Source: Ideonella sp. A 288 (GTDB lineage Bacteria; Pseudomonadota; Gammaproteobacteria; Burkholderiales; Burkholderiaceae_C). Taken from it: a DNA stretch of 64,000 nucleotides. Below, one piece after another: positions 1-64,000 of this stretch (within the stretch, counting starts at the first letter, position 1; each line of letters starts with the position of its first letter). The notes under the pieces were generated by a model, which ran no database searches, was not told the DNA's origin, and saw only the letters and a program-made list of their open reading frames with translations. The stretch spans positions 1 through 64,000 of the forward strand of contig NZ_MWLO01000163.1 of the NCBI RefSeq assembly GCF_002198735.1. Direction: 5' to 3'. A program made the position numbers and the translations under genes.

Positions 1-1986
1 CTCCACGGTGCGGGCCACGGCGCTGGCGCCCTCGCCGGCCTCCTTGGCGGCCTTGGCGGCCATGCCGTCGGTGACGCCGGCGTTGTCGGCGTTCTGTCGC
101 ACCGACGAGGCCATCTCCTGCAGCGACGCGGCGGTTTCCTCGACGCTGGCGGCCTGCTCCGAGGCCGACTGCGACAGCGACTGCGAGGTCTGCGACACCT
201 GGTTGGCGGCGGCGGTCAGGTGCTCGGCCGCGGTGCTCACCTCGGTGATCGTGCGCGACAGGGTGTCCAGCAAGGCATTGAGTTGCTCGCCCAGCGAGAG
301 GAAGAAGCCCGACTTGCCGTCCAGCGCGATGCGCGCGCTGAGGTCTCCGTCGACCGCGCCCTGCGCCACCGCGGTGACCTCGGCCTCGGCGGCCAGTTGC
401 TCGGTGCGGTCGAGCCATTGGCCGACCGTGCCGCGCAGCAGGCCCTGGTCGTCGAGCACGGGCGTGGTGGTCAGGTCATAGGTGCGGCCGCCCAGCACCA
501 TGCGCGATTGGGTGCGCTGGGTCAGCTGCTTCAACCGGGTCACTGCGGCGGCCGGGTCGGGGTAGAACAGCCCGATCGAGCGGCCCACCACGTTGTCGGG
601 GTCGAAGGCAGGCTGCTCGCGGCGGAACGCGGCGGCGTCGCGGTGCAGCACGGCATCGAGCGCCTGGTTGATGTACAGCACGGTGCCTTCGGCGTCGGCG
701 ATGCGCACCGGCAGCGAGGCCACGTCCAGCGCCTGCTTGATGCGGAGCGCTTCGTCCTTGATGCGGCGTTCCTCGACCAGCAGCGCCGCCTCGCGTTCCT
801 GCGCGGCCAGCACGGCGGTCATGTCCTTCCATTCCACGACGATGCCCAGCCGGCGCTTGTCGGCGTCGATCACCGGGTTGAGCAGCAGTTCGAAGCGGCG
901 GCCGCCGATGGCGAGCTTGGCGGTGTGCGGCGCGTCCAGGCGCGCCAGCATGGCCCGCTGGTGCTCGGGACGGCGGTGGAAGATGTCGACGTTGGCGCCG
1001 ATCACGGTCTTGGCATCGAAGTGCGGCAGGTCCTTGCGGATGTCCGACTCGGCCTCCTGCAGCATCTGCAGCAGCGACCGGTTGGCGTAGACGATGTTGA
1101 GGTCGGCGTCGGCCACCATCATGTTGGTGGCGGCCACGGTCAGTGCATGCTGGATGCGTTCGGCCACCAACGCGCGTCGCTGCGTGTCGGCCACCTCGAA
1201 GCCCAGGCGCACCTGCAGGCAACGCAAAGCCCGCATCAGCTCGGCCAGGTCGCCCTCGCCGCGTGCCTCCACCAGCCCGTCGAAGCGGCCCTGGCTGAAC
1301 TGTGCGATCCAGCGGCTGGCGTCGGCCATGCCCGATCGCAGCGTGCCGAGCAGGCGCGCACCGCCCCACGCGGTGGCGCCCAGCGTGGCGGCGGCCAGCG
1401 CCAGCAGCCACCAGGCCTGCAGCGCGCCGCCCACGCCGGCCATCGCCGTGGCGGCGGTCGCGCCCAGCGCCAGCAGTGTGGCGCGGGTGGGCAGGGTGGC
1501 GTTGGCCACCCGGGCCACCAGCCCCGGGGCCTTGTCGGGCACCACCAGGCCGTCACGGATGGCCAGGCCCTGGGCCTTGCCGTCGGTGAACTTCTTGTAG
1601 GCCGCGGCGCAGGCATCGATCAGTTCCCGCGTGGGCCGCGTGCGCACCGACAGGTAGCCCGTCACCTCGTTGCCTTCGAGCAGTGGCGTCACATTGGCCA
1701 CCACCCAGTAGTGGCTGCCGTCCTTGCGGCGGTTCTTGACCACGCCGGTCCAGGGCCGGCCGGCCTTCAGCGTGGTCCAGAGGTCGGCAAATGCCTCCTC
1801 GGGCATGTCGGGATGGCGCACCAGGTTGTGCGGCTGGCCGAGCAACTCGGACTCGACGAAGCCGCTGGCCTCGACGAAGTCGGCGTTGACCCAGGTGATC
1901 CGCCCCTTGGCATCGGTGCGCGAGACGATGGTCATGCCATCGGGCAGGGTGTACTCGGTGTCGTTGACAGGCAGGTTCTTGCGCAC
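1..1986 (-). CDS. Aer-type methyl-accepting chemotaxis protein with three PAS domains (3' end cut by window edge)
   Basis: Energy- or redox-type chemoreceptor; 662 codons are visible and the C-terminus lies beyond the left edge. I place the start at a GTG because AAGGA sits about 9 nt upstream and the gene begins 24 nt after cheA. Residues about 10-115 are an Aer-like PAS (WVNADFVEASGF; NRRKDGSHYWVVANVTP). Two hydrophobic stretches follow near residues 150-200, then two further PAS modules (AATNMMVADADLNIVYANRS and ASLPVRIADAEGTVLYINQA), and then the start of the MCP signalling helices with typical Gln/Ser/Ala-rich heptads (SQTSQSLSQSASEQAASVEE). The PAS repeats suggest FAD or another cofactor and internal rather than periplasmic sensing. 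It is the last visible gene of the cheA operon. The signalling tip is outside the window. Confidence 0.9.
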   Translation of the reverse strand, partial: MRKNLPVNDTEYTLPDGMTIVSRTDAKGRITWVNADFVEASGFVESELLGQPHNLVRHPDMPEEAFADLWTTLKAGRPWTGVVKNRRKDGSHYWVVANVTPLLEGNEVTGYLSVRTRPTRELIDACAAAYKKFTDGKAQGLAIRDGLVVPDKAPGLVARVANATLPTRATLLALGATAATAMAGVGGALQAWWLLALAAATLGATAWGGARLLGTLRSGMADASRWIAQFSQGRFDGLVEARGEGDLAELMRALRCLQVRLGFEVADTQRRALVAERIQHALTVAATNMMVADADLNIVYANRSLLQMLQEAESDIRKDLPHFDAKTVIGANVDIFHRRPEHQRAMLARLDAPHTAKLAIGGRRFELLLNPVIDADKRRLGIVVEWKDMTAVLAAQEREAALLVEERRIKDEALRIKQALDVASLPVRIADAEGTVLYINQALDAVLHRDAAAFRREQPAFDPDNVVGRSIGLFYPDPAAAVTRLKQLTQRTQSRMVLGGRTYDLTTTPVLDDQGLLRGTVGQWLDRTEQLAAEAEVTAVAQGAVDGDLSARIALDGKSGFFLSLGEQLNALLDTLSRTITEVSTAAEHLTAAANQVSQTSQSLSQSASEQAASVEETAASLQEMASSVRQNADNAGVTDGMAAKAAKEAGEGASAVARTVE

Positions 1987-2010
1987 GGGGCGTGTTCCTT
2001 GAAGGCGAGG

Positions 2011-4239
2011 TCAGTGCGCAGCCGCGCTGCGCGGGGCCGAGGACAAGGGGCTGTTGGGGCGCTGGACGACGTGGGCGACGAGCGCCGACACGTCCAGCAC
2101 CAGGGCCACCTCGCCGCTGCCGAGGATGGTGGAGCCCGCAATGCCGCGCAGTTGCGCGAAGACGCGGGCCAAGGGCTTGATCACGGTCTGGTGCTGGCCG
2201 TGCAGGCGGTCGACCAGCAGGCCCACCTTGCTGCGCTCGGTGCGCACGATCAGCATGCTCTGCCGCGGCGGCCGCTCGCCGTCGAGGCGGAAGCAGCGGC
2301 GCAGGTCGACGAAGGGCAGCACCTCGCCGCGCAGGTCGAAGCAGCCGTTGCCGCCGGAGGCGTCGGCATGGCAGGCCGGCGGGTTCTCGATGCACTCCAC
2401 CACCGATTCGAGCGGCACCACGTAGTGGATGCCGGCGACGTTGGTGAGGAAGCCGTCGATGATGGCCAGGGTGAGCGGCAGGCGGATCTGGATCGTCGTG
2501 CCGGCGCCCTCGGTGCTGGCGATGTGCATCTGGCCGCGCAGCGATTCGATGTTGCGGCGCACGACGTCCATGCCGACGCCGCGGCCCGACAGGTCGGTCA
2601 CCTGCTCGGCGGTGGAGAAGCCGGGCATCAGGATCAGCTCGTTGACCTCGGCATCGCTCAGCACCGCGTCGGGCGAGACGAGGCCGCGCTCGATGGCCTT
2701 GGCCAGGATGCGGTCGCGCTTCAGGCCCTTGCCGTCGTCGCTGACCTCGATGACGATCTGGCCCGACTCCTGGTAGGCGTTCAGCGCCAGGCGGCCCTTG
2801 GCCGACTTGCCCGCGGCCACCCGGTCGGCGCCGATCTCGATGCCGTGGTCCAGGCTGTTGCGCACCAGGTGCATCAGCGGGTCGGCGATCACCTCGACCA
2901 TGGCCTTGTCCAGCTCGGTGTCGCCGCCGGTGAGCTCGAGATCGACTTCCTTGCCGAGCTGCTTGCTCACGTCGCGCACCACGCGCTGGAAGCGCGCGAA
3001 GGTCTCGCCGATGGGCACCATGCGCAGGCCCAGCGCGCGGTCGCGGGCGTCCTCCACCAGGCCGGCGATGCGCAGCGCGGCCTCGTGGAAGGGCGCCGAC
3101 GCGGCCTCGTCGGCCACCAGCTGGGCCCCCGAACTGGCGATGACCAGTTCGCCGATGATGTCGATCAGCCGGTCGAGCTTGTCGGCGCGCACGCGGATGA
3201 AGCTGCCGGCGTTGGCGTCGGCGTTGCGGCGGTCGCGGGTGGCCTGTCGGCGGTCGGTGCCGCCCGGGGCCGGCGCGGCCGCGGTGGGGGCCGAGGCCGT
3301 GCCCGTGGTCGCCATCGCGGCGGCCTTGGCCTCGACGGGTGCAGCCGCCTTGGCCGCCGGGGCCCGCGCCTCGGGCCGGCGGAAGCCCAGGCGGTCCCAC
3401 AGGTCGAGCAGGTCGGTCGTGGCGTCGGCGTCGTCGCCGCAGCGCCGCAGCAGCAGCGCGTCGAAGTCGTTGGGGCCGAAATCGGGCGACAGGATCGCGA
3501 TGTCGCAGTCCTCGGCGCAGAAATCGAACACCTGCTCGATGAGGCTGCGCGGGCCCGGGCTGTCCAGGCGGATCTCGAAGCCGAGGTGGCAGTGCTCGGG
3601 GTCGAGCGCCTCGAGCGCAGGCACGGCGTCGGCCAGCGTCTCGATGCCCAGGACCGTGCCCACGCTGTCCAGGTAACGGATGAACGACAGGGGGTCCAGG
3701 CCGTTGCGCAGCGCATCGCCGCCGAAGCGCAGCGACAGGTGCCAGGCGCCAGCCTGCTCGCCGTCGGCACCGTCGGAGTCGGCCACGGTGTCGTGGGCAG
3801 CCGCTGCGGCAGAAGCCCCGCTGCCGGACCCGCCTGCCATGGCCGCGCGCAGTTCAGCGCCCAGTGCAGCGCCCGCGGCGGCGGCGGCCAGGTCGGCGGT
3901 GCCGGTGCGCACCTCGTCGAGCAGGCGCTCGATCTCGTCGCGGCTGCGCAGCAGCAGGGCGATCACGGGCTCGCTCACCACGATCTGCGCCGAGCGCAGC
4001 CCTTCGAGCAGCGTCTCGGCGTCGTGGGTGAAGGCCACCACGGCCTCGAAGCCGAACAACCCGGCCGTGCCCTTGATGGTGTGGGCGGCGCGGAAGGCGG
4101 CGTTCAGGTTCTCGTGGTCGTCGGGCGCGGTCTCCATGACCAGCAGCGCCTGCTCGAACTGGCGCAGCATGTCCTGCGCCTCGTCCAGGAAGCCCACCCG
4201 CGCGGCGGCCAGGATCTCGTCGTCGTCGTCGCGTTTCAT
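2011..4239 (-). CDS. cheA: chemotaxis histidine kinase CheA
   Basis: Central kinase of the chemotaxis array, phosphorylating CheY/CheB; 742 aa, cytoplasmic. An N-terminal HPt domain carries the phospho-accepting His53 in AAHTIKGTAGLFG. Residues about 165-290 form a P2-like receiver-docking region. The dimerisation helices (DKLDRLIDIIGELVIA), the HATPase (HLVRNSLDHGIE; DDGKGL; GRGVGMDVV) and a C-terminal CheW-like regulatory domain follow. The ATG overlaps the stop of the STAS gene (ATGA), so the two are probably translationally coupled. The linkers are Ala/Pro-rich. No cheW, cheR or cheB is visible; they may lie beyond the left edge. Confidence 0.96.
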   Translation of the reverse strand: MKRDDDDEILAAARVGFLDEAQDMLRQFEQALLVMETAPDDHENLNAAFRAAHTIKGTAGLFGFEAVVAFTHDAETLLEGLRSAQIVVSEPVIALLLRSRDEIERLLDEVRTGTADLAAAAAGAALGAELRAAMAGGSGSGASAAAAAHDTVADSDGADGEQAGAWHLSLRFGGDALRNGLDPLSFIRYLDSVGTVLGIETLADAVPALEALDPEHCHLGFEIRLDSPGPRSLIEQVFDFCAEDCDIAILSPDFGPNDFDALLLRRCGDDADATTDLLDLWDRLGFRRPEARAPAAKAAAPVEAKAAAMATTGTASAPTAAAPAPGGTDRRQATRDRRNADANAGSFIRVRADKLDRLIDIIGELVIASSGAQLVADEAASAPFHEAALRIAGLVEDARDRALGLRMVPIGETFARFQRVVRDVSKQLGKEVDLELTGGDTELDKAMVEVIADPLMHLVRNSLDHGIEIGADRVAAGKSAKGRLALNAYQESGQIVIEVSDDGKGLKRDRILAKAIERGLVSPDAVLSDAEVNELILMPGFSTAEQVTDLSGRGVGMDVVRRNIESLRGQMHIASTEGAGTTIQIRLPLTLAIIDGFLTNVAGIHYVVPLESVVECIENPPACHADASGGNGCFDLRGEVLPFVDLRRCFRLDGERPPRQSMLIVRTERSKVGLLVDRLHGQHQTVIKPLARVFAQLRGIAGSTILGSGEVALVLDVSALVAHVVQRPNSPLSSAPRSAAAH

Positions 4240-4529
4240 GCGGCTTCTCCGCTCGGGGTGAGCAGGCGCGTGCTCAGGCCGTAGGTGGCCAGGGCCTGCC
4301 GCACCGGTTCGCTGGGCTCGGTGATGCACAGGCGCTGCCCGCGCTGCCGCGCGCTGTGCTGCAGCGACAGCAGCAGCTGCACGCCGGCACTGTCGCAGGC
4401 CTCGACATGCGACAGGTCGAGCCACAGCTCGGGCCCGTCGTCGGCCAGCGTCTGCAGCAACGTCTCGCGCTGCGCCGCGGCGGCGGCGATGGTGAACTCG
4501 CCGATCGGGGCGTGGACGGGGAGGGTCAT
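4236..4529 (-). CDS. STAS-domain (anti-anti-sigma-like) protein
   Basis: A 97-aa single STAS domain. The core around LWLDLSHVEACDSAGVQLLL carries the Ser of the D-S-A-G motif that partner kinases phosphorylate in SpoIIAA-type antagonists. Start ATG overlaps the stop of the preceding receiver gene, and its own stop overlaps the cheA start, so it is tightly embedded between a receiver and cheA. STAS proteins occur in some bacterial chemotaxis operons, but the partner is usually unknown. A role as a CheA-associated adaptor or phospho-switch is inference only. No anti-sigma kinase is visible nearby. Confidence 0.85.
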   Translation of the reverse strand: MTLPVHAPIGEFTIAAAAAQRETLLQTLADDGPELWLDLSHVEACDSAGVQLLLSLQHSARQRGQRLCITEPSEPVRQALATYGLSTRLLTPSGEAA

Positions 4530-4909
4530 GCGACGGCTCCGGTGGCTCGCGTGAGCTGTTCGATCGTGTCGATCAGCATCGAGGGTTGGAAGGGCTTGGC
4601 CAGCCAGGCGCCCGCGCCGGCGCGGCGGCAATCGTCGCGCACCGTGAGGCTGGATTGCGTGGTCACCACCACCACCGGCGTGCGGCGGTAGGCCTCGATC
4701 GAGCGCAGCTTGCGCAGCAGGCTGGGGCCGTCCATGCGGGGCGTGGACACGTCGCAGACGACGCAGTCCAGGGCGCGCCCGTCCAGCAGCAGGAGGGCTT
4801 CAACCCCATCGCCGGCTTCGATGACGTCGAAGCCGGCGTCCTCGAGTGTCAGGCGCACCACGGTGCGCACGCTCGACGAATCGTCGATGACCAGTGCCAT
4901 TCGGCTCAT
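4526..4909 (-). CDS. single-domain response regulator (CheY-like, second copy)
   Basis: A 127-aa receiver with no output domain. The acidic pocket D9/D10, phospho-acceptor D53 (VVCDVSTPRMDG), T83 and K105 are all present. AGGAG about 7 nt upstream supports this ATG; a second ATG three codons in is possible. It resembles the adjacent CheY along its whole length, including the AKPFQPS motif after K105, suggesting an old tandem duplication. Its phospho-site loop differs (STPRMDG instead of NMPNMDG). It probably takes phosphate from CheA, either as a second output or as a phosphate sink. Confidence 0.88.
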   Translation of the reverse strand: MSRMALVIDDSSSVRTVVRLTLEDAGFDVIEAGDGVEALLLLDGRALDCVVCDVSTPRMDGPSLLRKLRSIEAYRRTPVVVVTTQSSLTVRDDCRRAGAGAWLAKPFQPSMLIDTIEQLTRATGAVA

Positions 4910-4940
4910 GCAAGCTCCTGCGGGCCTGTTGGGCGGCCGC

Positions 4941-5306
4941 TCAGACGCAGAGCCGGTTGACGGCGTCCACGAGCTGCGAGGGCTGGAAGGGCTTGGTGAT
5001 CCAGGCGCGGGCACCGGCGGCGCGGCCCTCGGCCTTCTTGGATTCCTGCGACTCGGTGGTCAGCATGATCACGGGCGTGAACTTGTAGTTCGCGGCCGTC
5101 TTCAGGTGCCTCAGGAAGCTCAGCCCGTCCATGTTGGGCATGTTCACGTCGCAGACGATCAGGTTGAGCTTGCGGCCGTCCAGCTTGCCGCAGGCGTCCT
5201 TGCCGTCGGCGGCTTCCACCACCTCGTAGCCGGCCTTTTGCAGCGCCAGCTTCACGACCGTCCGGAAGCTCCCGGAATCGTCGACCACCATCACTGTCTT
5301 AGCCAT
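4941..5306 (-). CDS. cheY: chemotaxis response regulator CheY
   Basis: A 121-aa stand-alone receiver with D9/D10, phospho-acceptor D53 (IVCDVNMPNMDG), T83 and K105 (AWITKPFQPS). Length and motifs match CheY proteins that, phosphorylated by CheA, bind the flagellar switch. It lies 28 nt after the MCP-like gene and 31 nt before the second receiver, within one operon. Of the two receivers here, this one keeps the more canonical loop, so it is the better candidate for motor control. That assignment is inference. Confidence 0.9.
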   Translation of the reverse strand: MAKTVMVVDDSGSFRTVVKLALQKAGYEVVEAADGKDACGKLDGRKLNLIVCDVNMPNMDGLSFLRHLKTAANYKFTPVIMLTTESQESKKAEGRAAGARAWITKPFQPSQLVDAVNRLCV

Positions 5307-5334
5307 TTGATTGCTCCTTCGATGAGACAGGTTT

Positions 5335-6495
5335 TCAGAAGAACTCGACGGCCGCCGTGCGTTCGATCTGCACGGTGCCGTGATGGAAGGTGCGCTGCTC
5401 TTCCATCGTGTAGGACTGTTCGAGCCGGGCCAGCCACTCGGCGATGTCGGCGTGGGTGGCCGACGGGTTGGACTGCACCCATTCGGCGAAGCGGCCCATG
5501 TCGCGGCCGACGATGTCGAGCATCTGGGTCAGGCGGTCCTGGAACTGGAAGCCCATGAACACCTGCTCGAGCTCGCCGTTCATGCGCAGCGCGGCCTCGC
5601 GCAGCTCGCGAGAGCCGCGCAGCGTGCCGGCCATGCGCGTGACCAGCGCGGCGGCCACCTCGCGGGCGCGGCGCCGGGCCAGCAGCTCGAGCTCCTCGTC
5701 GCCGATGGTGGCCAGCTCCGACTGCTTGCGCAGGCGGTCGATGCGCGCGGTCATGGTGCCCAGCTCTTCGCTGATGCGCTGGCCGGCCTCGCCGCTGCGG
5801 GCGGCCAGCGACCGCACTTCCTGCGCCACGACGCCGAAACCCGAGCCGCCCTCGCCGGCGCGGTTGGCCTCGATCGAGGCATTGAACGCCACCAGGTGGG
5901 TGTGGCGCGCCAGGTCGCGCACCTCCTTGGCGACGCGGCCGAGTTCGGCCAGGCGTTCGCTGCAGGCCAGCATCTCGGTGACCATCGCGTCGCGTTGGGC
6001 ACGGCTGGTGCGCATCGGCTCCAGCAGCGACTCGACGATCTCGGCGTTCTCTTCCAGGGCCTCGTCGGTGGCGCCGGCGCCCATCATCGGATTGAGCTTC
6101 TCGGCGTGCTGCGCGGCCTGGCTGAGCCCGTCCGACAGGTTGCCGAAGGATTGCAGCAGGCCGCCCACACCCTTCTCGGCCTCGGCCTTCGATGCCTCGA
6201 TGTGGCGTTGCCACACCGGCACCACCTGGCTGACCATCAGCGTCGTGCCCTCGGCCGCCGCCAATGCACCGGCGCGCTGTGCCGGGGCCGCCGCGCCGCG
6301 CGGCCAGGCCAGGGCGGCGCAGACGGTGCCGCAGGCCAGCGCCGCCAGCGCGCCGCTCGTCCATTGCGGTGCCACGGCCAGGCAGCCCGCGGCCGCCACG
6401 GCCCCGGCAGCCACCGGGCGCCAGAGCGCACCGAGGCCGCCCGCAGCGGGCACGGCGGTCGGACGGGTGTTGGTATCTGGGGTCTCGGAGCTCAT
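5335..6495 (-). CDS. divergent membrane-anchored MCP-like chemotaxis protein
   Basis: A 386-aa protein with two hydrophobic helices near residues 25-75 and then a helical cytoplasmic part. The MCP tip is recognisable but altered: HTHLVAFNASIEANRAGEGG and then GFGVVAQEVRSLAARS, where ordinary receptors have N-A-A-I-E-A-A-R-A-G-E and GFAVVA. There is no periplasmic sensor domain and the methylation helices are short. First gene of the che operon, directly behind a FliA-type promoter at 6562-6588. It may be an array component or accessory to CheA signalling rather than a ligand receptor. Family membership is secure; function is not. Confidence 0.85.
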   Translation of the reverse strand: MSSETPDTNTRPTAVPAAGGLGALWRPVAAGAVAAAGCLAVAPQWTSGALAALACGTVCAALAWPRGAAAPAQRAGALAAAEGTTLMVSQVVPVWQRHIEASKAEAEKGVGGLLQSFGNLSDGLSQAAQHAEKLNPMMGAGATDEALEENAEIVESLLEPMRTSRAQRDAMVTEMLACSERLAELGRVAKEVRDLARHTHLVAFNASIEANRAGEGGSGFGVVAQEVRSLAARSGEAGQRISEELGTMTARIDRLRKQSELATIGDEELELLARRRAREVAAALVTRMAGTLRGSRELREAALRMNGELEQVFMGFQFQDRLTQMLDIVGRDMGRFAEWVQSNPSATHADIAEWLARLEQSYTMEEQRTFHHGTVQIERTAAVEFF

Positions 6496-6561
6496 GCATC
6501 CTCGCTGCGAACGTCGCGCTTCGGGTCATCCCGCGCCCGGGCAAGTGCCGCGACTGACGGG

Positions 6562-6588
6562 TTATCGGCCGGTTCGAGGAGGATTTGA
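6562..6588 (-). promoter_or_regulatory. FliA (sigma-28) promoter of the che operon
   Basis: On the minus strand: TCAAATCC, an 11-nt spacer, then a perfect GCCGATAA -10 box. The enterobacterial consensus is TAAAGTTT-N11-GCCGATAA. It lies 67 nt upstream of the first gene of the cheY-cheA operon, which fits late flagellar-class control. Seen directly in the sequence; sigma-factor use is inferred. Confidence 0.75.
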
Positions 6589-6699
6589 GCCTCGGCAGCG
6601 AGGAATCAGTGGTTCGAACAGCCCCATGTCGGTGCGTCATTTGTGCGGATGGTCGGCGCCGCACCAGTCGAACAATCCCTACAGGTGGCCCGAGGGGCA

Positions 6700-6726
6700 T
6701 TCAGTCCCGCAGCGGGCCGCCGATAC
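6700..6726 (+). promoter_or_regulatory. probable FliA promoter of the plus-strand MCP gene
   Basis: TTCAGTCC, an 11-nt spacer and GCCGATAC. The -10 matches the FliA consensus at 7 of 8 positions and the -35 at about 4 of 8. It sits 74 nt upstream of the MCP start, divergent from the stronger FliA box at 6562-6588. The 305-bp gap between the two genes holds no other clear signal. Confidence 0.5.
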
Positions 6727-6800
6727 ACACCAGGTTGCCGCCGTGTTCCGACATGGGGGTGCGGCCTCGAATCGTTGGTTTCCGGATCGGATGCATCGCC

Positions 6801-8807
6801 ATGGTCATGTCGACAGCCAGCAGCGCGTTGAAGCAATTGCGACAGGTGCGCCTGCCCGGGCTGCGCTTCGGCAACTTCTTCAAGTACCACGGCTTGCTCG
6901 CGCCGGGCGTGCGCCTGTTGCGCCTGCTGCCCTTCGGCATGAAGGCTGCCGTGGTGACGCTGTGCTTCGTCGTGCCGATCGCCCTGCTCGGCGTGAACTA
7001 CCTGCGCACGGTCACGGCACAGACGGCGCTGACCCGGAGCGAACGGCAGGGACTGGTCATCGCGATCCGCGCCGCCGAGCTGTCGCATGCGCTGCACGCG
7101 GCCGAACTGGATGCTGCGGTCACCGCACTCGGCGGCGCCGAAGGAAAGCGGCCGGACTGGCGAGCCGGCATCGACCAGGCCTACCTGGAATTGTCGGAGG
7201 CGGTGGCGACCCTGCCGTTTGCGCCCGGCATCATCGATTCGCTGCGCCGCGTGCAAACACCGCACGACGCGCTCAAGGCCGGCGAAGCCGTGGACGCCAA
7301 GGGCCGGCTCGAGGCCCTGCACCGCTACCACGACGCGCTGAACGCACTGGTGCCGGTGCTGACGGCCGAATCCGGGCTGGCGGTGGACCCGGAGCTGGCC
7401 ACTCACCGGCTGCAGCACCTGGCGTTCACCGACCTGCCGGCGCTGGCCGGCAGCCTGGCCTCGATGCGTGCCAACGGCGCCGGCTGGCTGGGCGGCCGCA
7501 CCGAGCCCCACTGGCGCAACGGCGCCGTGGGGAACCTGATGCTGGCCGATCTGGCGCTGGACCAGGTGCGCTACCGCACCGAGCCGCTGGCGCGCGAACG
7601 CGCGCCGGGGGTGGCGCAGTTGCACGACGCCGCCGCCTGGAAGCCCATCCTCGACTTCATCGCCACCGCCAACACCGGGCTCCTCGGGTCGGCGCCGCTG
7701 GGCGAGGTGAGCAGCTTCCTTGCCGAGGGCGAGCAGGCCGTGCAGGCGGCGCAGAAGCTGCACCGCTTGTCGCTCGAAGCCCTGGACAGGATGCTGGCCG
7801 ACCGCGACGAGGCGCTCGGACAGGAGATGCGGCGCATGGCCGTCGTGGTGACGCTGTGCCTGCTGGCGGCGCTGTACATGCTGTTCTCGGTGTACCGGGT
7901 GATGGACGGCGGGCTGGACCTGATCCGCGAACAGGTCACGCGCATGGCGCACGGCGACCTCAGCGCGCGGCCCCGCGCCCGCGGCCGCGACGAGGTGGCC
8001 AAGGCGCTGGATTCGCTGAGCACCTCGCTGTCGCGGCTGGCCGACCTGTTCTCGGCGGTGCGACAGGGCGTGTCGGCCATGTCGCATGCCTCGCATTCGA
8101 TGACCACCGCGTCGGACGACCTGCGCCGCCGCACCGAGGAGACCTCGCAGTCCACCACCGAGATCATCGGCCGCGTGGCGCAGTTCGTCGACCAGCTGGA
8201 GGACACCGGCCGGCGCATCGACGACGCCACGCAGGTGGTGCAGACGCTGCGCATCGACGCGCTGCGCAGCCACACGCAGATGCAGCGGCTGGACGAGCGC
8301 ATGAAGTCGCTGCGCGGCAAGAGCCGCAAGATCGCGGACATCGTTCAGGTCATCGACCACATCGCGTTCCGCACCAACATCCTGTCGCTGAATGCGGCGG
8401 TCGAGGCCGCCAAGGCCGGGCCCGCGGGCCGGGGCTTTGCCGTGGTCGCGCAGGAAGTGCGCAGCCTGGCCACGCGGACGGCCGACTCGGCGCGGCAGGT
8501 GCACGGCATCATCACCAGCTCCACCGAGGACATCGAGCAGTGCAGCGCGATGGCCGACATGAGCGCCGAATCGCTGGCCGACACCCAGCGCAACGTGCTG
8601 CGCATCAACCAGTCGATGGACGAGATCGTGGGACTCACCCGCGGCGGGCTGGGCAGCTCGCAGGTGCTGCTTCAGCAGCTGCAGGCCATCGACGCCAAGA
8701 CCGTCGACAACCACAAGCTCGTCGAGCAGATGGCAGCCGCCACCGGCGATCTGCGCGGCCAGGGTGTGCTGCTCAGCGAGCAGGTCACCGGCTTCAAGCT
8801 GGCCTGA
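6801..8807 (+). CDS. methyl-accepting chemotaxis protein (membrane receptor with HAMP)
   Basis: A 668-aa receptor. TM1 lies near residues 48-70 (AAVVTLCFVVPIALLGVNYL). A long, mostly helical periplasmic domain of about 290 aa follows, then TM2 (VVVTLCLLAALYMLFSVYRV), HAMP (residues about 375-425) and an MCP signalling domain with the tip [20 protein letters not shown] then [17 protein letters not shown]. The tip has Lys and Pro where Arg and Glu are usual (EAAKAGPAGRG), which could affect array packing or CheA/CheW contact. The reading frame is open upstream to 6585. I chose ATG 6801 because the hydrophobic N-terminus follows it and upstream codons look non-coding; ATG 6807 is also possible. 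Ligand unknown. Confidence 0.88.
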   Translation: MVMSTASSALKQLRQVRLPGLRFGNFFKYHGLLAPGVRLLRLLPFGMKAAVVTLCFVVPIALLGVNYLRTVTAQTALTRSERQGLVIAIRAAELSHALHAAELDAAVTALGGAEGKRPDWRAGIDQAYLELSEAVATLPFAPGIIDSLRRVQTPHDALKAGEAVDAKGRLEALHRYHDALNALVPVLTAESGLAVDPELATHRLQHLAFTDLPALAGSLASMRANGAGWLGGRTEPHWRNGAVGNLMLADLALDQVRYRTEPLARERAPGVAQLHDAAAWKPILDFIATANTGLLGSAPLGEVSSFLAEGEQAVQAAQKLHRLSLEALDRMLADRDEALGQEMRRMAVVVTLCLLAALYMLFSVYRVMDGGLDLIREQVTRMAHGDLSARPRARGRDEVAKALDSLSTSLSRLADLFSAVRQGVSAMSHASHSMTTASDDLRRRTEETSQSTTEIIGRVAQFVDQLEDTGRRIDDATQVVQTLRIDALRSHTQMQRLDERMKSLRGKSRKIADIVQVIDHIAFRTNILSLNAAVEAAKAGPAGRGFAVVAQEVRSLATRTADSARQVHGIITSSTEDIEQCSAMADMSAESLADTQRNVLRINQSMDEIVGLTRGGLGSSQVLLQQLQAIDAKTVDNHKLVEQMAAATGDLRGQGVLLSEQVTGFKLA

Positions 8808-8851
8808 CGGGGCCGGCCCGCGCCAGCCCGCGCCCCGCAGCGGACCGTCGT

Positions 8852-8875
8852 CCGGGCGCGCTGCCGCGCGCCCGG
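8852..8875. terminator. GC-rich hairpin after the MCP gene
   Basis: CCGGGCGCG and CGCGCCCGG form a 9-bp perfect stem with a 6-nt loop, 44 nt past the MCP stop codon. No T-tract follows, so it may be a Rho-assisted or weak terminator, or simply high-GC structure. Confidence 0.35.
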
Positions 8876-8887
8876 GGCCTGTCGGCT

Positions 8888-8956
8888 GCAGTTCGTCGCA
8901 CCGGCCGCGCAGTTCGTCGCACGCCGGCTTGGCCGGTATCTTGGCAAACCTACACT
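8888..8956 (+). promoter_or_regulatory. direct-repeat operator and promoter of the RND efflux operon
   Basis: GCAGTTCGTCGCAC occurs twice (8888-8901 and 8909-8922), 21 bp apart, about two helical turns. Just downstream is a sigma-70-like promoter: TTGGCC (8929-8934), a 16-nt spacer and TACACT (8951-8956). The transcript would lead into the adaptor gene at 8995. In-phase direct repeats abutting a -35 box are typical of a regulator site. No regulator gene for the pump is adjacent. Confidence 0.5.
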
Positions 8957-8994
8957 CCGCTCGGTTCAAAAAGGGTTCGGACAGGGGGTGCGGC

Positions 8995-10170
8995 ATGCGC
9001 AAGGGATGGCTCGCGGGTGGAGGCGTGGTCGTGGCGGTGGCCATCGGCATCGCGGTGGCGGTGTCGGGCGGCAAGCTCGGCGCGCTGGGCAGCTTCGGTG
9101 CGTCGGCGATGGCGGCCAAGGGCCCCGCCGGGGCGGCCTCGGCGCCGCTGGAATTCCGGCCGAGCGAGGTCGTTCGACCGGTGCTCACCACCATGTCGCG
9201 GGAGATTCAGTTCTCGGGCCCGCTGGTGGCCCCGGGCACGGCCGTGGTGCGGGCCAAGGCGGCCGGCACGCTGCTGACGCTGGCCGTCGCCGAGGGCCAG
9301 CGGGTGACGGCCGGGCAGGTGCTGGGCCGCATCGATGTGTCCGAGCTGTCCGGCCGCGTGGCCGAGCGCAATGCCAACCTCGAATCGGCGCGTGCCGCGC
9401 TGGCCCAGGCCGAGCGCACCCACGCGTCGAACGAGCGCCTGGCCGCCCAGTCCTTCATATCGCCCAATGCCCTGGACACCTCGCGCTCGCAGGTCGAGAC
9501 CGCCCGCGCCGCCCTGAACGCCGCCGAGGCCTCGCTGTCGGTCACCCGGGTGGGCCTGCGCGACGCCGCGCCCGCCGCGCCGATCACCGGCGTGGTGGCC
9601 AAGCGCCATGTGCTGCCCGGCGAAAAGGTGGCCATCGAGCAGACGCTGCTGACCATCGTCGACCTGCGCACGCTGGAGCTCGCCGGCCTGGTCGGCACCC
9701 ATGAGGTGGGCAGCCTGGCGCCGGGCATGACGGTGCAGGTGTTGGTGGAGGGCGTCGACAAGCCGGTCACCGGCCGCCTGGCCCGCATCGCCCCGGCGGC
9801 CGAACCGGGCACGCGCTCGATCGGCGTGACCATCGAGCTGGCCAACCCCGGTGAACGCCTGCGTGCCGGCCAGTACGCGGTGGCCACCGTGGCCCTGCCG
9901 GACGACCGCCAGCGCCTGGCCCTGCCGCTGTCGGCCATCGGCTCGGCCTCGGGCCAGAACCATGTGTGGCTGATCGAGAACGGCGTGCTGGCGCGGCGCG
10001 AGGTGATCACCGGCCGGCTCGACGAGGCGCAGTCGCGCGTCGAGGTGGTGTCGGGCGTCACGGCCGGCGCCCAGGTGCTGGCGGCGCGTTTCGACAACCT
10101 GCGCGAAGGCGCCAAGGCGCTGGTGGTGGCGGGCAGGGCGTCGCCGCTGGCTTCGGCCGCGCTGCGCTGA
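8995..10170 (+). CDS. RND efflux periplasmic adaptor subunit (HlyD/MFP family)
   Basis: A 391-aa membrane-fusion protein that would bridge an inner-membrane RND pump to an outer-membrane channel. An N-terminal signal or anchor helix (GWLAGGGVVVAVAIGIAVAV) leads to the first half of the biotinyl-lipoyl domain (AKAAGTLLTLAVAEGQRVTAG), an alpha-helical hairpin (residues about 120-180), the second lipoyl half (PITGVVAKRHVLPGEKV), a beta-barrel and a membrane-proximal domain. AGGGGG lies upstream of the ATG. The pump gene follows 21 nt later, so the two form an operon. No outer-membrane factor gene is visible. Substrate unknown. Confidence 0.93.
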   Translation: MRKGWLAGGGVVVAVAIGIAVAVSGGKLGALGSFGASAMAAKGPAGAASAPLEFRPSEVVRPVLTTMSREIQFSGPLVAPGTAVVRAKAAGTLLTLAVAEGQRVTAGQVLGRIDVSELSGRVAERNANLESARAALAQAERTHASNERLAAQSFISPNALDTSRSQVETARAALNAAEASLSVTRVGLRDAAPAAPITGVVAKRHVLPGEKVAIEQTLLTIVDLRTLELAGLVGTHEVGSLAPGMTVQVLVEGVDKPVTGRLARIAPAAEPGTRSIGVTIELANPGERLRAGQYAVATVALPDDRQRLALPLSAIGSASGQNHVWLIENGVLARREVITGRLDEAQSRVEVVSGVTAGAQVLAARFDNLREGAKALVVAGRASPLASAALR

Positions 10171-10191
10171 TCGACACCGAGGAACCTCACC

Positions 10192-13100
10192 ATGTGGATG
10201 ACCCGAGTCTCGATCGCCAACCCGGTGTTCGCCGCCATGGTGATGGTGGCGCTGTGCGTGCTGGGCCTGTTCTCGTACGTGCGCCTCGGTGTGGAGCAGA
10301 TGCCCGACATCACCTTCCCCGGCGCCTTCGTCGAGGTGATGTACCCGGGTGCGGCGCCCGAGGCGGTGGAGCGCGAGTTGATGAAGCCGGTCGAGGAATC
10401 GGTGAACAGCATCGCCGGCGTCAAGCGCATCACCTCGCGCAGCATGGAAGGCCGCGGGCAGATGAGCATCGAGTTCGCGCTGAATGCCGACATGGGCCGC
10501 GCGATGCAGGACGTGCGCGACCGCATCGCCGCGGTGCAGGCCGTGTTCCCGCGAGAGGCCAAGGCGCCGACGATCTCGCGCTTCAACAACGACAACAACC
10601 AGCCGATCGTCAACCTGGCGCTGGTCAGCCGTTGCGCGGTGCCGGCGCCCGCGCCATCCGTGCCGGGCGTGGCCGCCGCGGCCAGCCAGGCAGCCTTGGC
10701 GGCGCCTTGCACGGCCACGCGCAGCGCGCGAGAGCTGTCGGTGCTGGGCGAGAACGCCGTGGGCAAGCGGCTGCAGCGCGTGGAGGGTGTGGCCCGGGTG
10801 GACATCAGCGGCCTGACCGTGCGCGAGGTGCGCATCGACCTCGATCCGGTGCGCCTGCGAGCCTACGGCATCACGCCGGCCGAGGTGGCCACCGCGCTGC
10901 GCGAGGCCAACGCCGACCAGCCGGTGGGCCTGCTGTCCGACAGCACGCAGGACGCCATCCTGCGGGTGGAAGGCCGGGTGCGCGACCCACGCCAGTTCGA
11001 GCAGGTGGTGGTGGCCCGCCGCGGCAACCTGGCGCTGACCCTGGCCGACCTGGGCACCCTGGTCGAGCGCGAGAAGGAGGCCGATTCCACCGCCCGCATC
11101 AATGGCCAGCGGGCCATCAACTTCAACGTCTTCAAGCAGCAGGACGCCAACATCGTGGCCACCGGCGATGCCGTCAAGGCGGCGATGGACGAGGTGCGCA
11201 AGACGCTGCCGCCGGACGTGGAACTGCGGCTGGTGTATGCCGGCAGCGACTGGGTCAAGGGCTCGCTGGTGGGCCTGCGCCACACGCTGATCGAGGGCGC
11301 GCTGCTCACCGTGGCCATCGTCTTCCTGTTCCTGCACTCGTGGCGCTCGACCATCATCACCGGCCTCACGCTGCCGATCGCGGTGATCTCCAGCTTCATC
11401 GCCGTCTACGCCTTCGGCTTCACGCTGAACTTCATGACGATGATGGCGCTGTCGCTGTGCATCGGCCTGCTGATCGACGATGCCATCGTGGTGCGCGAGA
11501 ACATCGTGCGCCACGTGCACATGGGCAAAGACCACAAGACCGCCGCGCTCGAGGGCACCGACGAGATCGGCCTGGCGGTGATGGCCACCACCTTCGCGCT
11601 GTGCGCGGTGTTCGTGCCGGTGGCCTTCATGGGCGGCATCATCGGCAAGTTCTTCTACCCGTTCGGCATCACCGTGGTAGTGGCGGTGCTGGTGAGCCTG
11701 TTCGTGAGCTTCACGCTCGACCCGATGCTGTCGTCGGTGTGGAAGGACCCGCCGTCCGAGCGCCTGAAGCACCTGCCCGGCATCGGCCACGCCATCCGTG
11801 CCACCGATCGCGGCATGGACGTGCTGCACCGCTGGTACGAGCGCCTGATCGACTGGGCCTTCTCGGCCCGCCGCTACCGCCTGTGGCTGCCGGCCTGGGG
11901 CCGCGGCTTCGGCGCCGATGGCCGCCGCGACCGCAGCAGCCCGCGCCACTGGCGCCGCGCCACGCTGTCGCCACGCGGCGTGGTGATGGCCATCGGCGGG
12001 GCCAGCTTCGCCGCCGCCATCGGCCTGGGCGGACTGGTGGGCAGCGAGTTCGTGCCGCAGACCGACCAGGGCTACACCCAGCTGGCCTTGCGCCTGCCGG
12101 TGGGCTCCAGCCTGGACCGCACCGATGCCAAGGTGCGGCAGATCGAGGAGATCGTGCTGGCGATGCCCGAGGTGGCCACCGTGTCCACCTGGGTGGGCGG
12201 CGCCGGCCAGCGCAACCAGGCCTGGCTGAACATCGCGCTGAAGGACCGCGCCGACCGCAACCGCAGCCAGAAGCAGGTGGAAGATGCGATGCGCGAGCAG
12301 ATCGCGCGCATCCCCGGCGTGGACGCCGCCGTCGGCTTCGATCGGCCGGTGTACGTGGCCCTGCTCGGCAGCGACGCCGAGGGCCTGGCCAAGGTGGCCA
12401 CCGAATTTGCCGAGAAGGTGAAGCAGATCCCGGGCATCGTCGACGTGGAGCTGTCGGTCAAGCCCGGCCTGCCGGCCTACGCGGTGCGCCTGAAGCCCGG
12501 CGCGGTGCGCGAGCTGGGCCTGACCGCGCCACAACTGGCCGCGTCGCTTCGCGCCTATGTCAATGGCGACGCCGCCACCTACTGGACCACGCCGCAGGGC
12601 GACCAGGTGGAGGTGGTGCTGCGGCTGAACGAAGCCCAGCGCGAGCGCATCGACCAGCTGCGCGGCCTGCCGGTGGCCTTTGCCAAGGACGGCACGCCGA
12701 TCGCGCTGGACAGCGTGGCCACCATCGAGCCGGTGTTCAACCCCGAGATCATCCGCCGCCAGAACCTGCAGCGCCGCGAGGCCGTGTTCGCCGGCGTGCA
12801 GGGCCGATCCACCGGCGAGGTGGGCGACGACGTGCAGAAGCTCATCAAGGCCACCACGCTGCCGCCGGGCTACAGCTTCGACGTCGGCGGCCAGATGCAG
12901 CAGCAGGCCGAGGCCTTCAGCGGCCTGCTCAGCGCGATGGCGCTGGCGGTGATCTTCATCTACATCGTGTTGGCCAGCCAGTTCGGCAGCTTCCTGCAGC
13001 CGCTGGCCATCATGGCCAGCCTGCCGCTGGCGCTGATCGGCGTGATGCTGGCGCTGCTGCTGTGGCGCAGCACGCTCAACGTGTTCAGCATGATCGGGCT

Positions 13101-13512
13101 GGTGATGCTGATGGGCCTGGTGACCAAGAACGCGATCCTGCTGGTCGACTTCGCCAACCAGGCGCGCAAGGCCGGCGCCACGGTGCACGAGGCGCTGCGC
13201 CAGGCCGGCCTGGTGCGCATGCGCCCGATCATCATGACCACCGCCGCCATGGTCTTCGGCATGCTGCCGTTGGCGCTGGCGCTGAACGACGGCGGCGAAC
13301 TGCAGGCGCCGATGGGCCGGGCCATCATCGGCGGCGTCATCACCTCGACGCTGCTGACGCTGCTGGTGGTGCCGGTGCTCTACAGCTACCTGGTGCGCGA
13401 GCGCAAGCCCGAGGCCGCCCCGCAGGGCGAAAGCGATCCTGCGGCGCCCGCGGCCTTGCCTGGGTCGGGCGCCGGTGCCTGGCCGGCCCATGCGCCGGCC
13501 GATCGGAACTGA
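10192..13512 (+). CDS. RND efflux permease (HAE1/AcrB-like)
   Basis: Proton-driven inner-membrane pump of 1106 aa with the usual twelve helices: one at the N-terminus ([20 protein letters not shown]), groups around residues 360-520 and 905-1080, and two large periplasmic loops. The helix-4 motif [17 protein letters not shown] carries the paired Asp residues used in proton relay. GAGGAA lies upstream of the ATG. Oddities: an Ala/Pro-rich insertion with two Cys residues in the first periplasmic loop (codons near 10630-10730) and an Arg-rich stretch near residues 560-590 in the cytoplasmic linker. With the adaptor it forms a two-gene efflux operon; substrate unknown. Confidence 0.94.
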
Positions 13513-13667
13513 ATCCCCAACAGCCAGCGCGTGCGTCGCAGGGTTTGTTGGACGACGGCGTGCGTGCGCCGGGAGCGGTCGCGGGCTCGGTGGCCCACTT
13601 CACGATGCGCCCCGCGATGGACATGGTCGTTCTGGCCGCACCGGCACCGATCGGATGAGAATCCTTC

Positions 13668-15221
13668 ATGGCCCTCGACTCCGACCGCGACATCGCGCAC
13701 TTCGCCCGGCGCCTGGCCGATCATGCTCCTTCGATGCTGGCGTACTGGGACACCCAGATGCGCTGTCGATTCGCCAACCGGGCCTATGAACTGCGGTTCG
13801 GGGTCGATCCCGACGAGCTGGTGGGCCGGTCGATCGTCGACCTGCTGGGGCCCCACCTCTATGCGCTGAACGAGCCGTACATCCGTGCCGCGCTGCGCGG
13901 TGAGTCTCAACAGTTCGAGCGCGTCGTCCCTGGGCCCGATGGCGTACAGCGACACAGTCTGGCGACCTACACGCCGGACGTGGTGGACGGACAGGTCGTG
14001 GGGTTCGTGGTGCAGATCACCGATGTGACGCCGCTCAAGGCGGTGCAGGATCAGTTGCAGGTCACCATCGCCAGCCTCGAGGCCGAGATCAGGCGTCGCC
14101 GCACGGTCGAGGAATCGCTGATCGACACGCAGCAGCGGGAGGTCGCCGAGAGCCGCTTCCGGCTGGTTTTCGAGGCCTCATCGAGTGCGCTCCTGATGCT
14201 GGATCGTGCGCATCGGATCGTGCTTCTCAACCAAAGGGCAGAACAGCTCTTTGGCTACCACCGAGACGAGTTGCTCGGCCAGTCGATCGAACGCCTGGTG
14301 CCGGAGTCTGCGCGCGCCGCCCACGCGGCCCAGGTGGCCGAATTCGTCGCGCGGTCGCACACCCGAGCGATGGGCATCGGGCGGGACTTGCGCGCCCGCC
14401 GCAAGGACGGCAGCGAAGTGGCCGTCGAGATCGGCCTCGACGCCATCGAAATGCCCGACGGCCGATACACGCTGGCGTCGGTGATCGACATCACGGAGCG
14501 CAAGCGCGACCACGACGAACTTCGTCGCAGCAACGCCGAGCTGGAGCAGTTCGCCTACATCGCTTCGCACGACTTGCAGGAGCCGCTGCGTATGGTGGCC
14601 AGCTACACGGAACTGCTGGCGCAGCGCTACAAGGGCCGGCTCGACGACAAGGCCGACAAGTACATCTACTATGCCGTCGATGGTGCCAAGCGCATGCAGC
14701 GCCTGGTGGCCGACCTGCTGGCTTTTTCTCGCGTCGGCTCGCAGGGCAAGCCGCTGATTCCCGTGGCCGTCGATGCGGTCGTGAGGCGCGCCGTGGCTGC
14801 GCTGCAGGCCTCGATGCTCGAATCGGGCGCTAGGGTGGATGCGCAAGGCCTGCCGACCGTGCTGGGCGACGAAACCCAGTTGGTGCAGCTGTTCCAGAAC
14901 CTGATCGGCAACGCCATCAAGTTTCGTGCCGAACCCGCGCCGCACATCATCATCCTCGCCACGCGACAGCGGGAACGATGGGTCTTCGAGGTCAAGGACA
15001 ACGCCATCGGCATCGAGATGCAGTATGCCGAACGCATCTTCCTGATGTTCCAGCGCCTGCACGAGCGGGGCACTCACGAAGGCAGCGGCATCGGCCTGGC
15101 CATTGTCAAGCGCATCGTCGAACGCCACGAGGGCCAGATCTGGGTGGAATCGGTGCCGGGTCGCGGCACGAGCTTCTTCTTCACACTGGCATCGGCAGAA
15201 GCCGGCACCGCGCCGCCATGA
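13668..15221 (+). CDS. PAS-PAS sensor histidine kinase
   Basis: A soluble 517-aa kinase. PAS1 covers residues about 10-125, a coiled-coil linker 125-165 and PAS2 165-285 (SALLMLDRAHRIVLLNQRAE). The HisKA segment has the phospho-His in FAYIASHDLQEPLRMVASYT, the form common in phytochrome-like kinases. The N box (FQNLIGNAIKF) and G2 (GSGIGLAIVKRI) are intact. The G1 box reads DNAIGI: the first Gly of D-x-G-x-G is Ala, which could lower ATP binding. No cognate regulator is adjacent on this strand. It is convergent with the kaiC-linked kinase gene 44 nt away. Confidence 0.9.
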   Translation: MALDSDRDIAHFARRLADHAPSMLAYWDTQMRCRFANRAYELRFGVDPDELVGRSIVDLLGPHLYALNEPYIRAALRGESQQFERVVPGPDGVQRHSLATYTPDVVDGQVVGFVVQITDVTPLKAVQDQLQVTIASLEAEIRRRRTVEESLIDTQQREVAESRFRLVFEASSSALLMLDRAHRIVLLNQRAEQLFGYHRDELLGQSIERLVPESARAAHAAQVAEFVARSHTRAMGIGRDLRARRKDGSEVAVEIGLDAIEMPDGRYTLASVIDITERKRDHDELRRSNAELEQFAYIASHDLQEPLRMVASYTELLAQRYKGRLDDKADKYIYYAVDGAKRMQRLVADLLAFSRVGSQGKPLIPVAVDAVVRRAVAALQASMLESGARVDAQGLPTVLGDETQLVQLFQNLIGNAIKFRAEPAPHIIILATRQRERWVFEVKDNAIGIEMQYAERIFLMFQRLHERGTHEGSGIGLAIVKRIVERHEGQIWVESVPGRGTSFFFTLASAEAGTAPP

Positions 15222-15265
15222 GGGCAGGCGTTCGGGGCCGGCGACGCTGAAGTGCGTCGGGACGG

Positions 15266-16744
15266 CTATTCGACCGCTCGACCGATGCGTGGCAGCACGG
15301 CGTAGAACTCGCTTCCGTGACCGATGCTGCTGCTGACACCGACGGTCCCACCTTGGGCTTCGACGAGCCGTTTGGTCAGGGCCAGGCCCAGGCCCGTGCC
15401 CTGGTGCTGCCTGGCCGACCCGGCGTCGAGTTGGTGAAACTCGGTGAACAGCTTGGCGATGTCCGACGGCGCGATGCCGAGGCCGTTGTCCCGCACCTCC
15501 ACGCGAAAGCGGTGCTCACCTTCCGCCGCCACGCGCACCGACACCTGGCTGTGGTCGGCCGTGAACTTCAGCGCATTGGACAGGTAGTTGTAGAGCACCT
15601 GCTTGAAGCGGCCGGGGTCCAGCTCAACCTCCACGAGCGTCGGGTCGACCTCTACCGCGATGTCGATGCCCTTCTTCGCCGCTGCCTCGCCCAGGACGGC
15701 CTTGACCTCTTCCGTCAGCTCGAGCAGGCTCACCGGTTCAGGCGCGAAGCCGAGCTTGCCGGCCTCGACCTTGGCCAGGTCGAGCACGTCGTTGATCAGT
15801 TGCAGCAGGTGCCGGCCACTGGACAGGATGTGGCCCAGGAACAGCTCGTGCTTCGGCGACGTGGGGCTCACCACACCGTCGCGCAGCAACTGCGAGAAGC
15901 CGATGATGGCGTTCAGGGGCGTCCGGAACTCATGGGACATGTTGGCCAGGAATTCGCTTTTCAGCCGGTTGGCGGCCTCGAAGCGGCGGTTCTCGAACTC
16001 CAGTTCGGCGCTGCGGGCCTGCAGGGCTGAGGCCCGCTTTCGTTCGGTGACGTCGCGGACCGAGGCCAGCCAGACGGGCTCGTCGTCCCATTCGATGCGA
16101 ACGACGCGCATCTCGCAGTCCCTGTGGCCGTCGGGGTGCGGGATCGTGATGTCCGCTGGCTCTGCGTCCAGGACGGAGAAGCCCAGCGGCTCGCTCATCA
16201 GCACCTCGCGACTGCGTCCGAACATGTCGATCGCCGCCTGATTGACATAGCGCACCTGACCGAACTCGTTGGCCAGCACCATGCCGTCCGGCGCGGCATC
16301 GAGCAAGACCTGAAACTGGCGCTGCTGGGCCCGCTTGCGGTCCATGATCTGCAGCACGCTGCGCCAGAACAACCGGCTGTTCGACTCCTGTTTGCCGAAC
16401 AGGTCTTCGGCGCCTTCACTGCGGGCGAGCCGCCGCAGTTCGTCGCTGGCATGGCCCGAAATGGCGATGATCGGCGCCTCATGGGTCAGGATCCTGACCC
16501 GTCGAACCGTCTCGATGCCTTGTGAGTCGGGCAGGTTGAGATCGAGGATGATGGCGTCGACCTTTTCCCCGGACGAAAGCAGTTCGATGGCGGCCGCCAG
16601 GGTCGGGGCACGGTTGATCACGAATCGCTGTGCCGTGGACTGCTCCAGCAACTCGCGGGTGAGGTCGGCGTCGGCCGGGTTGTCTTCGACCAGGAGCACA
16701 TGCCTCGGTTGCAGTGCGGCAGAACAGGCGAACGCGGATCTCAT
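15266..16744 (-). CDS. REC-PAS-histidine kinase, last gene of the kai run
   Basis: A 492-aa protein with an N-terminal receiver (LLVEDNPADAD; phospho-acceptor in IILDLNLPDSQG), a PAS domain (residues about 150-250; DAAPDGMVLANEFGQVRYVN), HisKA (FLANMSHEFRTPLNAIIGF) and HATPase (YNYLSNALKF; DNGLGI; GTGLGLALTK). It begins 28 nt after kaiC, so it is probably cotranscribed. Receiver, PAS and post-PAS sequences closely match the first half of the hybrid kinase at 24012-27053 (shared GAEDxFGK, SRLFxRSVL and CEMRV segments), so the two are paralogues flanking the same cluster. Histidine kinases next to kaiBC are known in other bacteria and are thought to read KaiC state; here that is inference. Confidence 0.9.
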   Translation of the reverse strand: MRSAFACSAALQPRHVLLVEDNPADADLTRELLEQSTAQRFVINRAPTLAAAIELLSSGEKVDAIILDLNLPDSQGIETVRRVRILTHEAPIIAISGHASDELRRLARSEGAEDLFGKQESNSRLFWRSVLQIMDRKRAQQRQFQVLLDAAPDGMVLANEFGQVRYVNQAAIDMFGRSREVLMSEPLGFSVLDAEPADITIPHPDGHRDCEMRVVRIEWDDEPVWLASVRDVTERKRASALQARSAELEFENRRFEAANRLKSEFLANMSHEFRTPLNAIIGFSQLLRDGVVSPTSPKHELFLGHILSSGRHLLQLINDVLDLAKVEAGKLGFAPEPVSLLELTEEVKAVLGEAAAKKGIDIAVEVDPTLVEVELDPGRFKQVLYNYLSNALKFTADHSQVSVRVAAEGEHRFRVEVRDNGLGIAPSDIAKLFTEFHQLDAGSARQHQGTGLGLALTKRLVEAQGGTVGVSSSIGHGSEFYAVLPRIGRAVE

Positions 16745-16772
16745 TCAGGCCTCGTCGGAAATCGACCGAGAT

Positions 16773-18299
16773 TCAGACAGCCGCGTCCTCGAACATGCCG
16801 CCGAGGCGGGCCCGTTCATCGTTGAACGTGTAGGTGGGCGTCCCGGTCAGGATGCCGTGCACGCCGCGGAAGGGCGCCTGCACATGCAGGCCGTGGCTGT
16901 CGATCACGTACTCGCGGATGCCCTTGTCGTGGAAGGTTCCACGCATCTTCAGCACGGTCAGTCCGCGCCGCATCTCGCCATGCAGTTCCACGTAGCGCAG
17001 CAGGATGATGGTGTCGGTGATGGTGGAGATGTGGGTCTCGGTGATCGACTCGCCGCCGGTCAGCATCGACGTCGTGTTGGTGAACAAGCCGGTGATCTCG
17101 AGGTGCTTGATCGTGCTGGTCAGGGCGATCACGAACTCGCGGAACGACTTCGGTGTGGACACCCGCTCGAAGGCCGACATGCTGTCGATGGCGACGCGCT
17201 GGGGCTGGAAGGCACGGATGTCGCGCTTGATCTGAAGCAGGTGGTCTTCCAGGCCCATCACTTCCGGATAGCGGCAGATGATGCGCAGCAAACCGTCGCG
17301 CTCAGCCTTTTCGAAGTCCACACCCCATGACGCGGCATTTCTCGTCAGCTGTTCGCGGCTCTCCTCGGCGCCGAACAGCAGGGCTCGCTCCCCGGCCTCG
17401 ATGGCGGCCTTGATGTACTGCGAGACCATCAGCGTCTTGCCGGTGCCGGTGGCGCCGCTGACCAGGATGATGGAATCGCGGTACATGCCGCCGGCGCACA
17501 TCTTGTCCAGTTCGGGCACGCCCGACGAGACACGGATCTGCGACGAGCGCTGTTTCAGCTCGATCGCCGACAGCGGAATGATCGTGACGCCGTCCTCGGA
17601 GTCGATGGTGAAGGGGTACTCGCCCTTGTGGTGCGTGGCGCCGCGGAACTTCAGGATCTCGACCGTGCGGCGCCGCTTCTCGTTCTCGAGCCGGTTGCGC
17701 AGCACGATCACGTTGTCGGCCACGAATTCCTCCACGCCCCAGCGCCCGACGCCGCCCTCTTCCACGGTTCTTTCCATCGTCACCAGGGTGGTAACGCCCA
17801 GCATGCGCAGGCCGGCCGCCACCCGGTGCAGCTCGCGCCGGATGATGTTGGGATCGGTCAACTGCGGGAACAGCGCGCCCACCGCGTCCAGGATCACGCG
17901 CTTGGCCTTGACCGAGTGGATCGCATGTTCGATTCGCGCCAGCAGGCCCGACAGGTCGTACGGACCCGTGGCGACCACATCCTCACCCGGCTCGGGCGTC
18001 ACGTCCACCACCGCGATGCGTTTGCTTTCGACCAGGCCTTCGAGATCCCAGCCGAAAGAGCGCACGTTCTCCATCAGGTCCGCCGGCGCCTCCTCGAAGG
18101 TGACGAAGACGCCGGACTCGCCGTAGTCCCGCACGCCGGCCAGCAGGAACTGCAGCGCCATCACTGTCTTGCCGCTGCCGGCGGTGCCCGACAGCAGCGT
18201 GCTGCGGCCGGCCGGGATCCCGCCGTTGGCGATCTGGTCGAACCCGACGATGCCGGTGGGCAACTTGCCGAGTTCCTGGGGAGGATGTCGCGATGTCAT
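16773..18299 (-). CDS. kaiC: circadian-clock-type ATPase/kinase KaiC
   Basis: A 508-aa double-domain RecA-type ATPase that forms hexamers. CI Walker A GTAGSGKT (38-45) with catalytic E69/E70; CII Walker A GATGTGKT (282-289) with E312/E313. The CII autophosphorylation segment (T420 and S425/T426 in ITETHISTITDT) matches the S431/T432 region of Synechococcus KaiC. The tail after residue 480 (GILTGTPTYTF) resembles the A-loop segment that KaiA binds, and is slightly short (508 versus about 519 aa). The ATG overlaps the kaiB stop (TGATG); a GTG one codon earlier is possible. Full conservation of both active sites implies a working kinase/ATPase. Whether it oscillates cannot be told from sequence. 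Confidence 0.95.
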   Translation of the reverse strand: MTSRHPPQELGKLPTGIVGFDQIANGGIPAGRSTLLSGTAGSGKTVMALQFLLAGVRDYGESGVFVTFEEAPADLMENVRSFGWDLEGLVESKRIAVVDVTPEPGEDVVATGPYDLSGLLARIEHAIHSVKAKRVILDAVGALFPQLTDPNIIRRELHRVAAGLRMLGVTTLVTMERTVEEGGVGRWGVEEFVADNVIVLRNRLENEKRRRTVEILKFRGATHHKGEYPFTIDSEDGVTIIPLSAIELKQRSSQIRVSSGVPELDKMCAGGMYRDSIILVSGATGTGKTLMVSQYIKAAIEAGERALLFGAEESREQLTRNAASWGVDFEKAERDGLLRIICRYPEVMGLEDHLLQIKRDIRAFQPQRVAIDSMSAFERVSTPKSFREFVIALTSTIKHLEITGLFTNTTSMLTGGESITETHISTITDTIILLRYVELHGEMRRGLTVLKMRGTFHDKGIREYVIDSHGLHVQAPFRGVHGILTGTPTYTFNDERARLGGMFEDAAV

Positions 18300-18589
18300 C
18301 ACGGCACCGACTTGATCAGCCGTTCCACATCCAGCCCGACGAGCACCTTCACCCGGTCGGACAGGTCACCGATGATCTTGCGCACCGGCTCGGGCAGTTG
18401 TTTCACCAAGGTCGGCGTGGCCAGGATCTTGGCATGCTCGGCCAGGTCGGGATGCTCCAGCACGTCGATCACTTCGACATGGAACTGGCCCGGCAGATCC
18501 GTTTCACAGATGTTGTTCAGGTTGTCGATGGCACGCTGCGACTGCGCACTGCGGCCGGTGATGAACAAGCGAAGCTTGAAGACTGTCAT
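18299..18589 (-). CDS. kaiB: clock protein KaiB
   Basis: A 96-aa thioredoxin-like fold-switching protein that binds the CI ring of KaiC. The conserved core KILATPTLVKQLPEPVRKII followed by GDLSDRVKVLVGLD is that of true KaiB. The N-terminal strand KLRLFITG and the helix with RAIDNLNNIC also fit. The acidic C-terminal tail of cyanobacterial KaiB is missing. AAGG lies upstream of the ATG, which overlaps the stop of the REC-KaiA-like gene by 4 nt; the stop overlaps the kaiC start, so all three genes are translationally coupled. Confidence 0.95.
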   Translation of the reverse strand: MTVFKLRLFITGRSAQSQRAIDNLNNICETDLPGQFHVEVIDVLEHPDLAEHAKILATPTLVKQLPEPVRKIIGDLSDRVKVLVGLDVERLIKSVP

Positions 18590-19473
18590 GGCGAAATACC
18601 TTGCGGATCGCGGCGCCGGTGACCAACCCGGTAGTAGTCCACCAGCAGCCCCATCATTTCGACCGCCAGCAGGCGGGCCTCGAAAACGATGGTGTGCGAG
18701 TGGGGATCGTCGTAGAGCGATAGCGCTCGGTCGAGCGCCGCGACGTGAACTTCGAGCAGGTCGCGCGGGCCGCCAGCGGCGTCTCCGAGCGTCGTGACAA
18801 TGATTTCCATGGCCCGTCGGGGGGCCACCACCTGATCGCATTCGCGCATCAGATAGGGTTCGAGCAGGGCGAAGTAGGACTGCACGACGGCCTCGTAGGT
18901 GGCCGGGCTGCGCAGGGAAACGGCACCGGTCCCCGCCAGTGCGGCGGTGACGGTGGTCGAATGGCCGGCCGAGGACATCGAGCGGTAATGCGCCAGCGTC
19001 CGTTGCAGTTCGCGCAGTTGCACTTCGCGCATGCGGCTGACGGCATAGCCGATGGCGCGCTTCAGGTTCTGGGTGCGCACCTCGCTCTTGGGCAGGTAGT
19101 CCTGCGCCCCGGCGTCGATGCAGGCCAGGGCGAGATCCTCGTCCTCAACGCCCGTCAGCACGACGATGGGCACCTCGGCGGCAACCTCTCGCATCGTCTT
19201 GACGACATCGACGCCTTGGCCGTCGGGCAGGCCCAGGTCGAGCACGATCACGTCGACCGGGGTGGATTGCAAGGCCTGCACCGCGGCGGCCACGGCGGGC
19301 ACGTGGACGATCTGGAAACGGTCGCGATGCTGCTCGCTGAGCATGTCGCTCACCAGTTGAGCGTCGCCCGGGTTGTCTTCGACCAGGAGCAGCACCGGTG
19401 TGCCCTGCGCGCCGTGTTGAAGTGATGCACTGGCCATGGTTCGACCGTGGTTCATGGATTCGATGGCCGCCAT
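18586..19473 (-). CDS. response-regulator receiver fused to a KaiA-like C-terminal domain
   Basis: A 295-aa two-domain protein directly upstream of kaiB. Residues about 25-150 form a complete receiver: E32/D33, phospho-acceptor D79 (IVLDLGLPDGQG), T107, K129 (DYLPKSE). After a linker (150-190) comes an all-helical domain (193-286) that matches the KaiC-activating domain of KaiA in pattern: L-L-E-V-H-V then a conserved Asp four residues on (239-248), and R-L followed by L-x-D-Y-Y-R (267-282), against LEIHVELMD and RL...LCEMYR in Synechococcus KaiA (recalled, not searched). The same architecture is described for cyanobacterial KaiA3. It would stimulate KaiC phosphorylation under control of a kinase. 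Starts at 19455 and 19437 are also possible. The receiver is certain; the KaiA-like call rests on motif pattern and gene position. Confidence 0.75.
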   Translation of the reverse strand: MAAIESMNHGRTMASASLQHGAQGTPVLLLVEDNPGDAQLVSDMLSEQHRDRFQIVHVPAVAAAVQALQSTPVDVIVLDLGLPDGQGVDVVKTMREVAAEVPIVVLTGVEDEDLALACIDAGAQDYLPKSEVRTQNLKRAIGYAVSRMREVQLRELQRTLAHYRSMSSAGHSTTVTAALAGTGAVSLRSPATYEAVVQSYFALLEPYLMRECDQVVAPRRAMEIIVTTLGDAAGGPRDLLEVHVAALDRALSLYDDPHSHTIVFEARLLAVEMMGLLVDYYRVGHRRRDPQGISP

Positions 19474-19506
19474 CGGTCGTGTTCTGGTGCGCTGACGAGG
19501 CCCCGC

Positions 19507-19932
19507 CTACACAGGTCGGGCGGACTGCCCGGCCACGAGGGCCGCCACGATGTCGCGCAGATGCTCGAAGTCGAGGTGTTTGTTCAGGAAGCGATCGGCG
19601 CCGTCGACCAGGCACTGCCTGGCAATGGCAGGTTCCGTGTGGGAACTCAGGATGACGATGTAGCAGTGGTCCTGCGCGCACGCCTGCCGCTCGGCGGCGC
19701 GGATGGCTTGCGCCACCTGCAGGCCGGTGAGGTCGGGCATCTGGAAGTCGAGCACGGCCAGATCGGGCTTGTGCTCCACCCACAGGCGCAGTGCCTGGGC
19801 ACCGTCGCTGGCCGGGCCGATGACATCGGCGCCGGCGTCTTGCAGCACCTCGACGACCTGCCGGGCCACGACCGGCGCATCGTCGGCGACCAGCGTGCGG
19901 GGGCGAAAGCTGCTGAGTGAGTTCACGGCCAC
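19507..19932 (-). CDS. single-domain response regulator
   Basis: A 141-aa receiver without output domain. D17/D18, phospho-acceptor D62 (AVLDFQMPDLTG) and K118 are present; the usual Thr is Ser (ILSSHT). It lies 33 nt before the REC-KaiA-like gene and after an 81-nt gap from the LuxR-type gene, which holds a 19-bp palindrome. It may carry phosphate between the neighbouring kinases and the Kai proteins; this is inferred from position. Confidence 0.85.
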   Translation of the reverse strand: MAVNSLSSFRPRTLVADDAPVVARQVVEVLQDAGADVIGPASDGAQALRLWVEHKPDLAVLDFQMPDLTGLQVAQAIRAAERQACAQDHCYIVILSSHTEPAIARQCLVDGADRFLNKHLDFEHLRDIVAALVAGQSARPV

Positions 19933-19981
19933 AGCTTGCCAGCCGGCGACCTGGGCTGCTGTCCGTCTCTTGCTGTCGGGT

Positions 19982-20000
19982 TGTAGGCAATTTGCCTACA
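19982..20000. promoter_or_regulatory. 19-bp palindrome between the LuxR-type regulator and receiver-kai genes
   Basis: TGTAGGCAA, one central T, TTGCCTACA: a perfect 9+1+9 inverted repeat beginning 14 nt past the LuxR-type stop and ending 50 nt before the next start. LuxR/NarL-family regulators bind comparable palindromes of paired heptamers, and one is encoded immediately upstream. It may mark an internal promoter for the receiver-kaiABC part of the run, or be a hairpin in the transcript. Confidence 0.55.
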
Positions 20001-20013
20001 CACCTTCAATCGC

Positions 20014-20646
20014 TCACTCGACCAGGCCGTTCTTCAAGGCGTAACGGGCAATGTCGACGTGGCTGATCAAGCCGGTCTGCTCACGGATCCTGGCCAGATA
20101 GGTGGCCACGGTCTTCTCGCTCAGCCCGAGGTCGAAGCCGATTTCCTTGATGGCCCGACCCAGCGCAATGCGGCGAAAGATGTCGAGTTCACGTTCCGAC
20201 AGATCCTCATGCGGGAGCGTCGGCTTTCTCTGGCGCAGCGAGCGTGCGATGGCCGCCGCCGTCTCGGCCAGCAGGTAGGTGCCGCCCGCGGTCACCCGCT
20301 CGATGGCCATCAGCAATTCGTCGGCGGCCTGGTGCTTGTGCAGCAGGCCGTTGGCGCCCGCCTTCATGGTCTCGATGACGTACTCGATCTCGCTGCTGCC
20401 CGTGAGCACCAGGACCGGCACGGACGCTTCACGGCCGCGGATGCGCCCGAGCAGCTCGATGATGCCTGGGCCAGGCATCATCACGTCGAGCAGCATCAGG
20501 TCCCAGGTGCGCGTCGGCAGTTGCTCCAGCACCGCATCGCCGTCGGCCAGTTCGGTCACCTCGACGTCGGGGTAACGCTCGAGCACCAGTTCACGCACGC
20601 CGCGTCGTGTGACGGCGTGGTCGTCGGCGATCAGGACATGTCGCAT
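20014..20646 (-). CDS. LuxR/NarL-family response regulator
   Basis: A 210-aa DNA-binding regulator. Receiver residues are D8/D9, phospho-acceptor D54 (LLDVMMPGPG), T82 and K104. A LuxR-type helix-turn-helix at about 145-205 includes LSERELDIFRRIALGRAIKE and LSEKTVATYLARI. It starts 10 nt after the HisKA_3-type kinase gene, the usual cognate pairing for this regulator class. It probably controls transcription of this cluster or distant targets; the palindrome just downstream is a candidate site. I chose ATG 20646, since translation further upstream would run into the kinase gene. Confidence 0.92.
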   Translation of the reverse strand: MRHVLIADDHAVTRRGVRELVLERYPDVEVTELADGDAVLEQLPTRTWDLMLLDVMMPGPGIIELLGRIRGREASVPVLVLTGSSEIEYVIETMKAGANGLLHKHQAADELLMAIERVTAGGTYLLAETAAAIARSLRQRKPTLPHEDLSERELDIFRRIALGRAIKEIGFDLGLSEKTVATYLARIREQTGLISHVDIARYALKNGLVE

Positions 20647-20656
20647 CCGGCCCCCG

Positions 20657-22156
20657 CTACGGTCGCATCTTGGGGACGGTGACGCAACCGACGGCCCCTC
20701 CGCCAGGGAGAGACTCGAGCCGGAAGCTGCCGCCGAGCGATTCGGCACGCTCCGTCATGCCCAGGAGCCCCAGCAAGCCGCTGCGGGTGAGCAGGTCGCC
20801 GGGCAAGCCCACGCCGTCATCCTGCACCTCCAGGATCCAGCGGTCTGCATCGTCGGACAAGCCAATCTGCACCCGCTTCGCACACGCATGCCTGGCCACA
20901 TTCGTCAGCAGTTCCTGGAAGATCCGGAACAGGGCCGTGGCCACCGCGGGCTTCGGCACCTCATGCGGCTGCACGTGGACCACGGTCTGCACCCCAGAGC
21001 GTGTCTCGAAGCGGCGCGCTTCGTCGCGCAGGGCCGACGACAGGCCCAAGGCATCCAGAGCGCTGGGCCGCAGCTCGACGGCGATGCGTTGCACGGTCTG
21101 GACGGTCTGGTCCACCAGGGCGTCGGCCTCTGCCAGCTTGGGCGTCAACGCGGCGGCGTCCGCACCAGCCACTGCGCGGCGCATCAGCCAGCGGATGTCC
21201 ATCTTCAATCCGGTCAGCAATTGCCCGAGGCCGTCGTGCACCTCCCGAGAGATGCGCGTGCGTTCCTCTTCCTGCAGGTTGCGCAAGCGGCTGGTCAAGG
21301 CGCTCATTCGCTGCTCCCTTGCGGCCTGTTGCTCGACCAGGCGCTGCAGTTCGGCGTCACGGCGCTTGCTCTCGGTCACATCGCGCAGGATGGCGGCCAG
21401 GGCTTGCGTGCCGCCTGAAGCGTCGTGGATGACGCTGGTGATCACCGACAGGTTCAGCGGCCGGCCGTTCCTGTGAAAGAGGACGACTTCTTCCACGCCA
21501 CCCGCGTCGGCCCCGCGCGGCACCGGGAAGACCCGGCGTTCGTTCGGCCAGCCCACCTCGTCGGCCTGCGGCCGGATGATTTCACGCACTTGCCGGCCCA
21601 CGGCTTCTTCAGCCGTGTACCCGAAGATGCGCTCCGCGCCACGGTTCCAGCTTGTGATGACGCCATCGATCGAACTGCTGACGATCGCGTCGTAGGACGA
21701 TTCCACGATCGCCGCCAGCCGCACCTGGAGCGCATCGGCCCGCTGCCGCTCCGCACTTTCCTGGGTCCGGGTGATGGCGTAACCGATGGCCCGCCGCAGG
21801 GACTGCGGCCTGAGGTCGTTCTTGGCCAGGTAATCCTGGGCGCCCGCCGCCACGCACTCCAACGCCAGTTCGTCGTCCTCCATGCCGGTCAGGACGACGA
21901 TCGGAACCGTGGGTGCGAGGGCTCGGATCGCCTTCACGCAATCGACGCCGAAACCATCGGGCAGGTTCAGGTCGAGCAGGACCACATCGAAGGTCGCCGC
22001 CGGCAATCGCTTCCCGGCCTGCGCCAGATCCGACACATGGTCGTGGCTGCCGGCGCTGGCGTACTCGCCGTCGAGGAGGGCCGCGATGAGCCCTGCGTCG
22101 CCAGGGTTGTCTTCCACCAGCAGGACGCGAAGGGGGGTCTGCGGGCCATGCTTCAC
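20657..22156 (-). CDS. REC-PAS-HisKA_3 sensor histidine kinase
   Basis: A 499-aa soluble kinase. N-terminal receiver ([11 protein letters not shown]; phospho-acceptor in [22 protein letters not shown]), PAS (residues about 150-265; [20 protein letters not shown]), then a NarX/DegS-type HisKA_3 dimerisation domain with the phospho-His in [20 protein letters not shown] and a small HATPase ([21 protein letters not shown]). Its receiver resembles that of the REC-KaiA-like protein (GAQDYL then RRAIGYA or KRAIGYA). Cotranscribed with the LuxR-type regulator, very likely its partner. The input receiver implies it sits partway along a relay. Confidence 0.92.
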
Positions 22157-22578
22157 GGCAACCTCACCACCGTGAACCAGAAGCTCTCGATGGCGTGCAC
22201 GATGGCCTGAAAGGCTTCCAGGCCCACCGGTTTGGTGACATAGCAGTTGGCTCCCAGTTCGTAGCTCTTGGCGATGTCCTGCTCGGCATCGGAACTTGTC
22301 AGCACCACCACCGGGATCACGCGCAGGGCTTCATGGCGATTGATCTCCGCCAGAACCTCCCTGCCGCCCATCTTGGGCAGGTTCAAGTCCAGCAGGATCA
22401 GGTCGGGGGCCGTGGCGGTGGCAAAGGGCGGTCTGCGGAGCAGGAAGTCCAGCGCCTGAACGCCGTCGGAGACCACGTCGATGTGCACCATCAGCTTGCC
22501 GTCCTGAAGCGTTTCGCGGGTCAGGTCGGCGTCACCCGGGTTGTCTTCGACCAGCAGCACATGAATGGGCGTCGTCAT
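22153..22578 (-). CDS. Rcp1-like single-domain response regulator
   Basis: A 141-aa receiver of the Rcp1 type, which usually partners phytochrome-like histidine kinases. E11/D12, phospho-acceptor D64 ([17 protein letters not shown]) and the C-terminal [10 protein letters not shown] with its Lys are conserved. Its stop overlaps the start of the HisKA_3 kinase gene by 4 nt, making it the first gene of the minus-strand kai run. The 262-bp gap upstream, shared with the divergent diguanylate cyclase gene, holds a possible promoter on the plus strand but no clear minus-strand box. Confidence 0.9.
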
Positions 22579-22840
22579 GGCATTTCCATCGGCACGCGGC
22601 AGCACGGGTGTGCGGGGGCTCGATGGATCGGCATGGGCAACTCTTTCCTGATCTTGTGCCCGGCGCTGACCACCGGCAGGTTCGGGTGAGGGTCCGAATG
22701 ATTCGCGCGGAGTATGGCACTGCACCGACTGCGACTGGGGCCACCGCCGCTGCCGTCCGCAGATTTGGTGCGGGCATCGGCTCAAGCCGCGCGAGGAAAG
22801 GCCGAAGTCACGGGACTGTGATCTCCTGCAACAGGCTCCC

Positions 22841-23929
22841 ATGGCACCCCATCCAAAGCTTCCGGACATCGGCAATCCTGGGCCGAGCGCTCACAAGCTG
22901 CTGCTGGTCGACGACGACCCCATGGTCATCGCTCTTCTCGGGAACACTCTGGAAGGTTTTGGCCGGCTGCAGTTCGCCACCTCCGGGATCGACGCCTTGC
23001 GCCTGGCGCAAGACACCGTGCCGGACCTGATCCTGCTGGACATCGAGATGCCTGGCATGGGTGGCTTCGAGGTCTGCAGGGCCCTGAAGGCCAATCCCCA
23101 GTTGGCGGACGTGCCCGTCATCTTCATCACCAGCCACGACGCCGGGGAGCACGAGGTCACCGGCCTTGCGCTGGGTGGGGTCGACTTCATCTGCAAGCCG
23201 CTGCGGCCGGCGAGCGTGGTGGCGCGGGTGCGCATGCACCTGCGAATGAAGGACATGTCGGACATGCTGCGCCGCTCGGCGTACACGGACGGACTGACCG
23301 GCATCGCCAACCGGCGCCAGTTCGATGACCTGCTGGGACGCGAATGGCACCGTGCGGAACGCACGGCATCGCCGATCTCTCTGTTGATGATCGACATCGA
23401 CGCCTTCAAGAATTTCAACGACCGATACGGCCACCCGGCGGGCGACAAATGCCTGCAGCGGGTGGCGTGGGCCGTCCAGCAGGCCGGCCACCGCCCGGCC
23501 GACCTGGCCGCCCGTTTTGGCGGCGAGGAATTTGCCATGGTGTTGCCGAACACCGATGCAGCCGGCGCCGAAGTCGTGGCCCTGCACCTGCTCGAGGCCA
23601 TCGACGCATTGGCCATACCGCATGCGGCGTCACCGGCGCATCCTTTTGTCAGCGTGTCGATCGGAGCGTCGTCGTTCGACGGAAGTTGCCAGAACTGGGT
23701 GGGCCATCCCGCCGACTCGCGGCTCGGCACGCTCGGGAGACACCAGCCCGTGGCCGATCTGCTGATGGCGGCCGACCGGGCCTTGTACACAGCCAAGCAG
23801 GCCGGACGCCGAGGCGCCTACTTCCTGTCCCTGGATGACCTCGACGGTCCGGGCCAGGCAATCCGCCTGTCCCGCCCGAGCGAGACCGTCTGCGAGCCGC
23901 TCATGGCCGTGGCTTCGAGCGATGGATGA
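22841..23929 (+). CDS. REC-GGDEF diguanylate cyclase (response regulator)
   Basis: A 362-aa PleD/WspR-like enzyme that would make c-di-GMP from two GTP. The receiver (residues about 20-140) has an Asp-rich pocket (LLVDDDPM) and phospho-acceptor in [13 protein letters not shown]. The GGDEF domain (about 150-330) has the active-site motif GGEEF, the metal/nucleotide segment [18 protein letters not shown] and an inhibitory I-site RPAD five residues before GGEEF, so product inhibition is likely. Divergent from the kai run; its stop region overlaps a possible upstream start of the hybrid kinase gene. It offers a c-di-GMP output for whatever kinase phosphorylates it. Confidence 0.93.
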
Positions 23930-24011
23930 AGCCGTGACGGCATCGCAAGCCGGTGGCTCGACCCACCAGGGGTCTTGTGCACGCTGCCGGCCCCAGCCGG
24001 GGCTGGCAAGC

Positions 24012-27000
24012 ATGCTGAGCAGCGTGAAGCGCGTCGTCCTCGTCGAGGACAACCCGGGCGACGCCTTCATGGCCTGCGAGCGTCTGGCGGAGGCCCCTGA
24101 AGCCCACGTGCAGGTCGAGATCGCCACGAACCTGGCGGAGGCCTTGCGGATCCTGGGCACGGGTCCCGCCGATGTCATCCTGCTCGACCTGAACCTGCCC
24201 GATTCGAGCGGCATGCAGACCCTGCGTCGAGTGAAGGCCGTGGCCGGCTTGGCGCCGATCATCGTCGTGTCGGGGCTGTTCGACGACACCCTGCGGCGTG
24301 CGGCGCTGTCCGAGGGCGCGGAAGATGTGTTCGGCAAGGACGAGATCAACAGCCGCCTGTTCAGCCGCAGCGTGCTCTACGTCATCGAACGCAATCGCGC
24401 GCGCATGCAGCATCGCAGGCTGCACGATCTGCTCGACGCCACGCCGGACGCGATCCTGGTGGCCAACGAGTCCGGCCAGGTCCGCTTCGTCAACGCCGCG
24501 GCCACCGAACTCTTCGATCGCACGCGCGACGACTTGTTTGCCGAGAAGCTGGCCTTCTCCGCCACGCAGGGCGAGCCGGTCCAGCTCGCGATCCCCAGGC
24601 CGAGCGGCGCGCGCAGTTGCGAGATGCGCGTCGCCCACCTCGAGTGGGACGGCGAACCGGTGCAGTTGGCATCGATCCGCGACACGACCGAACGGACCCA
24701 GGCCGAAGCGCTGCGTGCGCGCAGCCACGAACTCGAGCTTCAGAACCAGCGCATCCAGGAGGCCTGCCGGCTGAAGACCGAGTTCCTGGCCAACATGAGC
24801 CACGAGATCCGGACCCCCATGAACGCCATCATCGGCATGGCGCATCTGCTGGACAAGACACGGCTGACCGGTGAGCAGCGGTCCTTCCTCGGCAAGATCC
24901 AGATTGCCAGTCGCTCCCTGCTGGGTGTGATCAACGATGTGCTTGACCTGTCGAAGATCGAGGCCGGCGAGGTCCTGCTCGAGGACCTCCCGTTCGACCT
25001 GCCCAAGCTGCTGCGCGAACTCGGTCAGCTGCTGCAGGACCAGGCGCAGGCCAAGGGGATCGAACTCGTGGTCCACCCCTCCGTCGGCGCGGCCCGCCGC
25101 GTGCGCGGCGATGTCACCCGGGTGCGCCAGATCCTCATCAACCTGCTGGGCAACGCACTGAAGTTCACCGAACAGGGGCAGGTCGAACTGGCGGTGACGA
25201 GCACCGTGCTGGCCCCGCACATTCCCGCCCTGCGCTTCGAAGTCCGCGACACCGGCATCGGCATCGCGCTGGCGGACCTGGATCGCCTGTTTCAGCCCTT
25301 CACGCAGGCCGACGCGTCGACCACGCGGCGCTTCGGTGGAACCGGGCTCGGTCTGTCGATCGTGCAGCAGCTGACGCAACTGATGGGTGGGGAGGTCGAG
25401 GTCACGAGCCAGCCTGGTCGTGGCAGTGTCTTCGGCGTGACCCTGCCGCTGTCGCCTGTGTCCGAACAGGTGGATGGCACCGAAGGGTCGCCGCAGACCC
25501 TGGAGGTGCTGGTCTCCGAGGGCGACAAGGGCAAGCTGCAGCGACTGCGCGCGATGGCGCGTTCGCTGGGCTGGCACCTGGAGGCCGTCGCACTGGGCCC
25601 GGCGACGCTGCCCCAACTGGCCGGGCGCCTGGCCAGCGGCCACGTGCCCGATGTCTGGATCATCGATGCCGAGCACGATCCCGAGCCGAAGGCGCGCGCC
25701 TTGGCCGCCCTGCGGCAGACCGTCGGCGACGACCGGTGGCCGCCCTGCGTGGCCCTGTGCCTGGCCGACTCGTCGCCCGCATGCTTCGATCACATGGCAG
25801 ACACCTGGCTGAGGCATCCGCTGTCGGCCGCCGGGCTGTTCGAGTCCGTCCTCACTGCACTGGAGCGGCGGCAAAGGCCGACCGACCGGCTGATGCAGCT
25901 GACTCAGCTGGACGCCGTCGGCGTCCGGTGGCTGAGTGGCGTCCGATTGCTGATCGTCGACGACAGCGAAGTCAACCTCGAGGTGGTGCGTCGCATCCTG
26001 GAGCGCGAAGGTGCCCGGGTGGAGTCATTCGACAACGCGTTCGGCGTCCTGGCGCGCCTGCAGCAGGGCGCGGCCGACATCGATGCGGTGCTGATGGACG
26101 TGCAGATGCCCGGCATGGATGGCAATGCCGCCACGCGGGCCATCCGCGGGGACCTGGGCCTGACGACACTGCCGGTGATCGCACTGTCGGCCGGCGCCTT
26201 CGTCTCCGAACGCCGCCGTGCGATCGAGGCGGGCATGGTCGATTTCGTCTCCAAGCCACTCGATCCGGACACCTTGATCCGGACCGTGCGCCAGCACGTC
26301 GAGCGCAGTCGTGGCACGAGCTTGGGGCTCGAGCGCCGCTGCAAGGGCAAACGAACTGGATCTCCCGCCTGGCCGCACATCGAAGGCATCGACAGCCGCG
26401 ACGTTGCCCACCGCCTCGAGAACGACGTCGAGATCTTTACCGTCATGCTGGCCAGCCTGCTGCGCGAGTTCGGCGCTGGAGGGCCGGCCTTCACGGCGCT
26501 CGACCTGAGCCAGGATGCAGGCCGCAAGGCATTTGCCGCCCGCATGCACAAGCTGCGCGGCAGCGCGGGCATGCTCGGAGCCTCGATTCTCCAGCGCCTG
26601 GCCGGCGATGCCGAGGCCGCGGCCCGACGTGGCGCCAGCGCCGCACAGATCGAGCAAGCCTGCATCGCCGTGAACGAACAACTGGCCCAACTGATGGATC
26701 AGGCTGGCCACCTGCTGGAGGCGCGGTCGGCCGCGCGCTCGGAGGCAGGGCCTAAGCAGACCGTCGCGCCGATCGTGGCGGCCGACCTCGAACCGCTGAT
26801 CTCGCTGATGCAGGCCCAGGACTTGGCCGCCCTGACGATGTTCGCAGCCCTCGTGCCTGCGCTGCGCGCTGCGCTGGACCCGACGACGGCCATGCTGTTG
26901 CAGGAAGCGGTCGAGCGGCTGGAGTTCGCGCGTGCCATCGGATTGCTGCGCACGCTTCTGGGCGAACTCCGGGCGGCCGCCGGGGACGCCGGCCACTCGA

Positions 27001-27053
27001 CCGTCGCCGGTGATCTGGGCGAACCGGCCAGCGCAGGGCCGATCCACTGCTGA
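24012..27053 (+). CDS. hybrid sensor kinase REC-PAS-HisKA-HATPase-REC-HPt
   Basis: A large soluble phosphorelay protein (1013 aa from this ATG). Order: receiver ([13 protein letters not shown]), PAS (about 145-245), HisKA (NMSHEIRTPMNAIIGM), HATPase (DTGIGI; GTGLGLSIVQ), a degenerate receiver-like stretch (about 500-620), a true second receiver (AVLMDVQMPGMDG) and HPt (MHKLRGSAGMLGA). The REC-PAS half is a paralogue of the kaiC-linked kinase. An in-frame ATG at 23922 overlaps the diguanylate cyclase stop and would add 30 residues of low-conservation sequence. I prefer 24012 because the receiver begins just after it. The terminal HPt could feed phosphate to the stand-alone regulators nearby. 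Confidence 0.9.
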   Translation: MLSSVKRVVLVEDNPGDAFMACERLAEAPEAHVQVEIATNLAEALRILGTGPADVILLDLNLPDSSGMQTLRRVKAVAGLAPIIVVSGLFDDTLRRAALSEGAEDVFGKDEINSRLFSRSVLYVIERNRARMQHRRLHDLLDATPDAILVANESGQVRFVNAAATELFDRTRDDLFAEKLAFSATQGEPVQLAIPRPSGARSCEMRVAHLEWDGEPVQLASIRDTTERTQAEALRARSHELELQNQRIQEACRLKTEFLANMSHEIRTPMNAIIGMAHLLDKTRLTGEQRSFLGKIQIASRSLLGVINDVLDLSKIEAGEVLLEDLPFDLPKLLRELGQLLQDQAQAKGIELVVHPSVGAARRVRGDVTRVRQILINLLGNALKFTEQGQVELAVTSTVLAPHIPALRFEVRDTGIGIALADLDRLFQPFTQADASTTRRFGGTGLGLSIVQQLTQLMGGEVEVTSQPGRGSVFGVTLPLSPVSEQVDGTEGSPQTLEVLVSEGDKGKLQRLRAMARSLGWHLEAVALGPATLPQLAGRLASGHVPDVWIIDAEHDPEPKARALAALRQTVGDDRWPPCVALCLADSSPACFDHMADTWLRHPLSAAGLFESVLTALERRQRPTDRLMQLTQLDAVGVRWLSGVRLLIVDDSEVNLEVVRRILEREGARVESFDNAFGVLARLQQGAADIDAVLMDVQMPGMDGNAATRAIRGDLGLTTLPVIALSAGAFVSERRRAIEAGMVDFVSKPLDPDTLIRTVRQHVERSRGTSLGLERRCKGKRTGSPAWPHIEGIDSRDVAHRLENDVEIFTVMLASLLREFGAGGPAFTALDLSQDAGRKAFAARMHKLRGSAGMLGASILQRLAGDAEAAARRGASAAQIEQACIAVNEQLAQLMDQAGHLLEARSAARSEAGPKQTVAPIVAADLEPLISLMQAQDLAALTMFAALVPALRAALDPTTAMLLQEAVERLEFARAIGLLRTLLGELRAAAGDAGHSTVAGDLGEPASAGPIHC

Positions 27054-27202
27054 GCCGTGTGGGTGTGGTGCACCCGGGGTCGCCATCGCCCGGGGTGTTC
27101 TGGGTGGAACTTGGCGCCGCACCCGTTGGTCGATGCCCCCGACCCAGCCACGCTCGTGAGCCGTGCACGCGCCCGCCACGAGCCCACTCGCGCCGCTCGG
27201 CC

Positions 27203-29557
27203 TCAGACCCGCGCCGTCGAGCGTCCCAGCAGCACGTCCTGCCGGTAGACGCCGCAGCCGATGAGCTGCGTGTCGCTCAGCGGCACCACGAAGGACGACT
27301 TGGGCTGGACATCGCCGGACTCCGGGTTGACGATGTCGTACTCGACCCATCCGCCATGGCGGTCGTGGCTTTCGCCGGCGGCCCAGGCTTCGCGGATGAA
27401 GCGGTCGCCGTCGATGCCGGGCACGTCGTGGATGCGACGGCCTTCCATCTCGGGCCGGACGCCGTGCAGAAGGTAGGTGCCGCGGCGGTCGACCATGAAG
27501 ACGTAGAGGTCTCGGTCGACGTAGCCGGACTCGCGCGAGTGCAGGTCGTGCATGGCGGCATGCAGCCCGACGGCCTTGATCTGTTCCAGCGCGCGGCGGG
27601 CCAGCGCGCGCGCCTCGTCGGCGCTGCCTTGCCGCAGCCGGATCGAGGCCACCGCGCCGCTCAGCGCGCTGGCACGCTCCACCAGGTCGGCGGCGGCCAC
27701 GCTGGATTCTTCGACCATGGTCACGTTGCGGTGGGTGAGCTCGTCGAGGTTGCCCACGGCCTTCGACACCTGCATCAGCCCGGCGCTCTGCTCGGCGCTG
27801 GCTGCGGCGATCGACTGCAGCGAACCCGACACCTTGCGCACGCCATCGACCAATGCGTCGAGGGCCTGGGCGACATGGTTCGTGCGCTCGACCGAGACCT
27901 TCACCTGGTCGCTCGACTGGGCGATCAGCTTGCGGATCTCGGAGGACGCTTGCGATGAGCGTTGGGCCAGCTGCCGCACCTCGGTGGCCACGACGGCAAA
28001 GCCCCGCCCGGCCTCGCCCGCCCGCGCCGCCTCGACGGCGGCGTTCAGCGCCAGGATGTTGGTCTGGAAGGCGATGCCGTCGATCACGCCGATGATCTCG
28101 CCGACGCGGCGCGAACCGGCTTCCAGGCCGGACATCGCCTCCATCGATTGCCGCATGGCCAGCCCGCCGGCCTCGGCCTCGGCGCGCAGCCGGGTGGTCA
28201 GCTGGTCCAGCTCGCCGGCCTGTCCGGCATTGGCCGCCACGGCCTCGCTCAGGTGGTGCACGGTGGTGACGGTCTGGCGCAGGTGGTTGGATTGTTCGTC
28301 GGTGCGGATGGCCAGCGACTGGCTGCTCAGCGACACCTTTTCGCCCGACATGCCCACGCGCACGGCGCTGCTGCGGATCTGCGCCACCAGTGCCGACAGT
28401 TGCTCGTTCATGCGTTCGACCTGGGTGCCGATGTCCACCAGCTCGTCGCGCCCGCGGATCTCGATGCGGTGCGACAGGTCGCCATCGGCCACCTCCTGCA
28501 CGCCGCGCATCAGCGTGCGCAGGGCGCCCGCGAAGCTGACATAGAACGCCAGGCCCAGGTAGGCCACCAGGCCGAGGCCGACGGCGACCACGGCCAGGTG
28601 CAGCCAGAGCGATCGGCGCTGGGCCTGCAGACGCTGCCCGAGCCGATCGACCAGCTGACCCACGAGCTGGGTCTGCGTCAGCTGCGCCGCCGCCAGGGCC
28701 TGCGCGGCCTGCTGGTGGAACGGTGCCGGCTCGCCGACGATGGCTTCGGCACTGAACACGGCGCGCCCCTGCACCGCGGCGCGGGCAGACGCCTCGCGGG
28801 CGGCGGCCCAGCCAGCCGGCGGGTTGGCACCGGCGCGTTGCAGCGCTGCCAGTTCCCGGTCGATCTCGAGCAGTTGCCCTTGCACCCGGTCGGCATGGCC
28901 GATGACGCCGGCCCGCTCGGCACCACTGGCGTCGCCGCGCGCCAGCAGCGCGGCGCCCTGGCCGCCCATCAGGGCCAATGATTCCAGCCAGGGCACGGCG
29001 CGCTCGACCACCAGGTCCATCAGGAAGTAGGTGTCGGCCTGTGGATCGAGCAGCAGGCCGCTGTCTTCGGCCACGCGCCGCACGCGCCAGCGCAGCCGCT
29101 CCACCAGATCGGCATGCAGCGCGAAGAGCTCGGTGCGCTGCCCGGGCCCGCGGCCTTCGGCCAGGTCGGTGAGGGCCTGCCGCAGCGCGGGCCAGTCGTC
29201 CCCCGACGCGGGCGTGCCACCGGGCGGGTCGGCCGTGGCGATGGCCTGGCGCAAGCCCGTGGCGGCGGTGGCGCGCTGGGCAGCCGCCGCCTCGTCGCCC
29301 GACAGTGCCCGGTGGGCGATGTCGCGGTGGTTCTGCGTCTGGATGACCAGTCCCAGCAGGTGGTTGACCTGCTGGGCGCCGCGCAGTTCGCGCTGGGTTT
29401 GGGCGGCGTCGCCGCTGACGCTGAGGTAGGTGCTGGCCAGCAGCACGCCCAACGGCACCAGCAGCACGGCGACCATCAAGGCCATCTTGGCCGACATGCG
29501 CAGCCGTCGCATCAGCGCGATGCCGGGCCCCAGGGGAGAAAACTTGACAGGAAACAT
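27203..29557 (-). CDS. methyl-accepting chemotaxis protein with a C-terminal Cache-like domain
   Basis: A 784-aa receptor: TM1 ([20 protein letters not shown]), a helical periplasmic region of about 280 aa, TM2 ([20 protein letters not shown]), HAMP and a canonical signalling domain ([20 protein letters not shown] then [17 protein letters not shown]). After the last methylation helix come about 130 more residues resembling a single Cache module ([46 protein letters not shown]). Cache domains are normally periplasmic and N-terminal; here the topology would place it in the cytoplasm. GGAG lies about 9 nt before ATG 29557; ATG 29512 is a shorter alternative. Confidence 0.9.
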
Positions 29558-29687
29558 AGCGGTGGCTCCAGACGCGACAAGCGGTGCCGCCAGGCTGCTC
29601 GAACAGGCTGCCGGCACATCTTGCGGCCCGGGCGGCCGCCACCATCCGCCGAACAATCGACCGAAGGGCCGCTTGTTCCGGCCGCGT

Positions 29688-31079
29688 TCAGCACTCGACG
29701 ATGTTCACCGCCAGGCCGCCGCGGGCCGTTTCCTTGTACTTGGTCATCATGTCGGCCCCGGTCTCGCGCATGGTCTTGATGACCTGGTCGAGGCTGACGA
29801 AGTGCGTGCCGTCGCCGCGCAGCGCCATGCGCGCGGCATTGATCGCCTTCACCGAGGCGATGGCGTTGCGCTCGATGCACGGGATCTGCACCAGGCCGCC
29901 GACCGGGTCGCATGTGAGCCCCAGGTGGTGCTCCATGCCGATCTCGGCGGCGTTTTCCACCTGCTCGGGCGTGCCGCCGAGCACCGCGCACAAGGCGCCG
30001 GCGGCCATGCTGCAGGCCACGCCCACCTCGCCCTGGCAGCCGACCTCGGCGCCGGAGATGGAGGCGTTCTCCTTGTAGAGGATGCCGATGGCCGCCGCGG
30101 TGAGCAGGAAGTCGACCACGCCCGACTCGCCCGCCCCATGCACGAAGCGGGTGTAGTAGTGCAGCACCGCCGGCACGATGCCCGCCGCTCCGTTGGTGGG
30201 CGCGGTGACGACCCGGCCGCCGGCGGCGTTTTCCTCGTTGACGGCCAGCGCGTAGAGGTTCACCCAGTCGAGCACCTGCAGCGGGTCGCGCAGCGCGGCC
30301 TCGGGGTTCGAGGTGAGCGCGCGGTGCAGCGATGCGGCGCGGCGCTTCACCTTGAAGCCGCCCGGCAGCACGCCCTCGGTGCGCATGCCGCGGGCCACGC
30401 AGTCCTGCATCGCGCGCCAGATGCGCAGCAGCCCGGCGTCGATCTCGGCGTCGGTGCGCCAGTGGCGCTCGTTGCGGCGCATCAGCCCGGCGATGCTGCA
30501 GGCCTGCTCGCGGGCCATCGCCATCAACTGCTCGCCGCTGCGAAACGGGAAGGGCAGGGACGTCGTGTCGGGCGCCACCGCCTTGTGGCGGCTGCCGTCG
30601 GCGGCCACTTCGTCGCTGACGACGAAGCCGCCGCCCACCGAGTAGTACACGCGGTTGGCCCGTTCGGCGACCTCGCCGTCGAAGGCGATGAAGCGCATGC
30701 CGTTGGCATGGAAGGGCAGCGTCTCGCGGCGCAGGAACTTCAGGTCGGCCGATTCGTGGAACGGGAGCACGCGGCCGTCGGGCAGGGCCAGCGCCTTGTC
30801 GCGCCGCACCGCGGCCAGCAGCGCGGGAATGGCGTCCACGTCCACCGTGTCGGGCTCGTGGCCCAGCAGGCCCAGCAGCACCGCCTTGTCGCTGCCGTGG
30901 CCCTTGCCGGTGGCGCCCAACGAGCCGTACAGCAGGCATTGCACGCGGCCGATGGGCACGCCGGGCAGGTCGTGCAGCAGGCGCTGCACGAACAGCCGCG
31001 CCGCCCGCATCGGCCCCACGGTGTGCGAACTGCTCGGGCCGATGCCGATCTTGAACAGGTCGAAGACGGACACGGCCAT
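29688..31079 (-). CDS. sdaA: L-serine ammonia-lyase (iron-sulfur type)
   Basis: Deaminates L-serine to pyruvate and ammonia using a [4Fe-4S] cluster; 463 aa, the usual length for the single-chain enzyme. It starts [20 protein letters not shown], the family signature, and keeps the Cys-bearing segments [11 protein letters not shown] and [20 protein letters not shown]. It begins 13 nt after gcvP, so it is the last gene of the glycine-riboswitch operon. This makes sense because glycine cleavage supplies methylene-THF, from which a second glycine gives serine, which SdaA turns into pyruvate. Confidence 0.97.
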
Positions 31080-31092
31080 GGCGTCGCGCTCC

Positions 31093-34032
<2,940 letters not shown>

Positions 34033-34139
34033 GGGCTTGGCGGGCCGGACGCGAACGCCCGGCAGGGTCGATGAGGGGTGGAACGGCAGGGGCTGCGCCG
34101 CCCGGGACGGCGCCCGGGCCGGGGGTCAGCGCAGCGGGG

Positions 34140-34514
34140 TCACAGGGTCTTGAGCAGCGCGTCGTAGGCGGGCGGGTCCATCAGCGCCTCGAACTGCTCC
34201 ATGTGCGTGACGTGCACCTTGAAGAACCAGCCGTGGCCCATGGGGTCCTTGTTGGCCAGCGACGGGTCGGCGCGCAGTGCCTCGTTGACCTCGACCACCT
34301 CGCCCTCGACGGGCATGTAGAGATCGGCCGCGGCCTTCACCGATTCGACGACGCCGGCGACGTCGCCCTTCTTGTAGGTGCGCCCGACCTCGGGCAGGTC
34401 GACAAAGACCACGTCGCCCAGCGCGTCCTGCGCGTGCAGCGTGATGCCGACGACGGCGGCTTCGTGGTCCTCGATGTTGATCCATTCGTGGTCGGGGGTG
34501 AACATGGTGGTCAT
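34140..34514 (-). CDS. gcvH: glycine cleavage system H protein
   Basis: A 124-aa lipoyl carrier shuttling intermediates between P, T and L proteins. The lipoylated lysine is K60 in VVESVKAAADLYMPVEGEV. The start is supported by GAGGAG 7 nt upstream; a second ATG three codons in (MFTPDHEW) is also possible. It sits 31 nt after gcvT in the riboswitch-controlled operon. Confidence 0.98.
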   Translation of the reverse strand: MTTMFTPDHEWINIEDHEAAVVGITLHAQDALGDVVFVDLPEVGRTYKKGDVAGVVESVKAAADLYMPVEGEVVEVNEALRADPSLANKDPMGHGWFFKVHVTHMEQFEALMDPPAYDALLKTL

Positions 34515-34545
34515 CGGCAACTCCTCTCTCTCGGGTCGTGGGAAT

Positions 34546-35658
34546 TCAACGGTGGTAGCGGTGGGGCGTGAAGGGCATCGGCGACACCCGCATCGGCAGC
34601 CGCTTGCCGCGCACCTCGGCATAGACCTCGTGGTGCACGATGGCGTGGTTGGCAGCCAGGTAGGCCATGGCCACCGGCTCGAAGACGGTGGGGCCCAGCG
34701 TGCCGCTGGTGACATGGCCGAGCTTGTGGCCCTGGGCGTCGACGATGACGGCGCCTTCGCGCACCGGAACCTTCTCGAGGCCGACCAGGCCGACGCGCTT
34801 GACCGGGGCGCCGGTGGCCAATTGGCCCTCGATCACGCTGGCGCCGGGGTAGCCGCCGGCGCGCGCGCCACCGGGGCGACGCACCTTCTGGATGGCCCAG
34901 GCCAGGCCCGCTTCGATGGGCGTGGTGGTCTCGTTGATGTCGTGGCCGTAAAGGCACATCCCGGCCTCCAGGCGCAGCGTGTCGCGGGCACCCAGGCCGA
35001 CGGGCTTGACCTCGGGCTCGGCCAGCAGCGAGCGGGCCAGGTCCACCGCACGGTCGGCCGGCACCGAGATCTCGAAGCCGTCCTCGCCGGTGTAGCCCGA
35101 GCGGGTGACGAAGCAGTCGGTCCCGGCCAGCGTGAAGTGGTCGCCGGTCATGAAGGTGAGGGCGGCCACGTCGGGGTTCAGTCGCGACAGCACGGCCGCC
35201 GCCTGCGGCCCCTGCAGCGCCAGCAGCGCGCGCTCGGGCATCGGGGTGATGCGGCAGCGGTGGCCGATGTTCGTGACCAGGTGGCGGGTGTCGGCGTCCT
35301 TGCAGCCGGCGTTGACGACCAGGAACAGGCCGCTGGCGCGGCGGCAGATCATCAGGTCGTCGAGCAAGCCGCCGCTGGCGTTGGTGAAGAAGGCGTAGCG
35401 CTGCTTGCCCATCGGCAGGTCGACCACGTCCACCGGCACCAGCGATTCGAGGGCCAGCGCCGCGTCGTCGCCGCTCAGTTCGAGCTGGCCCATGTGCGAC
35501 ACGTCGAACAGCGCGGCGTGGTCGCGGCAGTGGCGGTGCTCGGCCAGGATGCCGGTGGGGTAGTTCACCGGCATGGCGTAGCCGGCAAAGGGCACCATCT
35601 TGGCGCCGAGTTCGACGTGCAGCGCGTGCAGCGGGGTGTGGAGGAGATCGGTGCTCAT
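34546..35658 (-). CDS. gcvT: aminomethyltransferase, glycine cleavage T protein
   Basis: Transfers the one-carbon unit from aminomethyl-GcvH to tetrahydrofolate and releases ammonia; 370 aa, typical length. Recognised from MVPFAGYAMPVNYPTG, FDVSHMGQLELSG, the folate-site segment SGYTGEDGFEIS and the C-terminal barrel with GHVTSGTLGPTV. First gene of the operon, about 50 nt downstream of the tandem glycine riboswitch. The frame is open further upstream, but that part would be riboswitch RNA, so ATG 35658 is the right start. Confidence 0.98.
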   Translation of the reverse strand: MSTDLLHTPLHALHVELGAKMVPFAGYAMPVNYPTGILAEHRHCRDHAALFDVSHMGQLELSGDDAALALESLVPVDVVDLPMGKQRYAFFTNASGGLLDDLMICRRASGLFLVVNAGCKDADTRHLVTNIGHRCRITPMPERALLALQGPQAAAVLSRLNPDVAALTFMTGDHFTLAGTDCFVTRSGYTGEDGFEISVPADRAVDLARSLLAEPEVKPVGLGARDTLRLEAGMCLYGHDINETTTPIEAGLAWAIQKVRRPGGARAGGYPGASVIEGQLATGAPVKRVGLVGLEKVPVREGAVIVDAQGHKLGHVTSGTLGPTVFEPVAMAYLAANHAIVHHEVYAEVRGKRLPMRVSPMPFTPHRYHR

Positions 35659-35711
35659 GGCGGGCTTTCGAGGGCAGGCGACACACCACCTGCCGGTGGT
35701 GAGAAGGGCCC

Positions 35712-35912
35712 TCGCTGTCCGCTTTACCTGAGAGATTCGGCCGTGCCCCGATCCGGGTGGATTGGCAGGCCTTGCCCCTTCGGTGGGCTGCCATGCGGTG
35801 GGCACGGCAACCTCTCTCCAGTGAGGAAGGAAGTCAGTCCTTTTGCCTGAGCGTTCGGGTGGTCCCTGCGCCTTCGGCGGCCCCGCTGAAGGGGCTCTCT
35901 CCTGACCTCGAT
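35712..35912 (-). promoter_or_regulatory. tandem glycine riboswitch upstream of gcvT
   Basis: The minus-strand RNA contains two glycine aptamer copies. The first (about 35912-35830) has AGGAGAGAGCCCC, GCCGCCGAAGG and CTCAGGCAAAAGGAC. The second (about 35828-35712) has TGGAGAGAGGTTGCC, CACCGAAGGGGCAA and ATCTCTCAGGTAAAG followed by CGGACAGCG. These are the conserved core segments of type-I/II tandem glycine riboswitches. In the family, glycine binding turns on gcv expression. There is no obvious intrinsic terminator between the second aptamer and gcvT, so control may act at translation. Confidence 0.95.
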
Positions 35913-35913
35913 G

Positions 35914-35942
35914 AGTGTAGCAGCGGCATGGGGGCGCACGGT
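35914..35942 (-). promoter_or_regulatory. possible promoter of the gcv operon
   Basis: Minus-strand TACACT (35919-35914) is placed so that transcription would begin a few bases before the first aptamer. The -35 region (ACCGTG about 17 nt upstream) is weak. The same 40 bp must also hold the divergent promoter for the CoA-binding-protein gene; TACGAT lies only 6 nt before its ATG. Confidence 0.4.
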
Positions 35943-35953
35943 ACGATCCGCCC

Positions 35954-36415
35954 ATGCAAGACGACATCGCCAGCCTCCGCCGCATCCTGCGATCGTGCAA
36001 GACGATCGCGGTGGTCGGCCTCTCGGCCGAGTGGCATCGGCCCAGCCACTTCGCCGCCAAGTACCTGCAGCACCACGGCTACCGCATCATCCCGGTGAAC
36101 CCGCGCTACAAGGAGATCCTCGGCGTGCCCTGCGTGGCCCGGCTCGAGGACATCGACGGCCCGGTGGACATGGTCGACGTGTTCCGCAAGCCCGACGACG
36201 TGCCCCCCATCGCCGCCAGCGCGGTGGCCATCGGCGCGAAGTGCCTGTGGCAGCAGCTCGGCGTGATGAACGCCGAGGCCGATGCCATGGCCCGCGCCGC
36301 GGGTCTGGATTCGGTGATGGACCGCTGCGTCAAGATCGAGCACGCGCGCCTGTTCGGCGGGCTGCACTGGGCCGGGGTCAACACCGGCGTCATCTCCGCA
36401 CGGAGAGCCACCTGA
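35954..36415 (+). CDS. CoA-binding domain protein (YccU family)
   Basis: A 153-aa single Rossmann-type CoA-binding domain: TIAVVGLSAEWHRPSHFAAK near the N-terminus, GYRIIPVNPRYKEILG, and CLWQQLGVMNAEADAMARAA. Family members bind CoA or related nucleotides; the physiological role is not settled. Its stop overlaps the start of the O-acetylhomoserine sulfhydrylase gene (TGATG), so they are cotranscribed and perhaps functionally linked in sulfur or acyl metabolism. It diverges from the gcv operon. Confidence 0.93.
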   Translation: MQDDIASLRRILRSCKTIAVVGLSAEWHRPSHFAAKYLQHHGYRIIPVNPRYKEILGVPCVARLEDIDGPVDMVDVFRKPDDVPPIAASAVAIGAKCLWQQLGVMNAEADAMARAAGLDSVMDRCVKIEHARLFGGLHWAGVNTGVISARRAT

Positions 36416-37698
36416 TGGCCGACCACCGCTTCAAGCCCGAGACCCTGGCCATCCATGCCGGCCAGATCCCCGATGCCGCCACCGGCGCGCGGGCCTTGCC
36501 CATCTACCAGACCACCAGCTTCGTGTTCGACAGCGCCGAACACGCCGCCAGCCTGTTCAACCTGCAGACCTTCGGCAACGTCTACTCTCGCCTGTCCAAC
36601 CCCACGGTGGCGGCGCTGGAAGAGCGCGTGGCGGCGCTGGAGGGTGGCCGCGCCGCGGTGGCCTCGGCCAGCGGCATGGCCGCCGAATCGATGGTGTTCA
36701 CCACCCTGCTGCAGTCGGGCGACCACGTGGTGGCGGCCGGCGCACTGTACGGCGGCACGGTGACCATGCTGGCGGTCAGCCTGGCCAAGTTCGGCATCAC
36801 CACCAGCTTTGTCGACGCCACCGACCCCGCCGCCTTTGCCGCGGCGATGCGCCCCAACACCCGCGCGGTGTACGCCGAGAGCCTGGGCAATCCCAGCCTG
36901 GTGGTGCTGGACATCGCCGCCGTGGCCGAGGTGGCCCATGCGCACGGCGTGCCACTGGTCATCGACAACACGGTGCCCAGCCCGATGCTGTGCAACCCGA
37001 TCGCGCTGGGCGCCGACATCGTGGTGCACTCGGCCACCAAGTACCTGGCCGGCCACGGCACCACGCTGGGCGGCGTGGTGGTGGAAAGCGGCAAGTTCCC
37101 GTGGGACAACGGCAAGTTCCCGGGCATGACCGAGCCGTCGCCGGGCTACCACGGCGTCAAGTTCTACGAGACCTTCGGCGACTTCGGCTTCACGATGCGC
37201 TGCCGCATGGAAACCCTGCGGGTGCACGGCGCGGCCCTGTCGCCGATGGCCGCGTGGCAGATCCTGCAGGGCGTTGAGACGCTGCCGGTGCGCATGGAGC
37301 GCCACTGCGCCAATGCGCTGGCGGTGGCGCGCTTCCTGCGCGACGACCAGCGCGTGAGCTTCGTCAACTACCCCGGGCTGGAAGACCATCCGCAGCACGC
37401 GCTGATGAAACGTCAGATGAGCGGCGCGTCGGGGCTGTTGGCGTTCGGGGTCAAGGGCGGCGAGGCCGCGGGCGTGGCCTTCATCGAGGCGGCGCAGTTC
37501 ATGAGCCACCTGGTCAACATCGGCGACACGCGCACTTTGATCAGCCACCCGGCCTCGACCACGCACCGCCAGCTCGATGCGGCGCAGCAACTCGCCGCCG
37601 GCGTGCTGCCCGACATGGTGCGCATCTCGGTGGGGCTGGAGCACATCGACGACATCCTCTGGGACATCGACCAGGCGCTGGCGGCGGCGGTGAAATAG
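36415..37698 (+). CDS. metY: O-acetylhomoserine sulfhydrylase (aminocarboxypropyltransferase)
   Basis: PLP enzyme of the Cys/Met metabolism family making homocysteine from O-acetylhomoserine and sulfide; 427 aa. Signature segments: ETLAIHAGQIPDAATGARAL, TFGNVYSRLSNPTVAALEER, and the PLP-lysine motif VHSATKYLAGHGTT. The length and the insert after the PLP lysine (KFPWDNGKFPGM) fit MetY-type rather than MetB/MetC-type members. It overlaps the upstream CoA-binding gene. There is no room for a SAM riboswitch directly in front. Confidence 0.93.
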   Translation: MADHRFKPETLAIHAGQIPDAATGARALPIYQTTSFVFDSAEHAASLFNLQTFGNVYSRLSNPTVAALEERVAALEGGRAAVASASGMAAESMVFTTLLQSGDHVVAAGALYGGTVTMLAVSLAKFGITTSFVDATDPAAFAAAMRPNTRAVYAESLGNPSLVVLDIAAVAEVAHAHGVPLVIDNTVPSPMLCNPIALGADIVVHSATKYLAGHGTTLGGVVVESGKFPWDNGKFPGMTEPSPGYHGVKFYETFGDFGFTMRCRMETLRVHGAALSPMAAWQILQGVETLPVRMERHCANALAVARFLRDDQRVSFVNYPGLEDHPQHALMKRQMSGASGLLAFGVKGGEAAGVAFIEAAQFMSHLVNIGDTRTLISHPASTTHRQLDAAQQLAAGVLPDMVRISVGLEHIDDILWDIDQALAAAVK

Positions 37699-37716
37699 GC
37701 GGCCCTGCCGGGCTGT

Positions 37717-37731
37717 GCACGGCCGCCGTGC
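37717..37731. terminator. hairpin between convergent metY and CoA-transferase genes
   Basis: GCACGG-CCG-CCGTGC, a 6-bp stem with a 3-nt loop in the 42-bp gap between two converging genes. No T-run on either side. Plausible bidirectional terminator, weak evidence. Confidence 0.3.
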
Positions 37732-37740
37732 CGCGGCCGC

Positions 37741-38940
37741 TCAGGGCAGCCGCAGCACGCCGTCGGCCACCAGGCGAGCGACGTGCGCGTCGTCGAAGCC
37801 CAGTTCGGCCATCACCGCGCGGCCATGCTCGCCCAGGTGGGCGGCCGCGCCGGCCGGCGGCAGGGCGGCGCCGTCGAAGCGCGCCGCGGCGCGGGCCAGG
37901 CGCACGCGGCCGACGCCGCCCTGTGCGGGGTCGCCGTGGTCCACCTCGACCAGTGCCTGGTTGTGCCGCACCTGCGGGTGGTCGAGCACCTCGCCGCGGG
38001 CGTTGACGCGGCCGATCGGCGCGCCCTCGCGCCGAAACGACGCGACCAGTTCGTCGGTGGGCCGCTCGGCCATCAGCGGCTCGAGCAGCGCGCGCAGTTC
38101 GGCGCCATGGCGGTTGCGCGAGCGCAGCGTGGCGAAGCGCGGGTCGGCGGCCAGGTCGGGCCGCTGCAGCGCCCGGCACTGCGCCTCGAACTCGGCTTGT
38201 TGCGGGTTCATCGTGGCCACCCAGCCGTCGGCCGTGCGCCAAGGGCGCTGGGTGATGCCGAACTCGGGGAAGGGCGGTGGCGGCTCGTCGACGAAGGCAT
38301 GGTTGTACATCGCATCGGGCCACTGGAAGGCCAGCACCGCGTCGAGCATGGCCACCTCCACCCGGCGGCCGCGGCCGTCGCGCTCACGCGCGAACAGCGC
38401 GGCCGTCACCGCCTGCGCGGCGGCCAGCGAGGTGAGCTTGTCGCACAGCGCCGAGCTCACCATCACCGGCGGACCGCCGGGCAGTGCATGTGACGCGGCC
38501 ATGCCCGAGACGGCCTGGATCACGGCGTCGTAGACCTTGGCGTCGACCTCCGGGCCATCGGCGCCATAGCCGGTGATCGACAGCCGGATCAGCCGCGGGT
38601 TCAACGCCGCCAGCCGCTCGTCCTGCAGCCCCAGCCGGGCCATCACGCCGGGCCGGAAGTTGTCGACCAGCACGTCGGCGCGGCGCACCAGCGCGTCGAG
38701 CACCGGTGTGGCCGCGGGCGACTTCAGGTCGATCGCGATCGAGCGCTTGCCGCGGTTGGCCGCGATGAAGGTGGCCGACAGGTCGCCCTTGGCCGGCCCG
38801 ATCATCCGGCAGGTGTCGCCCTCGGGCGACTCCACCTTGATGACCTCGGCGCCCTGGTCGGCCAGCAGCGCCGTGGCGATCGGCCCCGAGAACACCGTCG
38901 ACAGGTCGACGATGCGGATGCCGGTCAGCGGACGGTTCAC
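37741..38940 (-). CDS. CaiB/BaiF family (class III) CoA-transferase
   Basis: Moves CoA between carboxylic acids; 399 aa. N-terminal GIRIVDLSTVFSGPIATALL and ADQGAEVIKVESPEGD are diagnostic, followed by FIAANRGKRSIAIDLK and ADVLVDNFRPGVMARLGL. The Asp in KVYDAVIQAVSGM is the likely acyl-carrying residue. It starts 3 nt after the ABC transporter binding-protein gene, so it belongs to that operon and probably activates or recycles the imported acid as its CoA ester. The specific substrate cannot be named. Confidence 0.93.
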   Translation of the reverse strand: MNRPLTGIRIVDLSTVFSGPIATALLADQGAEVIKVESPEGDTCRMIGPAKGDLSATFIAANRGKRSIAIDLKSPAATPVLDALVRRADVLVDNFRPGVMARLGLQDERLAALNPRLIRLSITGYGADGPEVDAKVYDAVIQAVSGMAASHALPGGPPVMVSSALCDKLTSLAAAQAVTAALFARERDGRGRRVEVAMLDAVLAFQWPDAMYNHAFVDEPPPPFPEFGITQRPWRTADGWVATMNPQQAEFEAQCRALQRPDLAADPRFATLRSRNRHGAELRALLEPLMAERPTDELVASFRREGAPIGRVNARGEVLDHPQVRHNQALVEVDHGDPAQGGVGRVRLARAAARFDGAALPPAGAAAHLGEHGRAVMAELGFDDAHVARLVADGVLRLP

Positions 38941-38943
38941 GTG

Positions 38944-40149
38944 TCAGCGGCCGTACACTTTGCCGAGTAGCTCCCAGGTCTTGCCATTGAACCGGGCCAG
39001 CATCTCGCGCTCGATCGGGAAGAAGTCGTCCGCGGTGGTCTTGACGTTGACGCCCGGCAGCAGCATCGGCAGGGTCAGGTCGAGGCTGGCGGCCTGCTTC
39101 ATGACGTTGTCGCGGGTCAGGTTGTCGCCGGCCTGCTTGAGCACCTGCACCAGGCCCTGGGCGGCGGTGTAGCCGTAGACGTTGTTGACGTCCTTCAGGT
39201 CGCCGCTGGGCTGGTACTTCTTCATCCAGGCCAGCCAATCGTCCCATTCCTTGCCCTTCTGGAACTGCGGGTCGGTCGGGTCGCGCAGGTAGCTGGCGGT
39301 GTACACGCCGACGCCGTTCTCGAGGCCCGCCGGCGTCATCACCGAGCCGACCGACGCCGACACGCTGTTGAGGTAGTGGGTGGGCTTCCAGCCGATCTCG
39401 GCGGCCTTCTTGATGGCCTGCGCCGCGAACTTCGGCGTGGTGATGTTGAAGAAGGTGTCGGCGCCCGAGTTCTTCAGCGACAGCATCTGGCTGTCCACGG
39501 TGGGGTCGGTCACCTCGTACGAGACCTTCGAGACGATCATCGTCTTGGCCTTGTCGCCCAGGCCGTCCTCGAAGCCCTTCAGGTAGTCCTTGCCGTAGTC
39601 GTCGTTCTGGAACAGCACGGCGATCTTGGCGTTGGGCTTGGTCTCGAGGATGTGCGCCGCGAAGATCTTGGCCTCCGACTGGTAGGCCGGCTGCCAGCCC
39701 ATCGTCCAGGGGAAGTTCTTCGGGTCGCCCCACTTGGTGGCGCCGGTGGCCAGGAAGAGGTGCGGCACCTTCTTCTGGTTCATGTACTTGTGGATCGCCG
39801 AGTTGGACGGCGTGCCCAGCGGGTTGAAGACCAGCAGCACCTCTTCTTCCTCGACCAGCTTGCGGGTCTGCTCCACCGCCTTGGCCGGGTTGTAGCCGTC
39901 GTCGAGCGAGATGAAGGTGATCTTGCGGCCGTTGACGCCGCCCTCGGCATTGACCTTCTCGAAGTAGGCGCTGATCGCCTTGCCGATGGCGCCGTAGGCC
40001 GACGCCGGGCCCGAGTAGGGGCTCAGGCCGCCGATCTTGATCTCCTTGTCGCTGGCGCCGGTGTCGTACTTCTTCTGCGCCTGTGCGCTGGCGCCCAGGG
40101 CGGCGATCGCGAGGCCGACGGCGGCGAACTTCCAATGGCTGAGCTTCAT
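38944..40149 (-). CDS. branched-chain amino acid-type ABC transporter substrate-binding protein
   Basis: A 401-aa periplasmic type-I binding protein with a clear signal peptide (FAAVGLAIAALGASAQAQ). The mature part shows EIKIGGLSPYSGPASAYG, VNGRKITFISLDDGYNPAKA and YGKDYLKGFEDGLGDKAKT. This LivK/HBCD family binds branched-chain amino acids but in Burkholderiales often aromatic acids, amides or short acyl compounds. It follows livM by 82 nt and precedes the CoA-transferase by 3 nt, which favours an organic acid ligand. Confidence 0.94.
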   Translation of the reverse strand: MKLSHWKFAAVGLAIAALGASAQAQKKYDTGASDKEIKIGGLSPYSGPASAYGAIGKAISAYFEKVNAEGGVNGRKITFISLDDGYNPAKAVEQTRKLVEEEEVLLVFNPLGTPSNSAIHKYMNQKKVPHLFLATGATKWGDPKNFPWTMGWQPAYQSEAKIFAAHILETKPNAKIAVLFQNDDYGKDYLKGFEDGLGDKAKTMIVSKVSYEVTDPTVDSQMLSLKNSGADTFFNITTPKFAAQAIKKAAEIGWKPTHYLNSVSASVGSVMTPAGLENGVGVYTASYLRDPTDPQFQKGKEWDDWLAWMKKYQPSGDLKDVNNVYGYTAAQGLVQVLKQAGDNLTRDNVMKQAASLDLTLPMLLPGVNVKTTADDFFPIEREMLARFNGKTWELLGKVYGR

Positions 40150-40231
40150 GGCGGGGAGTCTCCTGGTGGGGGTGGACGTTCTTGGGGGACGCTCGGGAGG
40201 AACGGGGCCGGACGCGCGGGCGTTGACGGGG

Positions 40232-41230
40232 TCAGCCCGCGGTCGGGGCCGCGGCACGACGCCGCCAGCGGCCCCACAGGGTCTTGAGCATGCCCATCAC
40301 GCCGGTGGGCATCAGGTACATCAGGCCGATCAGGAACACGCCGTAGATCGCCCACGGCGCCGACTTCGAGATGTCGCCGGCGATGTTGGGCACGAACTGG
40401 ATGAAGATCGCGCCGAAGATCGCGCCCGGGATCGACGCCAGCCCGCCGACGACCACGCCGACCAGGAAGGTGATCGACAGGAACACCGTGAAGCTGTCCG
40501 GCGAGACGAAGGCCACGGCGATGGCGCCCAGTGCGCCAGCCACGCCGGTGAAGGCCGCCGACACGCCGAAGGCCATCGACTTGAACACCGGCAGGTTGAT
40601 GCCCATCGCGGTGGCGGCGATCGGGTGGTCGCGGATGGCGATCAGCGCCCGGCCGATGCGCCCGCGCAGCAGGTTCCAGGCGAGCAGGAACATCAGTGCG
40701 GCCACGGCCAGTGTGAAGAAGTAGAGCCAGCGGTCGGCATTGAACGGCTGGTCAAGGAAGCGGAAGGTGAAGGGTGGTTCGGGCTTGTTCAGCACGATGC
40801 CCTGCACCCCACCGGTGAGGCCCTCGATCTTCTTGTACTTGAGCAGTTGCGGGATCGCCAGCGCCAGCGCGAAGGTGGCCAGCGCCAGGTAGTGCCCGCC
40901 CAGCCGAAGCGCCGGAAACCCCATCAGGAAGCCCAGGCCGAAGCACAGCACGCCGGCCACCGGCAGCGTGGCCCAGTAGGGCATGCCGGCCTGGTCCATC
41001 AGGATGGCGGTGGCGTAGGCGCCGATGGCGTAGAACGCGCCATGGCCCAGCGAGATCTGGCCATTGAAGCCGGTGAGGATGTTCAGGCCCAGCACCGCGA
41101 TGGCGTAGATCAGCACCAGGTTGAACTGGAACACACGGTAGTTCTTGACCAGGAAGGGCAGCACCACCACCGCCGCCACGGCCAGCGCGGTGAGCAGCCA
41201 GAAGCGGGCCGAGCGGGGTTCGTTACTCAT
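40232..41230 (-). CDS. livM: branched-chain amino acid-type ABC transporter permease LivM
   Basis: A 332-aa inner-membrane permease with about ten helices. LivM signature LGLNILTGFNGQISLGHGAF near the N-terminus and the cytoplasmic coupling segment GRIGRALIAIRDHPIAATAM-type loop. Its ATG overlaps the livH stop by 4 nt. The C-terminus ends in a short Arg-rich tail. It works with LivH, LivG and LivF and the binding protein downstream. Confidence 0.95.
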   Translation of the reverse strand: MSNEPRSARFWLLTALAVAAVVVLPFLVKNYRVFQFNLVLIYAIAVLGLNILTGFNGQISLGHGAFYAIGAYATAILMDQAGMPYWATLPVAGVLCFGLGFLMGFPALRLGGHYLALATFALALAIPQLLKYKKIEGLTGGVQGIVLNKPEPPFTFRFLDQPFNADRWLYFFTLAVAALMFLLAWNLLRGRIGRALIAIRDHPIAATAMGINLPVFKSMAFGVSAAFTGVAGALGAIAVAFVSPDSFTVFLSITFLVGVVVGGLASIPGAIFGAIFIQFVPNIAGDISKSAPWAIYGVFLIGLMYLMPTGVMGMLKTLWGRWRRRAAAPTAG

Positions 41231-42099
41231 ACCCGCGTCACCACATGCTTGCCGAACAGACCTGCCGGTTTGAGCGTGAGGATGGCCACGATCAGCACCA
41301 GGGCCACGCTGAGCTTGAGTTCGGTGCCGATGACGTAGGCGCCGAGCAGGTTCTCGAGCACGCCGACGATGAAGCCACCCAACACCGCGCCGCCGGGGTT
41401 GTCGATGCCGCCCAGCAGCGCCGCGGCAAAGCCGTACAGCAGGATGCCCGACATCATGTTCGGGTCGAGGTAGACGATGGGGGCCACCATCATGCCGGCC
41501 ACCGCGCCGATGGCTGCCGCCAGGCCCCAGCCCACCGCCAGCATCCACGACACGCGGATGCCCACCAGCCGGGCCGATTCAGGGTTCTGCGCCGCGGCCC
41601 GCATCGCCAGCCCCACCGGCGTGAAGCGGAAGAAGGCGTACAGCGAGCCCAGCACACACAGCATCACCGCCACCGAGCCGACGTCGTGCGACGAAAAGTA
41701 CCTGGTCGCGACGATCGACTTCTGCGGGAACGGGCTCGGGAAGGCCTTGATCGTGTGCTCGAAGATCCAGCCGGCCAGCGAGTTGAAGATGACCAGCAGG
41801 CCGATGAAGACGATCACGTTGGTCAGCACCGGCGCCTTCTCGACCGGCCGCAGGATGATGCGCTGCACCAGCAGGCCGCCGACGAAGGAGATGGCCACGG
41901 TGAGAAAGAACGCCACCCAGTACGACATGCCCGTCTGGATGAGCGCCCAGGCGATGAAGGTGGAGAAGGTGGCCATCTCGCCCTGGGCGAAATTGATGTG
42001 GTGCGTGGCCTGGTAGATCATCACCAGCGCCAGCGCCACCGAGCCGTAGATGCAGCCATTGGCCAGGCCCGAGAAGATCTGGTGGAGCAGGGCGTCCAT
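41227..42099 (-). CDS. livH: branched-chain amino acid-type ABC transporter permease LivH
   Basis: A 290-aa integral membrane permease beginning MDALLHQIFSGLANGCIYGS, the usual LivH opening (function in the substrate channel). The coupling loop MRAAAQNPESARLVGIRVSW and ANMISGILLYGFAAALLGGI-type region are present (here PNMMSGILLYGFAAALLGGI). It begins 16 nt after livF. Overlap with livM implies coupled translation. Confidence 0.95.
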   Translation of the reverse strand: MDALLHQIFSGLANGCIYGSVALALVMIYQATHHINFAQGEMATFSTFIAWALIQTGMSYWVAFFLTVAISFVGGLLVQRIILRPVEKAPVLTNVIVFIGLLVIFNSLAGWIFEHTIKAFPSPFPQKSIVATRYFSSHDVGSVAVMLCVLGSLYAFFRFTPVGLAMRAAAQNPESARLVGIRVSWMLAVGWGLAAAIGAVAGMMVAPIVYLDPNMMSGILLYGFAAALLGGIDNPGGAVLGGFIVGVLENLLGAYVIGTELKLSVALVLIVAILTLKPAGLFGKHVVTRV

Positions 42100-42115
42100 G
42101 GGCAGGGGCCTCCGG

Positions 42116-42825
<710 letters not shown>

Positions 42826-42829
<4 letters not shown>

Positions 42830-43632
42830 GTCGTCACCACGCCGGCCGACGCCTCGGCGGGCGCGCCCAGGTAGGCCTCGATCACTTCCGGGTGCTGCTG
42901 GATCTCGGCCGGCGAGCCTTCGGCGATCTTGCGGCCGAAGTTGAGCGCCACGATGTGGTCCGACACGCTCATCACCAGGCTCATGTGGTGCTCGACCAGC
43001 AGCACGGTGATCTTCAGCCGGTCGCGGATGTCGGTGATGAGCCGCCCCAGGTCGGCCAGTTCTTCGTGGTTGAGGCCGGCGGCCGGCTCGTCGAGCAACA
43101 GCAGCTTGGGGTCGGCGGCCAGCGCGCGGCCGAGCTCGACGCGCTTCTGCGTGCCGAAGGGCAGGTCGCCCGCGGCCCGGTCGGCGAAGGGCGAGAGTGC
43201 CAGGTAATCCATGATCTCGTCGGCGCGCTGGCGCAGCCGGCGCTCTTCGGCGCTGACCTTCGGCAGCCGCAGCGCGCTGGCGAAGAAGCCCGCGGCCGAG
43301 CGCGAGTGGGCGCCGATCATGATGTTGTCGCGCACCGGCAGCGTGCGGAACATCGCCAGGTTCTGGAAGGTGCGGCCCAGCCCCAGCGAGGCGATCTGGT
43401 GGGTGGGCATCGCGGTGATCGACCGGCCCTCGAACTGGATGTCGCCGGACTGGTAGGCGTACAGCCGGCTCAGGCAGTTGAACAGCGTGGTCTTGCCCGC
43501 CCCGTTGGGGCCGATCAGGCCGCAGACGTCGCCCCGCGTGACGTCGAAGCTCACGCCGTCCAGCGCCACGATGCCACCGAACCGGACGGTGACGCCGCGC
43601 ACGCTGAGCAGAGGGCTGGAACGGTCGTTCAT
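42826..43632 (-). CDS. livG: branched-chain amino acid-type ABC transporter ATPase LivG
   Basis: A 268-aa ABC ATPase with Walker A GPNGAGKTT, Walker B LLLLDEPAAGLNHEE and the switch His region LLVEHHMSLVM. LivG-specific LGLGRTFQNLAMFRTLPVRD is clear. First gene of the minus-strand operon livG-livF-livH-livM-binding protein-CoA-transferase. The signature motif LPFGTQKRVELGRALA replaces the classic LSGGQ, as is common in LivG. Confidence 0.96.
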
Positions 43633-43803
43633 CCGGGGAGGCTGTGCTGGACCACGGGCCGGGCAGGCCGGATTGGGGATGGCGCCGTTTATAGGTGGGC
43701 CCCCCCTCAGGGGACACCCGTGCTTGCCCTGACACCACGGCGACAGGCCCCTGCTTGCAGGTGAGAATCGGGTTAGCCTGTCAGCCCCGCCTTCGGAGTG
43801 ACC

Positions 43804-45450
43804 ATGAGCATCTACGACCAGCACCTCGACCGCCAGCGCGCCAACTTCACGGCCCTGTCGCCGGTGAGCTTCGTCGAGCGCAGCGCCGAGGTCTTCGGCG
43901 ACCTGCCGTCGGTGGTGCACGGCGCGCGGCGCTACACCTGGGCGCAGACGCGCGAGCGCTCGGCGCGGCTGGCCGCGGCGCTGCGCGCGCTGGGCGTCGG
44001 GCGCGGCAGCACCGTCAGCGCGATGCTGCCCAACACGCCCGAGATGGTGGAGGTGCACTACGCGGTGCCGGCTGTCAACGCCGTGCTCAACACGCTGAAC
44101 ACGCGGCTCGATGCGCCGCTGCTGGCCTGGCAGATGAACCACTGCGAGGCGGCCGTGGTCATCACCGACCGCGAGTTCGCGGCCGTGATGGGCCAGGCGC
44201 TGCAACAGATGCGCGACGGGTTCGGCCGCACGCCGATCGTCATCGACGTCGACGACACCGAGTACACCGGTCCTGGCGAGCGCCTCGGCGCGCACGAGTA
44301 CGAGGCGCTGCTGGCCGCGCATGCGCCGGTCGAGGCGCTGGAGGGCCCGGCCGACGAGTGGGACGCCATCGCGGTCAGCTACACCAGCGGCACCACCGGC
44401 GACCCCAAGGGCGTGGTCACCCACCACCGCGGCGCCTACCTCAACGCGGTGTGCAACGCGGCCACCTGGACCATGCCGCACTTCCCGCGCTACCTGTGGA
44501 CGCTGCCGATGTTCCACTGCAATGGCTGGTGCTTCCCGTGGACCGTGGCCATGCTCGGCGGCACCCACGTGTGCCTGCGGCGCGTGGAGGCCCGGGCCAT
44601 CCTCGACGCGATGCGCGAGCACCGGGTCGACCACTACTGCGCCGCGCCCATCGTGCACAGCCTCATCTACAACGCGCCGGCCGAACTGCGCGCCGGCCTG
44701 CCCGAAGGCATCCGCGGCATGGTGGCCGGCGCAGCGCCGCCGGCGGCGATGATCGAGGGCATGGCGAAGATCGGCGTCGACATCACCCACGTCTATGGCC
44801 TGACCGAGGTGTACGGCCCGGCCTCGGTGGCCGTCAAGCGCGACAGCTGGGCGGCCGAGAGCCTGTCCGAGCAGACGCGGCTGAACGGCCGCCAGGGCGT
44901 GCGCTACCTGCTGCAGGAGGGCATGACCGTGCTGCACCCGCAGACCCTGGCACCGATCCCGGCCGACGGCCAGACCATGGGCGAGATCATGTTCCGCGGC
45001 AACATCGTGATGAAGGGCTACCTCAAGAACCCGGCGGCCACCGACAAGGCCTTCGAGGGGGGCTGGTTCCACACCGGCGACCTGGCGGTGATGGAGCCCG
45101 ACCGCTACGTGAAGATCCGCGACCGCAGCAAGGACGTGATCATCTCCGGCGGCGAGAACATCAGCTCGATCGAGGTCGAAGATGCGCTGTACCGCCACCC
45201 CGCGGTGATGGCCTGCGCCGTGGTGGCCAAGCCCGACCCGAAGTGGGGCGAGACGCCGCTGGCCTTCGTCGAGCTGCAGTTCGGCGCCCAGGTCACGGTG
45301 GACGAACTGGTGGCCCACTGCAAGGGGCTGCTGGCCGGCTACAAGGTGCCGCGCGAGATCCGCTTCGAGGCCATCCCCAAGACGTCCACCGGCAAGATCC
45401 AGAAGTTCCAGCTGCGCGAACGGGCCCGCTCGTCCAGCGCCATCGAATGA
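43804..45450 (+). CDS. AMP-binding acyl-CoA synthetase (medium-chain fatty acid type)
   Basis: Activates a carboxylic acid to its CoA thioester through an acyl-adenylate; 548 aa. P-loop-like motif SYTSGTTGDPKGVVTHHRGA, A5 YGLTEVYGPAS, A7 GWFHTGDLAVMEPDRYVKI and the C-terminal catalytic Lys in PKTSTGKIQKFQLRE. GGAG lies before the ATG. Diverges from livG across 171 bp and is followed directly by an enoyl-CoA hydratase gene. Together with the transporter and CoA-transferase this suggests uptake and CoA activation of one acid. Confidence 0.94.
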   Translation: MSIYDQHLDRQRANFTALSPVSFVERSAEVFGDLPSVVHGARRYTWAQTRERSARLAAALRALGVGRGSTVSAMLPNTPEMVEVHYAVPAVNAVLNTLNTRLDAPLLAWQMNHCEAAVVITDREFAAVMGQALQQMRDGFGRTPIVIDVDDTEYTGPGERLGAHEYEALLAAHAPVEALEGPADEWDAIAVSYTSGTTGDPKGVVTHHRGAYLNAVCNAATWTMPHFPRYLWTLPMFHCNGWCFPWTVAMLGGTHVCLRRVEARAILDAMREHRVDHYCAAPIVHSLIYNAPAELRAGLPEGIRGMVAGAAPPAAMIEGMAKIGVDITHVYGLTEVYGPASVAVKRDSWAAESLSEQTRLNGRQGVRYLLQEGMTVLHPQTLAPIPADGQTMGEIMFRGNIVMKGYLKNPAATDKAFEGGWFHTGDLAVMEPDRYVKIRDRSKDVIISGGENISSIEVEDALYRHPAVMACAVVAKPDPKWGETPLAFVELQFGAQVTVDELVAHCKGLLAGYKVPREIRFEAIPKTSTGKIQKFQLRERARSSSAIE

Positions 45451-45470
45451 CCGACCGAGGAACCGACACC

Positions 45471-46256
45471 ATGCTCACCACCGACGATCCACTGCTGATC
45501 CGCACCGCCGACGCGCGCGGCGTGGTCACCCTCACGCTGAACCGGCCGCAGGCCTTCAACGCGCTGTCCGAGGCCATGCTGGCCGCGCTGCAGACCGAAC
45601 TGGACCAGATCGCCGACGACCCGTCGGTGCGCGTGCTGGTCATCGGCGCAGCGGGCCGCGCCTTCTGTGCCGGGCACGACCTGCGAGAGATGCGCGCCGA
45701 GCCCTCGCAGGCGTACTACGAGCGCCTGTTTGCCGACTGCGGCCGCATGATGATGTCGATCCAGAAGCTGCCGGTACCGGTGATCGCCAAGGTGCACGGC
45801 ATCGCCACCGCGGCCGGCTGCCAGCTGGTGGCGATGTGCGACCTGGCGGTGGCGGCGCGCGACGCGCGCTTTGCCGTCAGCGGCGTCAACCTGGGGTTGT
45901 TCTGCGCCACGCCCAGCGTGGCGCTGTCGCGCAACCTGGGCCGCAAGGCCGCCTTCGAGATGCTGGTCACCGGCGCCTTCATCAGCGCCGACGAGGCCCT
46001 GGCCAAGGGGCTGATCAACCGCGTGGCCGATCCGGCCGAGCTGGACGCGGCAGTGGAGGCGCTGGTGGCGTCCATCGTCGGCAAGCCGGCGGTGGCGCTG
46101 GCCATGGGCAAGGCGCTGTTCTACCGCCAGCTCGAAAAGGGCATCGAAGCCGCCTATGCCGATGCCGGCGACACGATGGCCTGCAACATGATGGACGACT
46201 CGGCGCTGGAAGGCGTGCAGGCCTTCATCGAGAAGCGGCCGCCGAACTGGAAGTAG
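45471..46256 (+). CDS. enoyl-CoA hydratase/isomerase family protein
   Basis: A 261-aa crotonase-fold enzyme. Oxyanion-hole segments AFCAGHDLREM and IATAAGCQLVAMCDLAVAAR, plus NLGLFCATPSVALSRNLGRK. The first is typical of hydratases lacking one catalytic Glu, so the exact reaction is uncertain. I chose ATG 45471, which has GAGGAA in front; an upstream ATG at 45447 overlaps the synthetase stop and would add eight residues. Confidence 0.93.
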   Translation: MLTTDDPLLIRTADARGVVTLTLNRPQAFNALSEAMLAALQTELDQIADDPSVRVLVIGAAGRAFCAGHDLREMRAEPSQAYYERLFADCGRMMMSIQKLPVPVIAKVHGIATAAGCQLVAMCDLAVAARDARFAVSGVNLGLFCATPSVALSRNLGRKAAFEMLVTGAFISADEALAKGLINRVADPAELDAAVEALVASIVGKPAVALAMGKALFYRQLEKGIEAAYADAGDTMACNMMDDSALEGVQAFIEKRPPNWK

Positions 46257-46270
46257 CCGCTCATGCCTTT

Positions 46271-46300
46271 GGGTTTGATGAGACCTTGTGTCTCATCAAA
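46271..46300. repeat. first copy of a 29-nt repeat with perfect hairpin, derived from the smpB 3' end
   Basis: The 29-nt unit starting GGGTTTGATGAGAC and ending GTCTCATCAA occurs here and again at 46360-46388 inside the smpB 3' end. It forms an 11-bp stem (46274-46284 with 46290-46300) and a 5-nt loop. Read on the minus strand this copy encodes the SmpB tail [10 protein letters not shown] followed by Ala and a stop, so it is a degraded duplicate. It also lies between convergent genes and may act as a terminator. Confidence 0.8.
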
Positions 46301-46349
46301 CGGCCCTTGTGCGCTTCGCGCGAAAGGGACGTGTTCGCCGCGATGCGGC

Positions 46350-46820
46350 TCACCCCTTCGGGTTTGATGAGACCTTGTGTCTCATCAATCGTCCCTTTTC
46401 CCGCTCCCAATCGCGCTTCTTCTCGGTCTCGCGCTTGTCGTGCTGGGCCTTGCCTTTGGCCAGCGCGATTTCGGCCTTCACGCGGCCGCCCTTGAAGTGC
46501 AGGTTCAGCGGCACCAGGGTGAAGCCCTTCTGCTCGACCTTGCCGACCAGGCGCTTGATCTCTTCCTTGTGCATCAGCAGCTTCTTGGTGCGGTCGGCCT
46601 CCGGACTGACGTGGGTGGAGGCGGAGCGCAGCGCGTTGATGCGGCAGCCGATGAGGTAGAGCTCGCCGTTCTTGATGACCACGTAGCCGTCGGTCAGCTG
46701 CACCTGGCCAGCGCGGATGGCCTTGATCTCCCAGCCCTGCAACACCATGCCGGCCTCATGTCGTTCTTCGACGTGATAGTCGTATCGGGCTCGGCGGTTT
46801 TCTGCGATCGTTGCGGACAT
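46350..46820 (-). CDS. smpB: SsrA-binding protein SmpB
   Basis: A 156-aa partner of tmRNA in rescuing stalled ribosomes. Conserved [39 protein letters not shown] and the Lys/Arg-rich tail ([20 protein letters not shown]) that enters the mRNA channel. The last codons lie in the second copy of a hairpin-forming repeat. It diverges from ratA across only 27 bp. No ssrA RNA gene is in the window. Confidence 0.97.
46360..46388. repeat. second copy of the 29-nt hairpin repeat, within smpB
   Basis: Identical over 29 nt to 46271-46299, and similar for a few bases on both sides (CCCTT on each flank). It forms a 10-bp stem and encodes the last residues of SmpB. A hairpin inside coding sequence just before the stop could serve as terminator for both converging genes. 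Confidence 0.8.
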
Positions 46821-46836
46821 GGCGGGACACTAGAAT
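46808..46836 (+). promoter_or_regulatory. probable ratA promoter in the smpB-ratA gap
   Basis: TAGAAT at 46831-46836 lies 11 nt before the ratA ATG; TTGCGG (46811-46816) upstream gives a short 14-nt spacing. The 27-bp gap must also carry the smpB start signals, so the promoters overlap the opposite gene. Confidence 0.35.
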
Positions 46837-46847
46837 TTGGGCATTGT

Positions 46848-47297
46848 ATGAAGCATGTGAAAAAGTCAGTCCTGTTGTGGTACTCGCCTCGCGAGATGTA
46901 CGAGCTGGTCACGGGCGTCGAGTCCTATCCGAGCTTCCTGCCCTGGTGCGAGCGCTCCGAGGTGCTCGAAACCCACGACGACGGCATGACGGTGCGGCTG
47001 CACCTGGGCTACAGCGGGTTGAAGCACGCCTTCACCACCCGCAATGCCCACGTGCCCGACGAGTCGGTGGTGATGCGCCTGGTCGACGGCCCCTTCTCGG
47101 TGCTCGACGGCACCTGGCTGTTCAAGGCCCTGGGCGCGCCCGGCAGCCCGCCGGCCTGCCGCGTCGAGTTCGACCTGAGCTACGCCTTTTCCAGCCGGCC
47201 GCTCGAGGCCGTGCTCAGCCCGGTGTTCGACCGCGTGGCCAACACCTTCATCGAATCCTTCGTGCACCGCGCCGAGCAGGTGTATGGGGCCCGCTGA
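46848..47297 (+). CDS. ratA: RatA-like START/ubiquinone-binding domain protein
   Basis: A 149-aa Coq10/START-family protein: VLLWYSPREMYELVTGVESY, SFLPWCERSEVLE and the C-terminal FDRVANTFIESFVHRAEQVY. In E. coli the homologue was reported as a ribosome-association toxin, while eukaryotic Coq10 binds ubiquinone; the in vivo role in Proteobacteria is debated. It overlaps rnfH by 14 nt, the conserved pairing. I use ATG 46848 because it is the first ATG after the divergent smpB start. Confidence 0.92.
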   Translation: MKHVKKSVLLWYSPREMYELVTGVESYPSFLPWCERSEVLETHDDGMTVRLHLGYSGLKHAFTTRNAHVPDESVVMRLVDGPFSVLDGTWLFKALGAPGSPPACRVEFDLSYAFSSRPLEAVLSPVFDRVANTFIESFVHRAEQVYGAR

Positions 47298-47604
47298 GAT
47301 CCACGTCGAGGTGGTGTACGCGGCCGGCCCACACCAGGTGGACCTGCGCCAGCTGAACTTACCGAAGGGGGCCACGGCCGCCGATGCCCTGCGCGCCAGC
47401 GGCGTGCTCGCCGGCTGGCCGGCGGAGCAGGTGGACGCCTTGAGGCTGGGCTGCTGGGGCCGGGCCTGCGACCCCGGCCTGGTGCTGCGCGACCGCGACC
47501 GCATCGAGCTGTACCGGCCGCTGCTGGTCGACCCGAAGGAGGCCCGACGCCTGCGCTATCGGCGCGACGGGATCCGCAAGAAAGTGAAGCCGCCTCGGCG
47601 GTGA
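47284..47604 (+). CDS. rnfH: RnfH family protein (UPF0125, ubiquitin-like fold)
   Basis: A 106-aa small protein: HVEVVYAAGPHQVDLRQLNL, a middle VGIWGR-like segment (here GCWGRACDPGLVLRDRDRIE) and the family end LYRPLLVDPKEARRLRYRRD. Function not established; it is commonly encoded just after ratA, as here, with a 14-nt overlap. The basic C-terminus (KKVKPPRR) is short. Converges on the DUF4124 gene. Confidence 0.93.
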   Translation: MGPAEIHVEVVYAAGPHQVDLRQLNLPKGATAADALRASGVLAGWPAEQVDALRLGCWGRACDPGLVLRDRDRIELYRPLLVDPKEARRLRYRRDGIRKKVKPPRR

Positions 47605-47649
47605 GGGCCACGCCAGCCTGGCGGCTTCGACGCGCCGCCGGTGCCGCGT

Positions 47650-48159
47650 TCAGCGGCAGTCGGAATCCATGACACGGCGGGCGGTGGCCATTTCGTCGGC
47701 CCGGCCCTTGTCGTCGAGGATCTCGCGTTCGCCGCTGGTGTTGACCCGCGCGATGCGTTGTCCGCTCTGCAGCGCGGCCATCTGCTGGCGTGCGCGTTGG
47801 CAATTCTCGGCGCGCAGGGCGGCCTGCTTGTCTTCTTCGGCCTTGGCCTTGGCCTGCTGCTCGGCCTCGAGCTTCTTGCGACGAGCCTCGAGCTCGGGGT
47901 CGACGGTGGGCCGCGAGGCGGCGCTGGCGGACCCCATGGCCGCGGAGGCCGCGGGGGTGGCGACGGGCACCGCAGTGGCGGCACGCCGAACCTGGACGTT
48001 GGGGCGCTGCAAGATGTCCTTGTCCTGCACCTCGCGAGGCGGCGGGATGTCACTGACATGCACCTGCCCCTTGCTGTCTTTCCACTTCCACTGGGCCTGA
48101 ACCGGCGATGCCGCCAGGGCCAGCAGCATCAGACTGCACAGCAGGGGGGTGGAACGCAT
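47650..48159 (-). CDS. DUF4124 domain-containing secreted protein
   Basis: A 169-aa protein with a signal peptide ([18 protein letters not shown]) and the short N-terminal DUF4124 motif [20 protein letters not shown]. After that comes an Ala-rich linker, a charged coiled-coil stretch ([20 protein letters not shown]) and a Cys-containing end. The family is common in Beta/Gammaproteobacteria; function unknown. Its position between rnfH and guaB is conserved in Burkholderiales, as far as I recall. Confidence 0.88.
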
Positions 48160-48348
48160 GGCGGGCCTCGAGAATCGATGTTGCCAGTGTAACGATCAGC
48201 GGACGCGTGTGTTGGCACAAAAGGTGAACGAGGTCGCTGCGCCGGGGCCTGCAGGACCCTCTCGCGCCACCGTGCGTGGGCTGAATCGCTGCCGCGCAGC
48301 GCGCGCCGCACACGCTGCCCGCCCGGGGATGGCCGGCGATGCCATCCG

Positions 48349-48354
48349 TATAAT
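48349..48354 (+). promoter_or_regulatory. -10 box of the guaB promoter
   Basis: A perfect TATAAT 26 nt before the guaB ATG. The matching -35 (GGGATG 17 nt upstream) is poor. The 221-bp gap to the DUF4124 gene otherwise holds nothing recognisable. Confidence 0.5.
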
Positions 48355-48380
48355 TCGATTTTGCGTCTGGAGCCTGTCCC

Positions 48381-49852
<1,472 letters not shown>

Positions 49853-49853
<1 letters not shown>

Positions 49854-50013
49854 GAGCCTGTGAACACTCCCAGCACGCCCGCTCGTGCGCCCCAGACGGC
49901 GCCGCTCGTCGTTGCAAATGCTCGCCATGGCTTGGGCCATGGCTGTGCTTTGCGTCTAGATCGACACTGTCTGGAACGCCCGCTCTGGCGCGCTGGAATC
50001 GCTCACAGGCTCT
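49853..50013. repeat. 161-bp non-coding element with 11-bp terminal inverted repeats
   Basis: AGAGCCTGTGA at 49853-49863 is mirrored exactly by TCACAGGCTCT at 50003-50013. The left end overlaps the last base of the guaB stop. The interior has further partial symmetry (for example GCCATGGCTTGGGCCATGGC) but no ORF. The shape fits a MITE-like or REP-type element; whether it is repeated elsewhere cannot be seen from this window, which holds one copy. Confidence 0.55.
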
Positions 50014-50083
50014 GACCTTGTCCCAACCCCCTGACGCCCGGCCCGCCGCGGCCGCACCGTCGAATGGCCGCCGCGAGGCGGCC

Positions 50084-51289
50084 ATGTCGTTCATCCTGGT
50101 CACCGTGCTGATCGACATGGTGTCGATCGGGCTGATCATCCCCGTGCTGCCGCTGGTGGTGGGCAGCTTCACCACCTCGCCGGCCCAACAGGCGTTCTGG
50201 TACGGCGTGGTGTCCTTCGCCTTCGGCCTGTCCAGCTTCTTCGGTGCGCCGGTGCTGGGGGCCTTGTCCGACCGCCATGGCCGTCGGCCGGTGCTGCTGA
50301 TCGGCTTCACCGGCCTGGCGCTCAGCTTCTTCGTCACCGCCATGGCCACCGCGCTGTGGATGCTCATCGCGGTGCGCGTCTTCAGCGGGGCGATGCAGGC
50401 CAATGCCTCGGTGGCCAATGCCTATGTGGCCGACATCACGCCGCCCGAAGACCGCGCGCGGCGCTTCGGCATGCTGGGTGCGGCCTTCGGCGTCGGCTTC
50501 ATCCTGGGCCCGGTGATGGGCGGCCTGCTCGGCGGCATCGACCTGCGGCTGCCGTTCTTCGTGGCCGGGTCGCTGTCCATGATCAACCTGGCCTATGGGT
50601 GGTTCGTGCTGCCCGAATCATTGGCCATGGACAAGCGGCGCGATTTCTCCTGGCGGCGCGCCAACCCGGTGGCCGCGCTGCGCGGCTTGACGCAGTTGCA
50701 TGGCGTGGGCCCGCTGGTGGCGGTGGTGGCCCTGTCGGGCATGGCGCAGTTCGTCCTGCACACCACCTGGGTGCTCTACACCAGCTTCAAGTTCGGCTGG
50801 GGCCCGGTGCAGAACGGCTGGTCGCTGTTCGCGGTGGGCACCATGTCGGCCATCGTGCAGGGCGGCCTGCTGCGCCACCTGCTGAAGCGCTGGACGCCGC
50901 AGCGCCTGGCGGCGATGGGCCTGGTGTCGTCGGCGCTGTCCTACCTGTGCTGGGGCCTGGCCACCGAGGGCTGGATGATGTACGCGGTGATCGGCCTGAA
51001 CGTGCTGGGCTTTGCCGTCGCCAGCTCGGTGCAGAGCATGATCTCCAATGCCGCCGATGCCCGCGAGCAGGGCCAGACCATGGGCTCGGTGGCCGCGCTC
51101 AACAGCCTGATGGCCGTGATGGCGCCGGTGGTGGGCGCGACCCTGCTGGGCCTGGTGTCGCATCGCCCGCCGGGCGACTGGCTGATGGGCCTGCCGTTCT
51201 ACTTCTGCGCTGCGCTGCAGGTGCTGAGCACGCTGCTGGCCTTCAAGCACTTCCGCCACACCCGCCACATCGCCGCCACGGCGGTTTGA
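50084..51289 (+). CDS. major facilitator superfamily transporter (TetA/tetracycline-resistance-like)
   Basis: A 401-aa carrier with about twelve helices. It opens [20 protein letters not shown], followed by [20 protein letters not shown], the loop-2/3 motif of drug:H+ antiporters, and [20 protein letters not shown]. It resembles TetA-type exporters, but drug resistance cannot be concluded from family. GAGG lies before ATG 50084; a TTG at 50018 in the same frame would add 22 residues, a form I recall for related proteins. It sits between guaB and guaA, suggesting a possible purine-related substrate, which is speculative. Confidence 0.88.
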
Positions 51290-51299
51290 AGCTACCACC

Positions 51300-52910
<1,611 letters not shown>

Positions 52911-53176
52911 CGGTTGCGAAGAATCTCTATCAATCAGAGGGTTACGACTCCTCGTTGGGGATTCGATCGCATTGTCAACGGGTCGGCGCGCCTTGGTGAT
53001 GGCGGATGTCCGGACGGTAGCGGTACCACTTGGGACGTCGAGCTGACGGTAACAAGAATGCGCCGCCTGTCCTTTGCCTCTTCCCTTGATGAGCCAGTTG
53101 TTCAGCTCGTACGACGGCTTCGACGCGAACTGTCGAGTGCGTGCGCCCGGCCAGGAGCTAACCAACTCGGTCTGGC
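52911..53176. other. gene-poor stretch downstream of guaA, possible insertion scar
   Basis: No gene is recognised between the guaA stop and the LysR-like fragment. Base composition is visibly less G+C-rich than on either side (for example around 52920-52990). Open frames here have no family resemblance. GAGGG-TTACGAC-TCCTC at 52947-52963 looks like a T-arm but does not extend into a tRNA. Confidence 0.5.
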
Positions 53177-53345
53177 TCATGCAGGTTGAACTCCGTCCCT
53201 CGCCAGATGCCGGTGAACGTTCGCTTGGCAGAAGTCCAGATAGGCCTTGACGATGCTGGATGAATGCCTGTGAAACGGGTGAATCGGCATGACCATCCAG
53301 ACGGCCATGCCGTCGTCGGATGTCGCGGTTGCAGCGCTCGAGACC
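53177..53345 (-). pseudogene. possible remnant of a LysR-family regulator C-terminus
   Basis: A minus-strand frame ending at 53177 reads AVWMVMPIHPFHRHSSSIVK then AYLDFCQANV. This fits the C-terminal end of LysR effector domains (compare VHLVYASRRYLPSAVSAFID in the intact LysR at 55590-56519). No start, DNA-binding domain or upstream part exists; the frame stops matching at the SnoaL gene. Likely a leftover from a deletion or insertion. Confidence 0.35.
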
Positions 53346-53873
53346 TCAGAACCTGGTGCCGGCCATGGCCGCCGTGAAGGCCTGCGGGTTCCAGTACTCG
53401 CGGTAGTTGGCCATCAGGCCGTTGCGGAAGGTCACCACCGTGGCGCAGCTCAGCTCGTACGGGTTGCCGTTGCTGATCACGCGGCCGGACACGCTCCACT
53501 CGGCGATGGCCACGTTGGGGTCGTCGGTGGCGTGGATCTTCAGCGTCGGAATGGCCTTGATGTCGATGGCCTTCGGGTAGTCCTTGATGTACGCATAGAC
53601 GGCCGCGCGGCCGACCAGCTTCCGGGTCGCAGGGTCCGGCGAGAACGGAAACTCGGCGACGACGTTCTCGTCGCACAGGTCGGCCCAGCCCTTCATGTCC
53701 TTGGCGAGGAAGGTGTCCAGGCCGCGCTTGAGCAGCTGCACGGCCGTCATGCCTTTGCCCATGTCCTGGGCTTGTGCGGGTGCAGCGAAGGCAGTGACCG
53801 CGAGCGTGGCGGCGGCCATCAGGCGCCGCTGGCCGGTGCGCTTGGCGATGCTTGTGTGCTGATCGGTGTACAT
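53346..53873 (-). CDS. secreted SnoaL/NTF2-like domain protein
   Basis: A 175-aa protein with a signal peptide (MAAATLAVTAFAAPAQAQ) and one SnoaL-like cone domain: LLKRGLDTFLAKDMKGWADL, NVVAEFPFSPDPATRKLVGR and FRNGLMANYREYWNPQAFTA. The fold occurs in polyketide cyclases, isomerases and many binding proteins; the substrate cannot be told. Export to the periplasm is unusual for this family. It lies 10 nt after the F420-type reductase gene and is probably cotranscribed. Confidence 0.85.
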   Translation of the reverse strand: MYTDQHTSIAKRTGQRRLMAAATLAVTAFAAPAQAQDMGKGMTAVQLLKRGLDTFLAKDMKGWADLCDENVVAEFPFSPDPATRKLVGRAAVYAYIKDYPKAIDIKAIPTLKIHATDDPNVAIAEWSVSGRVISNGNPYELSCATVVTFRNGLMANYREYWNPQAFTAAMAGTRF

Positions 53874-53883
53874 GGGCCTGTCC

Positions 53884-54528
53884 TCAGATCTTGATGAAGT
53901 GGGTGGCAGACAGGCTGCCGAAGGGCAGCTGCGACAGGCGGCCACCCGTGACCAGCGAGCCGAGGTCCACCGGGAAGTAGCCGATGGCTTCGAGCACCTG
54001 GCGGACGGCCTGCTTGGCGTCGGCGTCGTCGCCGGCATAGAACTGCACGCGAAGGCCGCCGGAGACCTCGGGCTGCGCCAGCACGTTCACGTCCAGGTGG
54101 TTCAGCGCCTTGACGACGCGAGCGCCGGGCAGCATGTCGCGCACCACCTCGCTCGACGAGCGGCCACCCAGGTCGATGGCCTTGATGCCGTAGGCGGCCA
54201 GCGGGTTGCTCGGGTCCTTGGCGTCGGGTGAACTGGGGTCCAGGAACTCGACGGGGTTGGTGCCGTCGATGACGATGCGGTTGTTCCAGGCCGGCAGGCC
54301 CTTCAGTGCCGTGCCCAGGTCGGTCCAGCGCACGGCGATGAGCACGATGTCGGCCGAGGCCGCTTCTGCCACGGTGCCGGCCTTGATGGATCCGCCCAGT
54401 TCGGCCACCAGCGAAGCCAGTGACTCTGGCCCGCGGCGGGTGGAAATGGTGGCCGCAATGCCCTTCTTGGCGAGCGCCCGGGCCACGTTGCTGCCGAGTG
54501 CGCCGGAACCGATGATGCCGATGTTCAT
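53884..54528 (-). CDS. NADPH-dependent F420 reductase-like (NADP oxidoreductase, coenzyme F420-dependent) protein
   Basis: A 214-aa Rossmann protein: GIIGSGALGSNVARALAKKG, the dinucleotide-binding loop, then ISTRRGPESLASL, IVIDGTNPVEF and the family end RVVKALNHLDVNVLAQPEVS. True F420 is not expected in this kind of bacterium; such proteins are usually annotated by family only and probably use NADP(H) with another partner. It lies 92 nt from pirin (minus strand) and 10 nt before the SnoaL gene. Confidence 0.85.
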   Translation of the reverse strand: MNIGIIGSGALGSNVARALAKKGIAATISTRRGPESLASLVAELGGSIKAGTVAEAASADIVLIAVRWTDLGTALKGLPAWNNRIVIDGTNPVEFLDPSSPDAKDPSNPLAAYGIKAIDLGGRSSSEVVRDMLPGARVVKALNHLDVNVLAQPEVSGGLRVQFYAGDDADAKQAVRQVLEAIGYFPVDLGSLVTGGRLSQLPFGSLSATHFIKI

Positions 54529-54620
54529 GATGATGTCTTTCGTTGGGTTGGGTTGGGGACGAGGAAAACGTTCAAGGGTCGGTCTGCGCAGGCATCTGCT
54601 GCCTGCCTGCGATTCGCCAG

Positions 54621-55484
54621 TCAGCTGAGCTGGGCCGCAACAGGCAGGCTCTGCCTGATACGGCGAATCTCGGCTTCGCCGCGGGCCAGCGCGTCGGCGT
54701 TGGTGTGCACGGAGTACCGGCCCATCACCATCGGATGCGGGTGCGGCACGGCAGAGCCCAGCACGAAGCGCGTGTCGGTCTCGGCGACGAAGTCGATGGC
54801 GGTTTCTGAAGGGGCAAAGCTGACGAGTTCGCCTGTGGCAATGGGTTCACTGGCCCGCAGCTGCCCACTGGCCACCGCCACCCAGGCCACGGTGTGGCCG
54901 GCAGGCGGCGTGTAGCGCCAACGTTCACCCTGCGCCAGGGTCAGCGACAGATAGGTCATCGCAGACGGCGCTTCTACGGCAATGCGCGCCGCGCCGTAGT
55001 GGCCCAGCAGCACGCGCGCCGGGCCCATCTGCGGCACCTCGGACGGCGCCAGATACCGGCTGAACGCCGGTGCGCCTTCCAGCTCGGCGGGCAGCGCCAC
55101 CCACAGCTGAAAACCCTGGCCCGGCCTGTCGCCCACCGGTTCGCCGGTGTGCCACACGCCGCTGCCGGCCTGCATCCACTCCACGCCACCCTCGGGCAGC
55201 ACACCGGCCTGGCCGGTGCTGTCGGCGTAGCGCACATCGCCCTGGGCCATGAAGTTCAGCGTGGCGATGCCGGAGTGCGGGTGCATGCCGAAACGCGTGC
55301 GGCCATGCCGCGCATCGAAGTTCACCAGGTCCAGGAAGATGAACGGCTTGAGGACTTGGCCCAGGTCACCGGGGCTCATCAGGCGGGTGATGGGCCCGTG
55401 CGTGCTGCCTCGGGTGCGGTGCACGACGGCGCGGGTTGATGGCGCGACGGAGACGAGGGCTTCAATGGCAAGCAGGGTAGACAT
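54621..55484 (-). CDS. pirin family protein
   Basis: A 287-aa bicupin. The metal-site motif region is FGMHPHSGIATLNFMAQGDV, followed by GGVEWMQAGSGVWHTGEPV and the C-terminal cupin. Pirins bind iron; some bacterial ones have quercetinase activity and others respond to oxidative stress. Diverges from the LysR gene across 105 bp, so is likely its target. The ATG is chosen at MSTLLAIEAL; the frame continues upstream without conserved sequence. Confidence 0.92.
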   Translation of the reverse strand: MSTLLAIEALVSVAPSTRAVVHRTRGSTHGPITRLMSPGDLGQVLKPFIFLDLVNFDARHGRTRFGMHPHSGIATLNFMAQGDVRYADSTGQAGVLPEGGVEWMQAGSGVWHTGEPVGDRPGQGFQLWVALPAELEGAPAFSRYLAPSEVPQMGPARVLLGHYGAARIAVEAPSAMTYLSLTLAQGERWRYTPPAGHTVAWVAVASGQLRASEPIATGELVSFAPSETAIDFVAETDTRFVLGSAVPHPHPMVMGRYSVHTNADALARGEAEIRRIRQSLPVAAQLS

Positions 55485-55533
55485 CGGTTGGGGTGCCTTG
55501 ATTCGATGACGGAAGCTTAAGAATCCGCTCGTT

Positions 55534-55565
55534 GATTGACTAGACGGCACAATCGGATTGAACTA
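55534..55565. promoter_or_regulatory. candidate LysR operator between pirin and lysR
   Basis: GATTGACTAG (55534-55543) and GATTGAACTAG (55556-55566) are near-repeats spaced 22 bp, in the gap between the divergent pirin and LysR genes. LysR regulators usually bind such intergenic sites and control both directions. No T-N11-A box stands out beyond this. Confidence 0.35.
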
Positions 55566-55589
55566 GTCCAGGCATGCAAGTAATCAACC

Positions 55590-56519
55590 ATGCTCGATCT
55601 CAATGACGTCGCCGTCTTCGTGCAGGTGGTGCGCTGTGGCAGCTTTGCCGAGGCCGCGCGACGACTGGGCATCCCGCCCAACACCTTGAGCCGCCGGGTG
55701 CAGCAGCTCGAAGCGCACCTGGGCACGCGCTTGATGCAACGGTCCACGCGCAAGCTGTCGCTCACCAGTGCGGGTCGGGACTTCCACGACCGCTGTGCCG
55801 AGGCTGTGGAAGGACTGGTCGACGCGGGCCAGTCCTTGCTGTCCCGCAACGAATCGCCCAGCGGGCTGGTGCGCGTGGCGGCGCCCGCCGACTTCTTCGA
55901 CTTCTTCCCGATGGAATGGCTTGCAGAATTCCTGGCCGAGCACCCGCAGGTCCGGGTGGACTTCGTGCTAAGCGATGCGCGTGCGGACCTGATCGCCGAC
56001 CGCATCGATGTCGCCATCCGCGGGGGCGTGCTGGAAGACTCCGCCTTCTTCGCGCGTCGGGTGCTGGACGCCGGGCTGGATGGCCTCGTGGCCAGTCCGG
56101 CCTACATGGCAGCGCGTGGCACGCCAGCGACCTTGCAGGACCTGGCTGCCCACGACTGCCTGGTGTTCGCGCACCCCAGCGGGCGTGCGACCTGGAGCCT
56201 GTCAGCCCACGATGGCACCGACGCCGAGGTGCAGGTGGCTGGCCGGCTCAGCGGCAACACCGTGCAGGTGCTGCGCAAGGCCGCGCTGGCCGGTCTGGGC
56301 ATTGCGCTGCTGCCGTCGACGATGACGCGGCGAGAACTGCGCGCCGGCCTGCTGGTGCCGGTGCTGCCGCACTACCACCGCAAGGGGCACGGCGTGCACC
56401 TGGTCTACGCCAGCCGCCGTTATCTGCCCTCGGCCGTGTCGGCGTTCATCGACCTGGTGGCCAGGAAGCTGGGCGACGCGGAAGACTTGCCGATGGCGAC
56501 GGCCGGCACCCCGGCCTGA
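55590..56519 (+). CDS. LysR family transcriptional regulator
   Basis: A 309-aa regulator. The N-terminal winged helix-turn-helix reads VRCGSFAEAARRLGIPPNTL and RRVQQLEAHLGTRLMQRSTR; residues about 90-300 are the periplasmic-binding-protein-like effector domain. It belongs to the CrgA-like subgroup (FPMEWLAEFLAEHPQVRVDF; RADLIADRIDVAIRGG). It probably senses an electrophile or small metabolite and controls the divergent pirin-reductase-SnoaL set. Inducer unknown. Confidence 0.94.
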   Translation: MLDLNDVAVFVQVVRCGSFAEAARRLGIPPNTLSRRVQQLEAHLGTRLMQRSTRKLSLTSAGRDFHDRCAEAVEGLVDAGQSLLSRNESPSGLVRVAAPADFFDFFPMEWLAEFLAEHPQVRVDFVLSDARADLIADRIDVAIRGGVLEDSAFFARRVLDAGLDGLVASPAYMAARGTPATLQDLAAHDCLVFAHPSGRATWSLSAHDGTDAEVQVAGRLSGNTVQVLRKAALAGLGIALLPSTMTRRELRAGLLVPVLPHYHRKGHGVHLVYASRRYLPSAVSAFIDLVARKLGDAEDLPMATAGTPA

Positions 56520-56526
56520 CCTGCCT

Positions 56527-57555
56527 TCAGTCGCGCGTTGAATGGCTCTTCGCCATGTCTGCACGAAGGGCTCGGGGCGATACCCCGAAATGGCTGCGCA
56601 CCGCGTGTGAAAAGGCACTGGGCTCGGCATAGCCCAGGCGTTCTGCCAGCGTCGAAAGCGGCACGCGGCTGTCTGCCAGCAGTTCCACCGCCTCGCCCAT
56701 GCGCGCCGCCTCGATGAGCTGACGGAAACTGGTCCCCGCCTCGGCCAGCCGCCGCTGCAAGGTACGCACGCTCAAGTCGAGCCGGTGCGCGACTGAGTCG
56801 CAGCGCGCATCGGCATAGCCTTCGGCAGCCACGGCCGCGATGACCTGCTCAACCAGCACATCACTGCGCCCCTGGGCTTGGCGCATGTCGTCTGCGCGGC
56901 CCAGCAGCAGACGCAAGAGGCTCGGGTCGGCAGCAGGCCAGGGGGCGTCGAGCACCTCATCGTCGAATTGCATGAAGATGTCGGGGCGACCCAGCCATAC
57001 CGGGCAGTCGAGCTGTTCTTCGTAGGCCGCGACAAGTGCCGGGTCGGTGCCCGGCAACCCCACCTGCGATGGCCTCTGCCCATCGGGCACGCAGCGGTAG
57101 AGCATGGTGAGGAAGCCGGCAAACAGGGAGTCGACCTGGGCCGGATGCATGGGCACCGCGCAAGGTGTGATGGTGTAGAGCATGCGCATGCCGCCCCTCA
57201 CGCCATGCAGGCGGAAACGGCCTGAGTTGCTGACCAGTTGCTGGTAGCGCACGCAGCTGCCCAATGCAGCGCGCAGCGTGGCGCTGTGCATCACCACCAG
57301 CGTCAGCACATTCATCGCCTGCAAGGGCAGCCCTGCGCCAACACGCAGACCCAGCAGTGGGTCGCCGCTGATGGCCGCAGCGCGTTGCCACAGCCGGCGC
57401 ACCTGCACCAATTGCAGCTGCCGCGTCGGCGCGGCAAGGCCGCGCTCCGGGGTGCCCAGCCCAGCCTCCAGCTCGCCGAAGTCGATGCCCAGGCGTGCGA
57501 ACTGCGCCGCCACACCCATCAGCCAGGTGGCGATCACCGTCTGCGGCGTGGTCAT
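56527..57555 (-). CDS. AraC family transcriptional regulator (OruR/Arabinose-binding-like N-terminus)
   Basis: A 342-aa regulator. The N-terminal half matches the Arabinose_bd domain (about 20-205; ISGDPLLGLRVGAGLPLQAM), and the C-terminal AraC helix-turn-helix pair runs 235-335 (HRLDLSVRTLQRRLAEAGTS; LGYAEPSAFSHAVRSHFGVS). The start is ATG 57555 rather than the GTG four codons earlier. Divergent from the EthD-FAD oxidase operon and likely its activator. The inducer is probably a pathway substrate. Confidence 0.93.
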   Translation of the reverse strand: MTTPQTVIATWLMGVAAQFARLGIDFGELEAGLGTPERGLAAPTRQLQLVQVRRLWQRAAAISGDPLLGLRVGAGLPLQAMNVLTLVVMHSATLRAALGSCVRYQQLVSNSGRFRLHGVRGGMRMLYTITPCAVPMHPAQVDSLFAGFLTMLYRCVPDGQRPSQVGLPGTDPALVAAYEEQLDCPVWLGRPDIFMQFDDEVLDAPWPAADPSLLRLLLGRADDMRQAQGRSDVLVEQVIAAVAAEGYADARCDSVAHRLDLSVRTLQRRLAEAGTSFRQLIEAARMGEAVELLADSRVPLSTLAERLGYAEPSAFSHAVRSHFGVSPRALRADMAKSHSTRD

Positions 57556-57625
57556 CGTGAGCGCCACCCGAGCTGGCGTGTCGGATCAAGTTTTTGGCAC
57601 ATGGTCGCATGGTCAGGCGGCGCAC

Positions 57626-57651
57626 GCGTTTTCACAATCCGTGGAAAACGC
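57626..57651. promoter_or_regulatory. inverted repeat upstream of the EthD operon
   Basis: GCGTTTTC (57626-57633) and GAAAACGC (57644-57651) form a perfect 8-bp inverted repeat with a 10-bp centre, ending 23 nt before the EthD ATG, between it and the divergent araC gene. It could bind a regulator or form a leader hairpin. AAGGAGA follows as ribosome-binding site. Confidence 0.4.
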
Positions 57652-57674
57652 CCCCCCAGCCAAGGAGACACGCC

Positions 57675-57986
57675 ATGTTCCGCATCACCGTCAGCTACCC
57701 CAACACCGAAGGCAAGCGCTTCGATCACGCCTACTACCAGTCCACGCATCGCCAACTGCTGATGGACCGCCTGGCGGCCCATGGCCTGCTGCGCGTGGAG
57801 ATGGACAAGGCGCTGGCCGATGGTTCCGGCGGCAAGCCCGCAGTGGTGGCCTGTGCCCACATGATCTTTGCCGACCTGGCAGGTTTCAAGGCGGGTATGG
57901 GCGCACATGGCCAGGAGATCATGGGCGATGTGGCCCGGTACACCGACATCACGCCCGGTGTCCTGATCAGCGAGATGGCGCCATGA
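57675..57986 (+). CDS. EthD domain-containing protein
   Basis: A 103-aa small protein of the EthD (dimeric alpha-beta barrel) family: FRITVSYPNTEGKRFDHAYY, QSTHRQLLMDRLAAHGLLRV and the family-typical end YTDITPGVLISEM. EthD was found with ether-degrading P450 systems; related proteins act as decarboxylases, dehydratases or cyclases in polyketide-type pathways. It overlaps the FAD oxidase by 4 nt and has a strong AAGGAGA site. First gene of the operon. Confidence 0.9.
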   Translation: MFRITVSYPNTEGKRFDHAYYQSTHRQLLMDRLAAHGLLRVEMDKALADGSGGKPAVVACAHMIFADLAGFKAGMGAHGQEIMGDVARYTDITPGVLISEMAP

Positions 57987-59686
57987 ACACAGCCACCTTG
58001 TCCGCCACGCCTGTCCGGCGGTTCTGGGGCTGGGGCTATCTGCGCGACGGTCTCACCGACGGTGAACTGCGTGGGGTCCACCAACTGCTGGCACCGCTCG
58101 GCCCGATGGGCCCGGTGCTGTCCGAGCCGCAGGTGGCGGACTACACCCTGGCTGCGTCGCGCGGCCAGTTGCCCGGTTCACTGTCGTCGATCGTGTCGTC
58201 CACACCCTACGACCGCCTCTCGCACTGCTACGGCAAGGGCTTCGCCGACGTTGCCCGCATGTGGATGCGTCATGCCCCACAGGCGCCCGACTGGGTGGCG
58301 TTCCCGCGCACCGAAGCCGACATCACCGACGTGCTGGACTGGGCAGGCCGGAACAACGTGGCCGTCGTTCCCTTTGGCGGCGGCACCAGCGTGGTGGGGG
58401 GTGTCGAGGCGGCGGTCGGTCCCGACTACGCCGCCACGCTGTCTCTGGACCTGGAGCACTTCAACCAGGTGCTGGAGGTCGACACCGCCAGCCGCGCCGC
58501 GCTGATCCAGGCCGGCATGCTGGGGCCTGATCTGGAGGCTGCGCTGCGGCCGCATGGGCTGACGCTGCGGCACTTTCCGCAGAGCTTCGAGTTCAGCACC
58601 CTGGGCGGCTGGATCGCCACCCGGGCCGGTGGCCACTACGCCACCCAGTACACCCACATCGACGATTTCGTCCAGAGCACGCGCATGGTCACCCCGGCTG
58701 GGGTGGTCGAAACACGGCGCCTGCCGGGCTCGGGTGCCGGACCGGCGCCCGACCGGCTGGTGATCGGCTCCGAGGGCACGATGGGCGTCATCACCCAGGC
58801 GTGGATGCGGCTGCAGACCCGGCCGACGTTCCGCGCGTCGGCCTCACTGGCATTCGACGATGTGTTCACTGCAGCCCGCTGCGTGCGTGCGCTGTCGCAA
58901 TCGGGTCTGCAGCCCAGCAACTGCCGCCTGCTCGATGACCGCGAAGTGGCCTTCGCCGGCGTGGGTGATCGCAAGAGCCCGACGTTGGTGCTGGGCTTTG
59001 AATCCGCCGACCACCCGCTGCAGGCCTGGATGGCGCGTGCGCTGGAGCTCGTGGCCGATCACGGTGGACGGTGGGATGCACAGACCGTGGCCGATTCCAT
59101 GCGACCGGCCGATGCACAGCCTGCCGCACACCGCAGCGGCGCGGCGGGCGACTGGCGCAATGCCTTCATCCGCATGCCCTACTGGCGCGACGAGACCACC
59201 CGCCTGGGGGCCATCTTCGACACCTTCGAGAGCGCCATCACCTGGGACCGCTTCGAGGCCTTCTACGACGGCGTGCGCCAGGATGTGGAGTCCGCCATCG
59301 AACGCGTCACGGGTCATGCCAGCCGGCTGTCGTGCCGCTTCACCCATGTCTACCCCGACGGGCCGGCGCCGTACTTCACCTTCACCGCGCGTGGCAGCAG
59401 CAACGGTGACATCGCCAGCGCCCTGGCGCGTTGGCGCGAGATCAAGCTCGCCTGCAACGAAGCGGTGGTGCGCCACGGCGGCACCTGCACCCACCACCAC
59501 GCGGTAGGCCGCGATCACCGCAGCCCTTACGAGACCGAGGTGCCGCCGCTCATGCGCCAGGCCCTGGCGGGCGCCAAGGCGGTATTCGACCCGCGCGGCG
59601 TGATGAACCCCGGCGTGCTGTTCGACCCAGTCGGGCGCGCGGTGGGCATCCGCGGCGTGCTGGAGCCCGGCAGCGCCGGCCGTTGA
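57983..59686 (+). CDS. FAD-binding oxidase, alkyldihydroxyacetonephosphate-synthase-like (VAO family)
   Basis: A 567-aa flavoprotein. FAD-binding core AVVPFGGGTSVVGGVEAAVG, SFEFSTLGGWIATRAGGHYA and VIGSEGTMGVITQAWMRLQT, and the ADPS-type active-site His cluster THHHAVGRDHRSPYE near the C-terminus. Eukaryotic members make ether lipids, but bacterial ones of this length and context more often oxidise hydroxy acids or aromatic side chains, so the name is by homology only. Starts on an ATGA overlap with EthD. Followed by a Bug-type binding protein gene. Confidence 0.92.
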   Translation: MNTATLSATPVRRFWGWGYLRDGLTDGELRGVHQLLAPLGPMGPVLSEPQVADYTLAASRGQLPGSLSSIVSSTPYDRLSHCYGKGFADVARMWMRHAPQAPDWVAFPRTEADITDVLDWAGRNNVAVVPFGGGTSVVGGVEAAVGPDYAATLSLDLEHFNQVLEVDTASRAALIQAGMLGPDLEAALRPHGLTLRHFPQSFEFSTLGGWIATRAGGHYATQYTHIDDFVQSTRMVTPAGVVETRRLPGSGAGPAPDRLVIGSEGTMGVITQAWMRLQTRPTFRASASLAFDDVFTAARCVRALSQSGLQPSNCRLLDDREVAFAGVGDRKSPTLVLGFESADHPLQAWMARALELVADHGGRWDAQTVADSMRPADAQPAAHRSGAAGDWRNAFIRMPYWRDETTRLGAIFDTFESAITWDRFEAFYDGVRQDVESAIERVTGHASRLSCRFTHVYPDGPAPYFTFTARGSSNGDIASALARWREIKLACNEAVVRHGGTCTHHHAVGRDHRSPYETEVPPLMRQALAGAKAVFDPRGVMNPGVLFDPVGRAVGIRGVLEPGSAGR

Positions 59687-59753
59687 ACCGCGGCATGCAC
59701 GCCAGACCCGCTCGCGAGGCGCGCGGCGGGCCTCGACTCGATCGGAGACAACG

Positions 59754-60737
59754 ATGACCGACATTTCACTCGTGCGGCGGGCCCTCGTGCTGGCCGCTAC
59801 CACTGGCGCCTGCAGCGTGCAAGCGCAGGGCTTTCCGAGCAAGACCTTGACACTGGTCGTTCCGTATCCGGCCGGTGGTCCGGCCGACGCGACGGCGCGC
59901 TGGCTGGAGCCGGGCCTGCGCAAGTCCCTTGGCCAGGTCATCGTGATCGACAACGTCGGTGGCGCTGGCGGTTCGCTCGGTATCCAGAAGGTGCTCGGCG
60001 CAACGGCCGATGGTCACCAGTTCCTGCTGGGCACGCCGAGTGACGTGATCCTCACGCCGCTGGCGCTGGCGGCCGTCAAGCACCGGCCTGAACAGCTTCG
60101 GCTGGTCGGGCTGGCCACGCGCGCACCGCTGGTGATGGTCGGCAACATGCAGATGACGGCACGCAGCGCGCAGGAACTGCTCAATGGTGCACAGAAGCCC
60201 GGCGCCCGTGAGCTGAGCTACGGCAGTCTGGGCGCGGGCTCGCTCTATCACCTGCTGGCCGAAGAACTGTCCTCACGACAGAAGATCCGCATGACACACG
60301 TGCCCTACAAGGGCGTGGCTCCGCTCGTGCAGGACCTGATCGGCGGGCAGGTCGATCTGGCCTTTCTGCCGTCGGCAGGCAACCTGGGCGACCTGATCCA
60401 GCATGGCAGGCTGCGTGCGTTCGCCGTCACCGACGGCCAACGCCTGGTCCGTCTTCCCGACGTGCCGACGATGAACGAGGTGCTCGGCGCGCAGGACTTC
60501 ATCTACGAGATCTGGGCCGGCCTGTTCGTGCCGCGCTCGGTGCCCGCCGATGCAGCCCAGCGGCTGAACCTTGCGGTGAACGAAGCCCTGCAGGAACCCG
60601 AGTACCGGCGTCAGGTGGAGGCCTCGGGCGCCAGCGTGGGAACGCGCCTCGGCCTGGTCGAGGCCGACAGCTACCTGGCCGAGCAGACCGCACGTTACCG
60701 GCGGATGGCGCAGGCCGTGAAGCTCGAGCCGCAGTGA
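59754..60737 (+). CDS. tripartite tricarboxylate transporter (Bug/TctC) substrate-binding protein
   Basis: A 327-aa periplasmic protein with a signal peptide ending near SVQAQG and the Bug opening FPSKTLTLVVPYPAGGPADA, then KTIYDNVGGAGGS-like text (here VIVIDNVGGAGGSLGIQKVL). Bug proteins bind carboxylates or amides and feed tripartite transporters; many genomes have orphans, as here, with no TctA/TctB in view. 67 nt after the FAD oxidase and overlapping the next gene by 1 nt. Likely delivers the pathway substrate. Confidence 0.93.
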   Translation: MTDISLVRRALVLAATTGACSVQAQGFPSKTLTLVVPYPAGGPADATARWLEPGLRKSLGQVIVIDNVGGAGGSLGIQKVLGATADGHQFLLGTPSDVILTPLALAAVKHRPEQLRLVGLATRAPLVMVGNMQMTARSAQELLNGAQKPGARELSYGSLGAGSLYHLLAEELSSRQKIRMTHVPYKGVAPLVQDLIGGQVDLAFLPSAGNLGDLIQHGRLRAFAVTDGQRLVRLPDVPTMNEVLGAQDFIYEIWAGLFVPRSVPADAAQRLNLAVNEALQEPEYRRQVEASGASVGTRLGLVEADSYLAEQTARYRRMAQAVKLEPQ

Positions 60738-62461
60738 TGTCGCCGTCCATCCCACAGGGCCGTGGCGTGGCCACGCTCGCCGACATCGAGGCCGTCGAGC
60801 GCGCCGCACCGCTGGAGAGCAGGTTGCCGCCGGGCGGCGTCTGGACCATGCTGGAGGCCGCAGGAGACCGCCACGCAGACCGCCCGGCGCTCAGTTTCCT
60901 GCCCAACGGTGACCCGCACGAACCTGCGCAGACCTGGACCCATGGTCAGTTGCTGATGCAGTGCCGTCGACTGGCCAACTGGTTGCACGCGCAGGGCGTG
61001 CGGTCGCCTGCCGGCGTGGCGGTGCTGATGCCCAACCTGCCGCAGACCTACGTTGCGCTCTTCGGCAGTCAGGCCGCTGCCGTGGTCTGCCCCATCAGCC
61101 CCACCCTGGGCGCCGCCGCGGTGGCCGGCATCCTGGTGGCGGGTGGCTGCGAAGTGCTGGTCGCAGAAGGGCCGGCGCGGAACCCGGCGCTGTGGCAGCG
61201 TGCCTGTGCTGCTGCCGCGCTGGCCCCGGGCCTGCGCCATGTGCTGGTGGTGGGTGGCTTGGTTGGCGACATGGGTGTCGGCATGCCTGCGGGTTTGCAG
61301 GTGCATGACTTCGACCTGACCTGCGCGTCCCAGCGTGGCGACCGGCTCGATTTCAAGCCGTCGAACGAGCCGCAGTCGCCCACCGCCCGCTTCCACACCG
61401 GGGGCACTACCGGTGCGCCCAAGCTGGCCACCCACACCCAGCGCAACCAGGTCTACCTGGCGTGGTGCATGGGCGAGATGGTGGGCTTCAACCCGCAGGA
61501 CGTGGTGCTGATCGGCCTGCCACTGTTCCATGTGCATGCGGTCATTCCGCTCAGCATGGGGCCGCTCAGCCGGGGCGCCCACCTGGTGCTGCTGGGGCCG
61601 CAGGGCTTTCGCCATGCCAGCGTGATCCACGGCTTCTGGCGCATCGTCGAGCGCTTCGGCGCCACCTGCTTCAGCGCCGTGCCCACCGTCTACGCCGGTC
61701 TGCTGCAGGTGCCGATCGCGGATGCCCGGGTCGGCAGCCTGCGCGTGGCCTTCAGCGGCTCCGCACCACTGGCGCGCCAGGTGGCGCAGGATGTGCAGGC
61801 CCGCACCGGGCTGGTCATCCTGGAAGGCTACGGCCTGACCGAGGGCACCTGCATCTCCACGCTGAGCCCGCTGCGCGGCGAGCGCCGCATCGGCTCCATC
61901 GGGTTGCGCCTGCCCTACCAGGCGATGAAGGTGGCACGGCTGGACGAGCAAGGCCGCTGGCTGGCGGATTGCGCGCCCGGCGAGGCCGGCCACCTGCTGA
62001 TCCAGGGGCCCAACGTGTTTGCGGGCTATGCCGATGCAGCCCAGACCGCCGCAGCCTTCGCCGCACCTGGCTGGCTGGACACCGGCGACCTGGGCCACTG
62101 CGATGCCGACGGCTACTTCTGGATCTCCGGCCGCGCGAAGGACCTGATCAAGCGCAGCGGCCACAGCATCGACCCGCAGGGCGTGGAAGAAGCGTTGCAT
62201 GCCGACCCCGCAATTGCCCTTGCTGCCGTGGTGGCCCGACCCGACGCGCGCGCTGGCGAGGTGCCCGTGGCCTTCGTCAGCCTGAAGCCCGGCGCCCTTG
62301 CCGACCCGGCCCAACTGCTGGCCGCCTGCCGCCAACGCCTGGGCGACCCGGTGGCCGCGCCGGTACAGCTGACCGTGCTGCAGCAACTGCCGATGACGGC
62401 GGTGGGCAAGCTCGACAAGGTGGCGCTGCGCGCGCTCGCCGCGGCCGACAACATCAACTGA
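60737..62461 (+). CDS. acyl-CoA synthetase (AMP-binding)
   Basis: A 574-aa ligase. Its nucleotide loop is FHTGGTTGAPKLATHTQRNQ rather than the usual S-G-T-T-G-x-P-K-G, then GYGLTEGTCISTLSPLRGER, GWLDTGDLGHCDADGYFWIS and the C-terminal Lys in LPMTAVGKLDKVALRALAA. Distinct from the synthetase at 43804. It overlaps the TctC-type gene by 1 nt (TGATG) and is followed 10 nt later by a flavoenzyme gene. It would activate the acid handled by the pathway. Confidence 0.93.
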   Translation: MSPSIPQGRGVATLADIEAVERAAPLESRLPPGGVWTMLEAAGDRHADRPALSFLPNGDPHEPAQTWTHGQLLMQCRRLANWLHAQGVRSPAGVAVLMPNLPQTYVALFGSQAAAVVCPISPTLGAAAVAGILVAGGCEVLVAEGPARNPALWQRACAAAALAPGLRHVLVVGGLVGDMGVGMPAGLQVHDFDLTCASQRGDRLDFKPSNEPQSPTARFHTGGTTGAPKLATHTQRNQVYLAWCMGEMVGFNPQDVVLIGLPLFHVHAVIPLSMGPLSRGAHLVLLGPQGFRHASVIHGFWRIVERFGATCFSAVPTVYAGLLQVPIADARVGSLRVAFSGSAPLARQVAQDVQARTGLVILEGYGLTEGTCISTLSPLRGERRIGSIGLRLPYQAMKVARLDEQGRWLADCAPGEAGHLLIQGPNVFAGYADAAQTAAAFAAPGWLDTGDLGHCDADGYFWISGRAKDLIKRSGHSIDPQGVEEALHADPAIALAAVVARPDARAGEVPVAFVSLKPGALADPAQLLAACRQRLGDPVAAPVQLTVLQQLPMTAVGKLDKVALRALAAADNIN

Positions 62462-62471
62462 GAGCCTCACG

Positions 62472-64000
62472 ATGACCCGCACCACGACACGTGCCACCTC
62501 CACCACCGGCACGCCCTACCGCAAGCACGAGGGCATCACCGGCCACTTCGACACCGTGGTCGTCGGTTCGGGCATGGGCGGCCTGGCGCTGGCCTCACAC
62601 CTGGCGCAGGCCGGGCAGAAGGTGCTGCTGCTGGAGCAGAACAACATCGTCGGCGGCATGACCCAGGCCTACAGCCGCCACGGCTACCGCTGGACGGTGG
62701 GCATGCATTACATCGGTGAGGTGGGCAACCCCAACGGCGCTGGCTGGAAGCTGTTCAACCGGGTGACGGGCGGGCAATTGCGCTGGGCGCCGATGCCGTC
62801 GATCTTCAACCGCATGGTGATCGCCGGCCGGGGCTACGACGTGCCGGCCGGCCCGCAGGCCTATGCCGAATTCCTGACCAGCCATTTCCCGACGGAAGCG
62901 CAAGCGATCCAGGCCTACATGGCCTTGGTGGGCAGCGTGGCCAAGGCCTCGGCGCCGTACTTCGGCGCCAAGGCCTTGCCGCCCGACGCTGGCGCGGCGC
63001 TGATGCGGCAACATGGCCAGGAGTTCCGCTTCTTCGCCAGCCAGACCACCCAGCAGGTGCTGCGCAGCCTGACCGACAACGACGAGTTGATCGCCGTGAT
63101 CTGTGCCAACTGGGGCGACTACAGCCTGGAGCCCAGCAAGAGTTCGTTTGCCATGCACTGCATGCTGGCCAAGCACTACCTGCACGGCGCCCACTACCCG
63201 GAGGGCGGCGGCCCGGCGTTTGCGCAGGCCATGGTGCCCATCATCGAAGCCGCGGGCGGGCGGGTGCTGCACAGCGCAGAAGTGGCCGAGGTGCTGGTCG
63301 AAGGCGACGCGGTGCTGGGTGTGCGCATGGCCTCGGGCGAGGTGTTGCGCTGCCCGCGGGTGGTCAGCAATGCGGGCGTGCAGAACACCTTCGGCCGGCT
63401 GCTGCACGGCACCAGCCCGGGCGTGCTGGCGGCCAAGGCGCTGCTGCCGAAGGTGGAGGACACCTATGCCATCGTCGGCCTGAACATCGGCTTCAAGGCC
63501 AGCCATGCTGAACTCGGCTTCACGCCGGCCAACATCTGGTCGCATCCGGGGCCGGACCTGGAAGCCAACCTGGTGGCCCACCGGCAGGATTTCGACGCGC
63601 CATTCCCCTGGCACTTCATCACCTTTCCGTCGACCAAGGATCCGCTGTGGGAACGTGCCTTCCCAGGCCGCGCCACGGTGGAGATGTACGCCTACACCGA
63701 CTACCGCCACTTTGCGCGCTGGGCCGGCACGCCGTGGATGAAGCGCGGCGACGACTACCTGACGCGCAAGGCCGTGATCCAGCAGCGCCTGCTGGACGAG
63801 TTGTTCCGGCACGTGCCCGCCGCGGCGCAGCATGTCGACGTGGTGGAGGTCTCCACACCGCTGACCTACGAGACCTTCGCCAAACGCGAGCGCGGCGGCT
63901 TCATGGGCGTGGCCTCGTCGCCGCAGCGCTTCGAGCAGGACTGGTTGCGCCCGACCACCCCCGTGCAGGGGCTCTACCTGACCGGACAGGACGTGGCCAC
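62472..64000 (+). CDS. phytoene desaturase/retinol saturase-like NAD(P)/FAD oxidoreductase (3' end cut by window edge)
   Basis: The frame stays open to the end of the window; 509 codons are visible. N-terminal FAD motif VVVGSGMGGLALASHLAQAG and LLLEQNNIVGGMTQAYSRHG match the CrtI/CrtO and retinol-saturase group of amine-oxidase-fold enzymes, which add or remove double bonds. The last visible part, LRPTTPVQGLYLTGQDVA, is the usual C-terminal FAD contact. No carotenoid genes are nearby, so a role in reducing or oxidising the acid substrate of this cluster is more likely; this is inference. Confidence 0.88.
   Translation, partial: MTRTTTRATSTTGTPYRKHEGITGHFDTVVVGSGMGGLALASHLAQAGQKVLLLEQNNIVGGMTQAYSRHGYRWTVGMHYIGEVGNPNGAGWKLFNRVTGGQLRWAPMPSIFNRMVIAGRGYDVPAGPQAYAEFLTSHFPTEAQAIQAYMALVGSVAKASAPYFGAKALPPDAGAALMRQHGQEFRFFASQTTQQVLRSLTDNDELIAVICANWGDYSLEPSKSSFAMHCMLAKHYLHGAHYPEGGGPAFAQAMVPIIEAAGGRVLHSAEVAEVLVEGDAVLGVRMASGEVLRCPRVVSNAGVQNTFGRLLHGTSPGVLAAKALLPKVEDTYAIVGLNIGFKASHAELGFTPANIWSHPGPDLEANLVAHRQDFDAPFPWHFITFPSTKDPLWERAFPGRATVEMYAYTDYRHFARWAGTPWMKRGDDYLTRKAVIQQRLLDELFRHVPAAAQHVDVVEVSTPLTYETFAKRERGGFMGVASSPQRFEQDWLRPTTPVQGLYLTGQDVA

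Follow-up and report, generated by a model that had tools for sequence, protein, structure and literature searches.

A KaiA3-type kaiABC cluster in Ideonella sp. A 288 and the two-component genes around it

What stands in for KaiA in front of a proteobacterial kaiB and kaiC? The question is raised in Ideonella sp. A 288 by a 295-residue protein encoded directly upstream of the two genes, within the 64,000 nucleotides of contig NZ_MWLO01000163.1 that we analysed (the window). A sequence-only reading had placed a three-gene set on the minus strand at 16773–19473 and had taken the first gene for a receiver fused to a KaiA domain; the set is there, with the overlaps and motifs it described. The locus is a real KaiA3-type kaiABC cluster. 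The fusion, which that reading implied to be new, is already published: the available text of Kobler et al. 2024 (PMC11372060) describes KaiA3 as a receiver plus a KaiA-like domain, encoded upstream of kaiB3, gives orthologues in Rhodospirillum and Bradyrhizobium, and reports KaiC3 rhythms in vitro with KaiA3. The Ideonella locus is a new representative of this type. Nor is a histidine-kinase input a new idea, since the same text suggests a kinase, which it leaves unidentified, as the KaiA3 input; the input signal is still called unidentified in the portion consulted of a 2026 review (PMC13421787).

The gene run, its KaiB and KaiC, and its host

The features of the locus are as follows.

22153..22575, minus strand: Rcp1-like single-domain response regulator
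20657..22156, minus strand: HK1, a receiver-PAS-HisKA_3 kinase
20014..20748, minus strand: NarL-type response regulator, receiver plus GerE HTH
19507..19932, minus strand: single-domain receiver, between the NarL-type regulator and kaiA3
18586..19473, minus strand: kaiA3-type gene, 295 aa; receiver 29–137, long linker helix 134–179, KaiA-like helical domain about 185–283
18299..18589, minus strand: kaiB, 96 aa, starting with an ATG in a 4-nt overlap with the kaiA3 stop
16773..18302, minus strand: kaiC, 509 aa, GTG start, 4-nt overlap with kaiB; cyanobacterial-like double-domain protein with an A-loop-like tail
15266..16744, minus strand: HK2, a receiver-PAS-HisKA-HATPase kinase, directly 3' of kaiC
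13668..15221, plus strand: HK3, a PAS-PAS-HisKA-HATPase kinase, convergent with the kai genes
23835..27053, plus strand: HK4, a receiver-PAS-kinase hybrid with a second receiver

The eight genes from the Rcp1-like regulator to HK2 run on the same strand, and from strand and spacing we infer that they form one operon. Scans for promoters and terminators found nothing that exceeded shuffled sequences. A later ATG is probably the true start of the NarL-type regulator. Divergent from the start of the run is a receiver-GGDEF protein (a diguanylate cyclase; 22841–23929, plus strand), and an AcrB-family RND efflux pump (10192–13512, plus strand) adjoins HK3.

KaiB and KaiC are as clear as the sequence-only reading had held. 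KaiB matches PF07689 at E 5.3e-29 (100.2 bits, gathering score 27) and by its sequence belongs to the KaiB family, though it lies under two NCBIfam equivalog cut-offs (circ_KaiB, 102.8 against 145.3 bits; PRK09301, 103.9 against 110 bits). KaiC scores 647.8 bits with TIGR02655 circ_KaiC, for which the cut-off is 546.25. Its Walker A boxes begin at residues 39 and 283, its EE pairs are at 70 and 313, its S/T phosphosites lie in SITETHISTITDT from residue 419, and it ends in the A-loop-like tail that had been noticed, GILTGTPTYTF...MF. It is 57% identical to the cyanobacterial KaiC 7dy1, which we take to be that of T. elongatus, 62% to PDB 8zn5, 90% to the KaiC of a MAG titled Rubrivivax, and 41% to the KaiC of Cereibacter sphaeroides. 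In a tree holding no KaiC3 reference it groups with the Rubrivivax MAG and an Acidobacteria-titled MAG, then with Bradyrhizobium, Jiella and Acuticoccus, and it falls with cyanobacterial KaiC, away from that of C. sphaeroides. Sequence comparison thus supports a closer relationship to cyanobacterial KaiC than to C. sphaeroides KaiC. The Acidobacteria-titled MAG has a kaiA3BC set (L044, 380–3057) whose KaiC is 88% identical to that of Ideonella; either recent transfer or a binning error would explain it.

A short tail, GIL.G.P...... ..MF, is common to the KaiCs linked with kaiA3, in a looser form in L055, L091 and L092. Three KaiCs lacking an adjoining kaiA3 (C. sphaeroides, genome G498 and a second KaiC of Ideonella) keep G.L.GT but diverge and run on for 66–74 residues; the Sphingobium and Aquisphaera tails stop short. 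The second Ideonella KaiC belongs to another kaiB-kaiC pair (L075, 5724–7957, on contig 133); it is 33% identical to the first, has a long C-terminal extension, and sits on a very long branch, its place in the tree unsure.

By its gene content the host is probably a purple phototroph: two Photo_RC genes (PF00124, best E 1e-112) are present in the Ideonella genome of 7.0 Mb. Within the genus (21 genomes) a close KaiC occurs only in Ideonella sp. A 288, the next best being 41% identical; within the family (399 genomes) only this genome gives a convincing match to the KaiA3 C-terminal domain, four further matches at E 0.002–0.008 looking like chance; and two other matches appear in the class (274 genomes). 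The cluster was likely acquired by transfer. None of 72,556 plasmid records matches the domain at E up to 1, and KaiC matches in 285 of them are all below 60% identity; in the three of these that were inspected, no gene is annotated as KaiA.

The timer reading and the receiver

What is observed is the order of the genes, their domains, their homologies and a neighbourhood that is conserved. On this we build the reading that we consider probable, a KaiA3-KaiB-KaiC post-translational timer in which a kinase-phosphorylated receiver tunes KaiA activity. The KaiA-like domain would dimerise, grip the A-loop tail of KaiC and raise KaiC autophosphorylation, and KaiB would oppose it. One PAS kinase of the same cluster would phosphorylate the receiver at D79, and the phosphorylated receiver would tune KaiA3 activity, carrying an environmental signal into the timer, which might oscillate. 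HK2, adjoining kaiC, and the NarL-type regulator would be the likely outputs.

The module may instead be a one-shot stress or hourglass timer, or a plain switch, and not a self-sustained clock. We lean against this but give it some weight, and it is compatible with the timer reading because that reading does not require oscillation. It is favoured by the hourglass or stress roles of other proteobacterial KaiB-KaiC proteins, as given in the available text of PMC11372060, and by the occurrence of related loci in genomes that have no reaction-centre genes; the presence of a KaiA-like gene, the distance of KaiC from that of C. sphaeroides and the two Photo_RC genes of Ideonella speak against it. 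An overall link between the KaiA3-type domain and phototrophy was considered and rejected. Photo_RC genes occur in 31 of the 398 genomes searched for the domain, and only two of the 22 genomes bearing it (Ideonella and G1038) are among them; in a second set, 16 genomes with related loci (L057 lying outside it), they occur in four, both Bradyrhizobium and both Jiella. G1038 is apparently identical with the Jiella mangrovi genome and is counted in both sets.

The N-terminus of KaiA3 is a Pfam Response_reg domain (residues 29–137, E 6e-20). All five residues of its site are present (E32, D33, D79, T107, K129), in keeping with the complete receiver claimed at the outset, and it looks phosphorylatable. 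In an alignment of 30 full-length sequences, Ideonella's and 29 relatives, the whole phosphorylation site is kept in 27. It is degraded in both Bradyrhizobium sequences and in Acuticoccus yangtzensis; therefore, gating by a kinase cannot be essential everywhere. The Bradyrhizobium receivers (L045, L056; both genomes have Photo_RC genes) keep D79 but lack D33, T107 and K129, an apparent decay to a pseudo-receiver judged by residues.

It is unlikely that the receiver serves only in structure or dimerisation, unphosphorylated in the cell like the pseudo-receiver of canonical KaiA. The three degraded sequences lean that way, as does the function of canonical KaiA with a pseudo-receiver lacking the aspartate (PMC11372060, in the text available); the whole site in 27 of 30 sequences and the several kinases and closely related receivers of the cluster stand against it. 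The Ideonella genome gives 17 receiver matches at E up to 1e-8. The three most similar to the KaiA3 receiver all lie within the window: that of HK1, the closest found (52%; 54% in direct comparison), the first receiver of HK4 (36%) and that of HK2 (38%). Duplication within the cluster is the simplest reading of this similarity, and these receivers may also share a phosphate donor.

The C-terminal domain and its gene context

The sequence-only reading pointed to LEVHV...D (240–248) and RL...DYYR (267–282) as KaiA-like, and both are found at those positions. Conservation in the domain is far beyond chance: D238, G275 and Y281 are invariant in the 30 aligned sequences, and R267, E272 and R282 are kept in 29. 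The comparisons with KaiA that it proposed put KaiA at the top by profile and by fold, each single score being weak. With a domain profile of 40 members, none of them KaiA, KaiA chains hold ranks 1–8 in the PDB at E 0.01–0.12 and make up eight of the 13 matches in total; an earlier three-row profile had found no KaiA among its PDB matches. For the predicted fold of the domain, KaiA holds Foldseek ranks 1–12, tied in Z with an RsbR-type fold. The best 50 matches listed for the full-length model are all receiver-containing proteins because the receiver dominates the search. The Ideonella domain matches no Pfam family at E up to 1, canonical KaiA (PF07688) included; seven of the 40 aligned members do match PF07688.

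H271 of S. elongatus KaiA (270 in T. elongatus), a histidine reported as important for KaiA function, corresponds to L276 in Ideonella KaiA3. The part consulted of PMC8113500, on whose Y198 our site numbering is set, names five residues that do not vary in cyanobacterial KaiA: M241, D242, E251, L265 and D267. In the profile alignment, D242 is D248 in Ideonella KaiA3, M241 is L247, L265 is A270, D267 is E272 (E in 29 of the 30 aligned sequences), and E251 falls near a gap.

It is gene context that settles the assignment. The same fused gene was looked for elsewhere, as had been suggested, by a search for the domain blind to its surroundings. In 398 genomes it gave 27 matches, Ideonella's included and not independent of one another, in 22 genomes and in 9 of the 213 genera sampled, which suggests that kaiABC-type sets are commoner in proteobacteria than the view of their timers as KaiA-less would lead one to expect. 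Directly after 26 of the 27 comes kaiC in the same orientation, and the remaining match is at a contig end. Among 15 named loci, kaiC is downstream in 13; L054 has kaiB-kaiC divergently adjoining, and L052 has no kaiC in 1.9 kb. Profile ranking, predicted fold and gene context together support a relationship of the domain to KaiA. That it is instead an RsbR/RsbU-type sensor or partner-binding bundle, linking a two-component signal to KaiB-KaiC with no stimulation of KaiC autophosphorylation, is improbable: no RsbR or RsbU chain is among the 13 PDB matches, KaiA fills the first 12 Foldseek ranks, the genes occupy the position of KaiA before kaiB and kaiC, and KaiC retains its A-loop-like tail.

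Some loci have unusual arrangements. In L034, L036, L037 and L042 the order is kaiB, kaiA3-like gene, second kaiB, kaiC, and the KaiA-like proteins form a divergent subfamily in which alanine replaces the proline of GPRD. The Nitrospinota locus L054 (4705–6372) carries the KaiA-like domain in a 555-residue frame divergent from kaiB-kaiC. Tandem double clusters occur at two loci (L081, 3703–9000, in G116; L091, 5028–9959, in G806), where a second, divergent kaiA3-kaiB-kaiC set comes after the first on the same strand; in L081 the stretch ends within the last kaiC.

The conserved neighbourhood and known systems

The regulator at 22153–22575 is labelled Rcp1-like because in the PDB it scores highest with 5te9 (134.8 bits), then with RcpA, a phytochrome regulator (116.4 bits), and with Rcp1 (115.3 bits); its next best match within the Ideonella genome scores 87.7 bits. 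A bacteriophytochrome partner for it is unsupported: the seven upstream sensor ORFs scanned contain no phytochrome domain (Pfam, E up to 0.001), six being PAS kinases, four of these with dCache/HK sensor and HAMP, and one a fragment with PAS only. Upstream of kaiA3, 20 of the 27 loci carry a homologue of the regulator (at least 100 bits, same strand as kaiA3); the other seven include L019, which has only a short flank and whose longer copy, L049, has the homologue. Eight of the 15 named loci have it (L047 included), five lack it (both Bradyrhizobium, Tritonibacter, Nitrospinota and Legionellales), and two have too little sequence to judge.

Kinases recur as well. One like HK3 precedes the Rcp1-like regulator in L043, L046–L049, L051, L052, L084, L086 and L088–L091, whereas HK3 of Ideonella itself is on the opposite strand. 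One like HK2 or HK4 lies 3' of kaiC in L043, L045, L046, L048, L049, L051, L056 and L057, and in L084–L087, L089, L091 and L092; L050, L053, L055 and L083 are examples with no such kinase there. The Rcp1-like regulator and the PAS kinases near kaiA3 and kaiC are candidates for the missing KaiA3 input. We propose tentatively, with belief falling somewhat short of even, that a dedicated two-component module, an upstream PAS kinase and Rcp1-like regulator with a second PAS kinase 3' of kaiC, feeds its signal into KaiA3 and accompanies kaiABC across the proteobacteria and at least as far as Acidobacteriota. If so, the activator of the clock would be switched by phosphorylation and reset by a kinase, not by quinone binding, and in the tandem clusters this one input would govern two coupled timers. 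We did not find this neighbourhood, or any report of kaiA3 together with Rcp1, in the open-access papers searched. The neighbourhood usefully extends what is published on KaiA3 by pointing to particular kinases and regulators for in vitro tests.

By its published description, KaiA3 (Sll0485) of Synechocystis sp. PCC 6803, with KaiB3 and KaiC3, is likewise a conserved-aspartate receiver fused to a KaiA-like four-helix domain, its gene upstream of kaiB and usually kaiC, and the Ideonella order matches. In R. rubrum, Rru_A3293 precedes kaiB and kaiC (PMC10931921, in the text available). Compared with these published systems, that of Ideonella belongs to a probably phototrophic proteobacterium from a different lineage, and its gene run includes an Rcp1-like regulator as well as two receiver-PAS kinases. 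The available part of a Ramlibacter study reports no kaiA or kaiB in Ramlibacter and reports kinases beside kaiC or kaiB. The RsbR/RsbU N-terminal domains resemble the KaiA3 domain as helical bundles in the predicted fold; unlike them, the Ideonella gene precedes kaiB and kaiC, and they are absent from the PDB profile matches. The plasmid kaiC of C. sphaeroides that we compared, which we take to be the published hourglass system, is also a proteobacterial kaiC-kaiB with a kinase beside it. No KaiA-like gene is among its listed neighbours in an incomplete gene table, unlike in Ideonella, and its KaiC, at 41% identity, has a 70-residue extension instead of the short tail. Canonical cyanobacterial KaiA (PF07688; 1R8J, 1Q6A) shares the predicted fold and a colinear C-terminal alignment; unlike it, the Ideonella protein has a true receiver with D79 instead of a pseudo-receiver, and a C-terminal domain below Pfam detection.
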